This document shows positions 1-64,000 of a DNA stretch of 64,000 nucleotides, piece after piece. Made by a program: the position numbers and the translations under genes. Within the stretch, counting starts at the first letter, position 1. Each line of letters opens with the position of its first letter. The notes under the pieces are model-generated. The model was not told the DNA's origin. It saw nothing but the letters and a program-made list of their open reading frames with translations, and did not search any database. This DNA comes from Microbacteriaceae bacterium (GTDB lineage Bacteria; Actinomycetota; Actinomycetes; Actinomycetales; Microbacteriaceae), in the NCBI GenBank assembly GCA_025352325.1, contig JANXTR010000023.1, positions 1 to 64,000 of the forward strand. Reading direction: 5' to 3'.

Positions 1-42
1 TCGGCGGTCAGACCTTCACCGCCTTCGTGCGATTCTTGCTGC

Positions 43-465
43 ATGGATCTCGAGGTATCACCGCACCTCACCATCCCCCGATCCGAGCTTCTCTGGAAGT
101 TCACTCGCTCGTCCGGGCCGGGAGGCCAGCACGTCAACACCTCCGACAGTCGGGTCCAGTTGAGCTGGAGCATCGCCGAGTCGGCGGTGCTCGACGAAGA
201 CCAGCGGGAGTTGCTCCTCGCCAAGCTCGACCGCCGCCTCGTTGCGGGCGCCATCACGGTGACGGTGGCGGAGCAACGGTCACAGCTGCGCAATCGCGAG
301 GTGGCGCTCGCCCGCCTCCGCACGTTGCTCAGGAATGCGCTCGCGCCGCCATCCACGATCCGTCGTACCACTCGCCCCACGCGTGGTTCCGCCCGTCGTC
401 ACCTCGCGGCGAAGAAGGCGCGATCCGTGATCAAGCAGCAGAGGCAACGTCCCACCGGCGAGTGA
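43..465 (+). CDS. arfB: Peptidyl-tRNA hydrolase ArfB / class I release-factor-like protein
   Basis: GGQ motif in SSGPGGQHVNTSDSRVQL and basic C-terminal tail; 140 aa. Confidence 0.9.
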   Translation: MDLEVSPHLTIPRSELLWKFTRSSGPGGQHVNTSDSRVQLSWSIAESAVLDEDQRELLLAKLDRRLVAGAITVTVAEQRSQLRNREVALARLRTLLRNALAPPSTIRRTTRPTRGSARRHLAAKKARSVIKQQRQRPTGE

Positions 466-509
466 TTCGCCGTGGCCACACCCTGCTGCAGCCTTCACGC
501 GTCGGGTCG

Positions 510-638
510 TCAGGGAGTCAGCAGATTCCCGAGGGCCTGCGGCGCGACCATGATGGCCAGCGCGGCGACGATCACGATCGCGACGAAACCCGCCACCACG
601 AACAGCAGAAGACGGACGATGAGCGCGGGCAAGGTCAT
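510..638 (-). CDS. Small single-TM hypothetical protein
   Basis: 42 aa MTLPALIVRLLLFVVAGFVAIVIVAALAIMVAPQALGNLLTP; one hydrophobic helix. Confidence 0.4.
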   Translation of the reverse strand: MTLPALIVRLLLFVVAGFVAIVIVAALAIMVAPQALGNLLTP

Positions 639-693
639 GTCACCACAGTAAGCCGCGACCCCGAACGTCGCCGCACGGGAGCAGAATCGGCGC

Positions 694-1230
694 ATGGCCG
701 ACACCTCCGTCGCGCCCTACCTGCAGCAGCTCGTGCGCATCTCGCCGACGACGATCACGATCGCGTTGCTGGCGTTCGGCATCGCCGGGATCGCCGGGAT
801 CGCGGGCAACTTCACCGCGGGCGTCACGCTCAGCCGCAGCGTCGCCGGCACCCTCACCGTGACCAAGGTCGTGCTGGCACTCGCGGTCGTGGCGCTCCCG
901 CTGCTGGCATGGTCGCTGCCGGGCGTCTTCGCCCTGCTCGTCATCTGGGGCTTCGTATGGGGTGCGCTGCCCCTGGGCCTTCAGGCCTGGATGTCGCAGG
1001 CGGCCCCCGCGGCATCCGACGGCAGTCTGGCTCTGTTCGTGACCACGATCAAGCTCGCCATCTCGGCCGGCTCGATCATCGGCGGCCTGGGCGTCGGAGC
1101 CTTCGGGATCGCGTTCGACTTCTATCTGGCCGGCGGCATCGTGATCGCTGCCCTGCTCGTGCTTCTGCTTCTCGGCCGCCAGCGCGAACCCGGCGTCGCG
1201 CCGGCCGGAGCGGTACCCGAACCTTGCTGA
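694..1230 (+). pseudogene. MFS transporter remnant (C-terminal half only)
   Basis: Starts at the equivalent of the second six-TM bundle (VAPYLQQLVRISPTTITIALLAFGIAGIAGNFTAG); N-terminal half absent. Confidence 0.6.
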
Positions 1231-1273
1231 TCGAGCGGCGTAGTGTTCGCAGGGACCTTCGGCAAGGAGAACC

Positions 1274-2086
1274 ATGGCAGGCGGGGCACCGGTCGCAACA
1301 CTCGAGGGATGGCAGGTCGCCCCGTTCACGGGAGCCGGCCTCACCTACGACGTCTACGAGAAGGGCAGCGGCCCCGGGGTCGTGCTCATCCCCGAGATCC
1401 CCGGCATGACCCCGGAGGTGCTCGGCCTCGCGGAGCACCTCGTCGAGAGCGGTTTCACCGTCGCAGTGCCGTCGCCGTTCGGCACCCCGGAGAAGCCGGC
1501 CACGACGGGATACACGCTCGGCGTCGTCGCGCGGTTGTGCGTGTCGGCGGAGTTCCGCGCCTTCGCTACCGATGCCCACCGGCCGATCACCGACTTCTTC
1601 CGCGCGGTCGCCGCCGACCTCGCATCACGCACCCCGGCATCCGGTGTCGGCGTCATCGGAATGTGCTTCACCGGCGGATTCGCACTCGCCACCGCCGTTG
1701 ACGGCTCGGTTCTCGCGGCGGTCATGAGTCAGCCGGCGGTGCCCTTCCCGCTCGGCGCGGCCCGCTCGGCCGACCCGGGACTCTCGCAGGCCGAGCTGCA
1801 GACTGTCGTCGACCGCACGGCGAACGATGGCCTCTGCGTGATGGGCCTGCGATTCAGCGAGGATCGCAGCGTCCCCACGTTGCGGTTCGCCGGCCTGAAG
1901 GCGCGATTGGGCGACGCGTTCGAGGTGATCCAGCTCGATTCGTCCGCCGGCAACGCCGACGGCTTCTCGACGGGTGCCCACTCGGTGCTCACCGGCGAGG
2001 TGCGAGAAGATCCGCCGAACGCGGCGTTCGACACGCGTGCTCGGGTCGTGGAGTTCCTGCGGACGCAGCTCGCGGGATCCCGCTAA
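1274..2086 (+). CDS. Dienelactone hydrolase family protein
   Basis: IGMCFTGGFALA nucleophile elbow with Cys typical of DLH. Confidence 0.85.
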   Translation: MAGGAPVATLEGWQVAPFTGAGLTYDVYEKGSGPGVVLIPEIPGMTPEVLGLAEHLVESGFTVAVPSPFGTPEKPATTGYTLGVVARLCVSAEFRAFATDAHRPITDFFRAVAADLASRTPASGVGVIGMCFTGGFALATAVDGSVLAAVMSQPAVPFPLGAARSADPGLSQAELQTVVDRTANDGLCVMGLRFSEDRSVPTLRFAGLKARLGDAFEVIQLDSSAGNADGFSTGAHSVLTGEVREDPPNAAFDTRARVVEFLRTQLAGSR

Positions 2087-3567
2087 ACCGGGTTGCCCTC
2101 GGGCAGGGCGAGCAGCGCGGCGGCTTCGGCGAGCGCGCCGCGGAAGCCGTGCGCGAATCCAGGCCAGAGCAGCGTGAGGCGGCCGTTACGGGGGTCGACG
2201 TACCAGCTCTCGCAGCCGCCAGCGGTCCAGACGGTGCCCTCGGCACGAGCATCCAGCTGCCGCGTCCAGGCGTCCTCGGCCGCGGGCGAGACCTCGAGCG
2301 CGCGGCCAGGAGCCAGGGCGTTCAGCACGAACTCGATCTGCGACTCGATCATGTGGATCGCCGAGTTGTGGCCGAGCCCTGCGTTCGGTCCGTCAAGCAC
2401 GAAGAGCTGCGGGAAGCCCGCGACCATCGTCGAGGCGTATGCCCGCATGCCGCCTGCCCAGTGTTCGGCGAGGGTCTCGTCGCGACCGCGGACGTGCGCG
2501 GCATACGGCTGCTCGGCGGCGAGAAAGCCGGTGGCGAAGACGATCACGTCCACGTCGTGTGCGCTGCCGTCCGCGCCGATCGCCGTGCCGCCGTCGACCG
2601 CCGCGATGGGCGAGGTCACGAGGGTGACGCCGTAGCGCTCGAAAGCCGGGAAGTAGTCGTTCGAGATCAGCACGCGCTTGCAGCCGATCTCGTAATTGGG
2701 TGTGAGCCGCTCGCGCAGGCGCGGATCCGCGACTCCGGCCGCGAGATGCGTGAGGGCGCGATCGCGCGCGGCCTCGGTGCGGCTCGGGTCTCCTGCGCGC
2801 TCGGCGAAACCCTCCTCGGCCGCCCAGAAGAGCTGCGATCGAAGCCGGGTGATCTCGGAGGGATCCTTCGCGAAGAGGCCGCGCTCGGCATCCGTGTACG
2901 CGCGATCGGCGCGGGGCACGACATACGGGGCGCTGCGCTGGAAGACCGTAACGTGCTCTGCGACCTCGGCGATTCGGGGCATCAGCTGCACGGCGGAGGC
3001 GCCCGAACCGACCACGGCCACGCGCTTGCCGGCGAAGTCGACGTCGTGATCCCACCGGGCCGAGTGGAACAGCTCGCCGGTGAACCCCTCGAGCGCCTCG
3101 ATATTCGGGATGTAGGGGTCCGCGAGCCGCCCGCAGGCGAGCACCAGCACCCGTGCAGTGTGCCGGCCGGCCAGAGTGTCGAGTATCCAGCGCTCGCGAT
3201 CCTCGTCCCACTGCATGTCGAGCACGGGGGACTTGAGCCGGATGCGCGGCCGCACCTCGTCGGCCGCCCGCTCCAGGTAGTCGCGGATCTGATGGCCCTG
3301 CGCGAAGACGTGCGTCCAGTCGGGATTGGTCTCGAACGAGAGGGAGTAGAGGTGGGCCGGGATATCGCAGGCCACGCCCGGATAGGTGTTGTCGCGCCAG
3401 GTCCCCCCGACGGCGACCGCCCGCTCGAAAACGGTGAAGTCGGTCTGGCCGGAGCGTTGGAGCCGGAGGGCGAGCCCGATCCCCGCGAAGCCCGCGCCGA
3501 CGATGGCGACGTCGGTGTGCGGGACCGGCGTCACGTGAGACCGCGACTCGGGCAGCGACTCGGTCAT
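2083..3567 (-). CDS. Flavin-containing / Baeyer-Villiger-type monooxygenase
   Basis: GAGFAGIG Rossmann motif, BVMO fingerprint FTGELFHSARWD (FxGxxxHxxxW[DP]), second Rossmann VVGSGASAVQ. Confidence 0.9.
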   Translation of the reverse strand: MTESLPESRSHVTPVPHTDVAIVGAGFAGIGLALRLQRSGQTDFTVFERAVAVGGTWRDNTYPGVACDIPAHLYSLSFETNPDWTHVFAQGHQIRDYLERAADEVRPRIRLKSPVLDMQWDEDRERWILDTLAGRHTARVLVLACGRLADPYIPNIEALEGFTGELFHSARWDHDVDFAGKRVAVVGSGASAVQLMPRIAEVAEHVTVFQRSAPYVVPRADRAYTDAERGLFAKDPSEITRLRSQLFWAAEEGFAERAGDPSRTEAARDRALTHLAAGVADPRLRERLTPNYEIGCKRVLISNDYFPAFERYGVTLVTSPIAAVDGGTAIGADGSAHDVDVIVFATGFLAAEQPYAAHVRGRDETLAEHWAGGMRAYASTMVAGFPQLFVLDGPNAGLGHNSAIHMIESQIEFVLNALAPGRALEVSPAAEDAWTRQLDARAEGTVWTAGGCESWYVDPRNGRLTLLWPGFAHGFRGALAEAAALLALPEGNPV

Positions 3568-4154
3568 CCCGCCACCACGGGCACCACGGACGGATGCGTC
3601 GCGAACGCCGACAGCAGGCTCAGCACCTCGGCCGGCCGTTCGACCAGGGCGGCGTGCCCGGTCGGCAGCTCGAGGTGATGGGAGTCGGCGATGCCGCCGT
3701 GCAGCAGGCGCGACTGGTGCGCCATCGCCACGAGGTCGTACCGCGCGCCGATGACGAGAGTCGGGCAGCGGATGTCGCCGAGCCGCGGCACGGGCAGCGT
3801 CTCGACCAGGTCGAGCAGCTCGGGGCGGACGAGCGGGGCTCGATCCGAGTCGGGGCCGACCATGGTGTGCCGGGCGAAGGCCTCGTCGTGGGCGTGCCGG
3901 GTCCAGTCGAGCAGGCGCGGGGTCAGCTGGGCCCAACCGCAGAGCAGGACGAGCGCGGAGACCGGATGCGTGGCCGCGTGCGCCGCCGCCCGCACGGCGC
4001 CCAGGCTGTAACCCACCAAGATGGTGTCGGCATCTGTGACCAGCGGATCCGTGGCCTCGACCACGGACACCTCGTGCTCCCTCGCCAGCATCGGCGCGAC
4101 GAAATCGACATCGGCCGCCCCGCCGAAGCCGGGGATCAGCACGAAACGGCTCAT
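3564..4154 (-). CDS. Alpha/beta hydrolase
   Basis: GYSLGA nucleophile elbow; start/stop overlaps with both neighbours. Confidence 0.85.
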   Translation of the reverse strand: MSRFVLIPGFGGAADVDFVAPMLAREHEVSVVEATDPLVTDADTILVGYSLGAVRAAAHAATHPVSALVLLCGWAQLTPRLLDWTRHAHDEAFARHTMVGPDSDRAPLVRPELLDLVETLPVPRLGDIRCPTLVIGARYDLVAMAHQSRLLHGGIADSHHLELPTGHAALVERPAEVLSLLSAFATHPSVVPVVAG

Positions 4155-6388
4155 GCGAGCACCCCGGACCGCCGCGCGGGCTCCCCGTAGGTGGTGCTGC
4201 GCTGGCGCAGCGTGCGGCTGAGGCGGCGGGTGAGGGCCGCGGCCGCGTCCAGCGGGAGTTGCGCACCCTGGGTGCTCCCGGCATCCGGGCGCACCGTACC
4301 CGCGAGCAGGGTGCCGCCGAGGTCGTCGGCACCGGACTGCAGCAGCGCCGCCGCCGTCTCGAGTCCGACGCGCGGCCACGGCGCCTGCAGGTGCGGGATG
4401 GAGCCGTGCAGCATCAGGCGACTGGTCGCGACGACCGCACGGTGGGTGTCGAGATCCACGTCGGCGAACGGCATCGGCACGAACTCGGCGAAGCCCCCGG
4501 TCTGGCTCTGGATGTCGCGCAGCGTCCGCAGGTGCGCCACCCAATCCGCGGCGGACTCCCCCGCTCCGTAGTACATGATCGACGTCGACCGGAGCCCGGC
4601 CGAGTGCGCGGCGACGACCGTGCGGATCCAGGCCTCCACCGGTAGGTCAGTGGGCGCGATGCGCATCCGGATGTCGTCGTCGAGCAGCTTCACGCCGGTG
4701 CCCGGGAACGAATCGACACCGGCCTCCACGAGCAGGCGCACAAACTCATCGGTGTCGAGCTGGTGCCGCGCGGCCCCGGCCACGATGTCCGCCGGCCGGA
4801 AGGCGTGCAGGTGGATACCGGGGGCGGCGCGTCTGATCGTGCGGGCGATCTCGAGCGGGTCAAGGCCGCTGCGCCCCTGGAGGCACAGCTCGGTCGCCCC
4901 CAGCTCGGTCGCCTCGACGGCAATGTCGGCGAGCTCGTCGAGCGAGAGCACCACGGCATCCAGCGCGACGGCGCGGTTGACGACGATGCTGACGGACTCG
5001 CCGACCGTGTAGCGGCGGAGGTCGTCCGCCGCCTGCGTGAGGACGTCGAGATCGTCGCCTCGGGCCTCGAACAGTGCGGCGTATTCGGCGTCGTCCAGGG
5101 AGGACGGGTCCGACTGCGCCTGGGCGATGAGCCCCCGGAGACCGGAGTCGGCCCGGACGGATGCGCGGCTGACCGCCCGCCCACGCGGCAGCGCCACCTC
5201 GAGCGTCGGCGCCTCGCGGAACGCCACGACGGCGGGCAGCAGGGTTTCGTCGATCCACGCCGGGACGTAGCCGTCATGCACCGTCAGCCGCTCGCGCAGC
5301 GTGTAGCCCGCGTCAGCCGTCAGGCACGCGAGCTCGTCGATCTGCGGCCACGGGCGTTCCGGGTTGACATGGTCAGCGGTCAGCGGGCTCACCCCACCCC
5401 AGTCGCTGACGCCCGCGCGCACGAGGATCTCGAGCTCGGCCGCATCCGCCAGATTCGGCGGGGCCTGGATAACGGCACCCGGCCCCATGATGAGCCGTGC
5501 GACCGCGATGGCGGCGGCGTACTCGGCGGTGCCGAGATCCTCGACGCCCTGCATGGCGGTGGCGTCCTTCGCGCGGAAGTTCTGCACGATCGTCTCCTGC
5601 ACCTGCCCCCAGCGCTCGTGGGAGGCACGGATGGCGAACAGCGACTCGGCACGATCCCGCAGCGTCTCGCCGATCCCGACCAGGATGCCCGTGGTCAGCG
5701 GGACGCGCGCGCGCCCCGCGTTCTCGAGCACCTCGAGACGCACCGCCGGGTCCTTATCGGGCGATCCGAAGTGCACCTGCCCGGGCTCGGACCACAGCCG
5801 CACCGACGTCGTCTCGAGCATCATCCCCATACTGGGGGCGACCGGGCGCAGCGTCTCGAACTCCGCGAGGCTCAGCACGCCCGGGTTCATGTGCGGCAGC
5901 AGCCCGGTCTCGTCGAGCACCAACTGAGCCATGTCGCGCAGGTAATGGACGGTCGAGGTGTAGCCGTGCGCATCCAGCCACTCGCGTGCGATGGGCCAGC
6001 GCTCCTCGGGGCGGTCCCCGAGCGTGAACAGCGCCTCCTTGCAGCCCAGCGCCGCCCCCTGTCGGGCGACGGTGAGGATCTGCTCCGGCGACATGTACGC
6101 CGGCTTGTGCTTCTTGGCGAGTTTCGCCGGGGTGTCGACGAAGATGCAGTAGTGGCAGCGGTCCTGGCAGAGCGTCGTGATCGGCAGGAACACCTTGCGC
6201 GAGTACGTGATCACCCTTGCCGGGTCGCCGGCGTCGCGCACGGCCGTGGCCGCGTCGAGGAGACGCTCGAGTTCCGAGCCCTGCGCCGCCAGCAGCAGCT
6301 CGGCGTCGTCGACGGTCAGTTCGCCAGTCGCGCCGCGCGCGAGGGCGCTCTCGAACGCGACGGCCATGCCGACTCCCACGACCTTCAT
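4151..6388 (-). CDS. FO synthase (CofG-CofH/FbiC)-like radical SAM protein; CofH half lacks the CX3CX2C motif
   Basis: CofG half has CQDRCHYCIF and FTLGDRPEERW; CofH half recognisable (SLDELADIAVEATELGATELCLQG, SIMYYG, WVAHLRTLRDIQSQTGGFAEFVPMPF) but the Cys motif is missing after VVNR. Confidence 0.85.
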   Translation of the reverse strand: MKVVGVGMAVAFESALARGATGELTVDDAELLLAAQGSELERLLDAATAVRDAGDPARVITYSRKVFLPITTLCQDRCHYCIFVDTPAKLAKKHKPAYMSPEQILTVARQGAALGCKEALFTLGDRPEERWPIAREWLDAHGYTSTVHYLRDMAQLVLDETGLLPHMNPGVLSLAEFETLRPVAPSMGMMLETTSVRLWSEPGQVHFGSPDKDPAVRLEVLENAGRARVPLTTGILVGIGETLRDRAESLFAIRASHERWGQVQETIVQNFRAKDATAMQGVEDLGTAEYAAAIAVARLIMGPGAVIQAPPNLADAAELEILVRAGVSDWGGVSPLTADHVNPERPWPQIDELACLTADAGYTLRERLTVHDGYVPAWIDETLLPAVVAFREAPTLEVALPRGRAVSRASVRADSGLRGLIAQAQSDPSSLDDAEYAALFEARGDDLDVLTQAADDLRRYTVGESVSIVVNRAVALDAVVLSLDELADIAVEATELGATELCLQGRSGLDPLEIARTIRRAAPGIHLHAFRPADIVAGAARHQLDTDEFVRLLVEAGVDSFPGTGVKLLDDDIRMRIAPTDLPVEAWIRTVVAAHSAGLRSTSIMYYGAGESAADWVAHLRTLRDIQSQTGGFAEFVPMPFADVDLDTHRAVVATSRLMLHGSIPHLQAPWPRVGLETAAALLQSGADDLGGTLLAGTVRPDAGSTQGAQLPLDAAAALTRRLSRTLRQRSTTYGEPARRSGVLA

Positions 6389-6470
6389 ACGGATACCCTG
6401 CCATCCCCACCGACCCGGCGCTGAGTCGGGGCGGATCGTCGCGGTCGCCCGGCGCGCGATACTGGGTGCG

Positions 6471-7901
6471 ATGACCGCCACCCCCGCTCCCGTTCACGCC
6501 GGCATCCGTTCCCAGGCCCTGCCGCTCCTCGTCGCCGGGTGCTTCTTCATGGAGAACCTCGACGCCACGATCGTCACGACGGCAGTACCGAGCATCGCGC
6601 GCGACCTCGGCGTCACCGCCGCCAGTGTCGGCATCACCATCACGGCCTATGTCATGACGGTCGCGGTGCTGATCCCGCTCAGCGGCTGGCTCGCCGACCG
6701 CTTCGGGACGCGGCGCGTGCTTCTCATCGCGATCGCCCTCTTCACGATCGCGTCGCTGGCCTGCGCGGCCAGCCCCGAGTTGCCCGTGCTCATCGCCGCG
6801 CGGGTGGCGCAGGGCATCGGCGGTGCGCTCATGGTGCCGGTCGGGCGGATGACGGTGCTGCGGACGACCGAGAAGAAGGATCTCGTGCGCGCCATCGCGG
6901 TGCTCACCTGGCCCGCGCTCGCGGCTCCGATCGTCGCGCCCCTCATCGGCGGCCTCCTGACCACCTACCTGTCGTGGCACTGGATATTCCTGGTCAACCT
7001 GCCGCTCGGCGTGATCGGCTTCGTGGTCGGGCTCCGCATCCTCCCGAGGAGGGACGCCGCGGGCACCGACCGACCGACCGTCGCCCCGGACTGGCTGGGG
7101 CTCACGCTCACCTCCCTCGGCATCGCCGCGATCGTCTGGGCGACCACGCTCGTGACCGCGGCCCGCGTCGACGTGCTGCAGGCCGTGCTCTTCGGAGCCG
7201 TGGGCGTCGCCCTGCTCGCATTCGCGATCCGGCATCTGCTGCGCGCCCCGCGCCCCTTCGTCGAGCTGCGGCTGCTGCGAATCCGGAGCTACGGCGTCGC
7301 GGTTGGGGGCGGTTCGGTCTACCGGCTCGCAATCAGCGCCATCCCCTTCGTGCTTCCGCTGCTCTTCCAGCGGGCTTTCGGCTGGACACCGGTCGAGGCC
7401 GGAGCCGCCGTGCTGTTCCTGTTCGCGGGCAACCTGGGCATCAAGCCGACGACGACCTGGATGCTCCGCACCGCTGGCTTCCAGCGCGTGATGATCGCCT
7501 CCCACCTGGTCGGCGCCGCATGCCTCCTCGCGATGACGCTGTTCCGCCCCTCGACGCCGTTCCTCGTCATCGCACTCGTGCTGGTGATCTCGGGCGCCGC
7601 GCGCTCCGCCGGCTTCACCGCGTACAACACGATCACCTACGCCGATATCGAGCCGACGCATATGACGGGCGCCAACGTGCTCGACGCCACCGTGCAGCAG
7701 CTCGCGGTCGGCTTCGGGGTCGCGCTCGGCGCGGTGTCGATCACGGTCGGGCTGGCGCTCGCACCCGGCGGCGAGGAGACCGGCGTGTTCGCGTACGACA
7801 TCGCATTCGTGACCCTCGCCGCCGTGCTGCTGCTCGCGGCCATCCCGGCCTGTCGGCTGCCCGCGTCGACGGGCGGCGAGCTGGTGCGCGGGAAGGCCTG
7901 A
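6471..7901 (+). CDS. MFS transporter, DHA2/EmrB-type
   Basis: LDATIVTTAVPSIARDLG, GWLADRFGTRRV, hydrophobic TM pattern. Confidence 0.9.
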   Translation: MTATPAPVHAGIRSQALPLLVAGCFFMENLDATIVTTAVPSIARDLGVTAASVGITITAYVMTVAVLIPLSGWLADRFGTRRVLLIAIALFTIASLACAASPELPVLIAARVAQGIGGALMVPVGRMTVLRTTEKKDLVRAIAVLTWPALAAPIVAPLIGGLLTTYLSWHWIFLVNLPLGVIGFVVGLRILPRRDAAGTDRPTVAPDWLGLTLTSLGIAAIVWATTLVTAARVDVLQAVLFGAVGVALLAFAIRHLLRAPRPFVELRLLRIRSYGVAVGGGSVYRLAISAIPFVLPLLFQRAFGWTPVEAGAAVLFLFAGNLGIKPTTTWMLRTAGFQRVMIASHLVGAACLLAMTLFRPSTPFLVIALVLVISGAARSAGFTAYNTITYADIEPTHMTGANVLDATVQQLAVGFGVALGAVSITVGLALAPGGEETGVFAYDIAFVTLAAVLLLAAIPACRLPASTGGELVRGKA

Positions 7902-7904
7902 GGC

Positions 7905-8489
7905 TCAGGGCTCCAGGATCCGGTTCAGCAGCCGCAGGCTCTCAGCGATGTCGACGTTCGGGTCGAGCAACCACTGCGTCTGCAGGCCATCGGATGCCGC
8001 GATCACCAGGGCCGCCATGGCATCCGGGTCCACATCCCGACGCAGTGCTCCCTCGCGCTGCCCGTCACGGATGTGCGCCACCAGCTGCTGCCGCACGCGC
8101 TCGAACCGCGCGGTGAAGTACTCCTGGGACGCGCTGTTGCCGACGATATTGCCTGCATCGATGGATCCCGCCAGCATGCTCGTGTAGAGCGCGACCAGCC
8201 CGGGGATCTTCACGTTGCGCTCCGCGGCGCTGACCATCCGCCCGACGACCTCATCTTCCGGCTTCGCGCCCTCGTGACGCTGTTCGTTCTCTTGCAGCAC
8301 CTCGAGCAGCAGCGTCTCGCGCGAGTGGAAGTAGTGCAGCAGTGCCCCGTGCGACACCCCGATAGCCTCCGCGATCGCGCGGAGCGATGTGCCGTCCGCG
8401 CCCTTCTCGGCGAAGACCTCGATCGCACGATCGAGGATCTGCTGACGCCGCGCGATGCCCTTGGGTGAGGGAGGCAGTCGGTCCGTCAT
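7905..8489 (-). CDS. TetR family transcriptional regulator
   Basis: N-terminal HTH: QQILDRAIEVFAEKGADGTSLRAIAEAIGVSHGALLHYFHSRETLL. Confidence 0.9.
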   Translation of the reverse strand: MTDRLPPSPKGIARRQQILDRAIEVFAEKGADGTSLRAIAEAIGVSHGALLHYFHSRETLLLEVLQENEQRHEGAKPEDEVVGRMVSAAERNVKIPGLVALYTSMLAGSIDAGNIVGNSASQEYFTARFERVRQQLVAHIRDGQREGALRRDVDPDAMAALVIAASDGLQTQWLLDPNVDIAESLRLLNRILEP

Positions 8490-8572
8490 GAAAGAATGCT
8501 AGCCCAAAACCTCCGTGTGGTGGTTTTTCTGCTAGATTCGTCCGAACCGGCCCCCCGAGAAAGCAGGACCCC

Positions 8573-9373
8573 ATGACGAAGCCGTCCATCTCGATCCAGC
8601 TCTGGACCGTGCGCACCGAACTCGAGAGCGATCCGGAGGGGACTCTGGCCCACCTCAGCGAGATCGGCTTCCGGAATGTCGAGGCATTCGGATTCGTCGA
8701 CCGGGCCGACGCGCTGGCGGCGGCGTTCGCACGTCACGGCCTGTCGTCGCCGACCGGACACGCCCCGCTGGCCTCCGACGTCGAGAACCCCTTCGCCGCC
8801 CTCGACGCGCCAAGCAACAACGCCGTGTTCGCCGCCGCGGCCAAGCTGGGGATGACGACCGTCGTCGACCCCTTCGTCGCGCCAGACCGCTGGCAGACCC
8901 TCGACGCGATCACCAAGACGGCCGAGCTGCTCAACGCGGCCGCCCTCACCGCCGCGGAGCACGGGATCACGGTCGGGTACCACAACCACAACCACGAGCT
9001 GCTGAGCATGATTGATGGGCGGCACGCGCTCGAGGTCTTCGCCGAGCTGCTGTCGCCCGAGGTCGTGCTCGAGGTCGACCTCTACTGGGCCGCAGCCGGC
9101 GGTGCGGATGTTGTGGCGCTCGTTGAGCGCCTCGGCTCACGTGTCGTCGCCCTGCACGTGAAGGACGGCACGCTCGATCCGATCCCGACCCTCGGCGCCG
9201 TCCCGACGGATCAGGTGCCCGCCGGCACGGGCGTCGTGCCCCTGGCCGCCGCACTTGAGGCGGCGACCTCCGCGCGCTACGCCATCGTCGAGTTCGACGC
9301 ATACCCGGGCGACATCTGGGCGGGCATCACCACCGGCCTCGCGTACCTCGAGGCGAAGGGAGCCGTGCGATGA
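8573..9373 (+). CDS. Sugar phosphate isomerase/epimerase family protein
   Basis: Xylose-isomerase-like TIM barrel (SIQLWTVRTELESDPEGTLAHLSEIGFRNVE, YHNHNHE). Confidence 0.85.
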   Translation: MTKPSISIQLWTVRTELESDPEGTLAHLSEIGFRNVEAFGFVDRADALAAAFARHGLSSPTGHAPLASDVENPFAALDAPSNNAVFAAAAKLGMTTVVDPFVAPDRWQTLDAITKTAELLNAAALTAAEHGITVGYHNHNHELLSMIDGRHALEVFAELLSPEVVLEVDLYWAAAGGADVVALVERLGSRVVALHVKDGTLDPIPTLGAVPTDQVPAGTGVVPLAAALEAATSARYAIVEFDAYPGDIWAGITTGLAYLEAKGAVR

Positions 9374-10506
9374 GCGTGTTCCAGCCCCTCGGCTCGGGCC
9401 CCGTGGGGGTCGGCCTCATCGGCGCGGGCAACATCAGCGACACCTACCTCGAGAACCTCAACAGCTTCCCCGACATCGAGGTGCTGATCGTCGGCGACCT
9501 CGACCAGGCCCGCGCCGCCGAACAGGCGACGAAGCACGGGGTTCCGACCTCGGGCAGCGCCGACGACGTGCTCGCCCACCCCGGGGTCGAGCTCGTCATC
9601 AACCTCACCATCCCGGCGGTGCACGCGGCGGTCTCGTCCGCCGCGATCGACGCGGGCAAGAACGTGTGGAGCGAGAAGCCGATCGGCATCGACCGCGAGA
9701 GCGCGGCATCCCTCCTGCAGCAGGCGGATGCGGCAGGGCTGCGGGTCGGCGTCGCGCCCGACACCGTGCTCGGCCCGGGCGTGCAGTCCGCGAAGCGCGC
9801 GATCGAGCGGGGAGACATCGGTCGACCGCTGTTCGCGCAGACGACCATGCAGTGGCAGGGGCCGGAGATCTTCCACCCGAACCCCGCCTTCCTCTTCGCA
9901 AAGGGTGCCGGCCCGCTGTTCGACATGGGCCCGTACTACTTCTCGACGCTCGTGCACGTCTTCGGGCCGGTCGCCACGGTGGCGGCCCTGGGGCTGAAGG
10001 CGCAGGAGAGGCGCACCGTCCTGGTCGGACCGCTCAAGGGCGAGACCTTCCCGGTCGAGGTGCCGTCGACCATCAACGTGCTCGCCGAGTTCGAGGGAGG
10101 TGGCCAGTCGCAGTCGCTGCTGAGCACGGATTCGCCGCTGCTGAGGCAGGGCGTCGTCGAGATCTCGGGCACCGAGGGCACGATCACCCTTCCCGACCCG
10201 AACATGTTCACCGGCGTCTCGGCGATCATCCGCCCGCTGGCCGGCCGCGACTCGGGCCAGTCCTGGGTCGACGTGGTCGAGGAGGGGACCGTCGTCGGAC
10301 GCGGCCTCGGCGCACTCGACATGGCCCGCGCCATTCGCGCCGGACGACCTCACCGGGCGACCGGCGAGCTCGGCTACCACGTGCTCGACACCATGCTCGC
10401 GGCCGAGGAGTCGGCGGCACGGCACGGGTTCGTGACGGTCGAGAGCACGGTAGAGGACATCGAGGCGATGCCGATCGACTTCGATCCCTTCGCCGCAACG
10501 CTCTGA
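9370..10506 (+). CDS. Gfo/Idh/MocA family oxidoreductase
   Basis: GVGLIGAGNISDTYLENL, WSEKPIG; ATGA overlap with upstream gene. Confidence 0.9.
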   Translation: MSVFQPLGSGPVGVGLIGAGNISDTYLENLNSFPDIEVLIVGDLDQARAAEQATKHGVPTSGSADDVLAHPGVELVINLTIPAVHAAVSSAAIDAGKNVWSEKPIGIDRESAASLLQQADAAGLRVGVAPDTVLGPGVQSAKRAIERGDIGRPLFAQTTMQWQGPEIFHPNPAFLFAKGAGPLFDMGPYYFSTLVHVFGPVATVAALGLKAQERRTVLVGPLKGETFPVEVPSTINVLAEFEGGGQSQSLLSTDSPLLRQGVVEISGTEGTITLPDPNMFTGVSAIIRPLAGRDSGQSWVDVVEEGTVVGRGLGALDMARAIRAGRPHRATGELGYHVLDTMLAAEESAARHGFVTVESTVEDIEAMPIDFDPFAATL

Positions 10507-10546
10507 GGTCGGGCGCCGAGGTGCGCTTCTGAGGCAGAATCGAAGC

Positions 10547-11194
10547 ATGCCTGAATCGCTGGGTCGGCACACCGACTACGGTCAAAAGCCGCTGAACGAG
10601 GCGGATGTCGCCGCCGACCCGATCGCGCAGTTCGTGAACTGGCTCGACCAGGCTGAAGAGTCGGGTGTGTACGAGCCGAACGCGATGGTGCTGTCGACGA
10701 TCGATCCCGACGGTCTTCCGAGCAGCCGGACGGTGCTGCTGCGCGGAGTCGACCAGCAGGGTCTGCGGATCTTCACCAGCTACAGCTCCGACAAGGGGCG
10801 AGCCCTGCTCGCCCACCCCGAGGTCGCGCTCGTGTTCCCCTGGTACACGGTGCAGCGCCAGGTGATCGTGCGGGGAACCGCGATGGCGACGGATGCCGCA
10901 GTCTCCGACGCCTACTTCGCCGCCCGGCCGCGCGGCGCGCAGATCGCCGCCGTGGCCAGCGATCAGTCGCGCCCGATCGCCAGCCGCGAGGCGCTGGAGC
11001 ATAAGGTGCGCGACGTGGAGGAACGAGTTGGCGCCGATGCTCCGGTGGCGCGGCCCGAGGACTGGGGTGGCTTCCGCGTGGTCCCCACGAGCATCGAGTT
11101 CTGGCAGGGACGCACCTCCCGCCTGCACGACCGGCTCCGCTTCACGCGGGCCGATGCGGCATCCGGCTGGCATCTGGAGCGTCTGCAGCCCTAA
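10547..11194 (+). CDS. pdxH: Pyridoxamine 5'-phosphate oxidase
   Basis: SRTVLLRGVDQQGLRIFTSYSSDKGR, EFWQGRTSRLHDRLRF, C-terminal ...WHLERLQP. Confidence 0.93.
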   Translation: MPESLGRHTDYGQKPLNEADVAADPIAQFVNWLDQAEESGVYEPNAMVLSTIDPDGLPSSRTVLLRGVDQQGLRIFTSYSSDKGRALLAHPEVALVFPWYTVQRQVIVRGTAMATDAAVSDAYFAARPRGAQIAAVASDQSRPIASREALEHKVRDVEERVGADAPVARPEDWGGFRVVPTSIEFWQGRTSRLHDRLRFTRADAASGWHLERLQP

Positions 11195-11287
11195 ACCACA
11201 GACCAAACCGAGCGAGGATAGATGGGGGGAGGGGCAGAGTTCCTCGTCGATGAGTTCCTATCCTGGTTCCGCCTGCGAGTCAGTCAC

Positions 11288-12058
11288 TTACCTATCGTGA
11301 GCCTGCAGCATCCGATCGATCTCGGTCTTCTCGACCGGATGCCCGAGCAAGTAGCCCTGGGCGCGGTCGCACCGCAACTCGCGGACCCGCATCAGCTGCG
11401 ACTCGGTCTCGACCCCCTCGGCGACCACGCGCAGCCCCTTGTCGTGGGCGAAGGTGACCACCGCGGCGAGCAGGGTGCGGGCAGCGGCACTCTCGTCGCG
11501 CACGAGACTTTGGTCGATCTTCAGTTCGGTCGCGCGCAGGTCGAGCACTTGCTCCACCGAGGAGTGCCCGGTGCCGAAGTCGTCGACCGAGATCGTCACG
11601 CCGACGCTCCGCAGCCAATCCAGACGCTCGGCCACCACCGAGACGTCGATGATCTCGGCCGACTCGGTCACCTCGATGGTGAGCAGCCGCGGTGAGAGCT
11701 GGTGCTGCTCGACGGCGCGGAGCAGACGGCGCGCGAAATCTGGATCTGCGAGTTGCAGAGCCGAGACGTTGACCGCGACCTCGATCGCGCGGCCCCGCCG
11801 CTGCCAGTCGCGCGCCGCGTCGCAGCCGAGCCCGATCATGTGATCGCCGAGCTCGTCGATGAGACCCAGATCCTCCGCGAGCGGGATGAAGAGAGAGGGG
11901 GCCACGGCTCCGAACTTGGGATGCGTCCACCGCGCGAGCGTTTCGACGGCGACAATCTCGCCGCTGTCGACGTCGAACTGCGGCTGGTAATGCGCGGTGA
12001 TCTGGCCCCGGGACACCGCACGCGGCAGCTCGGCATACAGGCGCGCCGAGTTCTCCAT
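11288..12058 (-). CDS. EAL-domain c-di-GMP phosphodiesterase
   Basis: VETLARW (EAL variant), NVSALQL, IEVTES, DDFGTGHSS, KIDQSLV, EGVET, QGYLLGHP. Confidence 0.85.
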   Translation of the reverse strand: MENSARLYAELPRAVSRGQITAHYQPQFDVDSGEIVAVETLARWTHPKFGAVAPSLFIPLAEDLGLIDELGDHMIGLGCDAARDWQRRGRAIEVAVNVSALQLADPDFARRLLRAVEQHQLSPRLLTIEVTESAEIIDVSVVAERLDWLRSVGVTISVDDFGTGHSSVEQVLDLRATELKIDQSLVRDESAAARTLLAAVVTFAHDKGLRVVAEGVETESQLMRVRELRCDRAQGYLLGHPVEKTEIDRMLQAHDR

Positions 12059-12080
12059 CACGTGCTGATCCTCGCCCGGC

Positions 12081-12641
12081 TCAGGCCGACAGCCAGCGCT
12101 CCCAGTCAGCCGGGAGCCGAAGCCGCTGATCCGACTCTGGTGACTCCAGGTTGTCGCGGTAGATGCTGACCAACGGCCAGCGGCGGCCCTTCTCATCACG
12201 GTAGTCAAGACCCTCATGCAACTCGGAGCCGACGATGATGTGGCGCTCGAGACGCGCGACGAAGCGGCCGAGGTACTCCTCGTCCGCCGGGAAGATCGAG
12301 CCGTCCGCCGACACCGTGGCGATCGTGTCGCCGCGGGTTCCGGTGAAGCGGGCGCCTCCGGATGCCGCGAAGACCGAGGCGCGAACGGACAGCAACCGGG
12401 ACGCGGCGGCGGCCCAGGCGGTGACGTCCGTCGCTCGCGTGGATGCCCACGGCGGAACCGTGAACTCGCCGCTGCGGAGTTGGCCGAGAGCCGTGCCTTC
12501 CTGACTGATCTTGACGTCGTGGGCGATCTCGGCGATCAGCCGCTCGAGGCGCGAGGCGCACACGGCTGCGGCGCCGAGGCGCTTGAGGACGACCTCATTG
12601 GCGTGCCCGGATCCGACGGGGGAGATGACCGAAGCGCTCAT
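12081..12641 (-). CDS. Hypothetical protein, possible sensory partner of the EAL protein
   Basis: ORF immediately upstream of the EAL gene, same strand, 22-nt gap; no recognised motif. Confidence 0.6.
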   Translation of the reverse strand: MSASVISPVGSGHANEVVLKRLGAAAVCASRLERLIAEIAHDVKISQEGTALGQLRSGEFTVPPWASTRATDVTAWAAAASRLLSVRASVFAASGGARFTGTRGDTIATVSADGSIFPADEEYLGRFVARLERHIIVGSELHEGLDYRDEKGRRWPLVSIYRDNLESPESDQRLRLPADWERWLSA

Positions 12642-12720
12642 AGTGACGATCCTTGCAGGGCGCACTAATTGCGCCCGACCCCTGGACATCCGCTCGGGAT
12701 GGGGGTAGCTTTCGCCCGGC

Positions 12721-13026
12721 TCAGCGCACCGGCGGCTCAGGTTCGTCGCGGATTTGCAGACCCGTCGCGCGCCGTGCGGAGGTGATCATCTCGTCGATCC
12801 AGTTCATGTTGATCACCGGGACGCGCGACCCGCTGAAAAAGATGTGCATGGCGACACCGTTGTCGACCCAGATGGTGTGCCGGCCGCTGCCGCGCTCGGG
12901 GGGCTGGATCCAGGTGACGAAGAAGTTCTCGTGCCGACGCAGCTTCGTACTGATGACGACCTGCAGGTGCGCGAGCACCCGATCGTCGAGCTCGAACTCG
13001 CGACCGTCGTAATGGAGCGAACCCAC
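12721..13026 (-). CDS. DUF7882-type small protein
   Basis: MGSLHYDGREFELDDRVLAHLQVVISTKLRRHENFFVTW...SRVPVINMNWIDEM pattern recalled from Microbacteriaceae. Confidence 0.7.
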   Translation of the reverse strand: MGSLHYDGREFELDDRVLAHLQVVISTKLRRHENFFVTWIQPPERGSGRHTIWVDNGVAMHIFFSGSRVPVINMNWIDEMITSARRATGLQIRDEPEPPVR

Positions 13027-13055
13027 CGCGCGATCCTCCCGGCCGACATCGTGCC

Positions 13056-13087
13056 GACTCTGTCGACTCTGTCGACTCTGTCGACTC
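13056..13087. repeat. Tandem repeat, 9-bp unit GACTCTGTC, about 3.5 copies
   Basis: gactctgtc gactctgtc gactctgtc gactc read directly. Confidence 0.95.
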
Positions 13088-13116
13088 GAACACTACAAGG
13101 GTGAGAGGGTGGTCAC

Positions 13117-13365
13117 GTGATCGTGAACAGGTTGACCGTCGACGGCAAGGACTACTTTCTGCCGAACCCCGTCGATGAGCTGCGCGGCCGGATCCTTGCG
13201 GCCATCCAGGCCGGTGGCGGCTACGTGAACATTCCGCCCCTGCGGTCCGGGTCCGGGGTCGACATCCTGTTCTCGCCCGGGATGCCGGTGGCGTGGACGC
13301 AGATCGACGTCGGCGAGTCACCGACCGCCTCCGCCGAGACCGGGATCTCCGAACTCGACCTCTGA
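13117..13365 (+). CDS. Small hypothetical protein, divergent to the DUF7882-type gene
   Basis: 82 aa ORF MIVNRLTVDGKDYFLPNPVDELRGRILAAI... Confidence 0.65.
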   Translation: MIVNRLTVDGKDYFLPNPVDELRGRILAAIQAGGGYVNIPPLRSGSGVDILFSPGMPVAWTQIDVGESPTASAETGISELDL

Positions 13366-13384
13366 CGCCGCTCCGCAGCGCGGT

Positions 13385-14227
13385 TCAGTGGCGGCCGCTC
13401 CGCAGGATCTGCCGTACCTCTTCGAGCACCGCCGCGGCCGTCGGGCGTTCCGCCGCCTCGCGCCGCGTCATGCGGCTCAGGAGGGAGCGCCACGCGCGTG
13501 GCACCGACTTCGGGATCTCAGGGTTGGCCTCGGTGCGTGTCACCGCCGAGGTCTCGGGGTCGCCGGGGAAGGCGCGGGTGCCGGTGAAGCACTCGAGCAG
13601 CACCAGGCCGAGCGAATAAATGTCGGCCGCGGTGGTGAGCCGGTAGCAGAGCGCCTGCTCGGGGCTGAGGTACGCGGCCGTTCCCTCCGCGACATCCGGA
13701 TCGGGCGGCATCCAGCCGGACTGCACGGCGATGCCGAAGTCGGTGAGCCGCGCGCGGGGCCGTGAACCGCGCGAGCCGTAGTCGACGAGCACGATGTTCG
13801 ACGGCGAGATGTCGCGGTGGATGACACCCCGCCGGTGCACGTACTCCAGCGCCTCTGCCACCTCGAAGGCGATACCTCCGATCAGCTCGATCGGCAACTC
13901 GCCGTCGTCGATCAGTCGCCGCACGGAGTCGCCCTGCATGAGCTCCATCACGAGGAAGGGCCGCGGATCGCCCTCGGCCGACTGGTCGATGCCGGCGTCG
14001 AGCACGGCGACGATCCCGTGGTGCCCGAGTTGGGCGAGCACACGGAGCTCGTCCCTGGCCCGCTCCAGCTCGGCCTCGGCTCCCCCGAGGAAGATCTTGA
14101 CAGCGACGTCGCGGCCCAGCAACAGATCGCGCGCCCGATAGACCGACGCCGAGCCGCCACGACCGATCAACTCCTCGGGCTGGTACCGCTCGAGGAGCAG
14201 CGGGGCGTTGAGCGGGGTATGGGGCAC
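13385..14227 (-). CDS. Serine/threonine protein kinase, soluble
   Basis: IGRGGSASVYRARD, VAVKIF, HRDISPSNI, TDFGIA, GTAAYLSPEQ; no TM or PASTA domain. Confidence 0.9.
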   Translation of the reverse strand: MPHTPLNAPLLLERYQPEELIGRGGSASVYRARDLLLGRDVAVKIFLGGAEAELERARDELRVLAQLGHHGIVAVLDAGIDQSAEGDPRPFLVMELMQGDSVRRLIDDGELPIELIGGIAFEVAEALEYVHRRGVIHRDISPSNIVLVDYGSRGSRPRARLTDFGIAVQSGWMPPDPDVAEGTAAYLSPEQALCYRLTTAADIYSLGLVLLECFTGTRAFPGDPETSAVTRTEANPEIPKSVPRAWRSLLSRMTRREAAERPTAAAVLEEVRQILRSGRH

Positions 14228-14289
14228 GGTATGACGCTATCGACGCGCCAGCGCGTGGCTAGGGGCTTGACCCGGCGCGGGGAAACCCG

Positions 14290-16278
14290 CTAAGCGGATG
14301 CCCGACCACGACCAGCGACCTTCGCGCGGTACATCGCCGCGTCGGCAGCGGAGAGGACCTGCGACGCGTCGACCCCCAGTCCCGCGATGGCCACTCCCGC
14401 CGACGCGGTGACGTGCCACCCCGGCGAGTTCTCGGGTTCCGCGGCGACAGCGGCCAGGAAGCGATCGGCGAGCTTTATGATGGCGTCCCCCGATGGGCTC
14501 TGGCAGAGCACCACGAACTCGTCTCCCCCGATGCGCGCGACCGTATCTCCGCTCCGCGCTGCGCTTGTCAGCGCGCGGGCCACGTGAGCCAGAGCTGCGT
14601 CGCCCGCGGGATGACCGAAGTCGTCGTTGATCGACTTGAAGTGGTCGATATCGATGAAGATCAGGGCGAGTTGGTCGGAGGGACCTGTGCGATCCAGTTC
14701 CTCCTCGAGGCGCTCCATGAGGAGCCGCCGGTTCGGCAGCCCGGTCAGGGAATCGAGCAAAGCGAGTTCGGCCAGCTGCGACTGCACGCGCCCGAGCAGG
14801 ATGGCCTGCACGTCGCGGGCGAGCTCGCTCGCCTCCCGCTCCGTGCCACCCCACGACTCGGAGGTGCATCGGACGTCCTCGCTCCAGGCCGAGAACGAGT
14901 TGCGCGGCGACAACGGTGTGAGGCGGTTCGACGGTCGCATGTCGCCCAGCCACTTCACGGTACGGGTCAACTCGCCGCGGAACCAGGCGATGTAGTCGCC
15001 GGACGCGCCGAGGCGCATGACGAGCAGCCCGGCGACCGAGGGCAGCAGTTCGGCGATCTCGGGGTACTCGGTCATCAGCACGTCCGTCACCAGCACGGTC
15101 TCGATGCCAGCCCGTTCGAGCACCCCGTCCAGTCGCGCCAGCACATCCGCAGGCGGAACCGTCCCGAGGGACTCGATCGGGCCGCCTAGGGAGACCGCCG
15201 CGCCGTCGGCTGGGATCAGATCCAGAAGCGTGACGTGCTGGCGGAGCAGCGCATCCACCAAGTCGTCACTCCGCGAGAGCTGCGTAACAAGTGCCGCCCG
15301 CAGCTCCTGCGCCTCATTGCGCTGCTCGAGCCGTTCGATCTCGCCCATCGACCCGAGCTGCAGCGAGACCTGATTCGCGAGCAACTCCAGTCCGTCACGG
15401 ATGTTGTACGGAAGGCGCCGCTCGGAGTGGTGCGCGCAGGTGATCATGCCGACCAGGGTGCCGTGCAGCACGAGCGACAGCGAGAAGGTCGACACCTGCC
15501 CCATGTTGCGCATGAACTCCAGGTGGTGCGGCGAGACGGCGCGGAGTTCCGTCCGGCTCAGGTCGAGGTTGTCCGGCGTTGGCTGGTTCGCGTCCGCCAG
15601 GAGCGCGGCCGGCACGGCGCCGCTGTTCACGATCTGCCGTGAGAGCTTAGTCACGTACAGATCCCGCGCCTGGGCCGGGATGTCGGAGGCCGGGTAGTGG
15701 AGCCCGAGGTACGGCTCCAGCTCGTCGATCACCTCCTCCGCGACGACCTCGCCGTGCGCGTCCGGGTGGAAGTGGTAGACCATCACCCGGTCGTATCCGA
15801 TGATCGCGCGCACCTCGATTGCCGTCCTCGCCCACAGTTCCGCGACCGTGCGTACATTCGCGAGCCGCCGCAGCGCCCCGCGGGTGCCCAGGATCATCTC
15901 GCTCGGCGTCGGCTCGAACGGCTCGAACTCGACCATGAGCGAATCGCCGATCCGGTGCACGATGAGGTCGTACTGCCGCTCACCAAGAACGGCCTGAACC
16001 GGGTTGCCGGCGTTCGAGTCGCAGACGAGCGCGGCGTCGATCGCCGCGAGAGTCGCCGCATCGAGCAGGTCGCTGAGCGGTCGCCCCAGGAGGGCCATCG
16101 CGTCCGCCCCGACAATGGGCGCGGTGTTCTCACTCGCGTGGGTGATGAGCGAGGTGGTCGTGTCGACGACGAGCAGCGCACCGTGCAGCTGGACCGAGCC
16201 CGAGAACCTGATCGGTTCGAGCACGCACTCCGCCAGGCGCTGCAGTTCGCCGGGAGGGAGTCGCATATCCGAACTCAT
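14290..16278 (-). CDS. Bacteriophytochrome (PAS-GAF-PHY) diguanylate cyclase
   Basis: AECVLEPIRFSGSVQLHGAL (candidate biliverdin Cys), PASDIPAQAR, CAHHS, PHY tongue PRNSF and WGG, GGDEF with RxxD I-site (RSGDTVARIGGDEF). Confidence 0.92.
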   Translation of the reverse strand: MSSDMRLPPGELQRLAECVLEPIRFSGSVQLHGALLVVDTTTSLITHASENTAPIVGADAMALLGRPLSDLLDAATLAAIDAALVCDSNAGNPVQAVLGERQYDLIVHRIGDSLMVEFEPFEPTPSEMILGTRGALRRLANVRTVAELWARTAIEVRAIIGYDRVMVYHFHPDAHGEVVAEEVIDELEPYLGLHYPASDIPAQARDLYVTKLSRQIVNSGAVPAALLADANQPTPDNLDLSRTELRAVSPHHLEFMRNMGQVSTFSLSLVLHGTLVGMITCAHHSERRLPYNIRDGLELLANQVSLQLGSMGEIERLEQRNEAQELRAALVTQLSRSDDLVDALLRQHVTLLDLIPADGAAVSLGGPIESLGTVPPADVLARLDGVLERAGIETVLVTDVLMTEYPEIAELLPSVAGLLVMRLGASGDYIAWFRGELTRTVKWLGDMRPSNRLTPLSPRNSFSAWSEDVRCTSESWGGTEREASELARDVQAILLGRVQSQLAELALLDSLTGLPNRRLLMERLEEELDRTGPSDQLALIFIDIDHFKSINDDFGHPAGDAALAHVARALTSAARSGDTVARIGGDEFVVLCQSPSGDAIIKLADRFLAAVAAEPENSPGWHVTASAGVAIAGLGVDASQVLSAADAAMYRAKVAGRGRASA

Positions 16279-16324
16279 GGGTGCGCCGATCGTCTGGCCC
16301 GGGTCTGGGGAGGACAAGCGCACT

Positions 16325-17212
16325 CTAACGCAGCGCGCGGCCCGCCCTCTGCTCCAGCAGCTTCGCCACCAGGAGTTCGCCGTCGACCGGTCCGAAGTGA
16401 TCGAGCGCGTCGCGGTTCAGACGCGCCACCACGGTGGACAGTTCGAAGGGGCTGGATGCCTCCCCCGCCAGCGAGGTGAGGGTGTCGAGCTCCTCCACCA
16501 CCCGGTCGATGCCGAAGGTCGGGAGCACGTCGCCCGCGAGGAGCGCATCGCCGTACTCGTCGAGGAACACGCTGCCCGCGGCGCTCCGGGCGAGCACGCC
16601 GCGCAGGGTCTGCGGCGCGAGCCCGAGGGACCGGCCGAGCAGCAGCGCCTCGGTGACGGCGGCGGCCTGGCCGAACCAGAGCAGATTCACCAGCAGCTTC
16701 GCGGCATTCCCGTCGCCGGCCGAGAGCCCGACGTGCTCTATCCGGGTCGGATCGCCCAGCGCCTCGAGCACGGGCCGTGCCCGGGCGAGCGCCGCGTCCG
16801 TCGCGCCGACGAAGAAGCCGAGCGTCCGGGTCTCGGCGGCCGCGATGCCCCCGGCGAGCGCGGCGGCGACGGTGTCGACCCCTGCGTGCGCTGCGGCATC
16901 CGCGAGCCGGACGGCGACCCGCGGGTCGTTGCTGGTCAGGTCGACCCAGAGCGCGCCGGGCGGCAGCGCGGCGAGAGCCCCCTCGCCGATCATCGCGGCC
17001 TCGAGCTCGAGCGGTCCGGGCAGCACCGTCACCAGGACCTCCGCGGATGCCGCGGCCTCCCGCCCCTCGCCCACCACCGTCGCCCCGGCCGCGAGGCCGG
17101 CCGCGCGTCGCGCCGCTTCCGGATCGGCCGCGACCACCTCGTGCCCCGCAGCGACGAGCGCGCGCAGGATCGGGAGGCCCATTCGACCGATTCCGAGCAG
17201 CCCGATCCGCAT
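16325..17212 (-). CDS. NAD(P)-dependent oxidoreductase, beta-hydroxyacid dehydrogenase family
   Basis: MRIGLLGIGRMGLPILRALVAAGHEV, AGDGNAAKLLVNLL. Confidence 0.88.
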   Translation of the reverse strand: MRIGLLGIGRMGLPILRALVAAGHEVVAADPEAARRAAGLAAGATVVGEGREAAASAEVLVTVLPGPLELEAAMIGEGALAALPPGALWVDLTSNDPRVAVRLADAAAHAGVDTVAAALAGGIAAAETRTLGFFVGATDAALARARPVLEALGDPTRIEHVGLSAGDGNAAKLLVNLLWFGQAAAVTEALLLGRSLGLAPQTLRGVLARSAAGSVFLDEYGDALLAGDVLPTFGIDRVVEELDTLTSLAGEASSPFELSTVVARLNRDALDHFGPVDGELLVAKLLEQRAGRALR

Positions 17213-17237
17213 GGTCGCCACTTGAGAAGGTGAGCCG

Positions 17238-18593
17238 CTAGAAGTCGGCGAGGTTGGCGCGCAGCCCACCGCCGTCGGACGCGGAGGCGAACTCGGTGCG
17301 CAGGATTCCACGGCGACGCAGGATCGGCACGAGCTCGTCCAACAGGCGGTGCACGGTCACCGGGTGCAGATCGCCCCACAGCAGCACGCCGTCGTTGTCC
17401 GCGTCGTCGCCGAGCCGCTCGATGAGGTCAGCGAACTCGTCCGCCGTGCCGACGAATCCGCTGCCGTCGCTCAGGCGCCCGAGCCGCGCCTGCCGGGCGA
17501 GCAGCGCGCGCAGGGGCGTCGTCGCGGGGTCGTCCTTGCCGAGGAGGCGCGCGATACTGCCCTGCGAGACGTGGTCGCCGAAGACCGAGAGGTCGAGCGG
17601 CTTCTCGAAGTCGAGAGCGGTGAGGTCGGTCTCGAGGTCGCTCGACTGACGCTCGGCGATGAGGTGGATGGCCGCGTCATCCGGGCGGGAGGATGCCGCC
17701 ACCAGCCGGTCGGCCTCCTCGGCACTCGACACGAGCAGCGGCTGGATCGCGAACAGGATCGTGATGTCGCGCGGGTCGCGCCCCCGCTCAACGGCCGCCG
17801 CGTGGATCTTCGCGCGGTACGCCAGGATGCTCTCGGTGTCGAGCGGCGCGAGGGCGAGCTGCACGTCGGAATGAGCCCCCGCGAAGCCGAGCCCGCGGCC
17901 CGAGCCACCGGGCGAGACGATCACCGGCTCACCGTCGGTGAACGGGATCGCGTTGAGCGGACCATCGAACGAGAAGTAGTCGCCGCGGTGCTGCAGGGCG
18001 GTGAGCTTCGAGCCGTCTGCGTAGCGACCGGGCCTCCCGCCGAGGCCGCCGTCGGCGCCCGGATCGGCCAGCAGGGCGCCCTCGCCCCAGCTGTTCCAGA
18101 GCTGCTTGATGCCGTCGAGCCACTCCTCGGCACGGTCGTATGCGCCGTCGTGCGAGAGCGGTGGCGCGCTGCCGAAGTGCCGGGCGCTGCCCGTGTCAGT
18201 GACGACGTTCAGCGCGAGGCGGTGCCCGCTCAAGTGCTGCAGCGAGGCGAACTGACGGGCCGCCGTATAGGGGAGGTAGGCGGCGGGATTGACGGTGGGC
18301 GCGATCCCGAGGTGCTGCGTCGCGCCGAACAGATACGGGGCGAGTAGCAGCGGGTCGTGCTTCGGGCCGCCGAAGGCCTGGCGGGTCCGGAGGTCGAGCG
18401 TGGAGGTGTTTCCGAGCGAGGGCGCGTCCTCGATGATCAGCAGGTCGAAGCCCGCCTGCTCGAGCTCGCGCGCCGACTGCTGGTACAGGTCGGGCGACGT
18501 CCAGCGGTAGTTCCAGTCGAGGTACGGGTGGCCCCAGCCCTGCGGTCCGAACCCGCGGGCGAGGAACCAACCGAAGTGCTGCGGCCTGCTCAC
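17238..18593 (-). CDS. NtaA/SnaA/DszA-type FMN-dependent monooxygenase
   Basis: LLM-type TIM barrel: FDLLIIEDAPSLGNTSTLDL, TARQFASLQHLSGHRLALNVVTD, PVIVSPGGSGRGLGFAGAHSD. Confidence 0.85.
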   Translation of the reverse strand: MSRPQHFGWFLARGFGPQGWGHPYLDWNYRWTSPDLYQQSARELEQAGFDLLIIEDAPSLGNTSTLDLRTRQAFGGPKHDPLLLAPYLFGATQHLGIAPTVNPAAYLPYTAARQFASLQHLSGHRLALNVVTDTGSARHFGSAPPLSHDGAYDRAEEWLDGIKQLWNSWGEGALLADPGADGGLGGRPGRYADGSKLTALQHRGDYFSFDGPLNAIPFTDGEPVIVSPGGSGRGLGFAGAHSDVQLALAPLDTESILAYRAKIHAAAVERGRDPRDITILFAIQPLLVSSAEEADRLVAASSRPDDAAIHLIAERQSSDLETDLTALDFEKPLDLSVFGDHVSQGSIARLLGKDDPATTPLRALLARQARLGRLSDGSGFVGTADEFADLIERLGDDADNDGVLLWGDLHPVTVHRLLDELVPILRRRGILRTEFASASDGGGLRANLADF

Positions 18594-19945
18594 GCGGCCC
18601 CCCGGATCGCGGTCAGGCCGCGGTCGAGATCGGCGAGCAGGTCATCCAGATCTTCGATGCCGATCGACACGCGGAGCGTTCCCGGCCAGATGCCTGCCTG
18701 ACTGAGTTCCTCGTCCGTGCGCAGATTGTGGCTGGTGCTCGCCAGGTGCAGCACGAGCGAACGAACGTCGCCGAGGTGCGTCATATGCGTGAAGACGTCG
18801 AGCGCGTTGATGAAGATGCGCGCCGCATCCACCCCGCCGCGCAGCGTGAACGAGAACACCGAGCCCTGGCCGTCCGGCAGGTAGCGCTCGGCGAGCGCGT
18901 GGAAGGGGCTCGACTCGAGACCCGAGTAGTCGACCGAGTGCACCTCGGGCTGCTGTTCGAGCCAGCGTGCGACGCCCAGGGCGTTCGCCGACTGCCGCTC
19001 GACCCGCAGCGACAGCGTCTCGAGGCCCTGCTGGATGAGGAACGCGTTCAGAGGGGATGCCGTCGGCCCGAATCGCGGCGCCATCACGTCGCGCAGGTAC
19101 GCGATCCGGGCCAGTCCGCCCGCCCGCTCGGCGAAACTCGGGCCGCCGAGCCGACCGCGGTCGGTCAGCTGCGGGAAGAGGTGGCCGCTGCGGTCCACGT
19201 CGAACCGCCCGTTGTCGACGATCACCCCGCCCAGCACCGCACCGTGGCCGGCAAAGAACTTGCTCGCCGAGTGCACGACGATGTCAGCCCCGTGCTCGAG
19301 CGGACGCACCAGGAACGGCGTGGCGAGGGTGCTGTCGACGATGAGCGGGATGCCGTGCGCGTGCGCCACCGCGGCGATGGCCGCGATGTCGAGGATCTCG
19401 TTCTTCGGATTGGGGATGGACTCCGCGAAGAGCGCCCGCGTCGTGGGGCGGATGACGCGCTCCCACGCGGCGGGATCGTTCGCATCATCCACGAAGTCCG
19501 TCTCGATGCCGAACCGCGGCAGGTTGTCGAGCAGCAGCCCGCGGGTGCCCTCGTAGATGCTCGACGCGGAGACGATGTGCTCGCCCGACTGCACGAGCCC
19601 GAGCAGCGCGAGCACGACGGCGGCCTGGCCGCTGCCGACCAGCAGCGCCTCGGCGCCGCCCTCAAGCGCGGCCACCCGGCGCTCGACCGCCTCGTTCGTC
19701 GGGTTGGCGACGCGGGTGTAGGAGTAGCCCTCGCCCGAACTGAACAGCTGCTCGGCCTGATCGAAGTCGTCGAGTACGAAGCCGGCCGTCAGGTAGATCG
19801 GCGTTTGGCGTGGCGTGATGCGCGGCGACTCGACCTTGATTGCGTCTGTAGCCGGATCAGCGCTCGAGCGCGCGTCGCCGTGCAGCTGCTGGGTCGCGAA
19901 ACCGCGTCGTGCGCCGACGCGTTGCTCGATGGAACGGTTGCTCAT
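18590..19945 (-). CDS. metY: O-acetylhomoserine aminocarboxypropyltransferase / cystathionine synthase family
   Basis: FATQQLHGD..., YTRVANPTNEAVERRVAALEGG, PLD-site SASKFFAGHG, LGDVRSLVLHLASTSH. Confidence 0.88.
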   Translation of the reverse strand: MSNRSIEQRVGARRGFATQQLHGDARSSADPATDAIKVESPRITPRQTPIYLTAGFVLDDFDQAEQLFSSGEGYSYTRVANPTNEAVERRVAALEGGAEALLVGSGQAAVVLALLGLVQSGEHIVSASSIYEGTRGLLLDNLPRFGIETDFVDDANDPAAWERVIRPTTRALFAESIPNPKNEILDIAAIAAVAHAHGIPLIVDSTLATPFLVRPLEHGADIVVHSASKFFAGHGAVLGGVIVDNGRFDVDRSGHLFPQLTDRGRLGGPSFAERAGGLARIAYLRDVMAPRFGPTASPLNAFLIQQGLETLSLRVERQSANALGVARWLEQQPEVHSVDYSGLESSPFHALAERYLPDGQGSVFSFTLRGGVDAARIFINALDVFTHMTHLGDVRSLVLHLASTSHNLRTDEELSQAGIWPGTLRVSIGIEDLDDLLADLDRGLTAIRGAA

Positions 19946-20059
19946 GGTGATATTTAGAGTGACATGCGCTCAGTGGAGAGCGAAGAAATGCTAAGCACTG
20001 TTACTTCACAGTTCGTCACGCGAGGTGCTCCACCGGGTTCGCATGCCTAGCCTCGCTCC

Positions 20060-20701
20060 ATGAGCACACCGTCACGACCCCTGCGCGTCGTCGCCGTCTC
20101 CGGCAGCCTCACGGCTCCCTCGCGCACCACCGCACTGGTCGAGGAGATCGTCGCCGCCTTCGTCCGCGCCGTCCAACCGACAACCGAGGTCGACGCCCAC
20201 ATCATCGCCCTCAACACGCTCGGCCCACACCTGGCCGGCGTGCTGAGCCGCAAGGCCCTGCCGCCGATCGCCGAGGAGGAACTGCAGCGCATCGAGAACG
20301 CCGACCTCCTCATCGTCGCCACCCCGGTCTACCGCGCCTCGTTCACCGGCCTGTTCAAGCACCTCTTCGACTTCGTCGACCAGTACGCCCTCGTCGACAC
20401 CCCGGTCCTGCTGGCCGCGACCGGCGGTAGCGAGCGCCACGCGCTGATCATCGAGCACCAGCTGCGGCCGCTCTTCGGCTTCTTCCAGTCGCTCGCGCTG
20501 CCGGTCGGCGTGTACGCCCACGACTCCGACATCGTCGACTACGCCGTCGCCGACACCGCCCTGACCGAGCGCATCGAGAAGGCCGTGGCGCGGGGTCTCC
20601 CCCTGATCCGGTCCAGCTTCGCCGAGCGCGAGAGCATCGAGCGCACCCTCGCCGGCGAGACGGTGGACGTGGAGGTCGCGGAGATCGTCACGATCGACTG
20701 A
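20060..20701 (+). CDS. NADPH-dependent FMN reductase (MsuE-like)
   Basis: VVAVSGSLTAPSRT, ATPVYRASFTGLFKHLFDFVD. Confidence 0.85.
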   Translation: MSTPSRPLRVVAVSGSLTAPSRTTALVEEIVAAFVRAVQPTTEVDAHIIALNTLGPHLAGVLSRKALPPIAEEELQRIENADLLIVATPVYRASFTGLFKHLFDFVDQYALVDTPVLLAATGGSERHALIIEHQLRPLFGFFQSLALPVGVYAHDSDIVDYAVADTALTERIEKAVARGLPLIRSSFAERESIERTLAGETVDVEVAEIVTID

Positions 20702-20719
20702 CCCGCGTTGCCGCCGGCG

Positions 20720-22675
20720 CTAGCGAGCCGTCGGGATCCACACCCGCATCGTCGATGGCCCGCGCTGCGCCCACGAGTGGTACGGGCGCATGGATGCCTC
20801 ACTGGATGCTTGGGGCGTGGGTGTCGAGGCGTCGTCGCTCCCCCGATACGCCCAGTCGCGGTCGGGCGACTCCACGGCTCGAAGCTGCACGATCACCCGG
20901 CCATCAGACTCGCGCAACGGGGTCGACAGATCCAGTTCGAGCCGTTCGAGGGGATCCGACCCGACGATGTCCACCGACTCCAGGCACAGCACCTCGGGAC
21001 CGCGCTCGACCGCCACGCAGCCGCGCACGGCGTCGATGCGCGGGTCCGGAACCACGATCCGCGGCGCCATCGGGAGCACGAGTTCGATGACGTCTCCCGC
21101 AGCGAAGGATTCGGTGACGTCGGCGTAGCCAGGTCCGACCGTCCGTTCGACGGTCTCGCCGGTGGCCGCTCGGTAGCGGAGCCGCGCGGACGCGGCCCAC
21201 TCGGGGACTCGGAGCGAGATGGTCCAGGGCACGGCACTTTCGACGCCGTCGGCGATGCGCACGAGAACCGCGCCGTCCCGCGGGTAGGCCGTCTCGATGT
21301 CGAGTTCGACCGCCTGCCCCCCGGCGAGCGAGGTGCTGATCGAGCCCGAGGCGTACTGGTGCAGCTGGATCCCCCGATCGTCGATGGTCGCAACGTACGC
21401 AGCGAGGCTGGCGAGCGTGCGCGCGACGTTCGGGGGGCAGCAGGACACCTCGAACCACGGGGCGCGCTGCGACGACGAGGCCCGCGACGAGATCCGGTCG
21501 GGATCGGCCGGCTGACCCGCCTCCCGCTGATGGAGGGTGTTCGAGTAGTAGAACGAGGTACCGTCCTTCGACGGCGAGGTCGCCACCACGTTGAAGAGGG
21601 TGCGCTCGATCAGGTCCGCGTAGCGCGCGTCCCCTTCGCTCAGGAGCAGGCGCCAGCTGAACATGATGGAGGCGATCCCGGCGCAGGTCTCGGAGTACGC
21701 ACGGTCCGGCGGCAGCTCCCAGTCCGCGCCGAACGCCTCGTCCTGGTGGTGCGAGCCCTGCCCTCCCGTGATGTAGGTCCGACGGGCGACCGTGGCCGCC
21801 CACTGCGACTTCAGCGCGTCCAGCAGACCGGAATCGCCGCCGTCGACCGCGACATCCACCGCACCCGCCGCCAGGTAGTTCGCCCGGACGGCGTGCCCCC
21901 GCAGAACCGTCGCCTCGCGCACCGGCACGTCATCCTGGAAGTAGGAGCGGCCCCACTCGATGTCTGCCAGGGTGCGGTGCCCGCGACGCGCGATGAAGAG
22001 CTCCGCCTGCACGGCGTAGCGCTCCTCACCCGTCGCGCGTGCGAGCTCCGCGAGTCCGACTTCGACCTCCGCGTGGCCGCAGACCGACCGGATGCCCGAC
22101 TCGCCGAACACCTCGCACACGAGATCGGCCGCCCGCCGCGCCATCTGCTCGAGCCCGTCATCGGCACCCGGGGCGGCGCGCATCCTCGCGACCGCGGCCT
22201 GGAAGAGATGGCCGAGGCAGTACAGCTCGTGACCCCACTCCAGGTTGGACCAGCGCGGCGCCTGCCCGGCGTGACCGAAGTTGGTGTTGAGGTATCCGTC
22301 ACTCTCCTGCGCCGAAGCGACGCGGGACACGATCGAGCGGAAGGTCGCCTCCCAGCGGGCCTTCGTCGTCGGGTCGAGCGCGGGCTGACCCAGCGTCCAT
22401 GCGATGGCCTCCAGATACTTGTAGACCTCGGAGTCTGAGAACTCGCGACCCGAGCGGTCGTCTGCGGAGCCGCCATCCGCCACCAGATCGAAGTTCGCGA
22501 TCCAGCCCTCGCGCTCCAACCAGTGGCCGATGTGTGGGAGGGTCGCCCCGAGGTTGACGGCCTGGCGCTCGCCCCAGAACCCGCCCGAGAGGGTGACCGC
22601 ATCCACCCCCAGCGGGCGGAGGCGGGAGGTCGCCGGCACGACGGGAGCGACGGCCTGGCGGATGAAGACGGACAT
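20720..22675 (-). CDS. Glycoside hydrolase family 127-type (beta-L-arabinofuranosidase-like)
   Basis: GGFWGERQAVNLGATLPH, GHELYCLGHLFQAAVA, SCCPPNVARTLASLAAY. Confidence 0.9.
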   Translation of the reverse strand: MSVFIRQAVAPVVPATSRLRPLGVDAVTLSGGFWGERQAVNLGATLPHIGHWLEREGWIANFDLVADGGSADDRSGREFSDSEVYKYLEAIAWTLGQPALDPTTKARWEATFRSIVSRVASAQESDGYLNTNFGHAGQAPRWSNLEWGHELYCLGHLFQAAVARMRAAPGADDGLEQMARRAADLVCEVFGESGIRSVCGHAEVEVGLAELARATGEERYAVQAELFIARRGHRTLADIEWGRSYFQDDVPVREATVLRGHAVRANYLAAGAVDVAVDGGDSGLLDALKSQWAATVARRTYITGGQGSHHQDEAFGADWELPPDRAYSETCAGIASIMFSWRLLLSEGDARYADLIERTLFNVVATSPSKDGTSFYYSNTLHQREAGQPADPDRISSRASSSQRAPWFEVSCCPPNVARTLASLAAYVATIDDRGIQLHQYASGSISTSLAGGQAVELDIETAYPRDGAVLVRIADGVESAVPWTISLRVPEWAASARLRYRAATGETVERTVGPGYADVTESFAAGDVIELVLPMAPRIVVPDPRIDAVRGCVAVERGPEVLCLESVDIVGSDPLERLELDLSTPLRESDGRVIVQLRAVESPDRDWAYRGSDDASTPTPQASSEASMRPYHSWAQRGPSTMRVWIPTAR

Positions 22676-22678
22676 GGA

Positions 22679-23539
22679 TTACCCCTTGAAGGCGCCGGAC
22701 AAGAAGCCGCGCACGTAGTGACGTTGGAGGACGAGGAACAGCACGATGCACGGCAGAGCCAGCACCACGACTCCGGCCTCGGTGGCGCCGTAGTCGACGA
22801 TCCCTTGCACCTGGACGCGCAGGTTCGCGACGGCGAGCGGCAGCGTGAACTTGTCGGAATCGTTGATGAGGATGAGAGGTGCGATGAAGTCGTTCCACGC
22901 CGCGAGGAAGGCGAAGAGGCCGACCGTGATCATCGACGGTTTGACCGCCGGGATCAGCACGTGCCACAGAGCGCCAAACGACGAAGCGCCGTCCACCATC
23001 GCCGCCTCGTCGAGCTCGCGCGGGATCGACTCGAAGCCGATCCGCATCATGAACGTCGCGAACGGCAGCTGGAACATCGTCATCACGAGCGCGACGCCGA
23101 CCAGGGTGTTCTGCAGTCCGACGGCCGTCAGAATGACGTACAGCGGAATCAGCACGGTCGCGTACGGAACCATCAGGATCGCCAGGGTGCCGAGGAACAG
23201 CAGATTCTTGCCCGGGAACCGGAACCGCGCGAAGGCGTAGCCGCCGAGCAGCGAGATCACGAGTGTCAGCACCACCGTCAACAGCGAGACGAACACCGAG
23301 TTCGCGAAGTACTGCACGATCCCGGCCTGGTAGTTGCCGAGCGTGACGTAGTTGCCAAAACCCCAGCCGTTCACCTGGCTCGTCCCGGCTTTCGGTGCGA
23401 CCGAGGAGACCGCCGTCCAGATCAGCGGGTAGAGGAAGATGAGGGCAAGGCCTCCGGTCAGCACCCAGTACGGGGTGCGCAGCAGGAGGCTGCCGATCGA
23501 GAGCATCCGCCGGTCCTGTCGGCGCGAGGCGATGGTCAT
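22679..23539 (-). CDS. Carbohydrate ABC transporter permease (MalG-type)
   Basis: EAA motif DEAAMVDGASSFGALWHVLIPAVKP; six TM. Confidence 0.92.
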   Translation of the reverse strand: MTIASRRQDRRMLSIGSLLLRTPYWVLTGGLALIFLYPLIWTAVSSVAPKAGTSQVNGWGFGNYVTLGNYQAGIVQYFANSVFVSLLTVVLTLVISLLGGYAFARFRFPGKNLLFLGTLAILMVPYATVLIPLYVILTAVGLQNTLVGVALVMTMFQLPFATFMMRIGFESIPRELDEAAMVDGASSFGALWHVLIPAVKPSMITVGLFAFLAAWNDFIAPLILINDSDKFTLPLAVANLRVQVQGIVDYGATEAGVVVLALPCIVLFLVLQRHYVRGFLSGAFKG

Positions 23540-24456
23540 GATTCCTCCGGCGCTCGACGGAACGAGCGGATTTGCGCGATGTTGATGATGACCAGCGCAA
23601 CGAGCACGATCACCGAGATGGCCGCGGCGATCCCCAGGTCGTTCTGCCCTTGGAACGCCACGTTGTAGATGAGCTGCACGACGGTGATCGTCGAGTTGTC
23701 TGGCCCGCCCTTGGTCAGGATGTAAAACTGCTCGAACGCGAGCAGCGAGCCGGTCACGCAGAGCACGGTGGCGAGAGCCAGCGTGGGCTTGAGCAGGGGA
23801 AGCGTCACCCAGGTGAAGGTCTGCCGACGCGAGGCGCCGTCAATGCGCGCGGCCTCGTACACCTCGTCCGGGATCCCCTGCAACCCGACGAGTATGAGCA
23901 GCATGTAGAAACCGGCGAAGCGCCACACGATGAGGAAAACGGTCGAGAACAGCGCTCCGTTCGGGGTGCCCAGGAACGTGAAGCCCCAGGACTTCATGAG
24001 CTCGGCGAAGGGCCCGGCGAACGGCGAATACAGCACGTAGAAGAGAAGAGAGGCGGAGGCCAGGCCCAGGGCGCTGGGGATCAGGAAGGCGGTGCGCAGG
24101 AAGCCCTTCCAGCGACTCGACTCCTGCACGAGCAGGGCGAGCCCCAGCCCGAGGCCGATCAGAAGCACCGTGGCGAGCACCGTGTACTTCAGGGTGAAGA
24201 CGATGGAATCCACGAAGAAGCGGTTCGTCACCGCCTTCTGGTAGTTGCTCGGGAAGTTGACCCCCTGGTTGCCGCTCAGAAGGGGCCAGTTCGACCCCGA
24301 CATCTGGAAGACCAGCAGCAGTGGGATGACGAAGAGGACGAGAACGAAGATCGCTGTCGGTGCCGCGTAGGCCCAGCCCTGCAGAGCGCTGCGCCGGGAT
24401 CGGGTGGTCGAGAACCGACTGCCCCGTTTCGTCGGGGCGTCCGCAATGACGCTCAT
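23536..24456 (-). CDS. Sugar ABC transporter permease (MalF-type)
   Basis: EAARIDGASRRQTFTWVTLPLLKP; six TM. Confidence 0.92.
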   Translation of the reverse strand: MSVIADAPTKRGSRFSTTRSRRSALQGWAYAAPTAIFVLVLFVIPLLLVFQMSGSNWPLLSGNQGVNFPSNYQKAVTNRFFVDSIVFTLKYTVLATVLLIGLGLGLALLVQESSRWKGFLRTAFLIPSALGLASASLLFYVLYSPFAGPFAELMKSWGFTFLGTPNGALFSTVFLIVWRFAGFYMLLILVGLQGIPDEVYEAARIDGASRRQTFTWVTLPLLKPTLALATVLCVTGSLLAFEQFYILTKGGPDNSTITVVQLIYNVAFQGQNDLGIAAAISVIVLVALVIINIAQIRSFRRAPEES

Positions 24457-24518
24457 AGTGTGCCTCTCGGGATGCGTCGGCCGGCGACGCGCGCAGCGCC
24501 GCCGGCCGACATGGATGG

Positions 24519-25826
24519 TTACTGCGCGAGGACCGCGGTCACCGCGTCATTGTCTTTTGCCACGCCCCCGCCGTCACCCAGCACCGCGTTGCGGACCAGA
24601 CTCAGCCACGGGCTGTCGCTCGCGTTGAAGGCCTGCTGGAAGTTGAGCGCGACCGGGGTCTCGCCCTCCCCGGCGACCTTGTTGATGGTCACCACGCGCG
24701 GGTCCTTTTCCGAGTACTGGTTGTTCGCCAGGTCGGAACGCGAGACGACGTCGCCGTCCTTGGCGAGCACGCCGACCTGCGCGTCCTTCGACATCAGCCA
24801 GGTCATGAAGTTCCAGGCCTGCGCGGAGTGTTTCGAGTCCTTCGAAATGCCGATCCCATCGCCGCCGACGAAGGTGGATGCGCCGCTCTTGATCCCCGGG
24901 ATGCCGGCGACACCGGCGTCAAAGGTGGTCGAGGAGAGGAGCGTTGCCGGGTAGAACATCAGGCCGACCTTCCCCTGGGTGAAGCCAGCCGTCCACGTCG
25001 GGCCCGCCTCGTCCTTTGAGGACGGCAGCACCGCGCCGGAGTTCCAGAGGTCGCGCCAGATCGCATACTCGGCCTTGGCATTCGCACTGGCGAGGAGGGC
25101 CTTCGTGCCCGCCTCGTTCATCACCTGATCCCCGGATGCCCAGATCGTCGGGAACCAGGTGAACACCAGGCAGCCGCCGCAGTTGAGTCCGGTCGCGGTG
25201 CCGTAGGTGTCAGGGATGTTGAGCGCCTGGATCTTCTTGGCGTCCGCGGCGTACTCGGCGAGGGTCGCCGGGGCGGTGTCGGGATCGAGTCCGGCCTTCT
25301 TGAACAGTTCTTTGTTCCAGAACAGCATCGAGAGATCGAGCACGAACGGCAGCACGTGCTCCTTGCCGTCGAGGGTTCCGGCTTTCAGGTGCCCCTTGTT
25401 GATCGCGTCCTTGTACGGTAGGGCGTTGATCTTCGAGGTGAGGTCCTGGAAGAGGCCGGCCTTCGACCAGTTCGGGACGTAGACGATGTCGGCGGCGAAC
25501 AGGTCGGGCAGGCTCTTCGATCCGGCAGCAGCCCCCACCTTGGCGACGTAGTCGTCATTGGGAACGACGGTCAGCTTGACCTGGTTCTTGTGGCTCGAGT
25601 TGTACGCGGCGACCAGGAGCTTCGCCTGCTTCTCCAGTGGAGCGCGGGTCCAGAGGGTCAGGGTCGAACCGTTGTCGGTTCCGGTCTTGCCCGCGCCGGC
25701 GAGACTGTTGTCGGAGGTGCTGCCGCCTCCGCTGCTGCACGCGGCCATGGCGATCATCAGTGCGCCTGCCGCGACGAATGCCGTGATCTTCCGCACTCGA
25801 CGGGTGATGCGGTGGGGACTCTTCAC
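24519..25826 (-). CDS. Extracellular sugar-binding lipoprotein
   Basis: Lipobox-like LMIAMAACSSGGGS; solute-binding family 1 pattern. Confidence 0.92.
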   Translation of the reverse strand: MKSPHRITRRVRKITAFVAAGALMIAMAACSSGGGSTSDNSLAGAGKTGTDNGSTLTLWTRAPLEKQAKLLVAAYNSSHKNQVKLTVVPNDDYVAKVGAAAGSKSLPDLFAADIVYVPNWSKAGLFQDLTSKINALPYKDAINKGHLKAGTLDGKEHVLPFVLDLSMLFWNKELFKKAGLDPDTAPATLAEYAADAKKIQALNIPDTYGTATGLNCGGCLVFTWFPTIWASGDQVMNEAGTKALLASANAKAEYAIWRDLWNSGAVLPSSKDEAGPTWTAGFTQGKVGLMFYPATLLSSTTFDAGVAGIPGIKSGASTFVGGDGIGISKDSKHSAQAWNFMTWLMSKDAQVGVLAKDGDVVSRSDLANNQYSEKDPRVVTINKVAGEGETPVALNFQQAFNASDSPWLSLVRNAVLGDGGGVAKDNDAVTAVLAQ

Positions 25827-25912
25827 GAGGGTGCTTCTCCTTTGTGCTCTGCGTTGAGCGGGCCGAGATGGCCCGGTACTGTGGGGAAAACATCGCGCCT
25901 CTTTGAAACTTT

Positions 25913-25928
25913 CCGAAACCGCTTTCGG
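25913..25928. promoter_or_regulatory. Palindromic LacI-family-type operator CCGAAACCGCTTTCGG
   Basis: Perfect 6-bp arms CCGAAA/TTTCGG in the intergenic region of divergent SBP and LacI genes. Confidence 0.6.
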
Positions 25929-25979
25929 TCAGAGTAGAGCCTGCCAGTCCTGGGTGTCAAGTCGCCAAGTGAAGTAGTG

Positions 25980-25989
25980 TGAGCGCTCA
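25980..25989. promoter_or_regulatory. Palindrome TGAGCGCTCA, candidate LacI-family operator
   Basis: Perfect 10-bp palindrome just upstream of the LacI-type gene; resembles a lac operator core. Confidence 0.5.
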
Positions 25990-26004
25990 AGAGAAAGGCA
26001 TTTC

Positions 26005-27036
26005 ATGGTACAGCGAGAGGGCCGTGCCGAGCGCCGTGTCGCCACGCTGAGCGACGTCGCTCAGCGTGCGGGCGTGTCCCTGGCCACGGCGTCGAAGGCC
26101 CTGAACGGCCGCAGCGAGGTCGCCCCTGCGACACGCCAACGGGTGATCGCCGCCGCCGAGGAGATCAGCTTCACCCCGAACCAGTTGGCCCGCAGCCTCG
26201 TCGAGAACCGGACGCGCACCGTGGGACTCCTCACCAGCGACCTCGAGGGTCGTTTCGTCCTGCCGATCCTGATAGGCGCCGAGGACGCGTTCGGCGCCGG
26301 CCGGGTCGACGTGTTCCTCTGCGACGCGCGCGGCGACGCCGTGCGCGAGCGCCACCACCTGAACGCACTCCTGGAACGCCGGGTCGACGGGATCATCGTG
26401 GTCGGCAGGCAGACCGACCCGAGACCCTCGCTCGGTCATGAGTTGCCAGTTCCGGTCGTCTACGTCTACGCGCCCTCCGACGACCCGAGCGACCTCTCGC
26501 TGACCCCCGACAACCGCGCGGGCGGGCGGCTCTCGGTCGAACATCTGATCGCCTGCGGTCGCTCGCGTATCGCCTACATCAGCGGCGATCGCTCCTACGT
26601 CGCGGCGCGGGACCGGGTGGAGGGTGCGCTCGGAGCTCTCGACGACGCCGGCCTCGAGCTGGTCGGGGAGGTCATGTACTCGGAGTGGTCGGAGCACTGG
26701 GGCCGCGACGCCGCCGCGATGCTCCTGACGAAGCACCCCGAGATCGACGGGATCGTGTGCGGCTCCGACCAGATCGCGCGCGGCGCCATCGACACGCTCC
26801 GCGACCTCCGCCGGGCCGTGCCCGACGATGTCGTCGTCATCGGCTTCGACAACTGGGAGATCCTGGCCACCAACTCCCGCCCCGCACTCACCACGATCGA
26901 CGCGAACATGCAGGAGCTCGGACGAACGGCCGCGCAGCGCATCTTCGAGGCGATCGACGGCGAGGTCACCGAGCAGGGCATCCACTATCAACCGGTGCGG
27001 CTCGTGATCCGCGGGTCGACCATCGAGCGCCGCTGA
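26005..27036 (+). CDS. LacI family transcriptional regulator
   Basis: ATLSDVAQRAGVSLATASKALNGRSEVAPATRQRVIAAAEEI. Confidence 0.95.
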   Translation: MVQREGRAERRVATLSDVAQRAGVSLATASKALNGRSEVAPATRQRVIAAAEEISFTPNQLARSLVENRTRTVGLLTSDLEGRFVLPILIGAEDAFGAGRVDVFLCDARGDAVRERHHLNALLERRVDGIIVVGRQTDPRPSLGHELPVPVVYVYAPSDDPSDLSLTPDNRAGGRLSVEHLIACGRSRIAYISGDRSYVAARDRVEGALGALDDAGLELVGEVMYSEWSEHWGRDAAAMLLTKHPEIDGIVCGSDQIARGAIDTLRDLRRAVPDDVVVIGFDNWEILATNSRPALTTIDANMQELGRTAAQRIFEAIDGEVTEQGIHYQPVRLVIRGSTIERR

Positions 27037-27097
27037 AAATCACCAGCGAGCCGAGGCCGAAGTTGATCCCGCGCACCTCCGAGTGCTCGAATGAACC

Positions 27098-28105
27098 ATG
27101 ACCGACCCGACCCGCACCGTCGCCGTTGTGATCAACCCGAGCAAGTTCGACGATCCCGAGGCGACTCGGGCGCAGGTCGACGAGTTCGCCCAGGGCGCCG
27201 GATGGAATGCTCCGCGGTGGTTCGAGACGAGCAAGGACGACTCGGGGGCTGCCGCCGCGGAGGAGGCGATCGCGAAGAAGCCCGACCTGGTCTGCGCGAT
27301 GGGCGGCGACGGGACCGTCCGCGCGGTCGCGGGGGTGCTGCGCGGCACGTCGATCCCCTACGGACTGTTGCCGAGCGGAACCGGCAATCTGCTGGCTCGC
27401 AACCTCGGCATCCCGATCGACAACCTGGACGACGCCCTGCAGGTGGCGTTCCGAGGTCAGAACCACGCGATCGACGTCGGCCTCGCGACCTTCGACGACG
27501 GTGTGGAGCGCACCTTCGTCGTCATGGGCGGCGTGGGCCTCGACGCGACCATCATGGACAACACAGACGAGGACCTCAAGAAGAAGGTCGGCTGGGCCGC
27601 CTACGTGGCCGCCGCAGGAATGAACCTGATTGGAGGCTCGTTCGGGGCGTCGATCACCGTCGATGGACAGAACGAGGTCAGCCAAGACGCCCTGATGGTG
27701 CTCGCCTGCAATTGCAGCTCGGTCGTGGCGGGCATCGAGCTGGCTCCCGGCGCCGAGCTCGACGACGGGCGTCTCGACCTCGTCGTGCTGCGGCCAAACA
27801 TCGTCACCGGCTGGGTGGGCGTCGCGATCGATGTCGCGACTGGTATGCGCAATGGGATCGGCTCGCTGAAGCAGTGGTCCGGCCGCGAGTTCGAGTTCGA
27901 GCTCGACAAGCCGGTGCTCTCCGAGCTCGACGGTGATCCGACCGGCGAGACCCGCACCGGGCGCTTCGGCGTCGACCCCGGAGCGCTGCTCGTGCGGCTG
28001 CCGGTGCCGGCCAAGCGCATCCCCGGCCTGCGCGGACCGGCCGGCGCCGTGAACGGCGACGCGGACGACACCGCGACCGACGACATCGCCCTCGAGCGCG
28101 GCTGA
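27098..28105 (+). CDS. Diacylglycerol kinase catalytic-domain protein (YegS/DgkB-like)
   Basis: VVINPSKFDD, CAMGGDGTVRAVAGVL, GLLPSGTGNLLARNL. Confidence 0.9.
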   Translation: MTDPTRTVAVVINPSKFDDPEATRAQVDEFAQGAGWNAPRWFETSKDDSGAAAAEEAIAKKPDLVCAMGGDGTVRAVAGVLRGTSIPYGLLPSGTGNLLARNLGIPIDNLDDALQVAFRGQNHAIDVGLATFDDGVERTFVVMGGVGLDATIMDNTDEDLKKKVGWAAYVAAAGMNLIGGSFGASITVDGQNEVSQDALMVLACNCSSVVAGIELAPGAELDDGRLDLVVLRPNIVTGWVGVAIDVATGMRNGIGSLKQWSGREFEFELDKPVLSELDGDPTGETRTGRFGVDPGALLVRLPVPAKRIPGLRGPAGAVNGDADDTATDDIALERG

Positions 28106-28115
28106 GCGCGGACAT

Positions 28116-28133
28116 TCTCAGAGACATCTGAGA
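28116..28133 (+). promoter_or_regulatory. Direct-repeat site TCTCAGA-gaca-TCTGAGA
   Basis: 11-bp-periodic repeat 22 nt before the ATG at 28156; -10-like CAGGGT at 28144. Confidence 0.6.
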
Positions 28134-28155
28134 GGGATCTCGTCAGGGTGATCGA

Positions 28156-28965
28156 ATGCCCGATGCTCCCGCGCGCGCACCGATCGCCCCTGCACCGTCC
28201 GCCCCGACACCGCAGCGCGTCCCCGATCCGACCGCACTGTTCTGGGCGCTCAAGCTGCTGACCACCGGGGTCGGCGAGGTGGCATCCGACTTCCTCGTCA
28301 AAACCTTCGACCCGGTGCCCGTCGTGCTCCTGGCCGCGGTCGGCTTCGTCGCCGTCGCCGTGCTGCAGCTGACCGCACGTCGCTACGTGCCGTGGAGGTA
28401 CTGGGCGTTCGTGCTATCCGTCGCCGTATTCGGCACCATGATCGCGGATGTCACCCACCTCGTCATCGGGATCCCGTACGCAATCTCGACCCCGCTGTTC
28501 GCGGTCGTGCTCGCCGTGGTCTTCGTCGCCTGGCACCGGACGGAGGGCACCCTCTCGGTGCATTCCGTCGACATCCAGCGTCGCGAGCTCTTCTACTGGG
28601 CGACCGTCATCGCGACGTTCGCGCTCGGCACCGCGTTCGGCGATCTCACGGCGACGACTCTCGGCCTAGGCTACCTCGGTTCGGCGTTCCTGTTCGCGGG
28701 ACTGTTCGCCGTGCCAGTCGTGCTTTTCCGCGTCGGGCTGCCCGCGACCGCTGCCTTCTGGTGGGCCTACGTGCTGACCCGGCCGCTCGGTGCCTCGATC
28801 GCGGACTGGCTCGCGCTTCCGCCGGCGCGCGGAGGGCTGGATCTCGGGTATCCGACGATCACGGGGGTCGGGGTCGCGCTCATCGCGATCGGAGTCGTGG
28901 TGGTGCAGCGTCGTGCGGCACGCGCAGACTTGCCGCTACCCGAGCCCCTCAGCATCCATTCTTAG
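28156..28965 (+). CDS. COG4705-like multi-TM membrane protein
   Basis: FWALKLLTTGVGEVASDFL, TLSVHSVDIQRRELFYWATVIATFALGTAFGDLTA, TRPLGASIADWL. Confidence 0.8.
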   Translation: MPDAPARAPIAPAPSAPTPQRVPDPTALFWALKLLTTGVGEVASDFLVKTFDPVPVVLLAAVGFVAVAVLQLTARRYVPWRYWAFVLSVAVFGTMIADVTHLVIGIPYAISTPLFAVVLAVVFVAWHRTEGTLSVHSVDIQRRELFYWATVIATFALGTAFGDLTATTLGLGYLGSAFLFAGLFAVPVVLFRVGLPATAAFWWAYVLTRPLGASIADWLALPPARGGLDLGYPTITGVGVALIAIGVVVVQRRAARADLPLPEPLSIHS

Positions 28966-28977
28966 AGGATTCTGGGG
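28960..28977 (+). promoter_or_regulatory. Direct-repeat site TCTTAGA-ggat-TCTGGGG
   Basis: Same motif upstream of the response regulator gene. Confidence 0.65.
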
Positions 28978-29029
28978 TGACCGGCTCGAGAGTAAGCCGC
29001 TCACCCGCTCCGACCAGGGAGATTCCGTC

Positions 29030-29695
29030 ATGGCCGACACCCGCCCGCGCCTGCTGCTCATCGAGGACGACCCGCAGCTCGGGCCGGTCATGCGCGATGT
29101 GCTCGAGGAGGTCTACGACGTCACCCTCGAGAACACCGGCGAGGGCGGATTTCGCGCCGCGACGAGCGCCGAGTTCGAGGTCATGGTCGTCGACCGACGC
29201 CTGCCCGGCACCGACGGACTCGGCATCATCGAGGCGCTGCGCAAACGCGGTGTCGCCACACCGATGCTCGTTCTGACGGCGCTCGGCACCATCCAAGACA
29301 AGGTGCGGGGCCTGGATGCCGGCGCCAACGACTACCTCGTGAAGCCCTTCGAGTTCGATGAGCTATTTGCCCGGCTGCGCGCGATCCGCCGCGTGTTCTC
29401 CGGCGAAGGACCGTACGTGCGCATCGGCTCCTGGGAGTTTTACCCCGAAAGCCGTGCGATCTACTCGCCGTATGAAGGGCGCGCCATCCTGACCGTGCGC
29501 GAGAACGAGCTGCTGCGCCTGCTGGCCGTCAACCCTTCACGCACCTTCACGCGCGAGCAGATCCTCGGCGAAGTGTTCGACGCGGGCGACCAGCCCGGCA
29601 CCGTGGACACCTACGTGCACTACGTGCGCCGCAAGACCGACGTCGACATCATCACCACGGTACGAGGGCAGGGATACAGACTGGGGGCACTATGA
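29030..29695 (+). CDS. OmpR/PhoB-family response regulator
   Basis: LLLIEDDPQLGPV, VVDRRLPGTDG, KPFEFDELFARLRA, winged-helix VRRKTDVDIITTVRGQGYRLG. Confidence 0.95.
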   Translation: MADTRPRLLLIEDDPQLGPVMRDVLEEVYDVTLENTGEGGFRAATSAEFEVMVVDRRLPGTDGLGIIEALRKRGVATPMLVLTALGTIQDKVRGLDAGANDYLVKPFEFDELFARLRAIRRVFSGEGPYVRIGSWEFYPESRAIYSPYEGRAILTVRENELLRLLAVNPSRTFTREQILGEVFDAGDQPGTVDTYVHYVRRKTDVDIITTVRGQGYRLGAL

Positions 29696-30732
29696 GCCCT
29701 CAAACGCGAGCCGCGTCAACCGACGGAGCTTCGCGTGCCACCGGAAGCTCCGATCCGGATGCCGCGGCACTCCGCCGCGCCTCGCGCAACGTGGGCCTGC
29801 AGCTCGCGCTGGCCTCGAGTGTGCTCGTTCTGCTCGTGGTGGTTGTCGCGTTCACGTTCGTGTTCGCGCACCTCAAGCCCTCGCAGCTGCTCCACGCGCG
29901 GCGCCACGAGAGCACGATCGATATCGGCGGCCTCGACATCCTGGTCGTCGCGATCGGAATCGGCCTCGCCGCGATCGCCCTCGCCGGGCTTTTGAGCTGG
30001 TTCGCCACCCGACGCGCGATCCGCCCGCTCGGGGTGGCGTTGCGCCTGCAGCGCGACTTCGTGTCCAACGCGAGCCACGAGTTGCGGACGCCCCTGGCCG
30101 TTCTCGATGCCCGGCTCCAGTACCTGCAACGCGGACTCCCCGGCGACGACCAGGCCACCACGACGGTCGCGGAGCTGCGGCGCGACACCGGCACCCTCAT
30201 CCAGATCGTCAACGACCTGCTCGTCACCGCCGAGGAGGGGGCGGCGCCGATCGCCGCGGAACCCGTGGAGGTGATCCCGGTGGCCCAGCTGGCCGTTGAC
30301 TCAATGAGCGTCCTGTCCGCCGAGCGAGGGGTGAGCATCGCCCTGATGGCGCCGACCCCGGTCAGCGTGCAGGTTCCGGCGGCCGCCATCCACCGCTGCA
30401 TCGTCGCATTGCTCGACAACGCCCTGCGCTTCTCACCTGCGGGTTCGACGATCACCGTCGCACTCAGCGTCGAGCGGGGATCGGCCGAGCTCCGGGTGGG
30501 CGACGAGGGGCCCGGCATCACCGGACTGGAACCCTCCCGAGTGTTCGAGCGGTTCGCGCGCGGGGAGAACGGCGGGGGCGCCGGCACGACGGGCATGACC
30601 ACCGGCTTCGGCATCGGGCTCGCCCTGGTGAAGGACACGGTGGAGCGGGCGGGTGGCACGGCCTCCGTCGAGCGCACTGGCCCCGACGGCACCGTGATGC
30701 TGCTGCGCCTGCCGCGCGCGCGACGGCGCTGA
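29692..30732 (+). CDS. Sensor histidine kinase
   Basis: FVSNASHELRTPLAVL H-box, DNALRFSP N-box, FGIGLALVKD; two TM; ATGA overlap with RR gene. Confidence 0.95.
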   Translation: MSPQTRAASTDGASRATGSSDPDAAALRRASRNVGLQLALASSVLVLLVVVVAFTFVFAHLKPSQLLHARRHESTIDIGGLDILVVAIGIGLAAIALAGLLSWFATRRAIRPLGVALRLQRDFVSNASHELRTPLAVLDARLQYLQRGLPGDDQATTTVAELRRDTGTLIQIVNDLLVTAEEGAAPIAAEPVEVIPVAQLAVDSMSVLSAERGVSIALMAPTPVSVQVPAAAIHRCIVALLDNALRFSPAGSTITVALSVERGSAELRVGDEGPGITGLEPSRVFERFARGENGGGAGTTGMTTGFGIGLALVKDTVERAGGTASVERTGPDGTVMLLRLPRARRR

Positions 30733-30796
30733 GTTTGCGCTTGTCGTCGCCCGCGCGTGCGCCGGGCGGCGCGCGAAGCTGGGAGCCGGCTGGGGT

Positions 30797-30814
30797 CCTT
30801 AGACCATTCTGAGG
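30797..30814 (+). promoter_or_regulatory. Direct-repeat site CCTTAGA-ccat-TCTGAGG
   Basis: Same motif; -10-like TGAAAT at 30825, GTG start at 30837. Confidence 0.6.
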
Positions 30815-30836
30815 CGGCGGGGGGTGAAATAGTCTT

Positions 30837-32405
30837 GTGTCTACCGCCCTGCTGCGCGCCTCAGCCGTCCGTCGGCTCACACGCGCGCGGCCGCTCCGCG
30901 CACATCGGGATCTTGTGGTGGCGGTCGGGCTGGGAATCCTGGCTGTTGCGGTGTCGGCGACCGGGTCCGGCATCGCCTCCCTCTGGGGCGACGAGGCGGC
31001 GAGCCTACTCTCGGCGCAGCGGTCGCTGCCCTCGCTCGCGATGATGGTGCAAAACATCGACGCCGTTCACGCGCTCTACTACCTCGGACTCCACGTCTGG
31101 ATCGGGCTCGCCGGCACCTCGCCGTTCGCGCTGCGGTTCCCGAGTGCCGTCGCGATTGGACTCGCGGTTACGGGCACCGTCGTGCTGGGGCAGCGTCTGC
31201 GCGGGCTGCGATTCGGCATCCTCGCGGGCGTGATCGCGATGGTGCTCCCCCGGTTGACCGACGTCGGCAGTGAAGCCCGCTCCTACGCGTTCACGGCGGC
31301 CGTCGCCGTCGGTCTGACTCTGCTGGTGACGATCCAGTTGCAGGCGCCCACACCCCGACGCCGTCTCTGGGTGGCGTACGGTGCCCTACTCGTGTTCGGC
31401 ACGCTGCTCTTCCTGTGGGTCGCCCTCGTCGCGGCGGCGCACCTGCTGGTGCTGCTGCTCGTGCGAAGTGGCCTGCTCCGTGACGCGCTCGTCACGGTCG
31501 GCGCGTCGATGGCTGCGGTATCTCCTTTGCTGCTGTTCGCGTTCCTGGAGCGCGATCAGATCGCCTACCTCGGCACGCGGCAGGCCTTTGATGCGACCGC
31601 GATCCTGGTGACGCCATGGTTCGAGAACCCCGGGGTGGCTCTCGCTGTCTGGCCACTCGTGGCGCTGGGCGCCGGGCTCGCCGTGCATGAGTGGGTGCGG
31701 GGTCGGTATGGCTCGACGAGTGCGAGTGCGAGTGCGAGCGCGAGCGCCGGGACTTCACTGCTGCCCCTGGCGTGGATGCTCGTCCCGATCGTCGCCCTAC
31801 TCGCGAGCAGTGCCGTGGTCGCCGTGTTCACGCCGCGCTACCTCGCGATGTGCGCCCCCGCGGTGGCGCTGCTCGCCGCCGCCCCACTTGACGCCCTGAT
31901 CTCCAGGTCGCTGCGGCGTCGCCTGCTCGCTCCCGGGGCCGTGGCCGGCATAGCGTTGCTCGTCGTCCTGGCTTTGATCGCGCCCGTCTGGGCCGCGCAG
32001 CGCACGCCCTACGCCAAGAACTTCAGCGACTGGGCGGTGATCAGCGCGGAGATGACCGTGCTCGGCCACCCCGGCGATGCGGTCGTATTCGATGACACCG
32101 TTCGTCCCTCGCGCCGCACCCGGCTCGCATTGAATACCTATCCGGCAGGCTTCGTCGGGTTGCGCGACATCACCCTGAAGACCCCGTTCGCCGCAAGCTC
32201 CAGCTGGTATGACCAGACGTACACGCTTCCCGAGGCGCGCGCACTTGGGCGGCTCGACGGGGTTTCCCGCGTCTGGGTGATCGAGTACGCGCTGCCGGGA
32301 GCGGTGGACGACGCCGACATCGCGGCCCTGAAGCTCGCCGGATTCCATCAGGCGAGCTCCGTGCGCCTGCACAGGAGCGAGATCCTGGAGTTCGTGCGCG
32401 GGTGA
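30837..32405 (+). CDS. GT39-like polytopic membrane glycosyltransferase
   Basis: LWGDEAASLLSAQRSLPSL near N-terminus, many TM helices. Confidence 0.75.
   Translation: MSTALLRASAVRRLTRARPLRAHRDLVVAVGLGILAVAVSATGSGIASLWGDEAASLLSAQRSLPSLAMMVQNIDAVHALYYLGLHVWIGLAGTSPFALRFPSAVAIGLAVTGTVVLGQRLRGLRFGILAGVIAMVLPRLTDVGSEARSYAFTAAVAVGLTLLVTIQLQAPTPRRRLWVAYGALLVFGTLLFLWVALVAAAHLLVLLLVRSGLLRDALVTVGASMAAVSPLLLFAFLERDQIAYLGTRQAFDATAILVTPWFENPGVALAVWPLVALGAGLAVHEWVRGRYGSTSASASASASAGTSLLPLAWMLVPIVALLASSAVVAVFTPRYLAMCAPAVALLAAAPLDALISRSLRRRLLAPGAVAGIALLVVLALIAPVWAAQRTPYAKNFSDWAVISAEMTVLGHPGDAVVFDDTVRPSRRTRLALNTYPAGFVGLRDITLKTPFAASSSWYDQTYTLPEARALGRLDGVSRVWVIEYALPGAVDDADIAALKLAGFHQASSVRLHRSEILEFVRG
31718..31747. 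repeat. Hexanucleotide repeat GAG(T/C)GC, 5 copies, coding (SA)n
   Basis: gagtgc x3, gagcgc x2 inside the GT39-like ORF. Confidence 0.85.
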
Positions 32406-32434
32406 GCCGCGACATCCGGCTCCTTGCGATGCCG

Positions 32435-32452
32435 TCTTAGAGGATTCTGGGC
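32435..32452 (+). promoter_or_regulatory. Direct-repeat site TCTTAGA-ggat-TCTGGGC
   Basis: Same motif; -10-like TAGACT at 32464, GTG start 32473/32476. Confidence 0.65.
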
Positions 32453-32472
32453 GTTACCTTTCGTAGACTCGG

Positions 32473-35154
32473 GTGGTGCTCTTCCGTGGTCTCGCTCGTC
32501 GTGCCGCGCGCCATGCGCGGCGTGCCGCGGAGCTCGAACGACGTGGAGCCGCCCGCTCGCGTTCGGTGATCCCAGGCACGGTGCTCTACGAGTCGTTCGC
32601 GGGCAACGGCGCACTCGACAACCCGGAGGCGCTGTTTCGGCGGCTGCTCGACGACCCCGAGTTCGCGCGCCTGCGGCATATCTGGGCCCTGACGCCCGAG
32701 TTCGGTCGCGCGTTCCGGGCCGAGTTCGCCGGGCACCCGCGCGTGCGATTCGTGCGACCTCGCTCCTCCGGCTACATCGTGGCGCTCGCACGCAGCCAGT
32801 ACCTGATCACTAACGCGACCTTCCCGCCGGAGTTTCACAAGAGGCCCGGCCAGACGGTCGTCAACACCTGGCACGGAACGCCTCTGAAGCGCATGGGATA
32901 TGACATGCCGGACGGGGCATATGAGGCGGCGAACACGCTCCGCAACTTCCTGTCATCCGACGTCCTGCTCAGCCAGAACGCGCACATGACCCGGATGTAT
33001 CGGGAGGCTTACCGGCTCGACGGCGTGTTCCCCGGACGGATTCTCGAGCTCGGCTACCCGCGCACCGACCGCCAACACCTCAATGCGGAGGCGACGGCCG
33101 ACGGTATCCGGATGCTGCAGAACTCAGGCATCGACCTCGCCGAGCGCCGACTCGTCACCTACGCCCCGACCTGGAAGGGCGCGAGCTTCTCGAATCCGCG
33201 GGATGACGCGGAGGAGCTGCTCGCCACCGTCGCGCACCTGCAACGACGCCTGGGCGACGGCTTCCTCGTGGCGTTGAAAGCGCATCAGGCCGTGCACGAG
33301 GCGGTCGCGGGACACGCCGGCGGCGGCGTGCTGATCTCGAACGAGATGCCGACGAACCTCGTGCTGGGGCTCACCGACACCCTCATCACCGACTACTCCT
33401 CGATCTTCATCGACTTCCTGGCGACGGGTCGACGGGTCGTCTTCTTCACGCCGGATGCCGCGGACTACTCCCGCGACCGTGGCACGTACTTCTCGCCCGA
33501 TGAGCTCCCCGGCGAGGTCGTCAGCACGGTGGAGGCGCTGGCCGACGCAATCCTCGCCCCTCACGGGGCACGCGAGCAGCTCGCCGCCCGCTGGCGAGCG
33601 GACTTCACGGCGCAAGACGACGGTCACGCCTCGGAGCGGGTCATCGACGCCGTCTTCCGTCGCGCGCCGATGGTGCATGCCGCCGCCAGGACCGCGGCCT
33701 CACCCGCCGCCGCAATAGCCGGGGCCTCACCCACTCCCGCGCGGCGCCGAGTGCTCGTCTACCTCGGCGGCATGCGCTCCAACGGGATCACGACCTCCGC
33801 CCTGAACCTGCTCGCGCACCTCGACCACGAGCGCTTCGACGTCTCCGCGCTGATCGCCCGCCCGCGCAGCCGGGATCAGCGGGTCAACGCGGGGCGGATC
33901 GACCCGCGGGTGCGACAGCTCCATCGGATGGGCGGACTCACGTCACGACTCACGACCGAGGGTTTCATGCGCGTGCTCGGTCGGCTGCGGCCCGCGCACC
34001 GCGAGCCGGGCTGGGAGCAGCGCCTGTGGGCCGACGAGTGGCAGCGCTGCGTCGGCGATGCGAGTTTCGACGTCGTCATCGACTTCAGCGGCTACAGCCG
34101 GTTCTGGGCCGAGCTCGTTCTGCACGCACCGGCGGAGCGCCGCGCGATCTGGCTGCACAACGACATGGAGGCCGAGGTCGATCGCCCGGTCTCGGGACGT
34201 CGCCGGATGCGGCGCTCCCTCCCTGCCGTCTTCTCGCTCTACCCGCGCTTCGACGCCCTGGTCTCGGTCTCGAGCGAGCTCTCCTCCGCGAACGCCGACC
34301 AACTCGCCGAACGCTACCGGGTCCCGCCCGAGCGCTTCCTATCCGCCCGCAACATCATCGACGAGGTCGGATCACGAGCGCGGCTCCTGCAGCCGCTCGA
34401 CGAGGCGGCGGCGGAGGTGGATGCCGAGACCGGCGTCGCTTCCATCCCCGCCTGGGCGGGTCGGCTGGCCTCCGAGCGCGACGCGCGCTGGTTCATCACC
34501 GTGGGCCGGCTGAGCCCGGAGAAGAATCAGACCCGCCTGCTCGACGCCTTCGCGATCGTGCACGCGGGGCATCCGCAGACGCGACTCCTGCTGGTCGGCG
34601 ACGGCCCGCTCCGTGTGCAACTCGAGGCCCACGTCGAGCGCCTCGGACTTGGCGACGCGGTCATCATGACGGGCGCGCTGGCGAACCCGTACCCGCTGCT
34701 GGCGCGGGCCGACTGTTTCGTCCTCTCGAGCGACTACGAAGGCCAGCCCATGGTGCTGCTGGAAGCGGCGGTGGCCGGCCTCCCGATCGTGACCGTCCGG
34801 TTCGGCTCCGTCTCGGACGCCCTCCCCGAGGGCCAGCTGCACGTCGTCGATCAGACGGTGGACGCGCTCGCACAGGGGATGCGGGACTACCTCGACGGCC
34901 GGGTGCGCCCGGCCGAACTGGACGCCGAGGAGTACAACGAGCTGGCTCTGCGCGAGTTCGACGCCGCCATCGAGTCGGATCCCGGGCCGTCGTCGCCCTC
35001 GTCAGCGTCCACGTCCACTGAGCGGGCGACCTCGGCCAAGAGCGCGACTCCGACGCACAGCACGACCGCGAGCACAACGAGCGCCCCGATCACGACGACA
35101 ACCGCGACCCACATGGGAGCCTCCTCGACCGGGGTCGATCCCCGTCAGGGCTGA
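32473..35154 (+). CDS. Fusion protein: CDP-glycerol glycerophosphotransferase (TagF-like) + GT4 glycosyltransferase
   Basis: N-half: VVNTWHGTPLKRMGYD, YAPTWKG, LITDYSSIFIDFL; C-half: VGRLSPEKNQTRLLDAF, LLLVGDGPLR, SSDYEGQPMVLLEAAVAGLP. Confidence 0.88.
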   Translation: MVLFRGLARRAARHARRAAELERRGAARSRSVIPGTVLYESFAGNGALDNPEALFRRLLDDPEFARLRHIWALTPEFGRAFRAEFAGHPRVRFVRPRSSGYIVALARSQYLITNATFPPEFHKRPGQTVVNTWHGTPLKRMGYDMPDGAYEAANTLRNFLSSDVLLSQNAHMTRMYREAYRLDGVFPGRILELGYPRTDRQHLNAEATADGIRMLQNSGIDLAERRLVTYAPTWKGASFSNPRDDAEELLATVAHLQRRLGDGFLVALKAHQAVHEAVAGHAGGGVLISNEMPTNLVLGLTDTLITDYSSIFIDFLATGRRVVFFTPDAADYSRDRGTYFSPDELPGEVVSTVEALADAILAPHGAREQLAARWRADFTAQDDGHASERVIDAVFRRAPMVHAAARTAASPAAAIAGASPTPARRRVLVYLGGMRSNGITTSALNLLAHLDHERFDVSALIARPRSRDQRVNAGRIDPRVRQLHRMGGLTSRLTTEGFMRVLGRLRPAHREPGWEQRLWADEWQRCVGDASFDVVIDFSGYSRFWAELVLHAPAERRAIWLHNDMEAEVDRPVSGRRRMRRSLPAVFSLYPRFDALVSVSSELSSANADQLAERYRVPPERFLSARNIIDEVGSRARLLQPLDEAAAEVDAETGVASIPAWAGRLASERDARWFITVGRLSPEKNQTRLLDAFAIVHAGHPQTRLLLVGDGPLRVQLEAHVERLGLGDAVIMTGALANPYPLLARADCFVLSSDYEGQPMVLLEAAVAGLPIVTVRFGSVSDALPEGQLHVVDQTVDALAQGMRDYLDGRVRPAELDAEEYNELALREFDAAIESDPGPSSPSSASTSTERATSAKSATPTHSTTASTTSAPITTTTATHMGASSTGVDPRQG
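34887..35114 (-). CDS. Small single-TM protein antisense to the 3' end of the TagF-GT4 gene
   Basis: MWVAVVVVIGALVVLAVVLCVGVALLAEVARSV...; AGGAGG Shine-Dalgarno (complement of 35120-35125) 5 nt before ATG. Confidence 0.5.
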   Translation of the reverse strand: MWVAVVVVIGALVVLAVVLCVGVALLAEVARSVDVDADEGDDGPGSDSMAASNSRRASSLYSSASSSAGRTRPSR

Positions 35155-35213
35155 TCGTTCTCCGACCGATCCCAGATGGCTCCCAGAAGTCCCAGCTTCG
35201 GTGCCGCGGGTGC

Positions 35214-35987
35214 TCAGGCGCCGCCAGCGGTCAGGATCGCGTCGGTCGCGAATCCGGCGATCATGCCGACCAGGATGCCCGCCGTGACCAGTTCGGTGCG
35301 CTTCGCCCGCGCCAGCACGCCCAGCAACTGAATGATCACGTAGATGATCGAGCCGGCGGCGAGCGAGAGGAACAGCACGGACAGCGCCTCGCTGACGAAG
35401 AGGGAGCCGACAAGGGTGCCGAGGAAGGTGGGGCCCCCGCCGATCAGCCCGAGGAGCAGCAAGAACCTCCAGGACGGGCGGTTCTCGTCGCCGGTCAACG
35501 GGGAGACGATCCCGAAGCCCTCCGTCGCGTTGTGGAGCGCGAAGCCGATCACGAGCACGCCGGCGAGCGCCAGTTGCCCGGAGCTCGCCGACTGGCCGAT
35601 GGCCAGGCCCTCGGCGAAGTTGTGGAGCCCGATCCCGATCGCGATGAGCAGGGCAAGACGGCGCGGTGGCAGCTCGGTGCGGCCGCTGCGGCGCAGCCAG
35701 CGGCGCTCGAACTGCGCGAGCCCGACGAGTCCGACGCCGAGACCCACCACGAAGAGGGCGGCGAACAGCCAGAGCGAGCCGGCGAGTGGACGCGCGGTCA
35801 GACCGGTGTCGATCGGCTCCCACGCGGCACTCAGCACGTCCCAGACCAGGAACAGCAGCACGCCGACCGCGCCGGCGTTGAGCGCGATCCGCAGCGTCGG
35901 CGAGGGGTGCCGCAGCCGGGCGACCGGCAGGCCGAGCAGGATGGTCGCTCCGGCCAGGAATCCGAAGATGAGGACGGTCGGGGACAC
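35214..35987 (-). CDS. ZIP family metal transporter
   Basis: GLHNFAEGLAIG and ALHNATEGFGI ZIP motifs; GTG start. Confidence 0.88.
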   Translation of the reverse strand: MSPTVLIFGFLAGATILLGLPVARLRHPSPTLRIALNAGAVGVLLFLVWDVLSAAWEPIDTGLTARPLAGSLWLFAALFVVGLGVGLVGLAQFERRWLRRSGRTELPPRRLALLIAIGIGLHNFAEGLAIGQSASSGQLALAGVLVIGFALHNATEGFGIVSPLTGDENRPSWRFLLLLGLIGGGPTFLGTLVGSLFVSEALSVLFLSLAAGSIIYVIIQLLGVLARAKRTELVTAGILVGMIAGFATDAILTAGGA

Positions 35988-35995
35988 CCTGCTCC

Positions 35996-36014
35996 TTTGG
36001 TAAGCCTTACCTAA
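35996..36014 (-). promoter_or_regulatory. DtxR/IdeR-type iron box TTAGGTAAGGCTTACCAAA
   Basis: Close match to TWAGGTWAGSCTWACCTWA, 9 nt upstream of the ZIP GTG start. Confidence 0.7.
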
Positions 36015-36051
36015 CCTTTCAATCGTATGGCGCTGAGCAGCCCCTGTCGAA

Positions 36052-36069
36052 TCTCAGAGTCTTCTTGGC
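36052..36069 (+). promoter_or_regulatory. Direct-repeat site TCTCAGA-gtct-TCTTGGC
   Basis: Same motif; -10-like TATCTT at 36081, ATG at 36092. Confidence 0.55.
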
Positions 36070-36091
36070 GGCGCCGTGGTTATCTTTAAGG

Positions 36092-36835
36092 ATGATCTCA
36101 GGGAACGATGCCTCTTCTCCCGCCGTCGCGGCGTCGAATCACCGACGACACGCGTTCCTCACCCCGGTCGCCGCGCCGGCCGCGACATGGGTGGTCGGAG
36201 TTGGGGCGGTGGCGGTCGTAGTCGTCTTCGGCTTCTTCGTCGCGCGGACCCCGGCCTTCAGCGGCAACGAGATGCACCTATCGGTGGCTCTGAACGCCTG
36301 GCACACCGGGGCGATCGGCGCGATCACGTCGGGCGTCTACGCCGTCTTCAGCCCAGCGCCCGCGATCGTGATCACGATTCTGCTCGCCGCCGCGATCTGG
36401 CTCCGCTCCCGCGACCTGCGCCTCGGCGTCACCTTCGGAATCGTGATCGCCGCGACCTGGATCCCGAGCGCGCTGGTGAAGGCTCTCGTGGCCCGGCCCC
36501 GGCCCGACGCGGCGATGCTGCCGCACCCTTTCGCGGTGCAGCCGACGGATGCGTCCTACCCCAGCGGACACATGGTGTTCGTCACGGCGCTGGTTGTGAC
36601 AGTGATCCTGCTCACCCGAAACCACCGGCTCCGTCCCCTGGTGGTCGTTCTTGGGGTGGCACTCGTCGCCCTCGTGGGCACGTCCCTAGTGATCGATGGT
36701 GTTCACTACGCCAGCGACGCTCTCGCGTCGATCCTGTGGTCGATCGGCGTCGCGCCGTTCGTCCTCGACGCCTGGAATCGGTTCGTGCTCCCTCACACCA
36801 TCCGACCGACCGGATCTCTCTCAGCGAATCCTTAG
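36092..36835 (+). CDS. PAP2 superfamily phosphatase
   Basis: KALVARPRPD ... YPSGHMVF ... VIDGVHYASD phosphatase motifs. Confidence 0.88.
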   Translation: MISGNDASSPAVAASNHRRHAFLTPVAAPAATWVVGVGAVAVVVVFGFFVARTPAFSGNEMHLSVALNAWHTGAIGAITSGVYAVFSPAPAIVITILLAAAIWLRSRDLRLGVTFGIVIAATWIPSALVKALVARPRPDAAMLPHPFAVQPTDASYPSGHMVFVTALVVTVILLTRNHRLRPLVVVLGVALVALVGTSLVIDGVHYASDALASILWSIGVAPFVLDAWNRFVLPHTIRPTGSLSANP

Positions 36836-36881
36836 ACGGCGGTTGGTGGCCCGTCCCCGCCACGACTTTTCTGGAGACCCC

Positions 36882-37442
36882 GTGACCAACTCGATCCCCA
36901 TGCCGACCGTCCGCACGATGCTCAACAAGGTCCCGGAGGTAACCGCCGCCTTCTGGATCATCAAAGTGCTCGCGACCACCGTCGGCGAGACATTCGCCGA
37001 CATCCTCAACGTCTCGCTCGGTTTCGGCCTGACCGTCACCTCGATCGTCATGGGCGCGCTGCTGATCGGATCGCTGATCGCCCAGTTCGTGGTGCGGCGC
37101 TACCTGCCCGCGGTGTACTGGCTCGCCGTCGTGCTCATCAGCGTGGTCGGCACGCTGATGAGCGACAACCTCACCGACAACCTGACCGACAACTTTGGCG
37201 TGCCCCTGATCGTCACCGCCGTCATCTTCGCGATCGCCCTCGCGACCACCTTCATCGGCTGGTTCGCCAGCGAACGCACCCTGTCAATCCACTCGATCTT
37301 CACCACCCGCCGCGAGGCCTTCTCCTGGTTGACCGTGCTGTCGATCCGCCAGCGCCGCCAGCGCCGGGCACACGACGCCGGGATCGCGAACGACGCGCTG
37401 CTCGCCGACGGCCGCGACGCCGACCTGTCGGTGGCTCCGTGA
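36882..37442 (+). CDS. Truncated COG4705-like membrane protein
   Basis: FWIIKVLATTVGETFADILN...TLSIHSIFTTRREAFSWLTVL, then Arg-rich tail replacing the C-terminal half; GTG start. Confidence 0.65.
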   Translation: MTNSIPMPTVRTMLNKVPEVTAAFWIIKVLATTVGETFADILNVSLGFGLTVTSIVMGALLIGSLIAQFVVRRYLPAVYWLAVVLISVVGTLMSDNLTDNLTDNFGVPLIVTAVIFAIALATTFIGWFASERTLSIHSIFTTRREAFSWLTVLSIRQRRQRRAHDAGIANDALLADGRDADLSVAP

Positions 37443-38059
37443 GCCTCAACCTCAGCTCGTTCCTGCAGGGTCTCGGCCCCTGGGCGCTCGTGGTCATGGC
37501 CGCCTTCCTCATCATCGAGACCGGGCTGCTCTTCCCGTTCCTCCCCGGTGACAGCCTGATCTTCACGGTTGCGCTGCTCGCTCCGGTGCTGAACGTGCCG
37601 GTGTGGCTGGTCATGCTGGTCGCCGCTGCCGCCGCGATCACCGGTGACCAGATCGGGTTCGAGATCGGGAGACGTCGCGGTCGTCGGCTGTTCCGGCCGG
37701 ATGCCCGGGTCTTCAAAACCCGCTACCTCGAGGAGGCGGACCACTTCTTCTTCCGCTGGGGGCGCGGAGCGATCGTGCTCGCACGCTTCGTGCCGGTGGT
37801 CCGCACCTTCATCGCCCCGGCAATCGGGGCCTCGACGCTGCGGCACCGCACCTTCACGATCTGGAACGCGCTGGGCGGCATCCTGTGGGCCACGCTCCTC
37901 GGGCTCGCCGGATACTTCCTGGGCCAGATCCCCGTGGTCGCGCACAACGTCGAACTGATCGGCGTCGGCATCGTGGTCATCTCGGTCGTTCCCATCGTGA
38001 TCGCCGCCCTTGCGCGCCGCCGCCGGATAGCCTCGGAATCATCGACGCCCTCACCCTGA
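37439..38059 (+). CDS. DedA family membrane protein
   Basis: FPFLPGDSLIF, GDQIGFEIGRRRGRRLF, ARFVPVVRTFIAPAIGAS. Confidence 0.9.
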   Translation: MSLNLSSFLQGLGPWALVVMAAFLIIETGLLFPFLPGDSLIFTVALLAPVLNVPVWLVMLVAAAAAITGDQIGFEIGRRRGRRLFRPDARVFKTRYLEEADHFFFRWGRGAIVLARFVPVVRTFIAPAIGASTLRHRTFTIWNALGGILWATLLGLAGYFLGQIPVVAHNVELIGVGIVVISVVPIVIAALARRRRIASESSTPSP

Positions 38060-38082
38060 TCCGGACCCTCCTCGCCGTCGCC

Positions 38083-38787
38083 GTGCTCATGGCGGTGACG
38101 TTCGGTGTCCTGACCGCGGTCCGGGCTCCGCACCCGGTCGCGCCGCTCGGGGCGATCCTGCGCGGCCTGGTGCAGCTCGCGATCATCAGCGTGATCCTGA
38201 GCGGGGTGATCACGAATCCGGCTTGGGTCAGCCTGGCCTTGCTCGTGATGTTCTCGGTCGCGACGATCACGGCGACCCGGCGCATCGGCTGGAGCCGCCC
38301 TCATCTCGGGATGGTCGTGCTCGCCATGGGAGCCGGGGTGCTCGTCACGCTCGGCATCGTCTTCGCGACCGGCGCCATCGATTTCACGGCTCGCTACGCC
38401 CTGGCGATCGGCGGCATCGTCATCGGCAACTCGATGTCGATCGCCACGATCGGCGGCCGGCGTCTGCTCGAATCGGTCGATGACCGCTGGGACGATGTGG
38501 AGGGCTGGCTCGCGATCGGTGCGACCCCGCGGCAGTCGACCCTCGCACTCGCGAAGCAGGCGATCTATTCGGCGCTCATCCCGACCACCGACCAGACCCG
38601 GACGACCGGGCTCGTCACACTGCCGGGCGCATTCGTCGGCGCGATCTTCGGCGGGGTGTCGCCGCTCGAGGCGGGACGCTTCCAGATCGTGGTTCTCGCC
38701 GCGATCATGGCGGCGGGGGCGATCACTGCGTCGATGCTCGTCTCCGCGCTGGCGCCGATCGCGCAGCGACCCGCGAAGCTGCGGTAG
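38083..38787 (+). CDS. FetB/UPF0014-type ABC transporter permease (start uncertain)
   Basis: RGLVQLAIISVIL, ARYALAIGGIVIGNSMS, GLVTLPGAFVGAIFGGVSPLEAGRFQI. Confidence 0.8.
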   Translation: MLMAVTFGVLTAVRAPHPVAPLGAILRGLVQLAIISVILSGVITNPAWVSLALLVMFSVATITATRRIGWSRPHLGMVVLAMGAGVLVTLGIVFATGAIDFTARYALAIGGIVIGNSMSIATIGGRRLLESVDDRWDDVEGWLAIGATPRQSTLALAKQAIYSALIPTTDQTRTTGLVTLPGAFVGAIFGGVSPLEAGRFQIVVLAAIMAAGAITASMLVSALAPIAQRPAKLR

Positions 38788-38804
38788 GTCCGGGGCGCGG
38801 GCCG

Positions 38805-39581
38805 TCAGCGCGGATTGCTCGCGTCGACCCCGTCGAAGGTCAGGGGGTAGTTGCCGAGCCAGGTCCACCGATCGACAGGCCAGGTGATCACAAAGGCCTT
38901 GCCGACGACATCCGATATCGGCACGAATCCCTTCGTCGGCAGCGACTGGTGGTAGCGCGAATCCTCGGAGTTGTTGCGGTTGTCGCCCATCATCCAGAGC
39001 TCACCGGCCGGCACGGTGACGTCGAAGTCGACGTACGACGCGCGTGTGACACCCGCGGGCAGGTGCACATAAGGCTCATCGATCGGGATGCCGTTCACCG
39101 TCATGCGCCCGTCGGCCGTGCAGCAGGCGATATGGTCGCCCGGCAGACCGATCACCCGCTTGATGAGGTGATCGCTGCTGGCTGAGGGGGTGAGCCCGAT
39201 GAAGTCCAGGGCGTCCTCGATCAAGCCGGGCAGGCCGGCGGGTCGAGGCGTCGCCGGCTGCTCGTTCAGCCATCCGCCGGGATCGGTGAACACGATCACG
39301 TCGCCGCGCGCCACCGGGGTCAGTCGCGGCTCCAGCTCGTTGACGAGCACCCGGTCGTTGACCATGAGCGTGTTCTCCATCGACTCCGAGGGAATGTAAA
39401 ACGAGCGCACCAGGAGGGTCTTGACCAGGAACGAGATCACGATCGCCGCCAGCAGGATGAACAGGATGTCGCGGGCGAACACCAGCGCGGAACGCGACCG
39501 CCGACGCGGGCTCGCGTCGGTCGGCGACACGTTCGCGCCCCCGGCGCGCGCCGCGACATCCGGCTGCTGATCCTGATCCAC
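38805..39581 (-). CDS. lepB: Signal peptidase I
   Basis: FYIPSESMENTL catalytic Ser, GDVIVF, LIKRVIGLPGD, MMGDNRNNSEDSRY. Confidence 0.94.
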   Translation of the reverse strand: MDQDQQPDVAARAGGANVSPTDASPRRRSRSALVFARDILFILLAAIVISFLVKTLLVRSFYIPSESMENTLMVNDRVLVNELEPRLTPVARGDVIVFTDPGGWLNEQPATPRPAGLPGLIEDALDFIGLTPSASSDHLIKRVIGLPGDHIACCTADGRMTVNGIPIDEPYVHLPAGVTRASYVDFDVTVPAGELWMMGDNRNNSEDSRYHQSLPTKGFVPISDVVGKAFVITWPVDRWTWLGNYPLTFDGVDASNPR

Positions 39582-39642
39582 GCCCGGACAGTATCAGCCC
39601 CGGCCGCCTGAATGCCGCGTGCGCGACCCGCAGAATGGTGTC

Positions 39643-40797
39643 ATGCGTCTGGCGATCCTCGGAGCGATCCTGCTCGTTCTCGGGTTCCTCGCGATCGCGA
39701 CCGGCATGCTGCCCCCCGCGGAGGCCGCGGCCGTCGGTGACCGCGTCTGGCCGATCCTGCTCTTCGCTGTCGCGATCACCGTGGTGGCCGAGCTGGCGGC
39801 CGAGGCCGGCGTCTTCGCCGCCGTGGCGGAGCGCACCGCCCGAGCAGCCCGTGGCCGCGCCTGGCTGCTCTGGATCTTCGTGGTTCTCATCGCGGTCGTC
39901 AGTACCGCCTTCCTGAGCCTCGACACCACCGCCGTGCTCCTCACCCCGGTGGTCGTGCTGGTCGCGCGGGCGAACGGGCTGCCGCCGCTCCCGTTCGCGC
40001 TCACGACCGTCTGGCTCGCCAACACGGCCTCGCTGATCTTGCCGGTGTCGAACCTCACGAACCTGCTCGCCCTGCATGCGCTCGGCTTCGCGGACCCCGC
40101 GCGATTCGTGGCCCTCATGGCGGTTCCGGCGATCATCGCGATCGTGGTGCCATGCGTCATCCTGTTCCTGATCTACCGGCGCTCGTTCGCCGCGCGTTTC
40201 GAACCAAAGCCGGCGACGGCGCCCGCTGACCCGGTGCTGTTCTGGTTCAGCTCGGCGATCCTGATCGTGCTGCTCCCCCTGCTCGTGACGGGGCTGCCGG
40301 TGTGGATCCCCGCGAGCGCGGCCGCCGTACTGCTCGCCGCCGTGTTCTCGTTCCGCCGCCGCAGCGCCCTGCGTTTCGGGCTGCTGCCCTGGCAACTGGT
40401 GATCTTCGCGTGCGGCCTCTTCCTTGTGGTGGAGGCCGGCCACTCGCTCGGGTTGACCGTCGTGCTCGCTCAGGTCGCCGGGTCCGGGAACGATCTCGGC
40501 CCGCTGCTGCGACTGTCCCTCAGCGGGATGCTGGGCGCCAACGTCGTCGACAACCTGCCCGCCTACCTGGCGCTCGAGCCGGTTGCGGGGTCGCCTGTGC
40601 GCCTTGCGGCGCTGCTGATCGGGGTCAACGCCGGACCGCTGATCACGCCGTGGGCGTCCCTCGCGACGCTCCTCTGGCACTCACGGCTGCAGACACTCGG
40701 CGTGGAGGTGCGCTGGTCGCGGTACCTGCTGCTCGGGCTCGTGGCGGCGCCGCTCACCGTCGTGCTGGCGACGATCGGGCTGGCGCTGACGCACTAA
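39643..40797 (+). CDS. SLC13/ArsB-type permease
   Basis: STAFLSLDTTAVLLTPVVV, NTASLILPVSNLTNLL, ANVVDNLPAYLAL. Confidence 0.82.
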   Translation: MRLAILGAILLVLGFLAIATGMLPPAEAAAVGDRVWPILLFAVAITVVAELAAEAGVFAAVAERTARAARGRAWLLWIFVVLIAVVSTAFLSLDTTAVLLTPVVVLVARANGLPPLPFALTTVWLANTASLILPVSNLTNLLALHALGFADPARFVALMAVPAIIAIVVPCVILFLIYRRSFAARFEPKPATAPADPVLFWFSSAILIVLLPLLVTGLPVWIPASAAAVLLAAVFSFRRRSALRFGLLPWQLVIFACGLFLVVEAGHSLGLTVVLAQVAGSGNDLGPLLRLSLSGMLGANVVDNLPAYLALEPVAGSPVRLAALLIGVNAGPLITPWASLATLLWHSRLQTLGVEVRWSRYLLLGLVAAPLTVVLATIGLALTH

Positions 40798-40841
40798 CGG
40801 CCTCTCCTCCGCAGGCCCGGAATCGCAGAGATCTGGTACTT

Positions 40842-40857
40842 TCGAACATACGTTCGA
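40842..40857. promoter_or_regulatory. LexA SOS box TCGAAC-ATAC-GTTCGA
   Basis: Perfect inverted repeat matching actinobacterial CGAACRNRYGTTYG consensus. Confidence 0.8.
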
Positions 40858-41460
40858 TGCCGAAGAATGGGGGAATGGCCTTCTCCGATACCGCGCTCAC
40901 TGTGTTGACCACGGCGACGCGTACCCTCGAGGCGATCCGCTTCAACGGGCTCGCTTCGATGTCGGATGGTGTGTTGCTCGAGTCGATCGGGCGGTCGGCC
41001 CAGCACGAACGCCTCGCGCGGGCACACTCGGCGACGCTCGCCGGCGAACTTCTGCGCCGCTCCGCCCCAAAACTCGGGCACGACAGGCTCGCCCAGAGAC
41101 TTGGCCACCGCACCCCCAGAAGCTCATCCAGGCCACCACGGGAGGCACCTCGCGCGACGTGGCGCGGGCTATTCGCGTGGGTGGGCTCCCGCAGTCTCAC
41201 CCCTGGCTGGACTCGGTGACCGCACCGATCGCCGACGGTTCCGTGTCGATTGACGCGGCCGATGCGATCCGTGCAGGGCTCGGGCAGCCGGGCGACGGGG
41301 TTCCCGCGTCCGCGGCACGACCACCGAACGCGACCATGGCGCCCGCACCGGCCACGGACGGCTCCAGGGCAGTCAACTGCCGGTCTCGATCGAGACCATC
41401 GAACGGCTCACCTGCACCCAGGGCACCCTCCTCGTTGTTACAACGTCGCCCTGAGAGAAC
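40857..41460 (+). pseudogene. Frameshifted DUF222 / 13E12-family HNH endonuclease remnant
   Basis: Homology-like segments in three frames: ...ATLAGELLRRSAPKLGHDRLAQRLGHRTP / PQKLIQATTGGTSRDVARAIRVGGLPQSHPWLDSVTAPIADGSVSIDAADAIRAGLG / TGHGRLQGSQLPVSIETIERLTCTQGTLLVV. Confidence 0.75.
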
Positions 41461-41642
41461 TGCTCGCCGGATATCGCGGTAGTCCTCCGGGCTGCTCAGC
41501 GGGCAGGAGGCCGTCGGCCGCGCTGCTCGCCCGGGAGGGGATTGCTGCTCGCCCGGGCCGAACGCACCCGGGTATCCGGCGCCGCCGGGCGTAGTCTCAG
41601 AGCACAGGGTCACCGTGACTCTCCCAATGGCAGGAGCACCCC

Positions 41643-41789
41643 ATGGCCGAAAAATCCGCCCGCAAGAACACCCCGAAGACCGCCGCGACGAAGAGCCTCA
41701 AAGAGAAGCGCGTCGACAAGCAGAACAAGAAGGCCAGCAATGAACGCAGCAACAACACCGACGCCGTGACCCGCGCCGCCAACAAGTAG
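41643..41789 (+). CDS. 48-aa highly basic small protein
   Basis: MAEKSARKNTPKTAATKSLKEKRVDKQNKKASNERSNNTDAVTRAANK*; below ORF-track cutoff; AGGAG about 7 nt upstream. Confidence 0.7.
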   Translation: MAEKSARKNTPKTAATKSLKEKRVDKQNKKASNERSNNTDAVTRAANK

Positions 41790-41808
41790 CGCTCGCCCGG
41801 GTCCGGCA

Positions 41809-41830
41809 CGCTGAGCGGGCCCGCTCAGCG
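41809..41830. terminator. 22-bp perfect palindrome, probable bidirectional terminator
   Basis: CGCTGAGCGGGCCCGCTCAGCG between convergent genes. Confidence 0.65.
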
Positions 41831-42289
41831 ATCGACGCGGACCAGCCGCACGAAGCGCACGACCAGGTCGCTCGACCCCGGCGCGAGCGCGATCCGCAGC
41901 CTCGGGGAAATTACGCAGCCTCCCGCCGCCGCCGCCGCCATCGAGGGTTCGACCAAACCCGAGGTGCCGACCAGGCTCGAGTGGCCCACCGAGCCCGAGC
42001 CCGAGCCCGAGCTGGCGCGGGCGCCAGCGCCCAAGGCCAAGCCCGAGCCGGCGAGAGCCCCGCTCGGCAGGGCGACGGCCGCCGTCATCCACGTCCCGCT
42101 GTCGGCCAGCGGAACCCGCGTGAGGGCCACGACGGCCACCACGAGCAGTGCAGAGTTCCGCGCGAGCGTGTAGAGCGCCGAGGTGCGGCCCTGCCCCGAT
42201 CCCCGGCGGACGGCGGCCACGGAGAACCCGAAGCTCACCCCCGCGCTGAGGAGGGTGATGACGGCGGTGACCCACAATGCGACGGACAT
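41825..42289 (-). CDS. Small membrane protein with low-complexity C-terminus
   Basis: MSVALWVTAVITLLSAGVSFGFSVAAVRRG... two TM then Gly/Ser/Ala-rich segment. Confidence 0.5.
   Translation of the reverse strand: MSVALWVTAVITLLSAGVSFGFSVAAVRRGSGQGRTSALYTLARNSALLVVAVVALTRVPLADSGTWMTAAVALPSGALAGSGLALGAGARASSGSGSGSVGHSSLVGTSGLVEPSMAAAAAGGCVISPRLRIALAPGSSDLVVRFVRLVRVDR
41991..42014. repeat. Hexanucleotide repeat GAGCCC, about 4 copies
   Basis: gagccc x3 + gagctg. Confidence 0.85.
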
Positions 42290-42305
42290 GGATCGATCGT
42301 CGGCG

Positions 42306-44393
42306 TTACGAGCCCGAGCGCTTGGCTTTTTGCTTGGCCAGCGCCTTCTCCTCGACCGGAGCCGTGCCGTTCTTGCGCTGCTCGGCGTAGTACGCGCGCG
42401 CCTCATCCTGCCGTTCGCGCTCGGCACCTGAGGCGATCGGCGCCCGCAGGTGCTCCGGCGCGAACTGGAAGGCATCCGTCAGCGCGACCGCATGCGGCCG
42501 CAGACGCGGTAGCAGCCGATCGTCAATGTAGTCGGTGATGGCCTCCGCACGCGAGGCCGAGAGGCGCCCGTTGATGAGGTACCAGGCGAGGTGCTTCTCG
42601 ATCAGCGTGAAGCCGAACAGGTCTCGCAGCCAGGTGAGCACCTGCTTGTTGCCCGCGTGCTCGATGGTGCCGAGCCGCTCCGAGAACGCCTCCCACTCGA
42701 GCAGTTCCGCGTGCGCGTATGCGGCCTCGATCAGCTCGTTCTGGTTGTCGTTGAAGAGCTTCGCGGCAGCCTCGGGCGCGAGGGAGCCGGCGTTCTTGAG
42801 CCGGCCCGCGACGGCCGCGACCATGGTCTCGACGCGATCCGTGAGCAGCTGGCGCTGGGCGGCTTGGCCACGCACGTTGCCGATCGAGCGGGCCGTCGAG
42901 CCGAAGTCGCCAATCTTCTGACCGAGCGCGCGGAGGCCGCTGCGGCTCACGACCTGGCCGGCCTGCTGGCCCGCATAGGCGGCGATGGCGGCGGCATCCG
43001 GCTTGGCCAGACGACGGGCGTAGTCGGTGAGCAGGCGCTTCGCGACGAGCTGCAGCAGCACGTTGTTGTCGCCCTCGAAGGTCGTGTAGATGTCGAGGTC
43101 GGCGTGCAGCTGGGTGAATCGGTTCTCGGCCAGGAAGCCGGCGCCGCCGCAGGCCTCGCGAGCCGCCTGGATCGTGTCGAGCGCCGACCAGGTGCTGAAG
43201 GGCTTGAGCGAGGCGGCCAGGGTCTCGAGATCCTGCCGGTCCTCGTCAGTGTCGTGCTCGCCCGAGAACACCCCGTGGAACTTCTCGAGCAGCTGGTCGT
43301 GCGCGAACGACATCGCGTACGTCGTCGCCAGGCGCGGCAGGAGCCGACGTTGGTGGCGCTGGTAGTCGAGCAGCACGACCTCGCCATCGCCGATCCCATC
43401 GGCGAACTGGCGACGCTCGGCGGCGTAGCGGATAGCGATCGTCAGGGCGAGCTTGGACGCCACGGTCGCGGCGCCATCCAGCGAGACTCGACCTTGCACG
43501 AGCGTGCCGACCATGGTGAAGAAGCGGCGGCCGGGGCTGGCGATCGGCGAGCTGTACAGGCCGTTTTCGTCCACATCGCCGTAGCGGTTGAGCAGATTGG
43601 TGCGCGGAATGCGGACGCCGGTGAAGTGCAGGCGACCATTGTCGATGCCGTTCAGTCCGCCCTTGAGCCCGTCGTCCTCGCCGCCGACACCCGGCAGGAA
43701 GTCGACGCCGTCGCGGATCGGGACGAAGAAGGCGTGCACGCCGTGGTTGATGCCACCGACGATGAGCTGCGCGAAGACGACGGCCGCCTGGCCGTCCTTC
43801 GCGGCATTGCCGAGGTAGTCCTTCCAGGCGGCGCGGAACGGAGTGTCGATGACGAACTCGTCCGCGGCCTTGTCGAAGGTGGCCGTGGTGCCGATCGCGG
43901 CGACATCCGAACCGTGTCCGGTCTCGGTCATCGCGAACGCGCCGGGCGTCGCGAGGCTCATGATGCCGGGCAGAAACTGCGCGTGGGCGCGCTGGGTGCC
44001 GAGGTGCATGACGGCGGCGCCGAAGAGCCCCCACTGCACACCGGACTTGATCTGCATCGACGGGTCGCCGATGACGAGCTCCTCGAAGGAGGCGATGTTG
44101 CCGCCGTGATCCTCTTCGCCGCCGAGCGACTTCGGGAACGCGCGGTGCACGACGCCCTCCTCGGCGAGGCGCTTCAGCTGACCGGATGCCCGCAGCCGGT
44201 GCTCGGCCATCGTCGCGCCGGGGACGTAGTGGAACTCCTCGCGCTTCAGCAGCTCCCGGGAATGCTTGCGGGCCTCGCCCCAGCGGGCAAAGAGCACCTC
44301 GGCGAGCGCGGTCGGATCCACCCGCATGCCGTCCTGCGGGACGGAGGAGGATGCGGCGCCGGATGCGGCGGAAAGTTTGATGGTGTCGGTCAT
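42306..44393 (-). CDS. Acyl-CoA dehydrogenase/oxidase family protein
   Basis: TETGHGSDVAAIGTTATFD, GGINHGVHAFFVPIRD, EACGGAGFLAENRFTQLHADLDIYTTFEGDNNVLLQLVAKRLL. Confidence 0.92.
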   Translation of the reverse strand: MTDTIKLSAASGAASSSVPQDGMRVDPTALAEVLFARWGEARKHSRELLKREEFHYVPGATMAEHRLRASGQLKRLAEEGVVHRAFPKSLGGEEDHGGNIASFEELVIGDPSMQIKSGVQWGLFGAAVMHLGTQRAHAQFLPGIMSLATPGAFAMTETGHGSDVAAIGTTATFDKAADEFVIDTPFRAAWKDYLGNAAKDGQAAVVFAQLIVGGINHGVHAFFVPIRDGVDFLPGVGGEDDGLKGGLNGIDNGRLHFTGVRIPRTNLLNRYGDVDENGLYSSPIASPGRRFFTMVGTLVQGRVSLDGAATVASKLALTIAIRYAAERRQFADGIGDGEVVLLDYQRHQRRLLPRLATTYAMSFAHDQLLEKFHGVFSGEHDTDEDRQDLETLAASLKPFSTWSALDTIQAAREACGGAGFLAENRFTQLHADLDIYTTFEGDNNVLLQLVAKRLLTDYARRLAKPDAAAIAAYAGQQAGQVVSRSGLRALGQKIGDFGSTARSIGNVRGQAAQRQLLTDRVETMVAAVAGRLKNAGSLAPEAAAKLFNDNQNELIEAAYAHAELLEWEAFSERLGTIEHAGNKQVLTWLRDLFGFTLIEKHLAWYLINGRLSASRAEAITDYIDDRLLPRLRPHAVALTDAFQFAPEHLRAPIASGAERERQDEARAYYAEQRKNGTAPVEEKALAKQKAKRSGS

Positions 44394-44586
44394 GGCGAAC
44401 TCCTGAAGACTCGTGTTCAGCACGTTACGCCCGTCAGTGATGTGTCACTGAGTCGTTGCGCATGGTCACGATGGGGGTCGCCCGAGCGGCCTCGGTCGTT
44501 GGTGGAACCCTACAAAACCTGCAGATGGGCTGTGTGGGGTTCGGCTACAGGCCGCTCGCGGCCGCCCCGAAGGTCATGGAGAAAAA

Positions 44587-45018
44587 CTACCGGCCGTCGG
44601 CCCAGCGGCCCCCGCCCGAGGAGCCGATGATGTCGAGGAGGGCGTCCCGGAGGCCCGGCAGGTCGTCAACCTCGGGGAAGAGCTCCGCCTCGATGCTCCT
44701 GGCGCGCGCGAAGACCGCGGCTCCGGATGCTGTGCGTTCCACCACCCGGCGGCGGCGGTCGGCCGCATCCGGGTGCCGCTCGATGAAGCCCTCGCGTTCG
44801 AGCCGTTCGATCGTGCGCGACATCGTCTGCGCCTCGACCCGGGCGAGCCCCGCGAGTTCGACCTGTGTGGCCGGGCCGCCGTCGACCAGGTGCAGCACGA
44901 TCAGGCCGGCGTGGCTGAGCCCCAGGGCGGTCAGCGCCTCGAGCCAGGCATGCTCGACCAGGCGGGATGCCGTGGACAGCAGTCGGCCCGTCGGCCAGTC
45001 GCGCATCCCGTCGCTCAC
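44587..45018 (-). CDS. MarR family transcriptional regulator
   Basis: TQVELAGLARVEAQTMSRTIERLEREGFIERHPDAADRRRRVV. Confidence 0.9.
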   Translation of the reverse strand: MSDGMRDWPTGRLLSTASRLVEHAWLEALTALGLSHAGLIVLHLVDGGPATQVELAGLARVEAQTMSRTIERLEREGFIERHPDAADRRRRVVERTASGAAVFARARSIEAELFPEVDDLPGLRDALLDIIGSSGGGRWADGR

Positions 45019-45048
45019 GCATTCGAGGCTAGTGCTAGTTTCTAAAGA

Positions 45049-45060
45049 TCAGCCGGCTGA
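45049..45060. promoter_or_regulatory. 12-bp palindrome TCAGCCGGCTGA, candidate MarR operator
   Basis: Perfect palindrome between divergent marR-type and MFS genes. Confidence 0.4.
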
Positions 45061-45077
45061 CTAATTCGGGAGTTCGT

Positions 45078-46673
45078 ATGACCACCGCCGCACGCATGCC
45101 CGCCTCCGCCCGGCGCCGCTGGATCGGCCTCATCGTCATCAGTATCGCCGTCGCCCTGATCATCGTGGACTCGACGATCGTCAACGTCGCCATCCCGTCG
45201 ATCGTCAAAGAGCTCGACATCACCTCGACGCAGGTGCAGTGGGTGCAGGAGAGCTACACGTTGGTCTTCGCCTCGCTGCTGCTTGTCTGGGGCACGCTCG
45301 CCGACCGGATCGGCCGCCGCCGACTGCTGATCATCGGCCTCGCCCTCTTCGGGCTGGCCAGCATCGCGGCTGCCCTCGCCCCCACCGGCGACTTCCTCAT
45401 CGGGGCTCGGGTCGCGCAGGGCATCGGCGGCGCGATGCTGCTGCCCACCACGCTGTCGCTGATCAACGCGACCTTCCGCGGGCGTGAGCGCGGCATCGCG
45501 TTCGCCGTCTGGGGCTCGACGATCGGCGGGATGGCGGCCGTCGGTCCGCTGCTGGGCGGCTGGCTCACCACCTACTTCTCGTGGCGCTGGGCCTTCGGGA
45601 TCAACGTGCCCCTCGGCATCCTGCTCATCATCAGTGCCCTGCTGTTCGTCGCTGAATCGAAGGCCCCGCAGGCCGGGCGAGTGGATCTGGTGGGCGCCGC
45701 GATCTCGGTCGTCCTGTTCGCCTCGCTCGTCTTCGGACTTATCGAGGGGCGCACATACGGCTGGTGGCTGAGCGACACTCCCCCGTCGTTCTGGAAGCTC
45801 GACGTCTCGCCGATCCCGTTCGCCTTCGCGCTCGCGCTGATCTCGATCGTCGCGTTCGTCGCCTGGGGACTGCATCGGCAGCGCATCGGCATGAGCACTC
45901 TGATCGCGTTCTCGCTGTTTCGGATCGCGTCGTTCCGCAACGGCAACCTGGCCGCGATGGTGGTGGCGCTCGGGGAGTTCGGAATCATCCTGTCGCTCCC
46001 GCTGTGGCTGCAGAATGTGCTCGGCTACGACGCCCTGCAGACCGGGTTCGTGCTGCTCGCCCTCGCGATCGGCTCGTTCGCGGCATCCGGATTCGCGGGC
46101 GCGTTCAGCGGACGGATCGCGCCGGTCTGGGTCGTGCGCGCCGGCATCGCCCTGGAGATCATTGGGCTCGTCATCACCGGGCTCGTCATCTCGACCGACA
46201 CCCCGTGGGGCGCCATCGTGGCCGGGCTCTTCGTCTACGGGATGGGGGTCGGGCTGGCGACGGCGCAGCTGACTGGAGTGGTGCTCGTGGATGTCCCGGT
46301 CGAGCAGAGCGGGGCCGCCTCGGGCACGCAGTCCACGGCTCGGCAGGTCGGCTCGGCGCTCGGGATCGCGATCCTCGGCACGATCCTGTTCAGCACCCTC
46401 GGCACGCAGTTCGCCGACAGGCTGCCCTCGTCGATCCCCGCCGCGACGCAGACGCAGCTCGTGAACACCGTCGTGGACTCGGCGGGGGCGGCGATCCCCG
46501 CGCTGGTGAAGCAATCGCCGGCCGTCGGCAAGCTCGCCGAGGAGGCATTCAGCGAGGCGACGAAACTCTCCGCGTTCTCGGCGGCCGGGTTCCTGACGCT
46601 CGGGCTGCTGGCGACGATCTCGCTGGGGTCGGGGCGCAAGGAGGACGAGCCCGCCGTCTTGCCGGTCGAGTAG
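45078..46673 (+). CDS. MFS drug transporter (EmrB/QacA type)
   Basis: LIIVDSTIVNVAIPSIVKELD, LADRIGRRRLLIIG; divergent from MarR. Confidence 0.93.
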   Translation: MTTAARMPASARRRWIGLIVISIAVALIIVDSTIVNVAIPSIVKELDITSTQVQWVQESYTLVFASLLLVWGTLADRIGRRRLLIIGLALFGLASIAAALAPTGDFLIGARVAQGIGGAMLLPTTLSLINATFRGRERGIAFAVWGSTIGGMAAVGPLLGGWLTTYFSWRWAFGINVPLGILLIISALLFVAESKAPQAGRVDLVGAAISVVLFASLVFGLIEGRTYGWWLSDTPPSFWKLDVSPIPFAFALALISIVAFVAWGLHRQRIGMSTLIAFSLFRIASFRNGNLAAMVVALGEFGIILSLPLWLQNVLGYDALQTGFVLLALAIGSFAASGFAGAFSGRIAPVWVVRAGIALEIIGLVITGLVISTDTPWGAIVAGLFVYGMGVGLATAQLTGVVLVDVPVEQSGAASGTQSTARQVGSALGIAILGTILFSTLGTQFADRLPSSIPAATQTQLVNTVVDSAGAAIPALVKQSPAVGKLAEEAFSEATKLSAFSAAGFLTLGLLATISLGSGRKEDEPAVLPVE

Positions 46674-46744
46674 CCGCACAGCGCCGTATCGAGACCCCTA
46701 CGCTCGAACCTCGGTCTCGAAACGCGCCTGCGGCGCTACTCGAC
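46665..46744. repeat. REP-like inverted repeat containing both convergent stop codons
   Basis: GTCGAGTAG...GCGCCGTATCGAGACC - CCTACGCTCGAACCTC - GGTCTCGAAACGCGCC...CTACTCGAC. Confidence 0.8.
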
Positions 46745-48559
46745 CACCAAGGCTTCTGAGACGACCTCCAGCACGCCCTCGCCGTAGCTCTCGAGCTTCT
46801 TCTCGCCGACACCCGAGACCGTGCCGAGCTGCTCGAGAGACGACGGCTTCGTGAGTGCGATGCCGCGAAGCGTCGCGTCGCCGAAGACGATGTAGGCGGG
46901 CACGCCCTGCTCGCGGGCGACCCCGGCACGCCACTCCCGCAGGCGTTCGAACAGCGGCTGCGCTTCCTCCGGGAGCTCCGATCCGGCCTTCGACTTGGCG
47001 GCCCGGGTCGGCTTGACCGTTTCGCGCCGCAGCATCACGACGCGGGATCCGTCGAGCACGGAGGCCGAGGCGTCCGTGATCACCAGGGTGCCGTAACCGT
47101 CGGCCGCGACCCCAAGCAGGCCCTGCGCCAGCAGCTGCCGGACGACGCCGCGCCACTCCTGCTCGCCGAGCTCTGTGCCGATGCCGAACGTCTTCAGCTC
47201 GGTGTGCGACTGCGTGCGCACGCGGTCGGTCTCGCGACCGAGCAGGATGTCGATGAGGTGCCCGGCACCGAAGCGCTGGTGGCGCTCGCGCCACAGCCGC
47301 ACCACGGTCGAGAGCAGCTTCTGCGCAGGGACCGTGCCGTCCCAAGCCTCGGGCGGCGACAGGCAGGTGTCGCAGTTGCCGCAGGCGACCGAGGGCTGGC
47401 CGAAGTAGCCCAGCAGCTGTACGCGGCGGCACTCGACGGTCTCGCAGAGCGCCAGCATCGCGTCAAGGTGGGCCGAGAGCTTGCGGCGATGCGCGAGGTC
47501 GCCCTCGTTCTCGTCGATCATGCGACGCTGCTGCACCACGTCTTGCAGGCCGTAGGCCAGCCACGCGGTCGACGGGAGGCCGTCACGACCGGCGCGCCCG
47601 GTCTCCTGGTAGTAGCCCTCGACGCTCTTGGGCAGATCGAGGTGGGCGACGAAGCGCACGTCGGGCTTGTCGATGCCCATGCCGAACGCAATCGTGGCGA
47701 CCATCACGATGCCGTCCTCGCGCAGGAACCGCGACTGGTTGCGCGCCCGCGTGGCCGCGTCGAGCCCCGCGTGGTACGGCAGCGCCGAGATCCCCTCGGC
47801 CACGAGCGCGGCCGCGGTCTTCTCGACCGAGGCGCGTGACAGACAGTAGACGATGCCCGCGTCGCCGGGGTGCTCGGTGCGGATCAGCTGCAGCAGCTGT
47901 CGCAACGGCTGGTCCTTGGGCTCGATGCGGTACTGGATGTTGGGCCGATCGAAGCTCGCGACGTATAGTTCCGCGTCGCCCAGGTCCAATCGCGCGGCGA
48001 TCTCGTTGCGCGTCTGATCGGTGGCGGTCGCCGTGAGCGCGATGCGCGGCACGGACGGCCACCGCTCGTGCAGGACGGACAGCGCCAGGTAATCCGGCCG
48101 GAAGTCGTGCCCCCACTGCGCCACGCAGTGGGCCTCATCGATGGCGAACAAGGAGATCGGGGAACGGTCGAGGAGGTCGAGGGTCGAACTCAGCTTGAGG
48201 CGCTCCGGGGCGAGGTACACAAGATCAAGCTCCCCCGCGAGCAGGGCGCCCTCCACGCGGCGACGCTCCTCGGCGTCTTGCGTGGAGTTGAGGAACGCGG
48301 CCCGCACTCCGACAGCGGAGAGGGCATCCACCTGGTCTTGCATGAGCGCGATCAGCGGGGACACCACGACACCCGTGCCGTTCCGGACGAGCGCGGGGAT
48401 CTGGTAGCAGAGCGACTTGCCGCCGCCGGTCGGCATGAGCACGAGAGCGTCGCCGCCCTCGATCACACGCTCGACGATCGCCGCCTGCTGACCGCGGAAC
48501 GACTCGTACCCGAAGACCCGATGCAGGATCTCGAGCGCGGGGGAAGCGGGGGAGACCAT
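46736..48559 (-). CDS. recQ: ATP-dependent DNA helicase RecQ
   Basis: FRGQQAAIVERVI, MPTGGGKSLCYQIPAL, DEAHC, ETGRAGRDGLPS, HRDC domain at C-terminus. Confidence 0.94.
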   Translation of the reverse strand: MVSPASPALEILHRVFGYESFRGQQAAIVERVIEGGDALVLMPTGGGKSLCYQIPALVRNGTGVVVSPLIALMQDQVDALSAVGVRAAFLNSTQDAEERRRVEGALLAGELDLVYLAPERLKLSSTLDLLDRSPISLFAIDEAHCVAQWGHDFRPDYLALSVLHERWPSVPRIALTATATDQTRNEIAARLDLGDAELYVASFDRPNIQYRIEPKDQPLRQLLQLIRTEHPGDAGIVYCLSRASVEKTAAALVAEGISALPYHAGLDAATRARNQSRFLREDGIVMVATIAFGMGIDKPDVRFVAHLDLPKSVEGYYQETGRAGRDGLPSTAWLAYGLQDVVQQRRMIDENEGDLAHRRKLSAHLDAMLALCETVECRRVQLLGYFGQPSVACGNCDTCLSPPEAWDGTVPAQKLLSTVVRLWRERHQRFGAGHLIDILLGRETDRVRTQSHTELKTFGIGTELGEQEWRGVVRQLLAQGLLGVAADGYGTLVITDASASVLDGSRVVMLRRETVKPTRAAKSKAGSELPEEAQPLFERLREWRAGVAREQGVPAYIVFGDATLRGIALTKPSSLEQLGTVSGVGEKKLESYGEGVLEVVSEALVVE

Positions 48560-48811
48560 GCCGTCAACAGTACGGGCAGGGGATGACGGGACGGGGGCCG
48601 GTGTCCCCCGCTCGGGCGGCCCCCGAAAACGTGCTGTTGGGGACGAGAGGAAGCCGGATAGTTTGGGTCTCGGCAACAAGGGAGCTCCGGGGGGAGATAT
48701 CCCGTGGCGTCGCTCGCTTCTGGGGGGAAGCGGGCGACGCGCCCTTCTACGGACCTGAACCGTGGTCGCTCGCCGACGTTCTCAGCCGTCGGCGATTTCC
48801 TTCTCTTGGCC

Positions 48812-49216
48812 TCAGTCGGCGATCAGCCGCTTGCCCAGGCTCACCGCGTCGTCGACGCGACAGCCGATCGCCGCGTCGAACGCGAGCGCCTCCGTGTTGT
48901 CTCCGCGCACCTGCGCGCTGGAGCTATGAGCGGGGGCCATTTCTGGCCGTCGCAGCGACGCCAGCGCCGACGCCCGTCTCGGGCGTCGGGTCACCCTGCC
49001 GCCAGATCATTGACGCAGCCGCGGTGACCTTCGTAGCCAGCCATCGCGCTCGACGCCCGCCTCCGCGCCCGACTCGACGCCGACCAGGAACAGCTCCGGT
49101 CGCACCGCCAACTTCCGCACGACGTCGAGGTGCGGGTCGTTCCACGGCCGCGTCAGGCCACAGAGCCGCCCGAGGGCGACCCCGGCGTCGGACTCCTGGA
49201 ACGGACGGATCAGCAT
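48812..49216 (-). pseudogene. GNAT acetyltransferase with internal deletion/frameshift
   Basis: N-part MLIRPFQESDAG...GLTRPWNDPHLDVVRKLAVRPELFLVGVES and C-part QVRGDNTEALAFDAAIGCRVDDAVSLGKRLIAD in different frames; acetyl-CoA core absent. Confidence 0.7.
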
Positions 49217-49355
49217 CCGCCCATTCTCGCGCGGCGCGTGCACGATGTCGGAGATATGGCGGCGCCATGCTGCCTGGCGCGACGACGATCCATCCGATCC
49301 GACAGCGTGCACGCACGGGGTCGCAGGTTAAGTCGCGCGGCCTCCGGCGCACAGC

Positions 49356-49390
49356 AGAGACGCCGAGCTCCAACCGAGCTCGGCGCCTCT
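49356..49390. terminator. Stem-loop terminator downstream of the DEAD-box helicase gene
   Basis: AGAGaCGCCGAGCTC-caacc-GAGCTCGGCGcCTCT. Confidence 0.7.
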
Positions 49391-49414
49391 CTGATCCGTC
49401 GTGAGCCGCGGCGA

Positions 49415-51577
49415 CTAGCGTGCGGCGAGCTCCTCGATGAACGCATCACCGGGGACGACGCTGGTCCAGTTGGCCGTGATCTCGGCGCGAGCCAGCAGCT
49501 CCTCGGTGCGACGGCGACGGCTGCGCGGCACGAGGGTCACGACCGTGCCCTCCTTGCCGGCGCGGCCAGTCCGACCCGAGCGGTGAAGGTACGCCTTGTA
49601 CTCGTCGGGCGCGTCGGCCTGGATCACCAGGGCGATGTCATCGACGTGGATGCCGCGTGCCGCGACATCCGTGGCCACCATCACGTCGACGCGGCCGCTC
49701 GTGAACTTCTCGAGGGCGCGGGTGCGACGCGACTGGTTGAGATCGCCGTGGATGCTCTCGGCACGGATGCCGTTCTCGTCCAGGAGGTCGGCGAGCTGCT
49801 CCGCGAACGCACGGGTGCGCGCGAAGACCAGCTTCTTGCCGGGACCCGACGCGAGCTCGATAAGCACCTGCTGCTTGTCGCGCTGGTCGAGCAGGAGCAC
49901 CTGGTGATCGATGGTCGAGCTGGCCTGGTCCTCACCGGACACCTCGAAGACCGCGGGGTCGACGAGGTAGCGCGCGACGATGTCGGCCACTCCCTTGTCG
50001 AGGGTCGCGGAGAACAGCAGCTTCTGGCCGCCCGGGGCCGTGCGGTCCAGGATCTCCTGCACGGGCTCGGCGAACCCGAGCTCGCACATGTGGTCAGCCT
50101 CGTCGAGCACCGTGATGATGGTCTTCGAGAGGTCGAGCTTGCCCTGCGCGGCGAGGTCGCCGACGCGACCGGGGGTGCCGATCACGATGTCGACACCGCG
50201 CTGCAGCGCACCGAGCTGACGGGCGTACGGGACGCCGCCGTAGATCTGCGTGGTGAACAGGCCAACGCTCTGGGCGATGGGCTGCACGGTACGGTCGATC
50301 TGCAGGGCCAGCTCGCGGGTCGGCGCGAGGATCAGCGCGCGCGGGGCGCGGCCGAACTCACGGCGGGCACCCTTGTCAGCACCGGCGCTCAGGGCGAGCA
50401 GGCGCTCGACCAGCGGGGCACCGAAGGCGATGGTCTTGCCGGAGCCGGTGCGGCCGCGGCCGAGCACGTCCTTACCCGCGAGCACATCCGGGATCGTGGC
50501 CGCCTGGATCGGGAACGGCGTGGCCGCTCCGAGCTCGGCAAGCACGCGGACGATGTTCTGGCCGAGGCCGAGAGCGCCGAAGGTGATGCCGTCCACCTCG
50601 CCGGCCGTGACGGCCTGAGCGGTCAGACGCTCGAGCACGACGTCGTCGTGCTGCACGCGCGGGACGGCGTCGCGGTCCCGGTGCGGGGCGCGGTCGTTGT
50701 CCCAGCTCTTGGCCGGACGATCGTTGTCGAACGAGCGAGCGGCCGGACGGCTGTCGCGGTCGTAGGTGCGGGCCGGACGGTCATTGGAGTATGAACGGGC
50801 CGGACGGTCGTCAGCGCGTGAGTCGCTGCTGCGGGCCGGACGGCTGTCGCGGTCGTAGCTGCGCGCCGGGCGGTCGTCGTACGAGCGCGCGGCCGGACGA
50901 GCATCACGGTCGAAGGTGCGGGCGGGACGCGCATCGCGGTCGTCGCTGCGAGCCGGACGGTCCCAGGTCTTGGCGGGACGCGCATCGCGGTCATCGGTGC
51001 TGCGGGCCGGACGGCTGTCGCGGTCCCAGGTGCTGGCGGGACGCTCGTCGTTCGAGCGGGCTGGACGCGCATCGCGGTCATTGCCGTAGCTGCGAGCCGG
51101 ACGGTCATCGTACGAGCGGGAAGCGGGACGTGCGTCGCGGTCGCCGTAGTTGCGGGCCGGACGGTCGTTGCCGTACGTGCGGGCCGGACGGTCGTCGTTG
51201 CCGCGCTGCGGGCGGTTGCCGCGCTCGTCGCGGTCGGCACCGCGCGGGGCGGCTCCGTGGGTCGGGCGGCCGTCGTATGCGCGCTTCGGCTCCCAGTTCG
51301 GGCGGCCGTCGGCGGAGCGCTCGACGCGCTCACGACCGACGCGGGCCGAGTTGCCACCGGCGCTCGGGGCGCCGTAGGTCTGACCGGCGCCGCGCGGACG
51401 CTGCTCCGAGTGGCCGCGGGCGGCGCGCTCGTCGGCGTTCCAGCGCTTCTTGGGCTCGCGGTCGCTCGTCGCGGGAGCGTCATCCGGGCGGTAGCCACGG
51501 TGCTTGGGGCTGACGCTGCCGGACTTGGCGGCGGGGCGGGAGGCGCGCACAGGCGCGCTCTTCTTGTTGATGGGCAT
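49415..51577 (-). CDS. DEAD-box RNA helicase with long Arg/Asp-rich N-terminal repeat region
   Basis: GRGRTGSGKTIAF, VLDEADHMCELGF, HRSGRTGRAGKEG; roughly 200 aa of RPAR(S/T)(Y/W)DD/RDARPA repeats before the core. Confidence 0.93.
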   Translation of the reverse strand: MPINKKSAPVRASRPAAKSGSVSPKHRGYRPDDAPATSDREPKKRWNADERAARGHSEQRPRGAGQTYGAPSAGGNSARVGRERVERSADGRPNWEPKRAYDGRPTHGAAPRGADRDERGNRPQRGNDDRPARTYGNDRPARNYGDRDARPASRSYDDRPARSYGNDRDARPARSNDERPASTWDRDSRPARSTDDRDARPAKTWDRPARSDDRDARPARTFDRDARPAARSYDDRPARSYDRDSRPARSSDSRADDRPARSYSNDRPARTYDRDSRPAARSFDNDRPAKSWDNDRAPHRDRDAVPRVQHDDVVLERLTAQAVTAGEVDGITFGALGLGQNIVRVLAELGAATPFPIQAATIPDVLAGKDVLGRGRTGSGKTIAFGAPLVERLLALSAGADKGARREFGRAPRALILAPTRELALQIDRTVQPIAQSVGLFTTQIYGGVPYARQLGALQRGVDIVIGTPGRVGDLAAQGKLDLSKTIITVLDEADHMCELGFAEPVQEILDRTAPGGQKLLFSATLDKGVADIVARYLVDPAVFEVSGEDQASSTIDHQVLLLDQRDKQQVLIELASGPGKKLVFARTRAFAEQLADLLDENGIRAESIHGDLNQSRRTRALEKFTSGRVDVMVATDVAARGIHVDDIALVIQADAPDEYKAYLHRSGRTGRAGKEGTVVTLVPRSRRRRTEELLARAEITANWTSVVPGDAFIEELAAR

Positions 51578-51820
51578 GGTGATATGAACTTTCCGGTGTT
51601 CTGTACAGAGTGCGCAGCGCGACGCCCGTCACACAAAAACTCACGGAGGGCACACGCCACGAGAACCCGGGCGATACTGACCGGGGCCGTTTTCCTGAAT
51701 GGATTCCTCATCAACGGATGCGCTGATGATCCGGCCCGCACGACTGAACAGTGGTGCTAACGGGGGATCGCGTCTCTGAAAGACGCCGCCCGTGAAGTGT
51801 CGTGAGCCGACCTTCCCACG

Positions 51821-54800
51821 TTAGTCGACGAAGACCGTTTTGGCCAGGGTCGGCTCCTGCGGCGTGGCGACGATCGGATGTGCGCGCCGGTTGCGCGCGC
51901 TGCGCACCAGCCAGACGACCAGCGCCGCGAGCATCAGCAGCAGCCCGAGAGCCAATCCGAGCCCGCCGAGGCGACCCTCCATCGAGGTGCGCGCAAGGCC
52001 AGCGACGGCGACGTTCACGGTGAGCGCCACGCCGACAGCCAGCACGACTCCGCCCACGATCGCCAGCACTCGCGTCACGATCGACGGCGGCAGCTTCGGG
52101 TACCCGGCGCGACGCTCGGCCGCGCCCTCAACCAGGTAGTAGAGCACCGGCAGCACGAGGAGCGTCAACAGGGTCGACGACACCAGGCCACCGATGACGA
52201 TGATCGCGAGCGGCTGCGAGATGAATCCGCCGTGGCCGGTGAGGCCGAGTCCGAGCGGAAGCAGCGCGCCGATGGTGGCGAGCGCTGTCATCAGGATGGG
52301 GCGCAGTCGTCGGGACGCACCGTGGACGATCGCCTCGCCCACCTTCATTCCGCGGGCTCGGTACTGGTTGATCAGGTCGACGAGCACGATGGCGTTCGTG
52401 ACCACGATGCCGACGAGCATGAGCACGCCGATGATCGAGGCGACCCCGAGCGGGACGCCCGAGATCAGTTGCAGCGCGATCGCCCCGGTCGCCGCGAACG
52501 GGATCGACACGAGCAGCAGCAGCGGCTGGCGCAGGCTCTTGAACGTCGCCACCATCACGACGTAGACGATCAGGATCGCGGCGAGCAGGGCGAGTCCGAG
52601 CTGCTGGAACGAGCTGGCCTGCTGCGAGGTGACCCCGCCGAGCGACACGATCGCGCTGGCCGGCAGTTTCACCTTGTTCACCTCGGACTGCACGACCGCC
52701 GACGCGTTGCCCGTGTTGTCCGTGCCCGGAACCACTGTCAGGGTCGCGCTGCGCAGCCCCTTGATCGTCGTGATGCTCGAGGGCCCGTTGACGGTTGAGA
52801 CCGTGGCAAGGTCGGTGAGCGGTACCGAGCCTTTCAGCGTCGGGATCGAGAATGCCTCGAGCTCGGCCTGCGTGGTCGGCTTCGCGGGGTTGGCGACGTA
52901 GATCGACAGGGTCTTCTCGTCGAGGACGATCGTGCCGGTCGCGCTCGGGTTCATCGCCTGCGTGACGATGCCGCCCACCTGCTGCTCGGTGAGACCATCG
53001 GCCGCCGCCTTCGCGCGATCGATTTTCACCGCGAGGTACGGGAGCGAGGAGGAGAGGTTGCTGGTCGCCTGCGAGACGACGCTGAGCTTCGAGACCTTGG
53101 CCAGGATGTCGTCGCTCGCCTTGCGGAGGTCGGCGTCGCTTCCCGCGGTGATGTCGATCGCGATGTTCGACGACGCGAAGCCGCCCGACGCGGCCTGCAC
53201 CTTGATGTCGCCCTGACCCGTGATGGTCTTGAGCTCTTTCGTGATCTGGTCCTGGAGCTTCGCCTGGTCGGCGTTCGGGTCGGTGGTGAGCGAGAAGGTG
53301 CTCGACCCACCGCCGGAGAACGCGGCGCGCAGGGAGCTGCCACCGGATCCGATGGTCAGCAGCACGGTCTTCACGCCGTCGATGCTCTCGAGCTTCTGCT
53401 CGACGACCTCGGAGGCGATGTGCTGCGCGTCGAGGCTGGTGCCGAGCGGGAGCGTCTGCGTGACAGTGAGCGTGTTCTGCCCGCTGTTGCCGATGAAGTT
53501 GGTCTTCAGCCCGCGCGCCGCGAGCCCGCTGCCGGCGAGGATCAGCAGCGCCAGGACGAGCACGATGGCGGGGAACCTGAGCGTCCAGCGGATGACCGGC
53601 AGATAGACCTTCTGCAGGCGGGTCGGGGTCTCGAGCTCGTCGTAGGCCACGCTCCTCGGGGCGGCGTGCGCTACGGCATCCGCAGTCGGCTCGCCCCCGG
53701 CATGCTTGTGCATCGACTTCTTGTTGCCGAGGAACCAGTAGGCGAGCACCGGCACGATCGTGAGCGCCACGAACAGCGACGACAACAGGGCCATCGTCAC
53801 GGTCAGCGCGAAGGGACGGAACAGCTCACCCGTGATGTCGCCCACGAAGGCGACCGGCAGGAACACCGCGACCGTGGTGACCGTCGACGCCGTGACCGCG
53901 ACCGCGACCTCGCGGACCGCCGCCTTGATCGCGACGAGTTTCTCCTCGCCGAGAGAGATGTGTCTTTTGATGTTCTCGATCACCACGATGGAGTCGTCGA
54001 CCACGCGTCCGATCGCGATCGTGAGTGCGGCCAGGGTGATCACGTTGAGCGTGTAACTGGCGGCCGTCATCCCGAGGAAGGTGATGAACACCGAGACCGG
54101 GATCGAGATCGCCGTGACCAGGGTGGAGCGCACCGAGAACAGGAAGATGAAGATCACGATCACCGCGAAAATCAGGCCGAGCCCGCCCTCCACGGCGAGG
54201 CTGTTGATCGAGGTAGTGATCGAGGGCGCCTGATCGGAGACGACCGTGAACTTGGTGTTGCCGCCGAGTTGCTTCTCGAGCGCCGGGATGTCGTCGCGCA
54301 CGATCTTCGAGACGGCCACCGTGTTGCCGGCCGCTGTCTTCGTGATGTTGAGGCTGACGGCCGGCTTGCCGTTCACGCTGGAGTAACCGCTCACCGGATC
54401 GTCGACGACGGCGACGGTGGCGAGGTCGGCGATGGTCGGCGGGGTCGCGAGACGGCCACCGAGCACGGGCAGGGCGGCGATGTCGTCAGTCGAGGCCAGC
54501 TGCTGGCCCGACTGCACGGTCAGCGTCTTGCCGTTCTCGGTGATGGCGCCGCTCGCCAGCAGCGTGCCGTTGGCCGCGAGCGCCGTCTTGACCGACTGGA
54601 TGCTGAGCCCGTCCGTCGTGAGCGTGTCGGTGTTCGGCGTGATGGTGACCCGCTGCGAGGCCGCGCCCAGCAGGGTGACGTCGCTGACGCCATCCAGCTG
54701 CTTGAGGTTCGTGACGGTGAGACTGGAGAGCTTCGAGGCGAGGGCGTGGGGATCCAGATCACTGGTGACAGCGAGCTGAATGACCGGGAACTCGCTGAGG

Positions 54801-55195
54801 CTGAAAGTGATCACCTGGGGCGTGACGCCGCTCGGTAGGCTTTTTGAGAGCCGGTCGAGCGCGAGCTGGACCTTCTGCTCAGAGGTCGCGATGTTGGTGC
54901 CGTATGTGAACGACGCCGTGACGGTGGAGGCGCCGGTGTTGCTGGTGGCGGTCGTCGAATCCAGGTTCTCGATGCCCTGGATGGCGCTTTCGATCGGGGT
55001 CGAGACGTCTTTGCTCACGACAGTCGGTGAGGCTCCTGGGTATGTCGTGACGATGTAGACCGACGGCAACGAGAGGGGCGGCAGCAGCTCCTGCTTGAAC
55101 TGGGTGAGCGTGAAGTAGCCGAAGACCGCCACCACGATCGTGATGAGGGCGATGAGTGCGCGGTTGCGCAGGCTGAATACGGACAACAGATGCAC
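51821..55195 (-). CDS. RND-superfamily efflux permease (HAE1/SwrC-like)
   Basis: 1124 aa; LTQFKQELLPPLSLPSVYIVTTYPGASPTVVSKDVSTPIE, AIGRVVDDSIVVIENI, two large periplasmic-type loops. Confidence 0.9.
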   Translation of the reverse strand: MHLLSVFSLRNRALIALITIVVAVFGYFTLTQFKQELLPPLSLPSVYIVTTYPGASPTVVSKDVSTPIESAIQGIENLDSTTATSNTGASTVTASFTYGTNIATSEQKVQLALDRLSKSLPSGVTPQVITFSLSEFPVIQLAVTSDLDPHALASKLSSLTVTNLKQLDGVSDVTLLGAASQRVTITPNTDTLTTDGLSIQSVKTALAANGTLLASGAITENGKTLTVQSGQQLASTDDIAALPVLGGRLATPPTIADLATVAVVDDPVSGYSSVNGKPAVSLNITKTAAGNTVAVSKIVRDDIPALEKQLGGNTKFTVVSDQAPSITTSINSLAVEGGLGLIFAVIVIFIFLFSVRSTLVTAISIPVSVFITFLGMTAASYTLNVITLAALTIAIGRVVDDSIVVIENIKRHISLGEEKLVAIKAAVREVAVAVTASTVTTVAVFLPVAFVGDITGELFRPFALTVTMALLSSLFVALTIVPVLAYWFLGNKKSMHKHAGGEPTADAVAHAAPRSVAYDELETPTRLQKVYLPVIRWTLRFPAIVLVLALLILAGSGLAARGLKTNFIGNSGQNTLTVTQTLPLGTSLDAQHIASEVVEQKLESIDGVKTVLLTIGSGGSSLRAAFSGGGSSTFSLTTDPNADQAKLQDQITKELKTITGQGDIKVQAASGGFASSNIAIDITAGSDADLRKASDDILAKVSKLSVVSQATSNLSSSLPYLAVKIDRAKAAADGLTEQQVGGIVTQAMNPSATGTIVLDEKTLSIYVANPAKPTTQAELEAFSIPTLKGSVPLTDLATVSTVNGPSSITTIKGLRSATLTVVPGTDNTGNASAVVQSEVNKVKLPASAIVSLGGVTSQQASSFQQLGLALLAAILIVYVVMVATFKSLRQPLLLLVSIPFAATGAIALQLISGVPLGVASIIGVLMLVGIVVTNAIVLVDLINQYRARGMKVGEAIVHGASRRLRPILMTALATIGALLPLGLGLTGHGGFISQPLAIIVIGGLVSSTLLTLLVLPVLYYLVEGAAERRAGYPKLPPSIVTRVLAIVGGVVLAVGVALTVNVAVAGLARTSMEGRLGGLGLALGLLLMLAALVVWLVRSARNRRAHPIVATPQEPTLAKTVFVD

Positions 55196-55314
55196 GTGGA
55201 AATCTCCCCAGGTCGTTCAGTCAGTATCCCAAGGCGATTCTGGGGGTCGGTACTCCCAGGGGATGAACCCCGCTCGCGCTCAGCGGGCTCCCAGACGAGA
55301 AACACCGCGACGCG

Positions 55315-56751
55315 TCACACCACCTCGGCGAGGTCCTCCTGGCCGAGGCCGATCGGATGCCGCCCCACTCCGCTCCACGCGGCGGCTAGAGCATCGACGG
55401 CCCGGTCGATGAGCTCGGGCGGGTGGCTGAACGGCACGCGGAGGAATCGCTCGAACACACCATTCATCCCGAATCGCGGACCGGCCGCGATCACGAGCCC
55501 CTCGTTCCGCGCGGCGAGCGCGAGCTGCGAGCTGACCGGTGAACCCAGGTTGATCCAGAGGGTGAGGCCACCCTCGGGTTCGGGGAGGGTCCACTCGGGG
55601 AGGCGCTCGCGGAGCCGCGCGAGCAGGTGGTCGCGGCTGGCCCGCAGGTACGCGCGGCGGTCGGCGAGGATCCTGTCGTACTCGCCGAGCAGTTCGAGCA
55701 CCACCAGCTGGTCGAGGATCGGCGTGCCCAGGTCGCTGGAGTAGCGCAGCCGGGCGACGCGCTGGATGAGCTCGCGGTCGGCACGGATCCACCCGATCCG
55801 CAGGCCGCCCCAGACGGACTTGCCGACAGAGCCGATGGTGACCGCGCGTCCGTGGACGGCGAAGGGCGGCGTGAGCGGCGCGTCGAGGGAGAGGTCGGTG
55901 AAGCCGAGTTCGCCCATCGTCTCGTCGACAAGCAACGTCGTGCCCTGCGCGGCAGCGAGCGCGGCAGTGCGCTCGCGGAGCTCCGGGGACATCGAGCGCC
56001 CCGTCGGGTTGTGGTGGTCGGGCATCAGGTAGCCGAGCGTCGGGCTCGTGCGCTGGAAGGCCTGCTCGAGGCTCGGCTCGTCCCAGCCCTCGTCGGTGGT
56101 GACGGCCACCGGGACGAGCCGGGCACCGTTGTGGCGCAGTGCCTCGGAGGCGTGCGGGTAGGTCGGGCTCTCCACGAGAGCCCGATCACCGCGCGACAGC
56201 AGCGTGCGGGCCAACAGTCCGATGGCGTGCTGGGCACCGACGGTGATCATGAGCTCGTCGGCATCCGTCGGAAGCCCCCGTGCCGTGAATCGATCCGCCA
56301 ACCCCTGCCGCAGGGCGCGCAGCCCGATCGGATCGAAGCCGGATTCGCCCAGGTAGGAGGGGAGCAGCGCCGCCGCGCGCTCGGCCGCCGCCGCGACCGC
56401 GGGAACGGCCGGCATGGTCGCCTTGCTGAAATCCAGGAACTCGGGCGGCGCGATCGACTCGAGCGGCACCGCACCGCGGTTCGGCAGGCGGGCGACACTG
56501 CCCGAGCCGCGGAGGCTCTCGAGGTAGCCGGAGTCGCGAAGCTCGGCGTACGCGGCCGAGATCGTCGTGCGGCTGAGGCCGAGCTGGGCGGCGAGTTCGC
56601 GCTCCGCCGGGAGCCGCGTGCCCAGCGCCAGCCGACCGTCGAGCACCAGGAGCCGGATGCGGTCGGCCAGCGCGGAGTAGGCGGAGCTCGCGGACATGCC
56701 GCGCCATCCCCCGAGTAGTGAGGCCAATGCTCGGGCCGAGAGATTCACCAT
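55315..56751 (-). CDS. MocR-family (GntR-HTH + aminotransferase) regulator, YczR-like
   Basis: N-terminal GntR HTH (LPAERELAAQLGLSRTTISAAYAELRDSGYLESLRGSGSVA) plus class I aminotransferase fold; divergent from YczE-like gene. Confidence 0.9.
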   Translation of the reverse strand: MVNLSARALASLLGGWRGMSASSAYSALADRIRLLVLDGRLALGTRLPAERELAAQLGLSRTTISAAYAELRDSGYLESLRGSGSVARLPNRGAVPLESIAPPEFLDFSKATMPAVPAVAAAAERAAALLPSYLGESGFDPIGLRALRQGLADRFTARGLPTDADELMITVGAQHAIGLLARTLLSRGDRALVESPTYPHASEALRHNGARLVPVAVTTDEGWDEPSLEQAFQRTSPTLGYLMPDHHNPTGRSMSPELRERTAALAAAQGTTLLVDETMGELGFTDLSLDAPLTPPFAVHGRAVTIGSVGKSVWGGLRIGWIRADRELIQRVARLRYSSDLGTPILDQLVVLELLGEYDRILADRRAYLRASRDHLLARLRERLPEWTLPEPEGGLTLWINLGSPVSSQLALAARNEGLVIAAGPRFGMNGVFERFLRVPFSHPPELIDRAVDALAAAWSGVGRHPIGLGQEDLAEVV

Positions 56752-56813
56752 GAGGCCACACTAGCTGTATTGGCATCTTCACAGAGGTCCAATTGTGGCA
56801 TTGGCTATGCCTC

Positions 56814-57521
56814 ATGACCATCTCCGCCCTCGAGCCGAAGCCGCTCCCCGTGTTGGCCGGGCCCCGCGCCATCTGGGGCCGCCGCATCGGCCAACTGGTG
56901 GTCGGCCTCTTCCTCTACGGGATCGGACTGGCGCTCATGGTGCGCGCCGGCATCGGTGTCGCCCCCTGGGACGTGCTTTCGCAGGGCATCGCGCACCGCA
57001 CCGGACTGCCGTTCGGACTGGTCACCAACATCCTGGGCGCTCTCGTGCTGCTGCTGTGGATCCCGATCCGGGTCCGGGTCGGCGTCGGAACCGTCGCCAA
57101 CGTGCTGCTGATCGGAACCAGCGCCCAGCTCGGGCTGAACGTCATCCCGCAGCAGACCGTGCCGTGGATCCAGGCGCTCGTCTTCGTCGGCGGGCTGTCC
57201 CTCGTCGCCGTCGCGACCGGCCTTTACATCGGCGCGCGGCTCGGGCCGGGCCCGCGGGACGGGCTGATGACGGGGCTGCACCGCCGCACGGGATGGCCAA
57301 TCTGGATCGTGCGCACCGGAATCGAAGTCGTCGTGCTTCTGGCCGGGGTGCTCCTCGGCGGCCAGTTCGGGGTCGGCACGGTCGCCTTCGCCCTGCTGAT
57401 CGGGCCGATGGTCGGCGTCGCGATGCCGCTGTTCCGGATCCCGGAGGAAGTCGCGGCACCGCTGGTGGAGCCGGTCGGGCCGGTCGGGACCGCGCCGAAG
57501 GGCGAGGAGGCGACCCCATGA
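56814..57521 (+). CDS. YczE/YyaS/YitT family membrane protein
   Basis: LVVGLFLYGIGLALMVRAGIGVAPWDVLSQGIA; LGPGPRDGLMTGLHRRTG. Confidence 0.88.
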   Translation: MTISALEPKPLPVLAGPRAIWGRRIGQLVVGLFLYGIGLALMVRAGIGVAPWDVLSQGIAHRTGLPFGLVTNILGALVLLLWIPIRVRVGVGTVANVLLIGTSAQLGLNVIPQQTVPWIQALVFVGGLSLVAVATGLYIGARLGPGPRDGLMTGLHRRTGWPIWIVRTGIEVVVLLAGVLLGGQFGVGTVAFALLIGPMVGVAMPLFRIPEEVAAPLVEPVGPVGTAPKGEEATP

Positions 57522-57646
57522 TCGTCCTTCTCGCCCTACGGGCGATCACACCGTTGGCCGCGCCCGCCACGATCGTCGCGATCGTGCGCGACCGCTTCCG
57601 GCAGGTGCCGACCCTACGGAACTACGAGAGCTTGCGCTGCGCGTAG
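57518..57646 (+). CDS. 42-aa small ORF coupled to the YczE-like gene
   Basis: ATGA overlap with the upstream stop; hydrophobic N-terminus MIVLLALRAITPLAAPATIVAIV. Confidence 0.4.
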   Translation: MIVLLALRAITPLAAPATIVAIVRDRFRQVPTLRNYESLRCA

Positions 57647-57684
57647 ACACGCATCGCGTCGCGCAACGAGCCGACGGGCGCCGT

Positions 57685-58251
57685 ATGACCCCGTCCGTCT
57701 TCGCGCACGGCCACCTGCGGCTCTACCTGCTGAGCCTGCTCGCCGCGCGACCCATGCACGGATACGAACTCATCCAGGCGCTCACCGACCGCTTCGGGGG
57801 GACATACGTCCCAAGCGCCGGCACCATCTACCCGCGCCTCGCCAAGCTCGAGGAGGATGGACTCGGCGGCGTCGAGGACGAGCTGAGCGACTCTGTGCGG
57901 CGCCTCGCGAACGAGGTGCGCACGTCCGTCACCGACGCGATGAAGACGCTGCGAGCGGATCTCGTCGCGGCTGCTCGGGATGCCAGGGCCGAGGCCCGCG
58001 CCGAAGTGTCGCGCGATCACGTCCCGCCCGCCGATGGCCTTCAGGGGGAACCGCGGGCCGACGACGCTCGCGTGCAGGCCCGGGTCGCCGTGCGCGTCGC
58101 CGAGGCAGCGATCAACGACTTCCGCCAGCAGCTGCGCACCGACCTCCGCACGGAGGTCGCGAATGGGCGCCTGGAACCCTCCGTGGTCGGGCTCCTGACG
58201 TCGCGGTTGACCGAGCTGCGGCGCGAGATCACGGCGGCCCTTCGAGCCTGA
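57685..58251 (+). CDS. PadR-family regulator lacking the wing segment
   Basis: HGHLRLYLLSLLAARPMHGYELIQALTDRFGGTYVPSAGTIYPRLAKLEEDGL, then straight to GGVEDELSDSVRRLANEV without the beta-wing. Confidence 0.8.
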   Translation: MTPSVFAHGHLRLYLLSLLAARPMHGYELIQALTDRFGGTYVPSAGTIYPRLAKLEEDGLGGVEDELSDSVRRLANEVRTSVTDAMKTLRADLVAAARDARAEARAEVSRDHVPPADGLQGEPRADDARVQARVAVRVAEAAINDFRQQLRTDLRTEVANGRLEPSVVGLLTSRLTELRREITAALRA

Positions 58252-58343
58252 AACGATTCCCGTGAACGCTGGGAAATCGACCCCCTTCGCCTCATCCGCG
58301 TGGGAAATGCACAGGTTGATCGTGCGGTGTACGCTCAGCCCTC

Positions 58344-60575
58344 GTGATTGACGACGCCCGGTCTGGCGAAGAGCCCAGGTCGCCCAAGCGCTGGCTCATC
58401 GGAAACCCGCTCCCCTCCGACAAGCTCGAGGGACAGCTGCTCCCCAAGCACCTGGCACTTCCGATCTTCGCCAGCGACCCGCTCTCCTCGGTGGCGTACG
58501 CCCCGCAGGAGCTCCTGCTGATCCTGCTCATCGGCGGGCTGTCGTTCCTGGCCTTCACCCCCTTCGTCGCGGCGGCGGTCGTGCTGCTGATGATGGTGGT
58601 CGTCATCTCCTACCGCCTGCTGATCAAGGCGTACCCCAGTGGCGGGGGCGATTACGAGGTCGCCAGCAAGAATCTGGGCGAGAAGGCCGGCCTGGTCGTC
58701 GCATCCGCCCTGCTGGTGGACTACATCATGACGGTGGCCGTGTCGGTCGCCTCGGGCGTCGACAACATCATCTCGGCGCTGCCGTTCCTCAACGGCTTCC
58801 GGGTCGAGATGGCCGTGATCTTCGTCATCCTGCTGGCCGCGGCGAACCTCCGAGGCGTGCGCGAGTCGAGCAAAGCCTTCGCCGTGCCCACCTACCTCTT
58901 CGTCGGCAGCATCGCCGTCATGATCGGCGTCGCTCTGTTCCGCACCGCGTTCGGCGACGCCCCCGTCGCCGAGACCGCCGGCTTCGCCGTCAAGGGTCAG
59001 TCGGTCGCACAGGCCGCCGTCATCCTGCTGCTGCTCCGGGCGTTCTCGAGCGGATGCTCCGCCCTCACCGGTGTCGAGGCGATCAGCAACGGTGTCCAGG
59101 CCTTCCGCCGCCCCAAGATCCAGAACGCGCAGAAGACGCTCGTCGCCATGGGCGGCATCGCGATCATCCTGTTCGTCGGCCTCATCTCGGTGGCCCTGAT
59201 CTCGGGTGTCCACTACGTCGAGGACACCTGCAACCTGGTGGGCTTCCAGGATTGCGCCACCGCTCCGCAGCGCAGCGTGATCGCGCAGATCGCCGCCGCG
59301 GTGTTCGGCAACAACTCCCTGCCCTTCTTCGTCATCCAGGCTGCGACGGCCGCGGTGCTGCTGCTCGCGGCGAACACCGCCTTCAACGGATTCCCGCTGC
59401 TCGGCTCAGTGCTCGCCACCGACCGCTACGCGCCGAAGTCCCTGGCCACCCGCGGCGACCGCCTCATCTACTCGAACGGCGTCATCGCCCTCGCCGCGAC
59501 CGCGATCGTGATCCTGGTGGTCTACCACGCGAACATCACCTCGCTGATCCAGCTCTACATCATCGGTGTCTTCGTCTCCTTCACCCTCGGCCAGACCGGC
59601 ATGATCCGGCACTGGAGACGGCTGCTGCGCGAGGGCACGGGCGAGCTCAAACGCGCTCAGGTGCGCACCTATCTGGTGATCAACAGCTTCGGCGCGTTCA
59701 TGACCTTCACCGTGCTCGTGATCGTCACCGTGACCAAGTTCACCCACGGCGCCTGGCTGGTCTTCGTGATCATGCCGATCCTCTACACGCTGATGCTCGG
59801 CGTGAACCGCTACTACCGCGACGTCGACACCGAGATCGAGGCAGATGCCACCACCCGCTTCGGTGCGGAGCGCGACCACGCGATCGTCCTGGTCGGCAAG
59901 ATCAACAAGCCCGTGCTCAAGGCTCTCGACTACGCGATCGCCGCCCGCCACGAAAGCATCGAGGCGGTCCACGTCTCGATCGACGACGCGGCCACCGCGG
60001 AGCTCGAGCGCCAGTGGGTCGAGCACAATATCAAGATCCCGCTGCGGATCCTGGGCTCGCCCTACCGCGACATCAGCGTGCCGCTGATCAAGTACATCAA
60101 GGCCTGCCGCGAGACCAACGGCTCCGAGATCGTCACGGTCTACACCCCGCAATTCATCGTGGGGCACTGGTGGGAGTACCTCCTCCACAACCACAAGGCC
60201 CGACGCATCCGTCACAAGCTGATGCTCACGCACGGGGTCATGGTCGCGCTCGTCCCGTGGCTGCTCGACTCCTCGGACATGATCTACGGCCGCCGCTCGC
60301 GGCCGCTGCCCGGGCAGGATCGTCGCGGCGAGTTGCGGCGGCCCGTTCAGCGCCGGGCGATCGCGCCGGCCAAGGCCGCAGCCGCGAAGCAGGCCCGCGC
60401 GGACGCCCGCACCCGCACCGCCGCGCGCAACGGGGTGATCGTCAAGGGCGACTCGCCGACGGGCGGCGCGGGGTCGGTCTCGACCCGGACCGGGGCGATC
60501 AAGACCGGCGGCGCGACGTTGATCGCGACCAAGGCCACGCCGAAGGCTCCCGCGAAACCCTCCGACAAGGGATGA
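58344..60575 (+). CDS. APC family permease, KimA-like
   Basis: LPIFASDPLSSVAYAPQE, AYPSGGGDYEVASKNLGE; about 12 TM plus cytosolic C-terminal domain. Confidence 0.85.
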   Translation: MIDDARSGEEPRSPKRWLIGNPLPSDKLEGQLLPKHLALPIFASDPLSSVAYAPQELLLILLIGGLSFLAFTPFVAAAVVLLMMVVVISYRLLIKAYPSGGGDYEVASKNLGEKAGLVVASALLVDYIMTVAVSVASGVDNIISALPFLNGFRVEMAVIFVILLAAANLRGVRESSKAFAVPTYLFVGSIAVMIGVALFRTAFGDAPVAETAGFAVKGQSVAQAAVILLLLRAFSSGCSALTGVEAISNGVQAFRRPKIQNAQKTLVAMGGIAIILFVGLISVALISGVHYVEDTCNLVGFQDCATAPQRSVIAQIAAAVFGNNSLPFFVIQAATAAVLLLAANTAFNGFPLLGSVLATDRYAPKSLATRGDRLIYSNGVIALAATAIVILVVYHANITSLIQLYIIGVFVSFTLGQTGMIRHWRRLLREGTGELKRAQVRTYLVINSFGAFMTFTVLVIVTVTKFTHGAWLVFVIMPILYTLMLGVNRYYRDVDTEIEADATTRFGAERDHAIVLVGKINKPVLKALDYAIAARHESIEAVHVSIDDAATAELERQWVEHNIKIPLRILGSPYRDISVPLIKYIKACRETNGSEIVTVYTPQFIVGHWWEYLLHNHKARRIRHKLMLTHGVMVALVPWLLDSSDMIYGRRSRPLPGQDRRGELRRPVQRRAIAPAKAAAAKQARADARTRTAARNGVIVKGDSPTGGAGSVSTRTGAIKTGGATLIATKATPKAPAKPSDKG

Positions 60576-60958
60576 CGCTTCTTGCGGTCCTGCTGGGCGG
60601 CCTTCTCGGCAGCGGGCTGCGCCTGGCGATCGACGCCGCACTGCCGCACTCGGACGCCGCGTTCCCGTGGTCGACCCTGCTCATCAACCTGGTCGGATCG
60701 TTCGTGCTCGCCGTCCTCGTCGCCTGGGTCTGGCCGAACGCACCCGCCTGGCTGCGTGCCGGTCTGGGCACGGGCGTCCTCGGCTCGTTCACGACTTTCT
60801 CGGCCCTGATCGTGTCGCTGCTGACCCTCACCCGCGCCGGGATGCCGCTGCTCGCGCTCGTGTACCTGCTGGTGTCGCTCGCGCTCGGGCTGGGAGCCGC
60901 GCTGCTGGGGCTGCGGATCGGGTCTCGCTCGGCTCCTGCTCGGGCGGTGGACGAGTGA
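60572..60958 (+). CDS. crcB: CrcB/Fluc fluoride channel subunit
   Basis: GGLLGSGLRLAID, LLINLVGSFVL, GSFTTFSAL; ATGA overlap with the permease. Confidence 0.88.
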   Translation: MTLLAVLLGGLLGSGLRLAIDAALPHSDAAFPWSTLLINLVGSFVLAVLVAWVWPNAPAWLRAGLGTGVLGSFTTFSALIVSLLTLTRAGMPLLALVYLLVSLALGLGAALLGLRIGSRSAPARAVDE

Positions 60959-61326
60959 GCGCGCTCGTGATCGGCGTCGCGATGCTCGCCGGTGCGCTCG
61001 GCGCCCTGCTGCGGTACGCGGCATCCACCGTCCTCGGCCGGGCGCGTCTGCCGTGGGCCGTGCTGCTCGTCAACGCGATCGGCTCGCTGATCGGCGGGGT
61101 CGTGATCGGGCTCGTGCAGTCGGGGGCGATCGGCTCGGATGCGCGACTCATCGTGCTCAGCGGCTTCGCCGGCGGGCTCACCACGTTCAGCACCTTCAGC
61201 GTCGAGACCGTGCAGCTGGCCCTTGCCGGACGGTGGCGCACCGCCCTCGGCAGCGTGCTCGCCAACCTACTGCTCGGCGTCGGCGCGGCCGTGCTCGGCT
61301 TCGCGGTGGCGGGCGGGTTCGGCTGA
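60955..61326 (+). CDS. crcB: CrcB/Fluc fluoride channel, second subunit
   Basis: GALGALLRYAAS, LLVNAIGSLIGG, GGLTTFSTFSVE; GTGA overlap. Confidence 0.9.
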   Translation: MSALVIGVAMLAGALGALLRYAASTVLGRARLPWAVLLVNAIGSLIGGVVIGLVQSGAIGSDARLIVLSGFAGGLTTFSTFSVETVQLALAGRWRTALGSVLANLLLGVGAAVLGFAVAGGFG

Positions 61327-61352
61327 GGCTCGGTTCGTCGTAGGGTGCAGAG

Positions 61353-62777
61353 GTGATCGACGAACAGCTCACGCCGGCGACGGCGCTGCCCAGGAGTACC
61401 CCGTCCGCTGAGGGGATCGACGCGAGGGGGATCGACGCCTTCGTCACCGCGCTCGAGCAGACGCCCGGGGTCGAACCGCACAGTCTCCTGATCCTGCGGC
61501 ACGGACGCGTGCTGGCCGAGGGGTGGTGGGGGCCGTACGACCGCGACCGGGTACACCTGCTGTATTCGCTGAGCAAGAGCTTCACCTCGACAGCCGTTGG
61601 ATTCGCCGTAGCCGAGGGGCTGCTGTCCCTCGACGACACGATCATCAGCCACTTCCCCGAGTTCGCGCACGAGATCACCGACGAGCGGAGCCGCAGGATC
61701 ACGGTGCGCCATCTCCTGGCCATGGCCAGCGGCCACCGCGAGGAGACGGTGGAACGCGCGTACGCGATCGATCCGATCGACCTCGTCCGCGGCTTCCTGA
61801 TGATTCCGCCCGACGAGGAGCCGGGAACCCTGTTCTGCTACAACCAGCCGTGCACCTTCACGATCGGGGCGATCGTGCAGAAGGCGAGCGGGCAGTCGCT
61901 GACGGAGTACCTGCGACCCCGCCTGCTCGACAAGCTCGGCATCGGGGAGGTCGGCTGGCAGCGCGACCTCTCGGGCCGCCAACTCGGATTCAGTGGGTTC
62001 CACGCCCCGACGGAGGCCATTGCCAAGCTCGGGCAGCTCTACCTGCAGAACGGCGTCTGGGACGGCGAGCCTCTTCTCTCGCCGGCGTGGGTCGCCGAGG
62101 CCACGCGCTCGCACATCGACAACTCGGCCTGGGAGAACTCGGACTGGCAGCAGGGCTACGGCTTCCAGTTCTGGATGGCCAGGCACGGCTATCGCGGCGA
62201 CGGCGCCTACGGGCAGTTCTGCGTGATCCTGCCCGAGCAGGACGTCGTCGTCGCCATCACGAGCCAGAGCCCCGACATGCAGGCGGTGCTCGACGCCGCG
62301 TGGGCGGAGCTGCTGCCCGCCATCGACCGCGCGTCGACCCCGACCGCGGACGCCGAGCTGGCCGCACGGCTGTCTGCGGCGCAGTTGGCTCCGGTGCCCG
62401 ACGGCGAGGTGGTCACCGGATCCTTCGCCGCCGCCCACGGCAACGACGCGGCATCGCTCACCGAGGTGCGTCTGAGCGGCGAGGGCGACGACTGGACACT
62501 CTCCCTCGTTGAGGGCGAGGACACGCTGGTGCTGCCGGTGGGCCGGGGCTCCTGGACCGTCACCGACGCGTTCGCGGTCTCCGGCGGGGTGGACGGCGAT
62601 GCGGTGGAAGACGGCGAGATGAACGGCGGTGTCCCGCGCATCGACGTGATCTTCGTCGAGACCCCGCACCGCCTCCATCTGACCTTCGACCCACCCGCCG
62701 GAACGTTCGCCGCACGATGGGAGACCGCGCCGCTGCACGCCGCATCCCTCGCGCAGAACAGGATGCCGCGTCCGTAG
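61353..62777 (+). CDS. Serine hydrolase, beta-lactamase class C family
   Basis: LYSLSKSFTSTAVGFAVAEGLLSLDD (SxxK), YNQP, RHGYRGDGAYGQ. Confidence 0.9.
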   Translation: MIDEQLTPATALPRSTPSAEGIDARGIDAFVTALEQTPGVEPHSLLILRHGRVLAEGWWGPYDRDRVHLLYSLSKSFTSTAVGFAVAEGLLSLDDTIISHFPEFAHEITDERSRRITVRHLLAMASGHREETVERAYAIDPIDLVRGFLMIPPDEEPGTLFCYNQPCTFTIGAIVQKASGQSLTEYLRPRLLDKLGIGEVGWQRDLSGRQLGFSGFHAPTEAIAKLGQLYLQNGVWDGEPLLSPAWVAEATRSHIDNSAWENSDWQQGYGFQFWMARHGYRGDGAYGQFCVILPEQDVVVAITSQSPDMQAVLDAAWAELLPAIDRASTPTADAELAARLSAAQLAPVPDGEVVTGSFAAAHGNDAASLTEVRLSGEGDDWTLSLVEGEDTLVLPVGRGSWTVTDAFAVSGGVDGDAVEDGEMNGGVPRIDVIFVETPHRLHLTFDPPAGTFAARWETAPLHAASLAQNRMPRP

Positions 62778-62794
62778 CCCGCGGTGGCCCGCCG

Positions 62795-63045
62795 CTACCG
62801 AGCGGGCCAGTGCCAGGCGGGTGCGTCGAGAAGACCCTGCCCGACGAGCACGGTCTCTCCCTGCTGCTTCTCGAGCCTGTGCACCAGCGCCTCCCGCTCG
62901 GCGAGCTGCGAGGGATGCAGGCGTGCGCGCGGTAGTGGCTCGACTTACCGCTCCCGTTGGGTCCGGTGGTGACGGTGACGGGCTCGAGCGGAACCACCAG
63001 CTACCGGAGGGAGCGGCACCCCTCGACGGCGAGAGTGCGCAGCAT
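62795..63045 (-). pseudogene. AAA-family ATPase remnant (N- and C-termini only)
   Basis: MLRTLAVEGCRSLR*LVVPLEPVTVTTGPNGSGKSS (in-frame TAG, Walker A), then in another frame LAEREALVHRLEKQQGETVLVGQGLLDAPAWHWPAR*. Confidence 0.75.
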
Positions 63046-63062
63046 CCCGCCGCCGCGTCCCG

Positions 63063-64000
63063 CTACCGCTGATCGAGCGAGCTGAGCGCGGCGACCACCT
63101 GGCGGGCGATCGTGCGGCCCGCGCGGTTCGCGCCGATCGTGGACGCGGTGGGCCCGTAGCCCGCGAAGAAGACGCGCGCGTTGCGCCAGGCCGCGCCGCC
63201 GCCGACTCCGATGCCGCCCTCCTTCTCCCGCAGTTTGAGGGGGGCGAGGTGCCGCAGTTCCGGGCGGAATCCGGTGGCCCAGATGATCGCGTCGGCGTGC
63301 TGGAAGCGGCCGTCGGGCCAGCGCACGCCGTCCGCTTCGATCGAGGAGAACATCGGGCCGGCGTGGAGCAGTCCGCGGTCGATGGCAGCCTGGATGCGGC
63401 GGGAGCGGGGCACGCCCGTAGTCGAGACGATGCTGGGCAGGGCGCGACCTTCGCGCGCCGCCGCGTCCTGGAGGGCCACCGCGCTGACGCCGGACTCGAT
63501 GTTGAGCTCCTGGTCCTCGAGGAACTCGATCGGCCGCCGGGCGACCCAGGTGATCGAGCCCGCGACGTTCTCGAGCTCCATGAGGAAGCCGATCGCGCTC
63601 GTGCCGCCGCCGACCACGACGACGTCCTTGCCGGCGAACTCGGCCGCGTCGCCGTACTCGACCGTGTGCAGCTGCCTGCCCCGGAAGTCGTTCATGCCCG
63701 GATACCAGGGAACGAACGGCGCCCCCCAGGTGCCCGTCGCGTTCACAAGCAGCCGGGTGGAGACCTCGCGCTCGCCGTAGTCGCCGCGGAAGCGCACGAC
63801 GAAACCGTCGAGCGTCGCCTCCACCCGGGTGACGTTCGCCGGGCGCACCACCTGCAGGCCGAAGTGCTGCTCGTAGCGGCGATAGAAGTCGGCCACGACC
63901 TCTTTGGCGGGCGCCTGCCGATCTGCGGTGTCGAAACTGACGCTGAGCTCCTCCATGCCGGGCAGGTCATTCACGCGGTGCGCGTACCCCAGTTTCAGCG
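63063..64000 (-). CDS. Flavin-containing monooxygenase-like oxidoreductase, running off the window
   Basis: VVVVGGGTSAIGFLMEL NADP-binding motif, AIIWATGFRPELRHL; N-terminal FAD motif lies beyond the window. Confidence 0.8.
   Translation of the reverse strand, partial: LKLGYAHRVNDLPGMEELSVSFDTADRQAPAKEVVADFYRRYEQHFGLQVVRPANVTRVEATLDGFVVRFRGDYGEREVSTRLLVNATGTWGAPFVPWYPGMNDFRGRQLHTVEYGDAAEFAGKDVVVVGGGTSAIGFLMELENVAGSITWVARRPIEFLEDQELNIESGVSAVALQDAAAREGRALPSIVSTTGVPRSRRIQAAIDRGLLHAGPMFSSIEADGVRWPDGRFQHADAIIWATGFRPELRHLAPLKLREKEGGIGVGGGAAWRNARVFFAGYGPTASTIGANRAGRTIARQVVAALSSLDQR

Follow-up and report, generated by a model that had tools for sequence, protein, structure and literature searches.

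The window analysed here, a stretch of 64,000 nucleotides from a genome of the family Microbacteriaceae, encodes on its minus strand an FbiC-like protein in which a radical-SAM CofG half is fused to a CofH half devoid of the cluster cysteines, together with a small hydrolase and a flavin-dependent monooxygenase. The features of the locus are as follows:

4151..6388, minus strand: fused CofG/Cys-less CofH (FbiC-like) gene, 745 aa, uninterrupted frame with no stop
5204..6388, minus strand: CofG half, radical-SAM domain with intact CX3CX2C, by profile score and conservation
4169..5158, minus strand: pseudo-CofH half with no cluster Cys, full TIM barrel predicted
4949..4984, minus strand: residues ~469-480 VVNRAVALDAVV, where the cluster loop has been lost, aligned with the CX3CX2C segment of canonical CofH
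4796..4798, minus strand: Arg531, just past a barrel strand, Arg in 82/82 pseudo-CofH and Ser (or Thr) in canonical CofH
4688..4690, minus strand: Lys567, Lys/Arg in 80/82 pseudo-CofH and an invariant Glu in canonical CofH
3564..4154, minus strand: small alpha/beta-hydrolase between the FbiC-like and monooxygenase genes, present in some lineages only
2083..3567, minus strand: class-B flavoprotein (Baeyer-Villiger-type) monooxygenase, accompanying the Cys-less CofH at each named locus that has one

Divergent from the FbiC-like gene lies an MFS-type transporter (6471-7901, plus strand) and beyond it a TetR-like regulator (7905-8489, minus strand), both judged by eye from their translations.

The CofG half scores above the NCBIfam cut-off on TIGR03550 (456 bits versus 213), the CofH half below that on TIGR03551 (287.5 bits versus 374.1) and the full-length protein below that of the FbiC profile NF006687 (872.7 bits versus 1018). 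Of the two CX3CX2C motifs by which FbiC is recognized, the 4151-6388 protein possesses the one in the CofG half but not the one in the CofH half, which reads VVNR-AVALDAVV-LSLDE, 20 residues including all three Cys being gone in frame compared with a Cys-intact FbiC of the same family. The first-pass annotation of this DNA, which had described a normal CofG half joined to a CofH half lacking CX3CX2C through the in-frame loss of about 20 residues, is thus borne out by profile score and alignment, and a second shortening that it had noticed after MPF is likewise real, although its length differs among relatives. In the source genome (2.83 Mb, 96.5% complete) this is the only CofG/CofH-type gene found; the second intact FbiC or CofH that the annotation had recommended looking for was not detected in a profile search of the genome contigs. 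Homologs of cofC, cofD and cofE are present in it.

The two halves have fared differently. When the fused Cys-less proteins are compared with canonical FbiC, 115 of 137 conserved CofG positions are kept (in at least 95%) and none is lost, and CX3CX2C is present in 72/72; this, together with the presence of cofC, cofD and cofE in the genome, speaks against the neofunctionalized CofG which had been put forward as one explanation. In the CofH half, 39 canonical CofH define 147 conserved positions; scored across 82 pseudo-CofH, 50 of these positions are kept (at least 95%) and 55 lost, including the cluster Cys (the first remaining in about 1/82, the second and third in 0/82), the second Gly of QGG and the EETISR segment, while the invariant Glu is exchanged for Lys/Arg and a Ser for Arg, the latter in 82/82. 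Standalone pseudo-CofH proteins score 290-298 bits on TIGR03551, also below the cut-off. An AlphaFold model of the pseudo-CofH half predicts a complete TIM barrel (pLDDT 93.5), the nearest PDB fold being MqnE (TM 0.85); as modelled, pseudo-CofH is a protein that keeps the barrel without the [4Fe-4S] cluster site. Since MqnE agrees with canonical CofH at the GG and Glu positions and carries Thr where CofH has the Ser, these sites seem to be common to the radical-SAM family at large, and plausibly represent putative SAM-pocket positions that pseudo-CofH has lost.

In a first sample of 119 relatives, 30 had a match, and among the 15 same-family proteins with a readable CofH half the motif is missing in 12, which stem from independent assemblies and ten genera. 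The best 30 loci of a 400-genome family search are all Cys-less, and a scan of one genome per species, with gene calls from a simple codon-usage caller and species names as deposited, some of which appear misassigned, yielded 80 named loci, 53 Cys-less and 27 Cys-intact. The Cys-less form occurs in most FbiC-bearing Microbacteriaceae genera sampled (in the latter scan Microbacterium, Cryobacterium, Diaminobutyricibacter, Galbitalea, Subtercola and Humibacter) and is scattered through other Actinobacteria such as Terrabacter, Tsukamurella, Promicromonospora, Actinoplanes, Pseudonocardia, Nocardia and one Aeromicrobium MAG. Two loci with this actinobacterial cluster are found on contigs titled Acidobacteria (L087, JABBOD010000069) and Planococcus (L123, JASDDH010000028), names which look misassigned.

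All Cys-less rows fall on one side of a tree branch (SH-aLRT 100); an artefact of the deletion itself was rejected as the cause of this monophyly, as the split persists in a tree without the loop columns (SH-aLRT 97). Across eight pairs, seven of them fused and one standalone, dN/dS amounts to 0.11-0.26 for pseudo-CofH; the corresponding ranges are 0.04-0.11 (CofG) and 0.05-0.23 (monooxygenase). Judged by sequence, pseudo-CofH is one clade under purifying selection, neither a decayed gene nor an assembly error. Both findings that, according to the first-pass annotation, would count against a maintained protein were looked for: close relatives turned out to lack the Cys as well, and dN/dS of the CofH half against a same-genus homolog is 0.22 and not near 1. 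Among the explanations offered there, a maintained protein with a CofH-derived, non-radical domain has consequently stood up, and neither the altered CofG nor a decayed FO synthase, with which the low dN/dS and the continued presence of cofC, cofD and cofE are at odds, has done so. The linked monooxygenase, the split versions and the further lost family-conserved positions had found no mention in it.

The monooxygenase is found nearby in 53/53 Cys-less versus 0/27 Cys-intact named loci (Fisher p 6.5e-22, uncorrected for relatedness, with kinship of the organisms inflating such linkage statistics), and in a second count by sequence clustering at 61/62 Cys-less loci, usually as the next gene after the Cys-less CofH or after the small alpha/beta-hydrolase. 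The latter was dismissed as a third conserved operon gene, being restricted to some lineages, and neither an aminotransferase nor another substrate-supplying gene is consistently linked in the neighbourhoods of the Cys-less loci. Related to phenylacetone, steroid and cyclohexanone monooxygenases, the enzyme carries the BVMO fingerprint FxGxxxHxxxW(P/D), two Rossmann motifs and a catalytic Arg and Asp, which from the alignment we take to correspond to Arg337 and Asp66 of PAMO. Across the sequences of this enzyme that were compared, the Asp is present in 88/88, HxxxW in 87/88 and the Arg in 86/86 readable sequences. The linked monooxygenases group together, apart from unlinked BVMOs; the sole member of the group that looked unlinked (L218) is linked in the longer locus L122, apparently the same contig. 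While sharing motifs and catalytic residues with the phenylacetone, steroid and cyclohexanone enzymes, the linked monooxygenases differ from them as a clade of their own, tied genetically to pseudo-CofH, with a proposed role in cofactor biosynthesis instead of ketone catabolism.

Homologs of cofC, cofD and cofE are present in 12/12 Cys-less genomes of the first sample, CofD and CofE above the curated cut-offs and CofC below it in the genome of the window and two others; loss of the downstream F420 pathway was discarded on these grounds. A cofD was found in 19/20 further genomes, the exception being a 2.3-Mb MAG. In three genomes (G030, G058, G059) and most Microbacterium the pair lies inside an F420 gene cluster, the usual Microbacterium order being the Cys-less fbiC, monooxygenase, LLM/FGD-like gene and cofC, with cofD nearby. 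Nocardia aurantiaca aside, eleven genomes with the Cys-less form were searched, and none has an intact CofH above the family cut-off. The TIGR03551 search of complete and near-complete genomes, which covers CofH-related radical-SAM proteins, otherwise retrieved cross-hits to CofG, some short matches of low score and a single MqnC, the last being what had appeared as a hidden CofH in Actinoplanes lutulentus, where it scores above the MqnC family cut-off.

A separate CofG and a separate pseudo-CofH/monooxygenase unit occur in Pseudonocardia kujensis, P. terrae, Actinoplanes lutulentus and Microbacteriaceae 3FA27C10, four split-form genomes in which an intact CofH was not found; the CofG of A. 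lutulentus is encoded about 1 kb from cofD, and in two genomes (G078, G085) the split genes are adjacent. Nocardia aurantiaca (L151, L190, L195) encodes an intact FbiC, with a standalone pseudo-CofH and monooxygenase on another contig, so that the pair does not necessarily act as a replacement alone.

We consider it probable, at roughly 0.7 and from sequence comparison, that the window encodes an alternative FO synthase serving cofactor F420 synthesis, in which pseudo-CofH and the monooxygenase would replace the radical CofH step and CofG would remain unchanged. That it is the CofH step which the pair replaces, and that the product is FO (7,8-didemethyl-8-hydroxy-5-deazariboflavin), is what we infer. 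In the established pathway, CofH converts tyrosine to a p-hydroxybenzyl radical, which it joins to ribityldiaminouracil, whereupon CofG cyclizes the product, the domains of FbiC acting independently via a diffusing intermediate (PMC8498797). In the alternative synthase, the CofG half would be an ordinary radical-SAM cyclase, and pseudo-CofH and the monooxygenase would jointly put a 4-hydroxybenzyl group on C5 of 5-amino-6-ribitylaminouracil. The monooxygenase may insert oxygen into a tyrosine-derived ketone, e.g. 4-hydroxyphenylpyruvate, a candidate substrate suggested by the chemistry of the family; the resulting 4-hydroxybenzyl ester would release p-quinone methide, and pseudo-CofH would template its polar addition to the uracil, the intermediate formed being identical to the one that passes from CofH to CofG. 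Without any redox step, addition of p-quinone methide (C7H6O) to 5-amino-6-ribitylaminouracil (C9H16N4O6) leads to C16H22N4O7, which is the composition of the CofH product.

To a radical-independent, O2-dependent route as such, with the flavin enzyme making a p-quinone-methide donor and the cluster-less barrel acting as a polar C-C bond-forming enzyme, we would give slightly less than even odds. The particular sequence of ketone oxygenation, ester, p-quinone methide and pseudo-CofH-templated polar addition, reasoned by analogy, is more speculative and proposed still more tentatively. As PAMO converts phenylacetone to benzyl acetate (PMC3404926) and YUCCA-type FMOs accept arylpyruvates including phenylpyruvate (PMC9867223), the donor could come from BVMO oxidation of a ketone derived from tyrosine. 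The YUCCA enzymes, also class-B flavin monooxygenases, provide the precedent for arylpyruvate substrates, but their products are arylacetic acids, whereas the step proposed here would need benzyl migration to give an ester.

It is unlikely, if worth consideration, that the pair makes a different deazaflavin, with another aromatic unit or an added oxygen, from which CofC, CofD and CofE would produce a modified F420. The 55 of 147 changed CofH positions, among them Arg531 in place of Ser and Lys/Arg567 in place of Glu, would suit a different product, as would the oxygen chemistry, absent from CofH, which the monooxygenase brings along; however, no canonical position is lost from CofG, an indication that its substrate is unchanged, CofD and CofE of the Cys-less genomes are above the curated cut-offs, and F420-dependent-type LLM/FGD-like genes lie within the clusters. 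Scavenging of FO, with the Cys-less protein no longer making FO and retained for another role, appears improbable, as both halves are under purifying selection with CofG conserved, the pair lies within F420 clusters and one split form has CofG beside cofD. FO does pass membranes readily (PMC8498797), and three genomes of the same family (G008, G018, G023; L075-L077; 99-100% complete) have cofC, cofD and cofE above cut-off with no match to CofG/CofH or FbiC, so that an extracellular FO source is possible in the family; these three organisms are possibly FO scavengers or have some other FO source.

There is little to recommend the idea that another radical-SAM enzyme elsewhere in the genome performs the CofH step with pseudo-CofH as a scaffold. 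Split CofG and CofH are known elsewhere, and the independence of the FbiC domains and the diffusing intermediate (PMC8498797) would permit it, but the TIGR03551 search, directed at CofH relatives, brought up no further CofH candidate in complete or near-complete genomes, and the strict linkage of the monooxygenase would be left unexplained. A strain-specific deletion, assembly error or decaying gene is hardly credible: loss of the catalytic motif alone would fit, yet the Cys-less proteins form one clade across many genera and independent assemblies with dN/dS of 0.11-0.26 and a confidently predicted complete barrel, and this explanation was abandoned on clade, dN/dS and loop-free tree.

Compared with known systems, the alternative FO synthase proposed here resembles FbiC in domain order, intact CofG half, status as sole CofG/CofH-type gene and company of cofC, cofD and cofE, and is unlike FbiC in the CofH half without cluster Cys and other conserved positions, in its score below the NF006687 cut-off and in the linked monooxygenase. 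With CofH (TIGR03551) and MqnC/MqnE, pseudo-CofH shares the predicted TIM barrel, with MqnE as nearest fold, and 50/147 canonical CofH positions, but has neither CX3CX2C nor the second Gly of QGG, carries Lys/Arg for Glu and stays below every curated cut-off. According to a 2021 review, FO synthesis in all F420 producers studied follows one universal mechanism, which relies on two SAM-radical domains (PMC8498797); as that route is called universal, the pair would be a new variant of the F420 pathway. In the literature searched, no non-radical alternative for FO synthesis was found, and searches for FbiC with Microbacteriaceae, FbiC with Baeyer-Villiger and quinone methide with BVMO returned nothing relevant. 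Should the proposal be correct, a widespread cofactor pathway would have exchanged oxygen-sensitive radical chemistry for chemistry that depends on oxygen, and the FO synthase of many actinobacteria would be radical in one half and oxygen-based in the other, with a clear molecular record of the exchange in the deleted cluster loop, the kept barrel and the recruited flavin enzyme. It would also account for F420 genes in species below the CofH cut-off, could ease F420 production under oxic conditions and would represent a natural case in which a radical-SAM fold has adopted a different mechanism.

Two genomes without any CofG/CofH match (G048, G053) encode BVMO paralogs (L230, L231) with 50-51% identity to the window enzyme beside alpha/beta-hydrolases, of which L231 branches beside the linked monooxygenase group. 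In two others, a standalone pseudo-CofH and monooxygenase are located between molybdopterin-like genes (L223 in G117, L224 in G102), MoaE-like upstream and MoaD/MoaA-like downstream.
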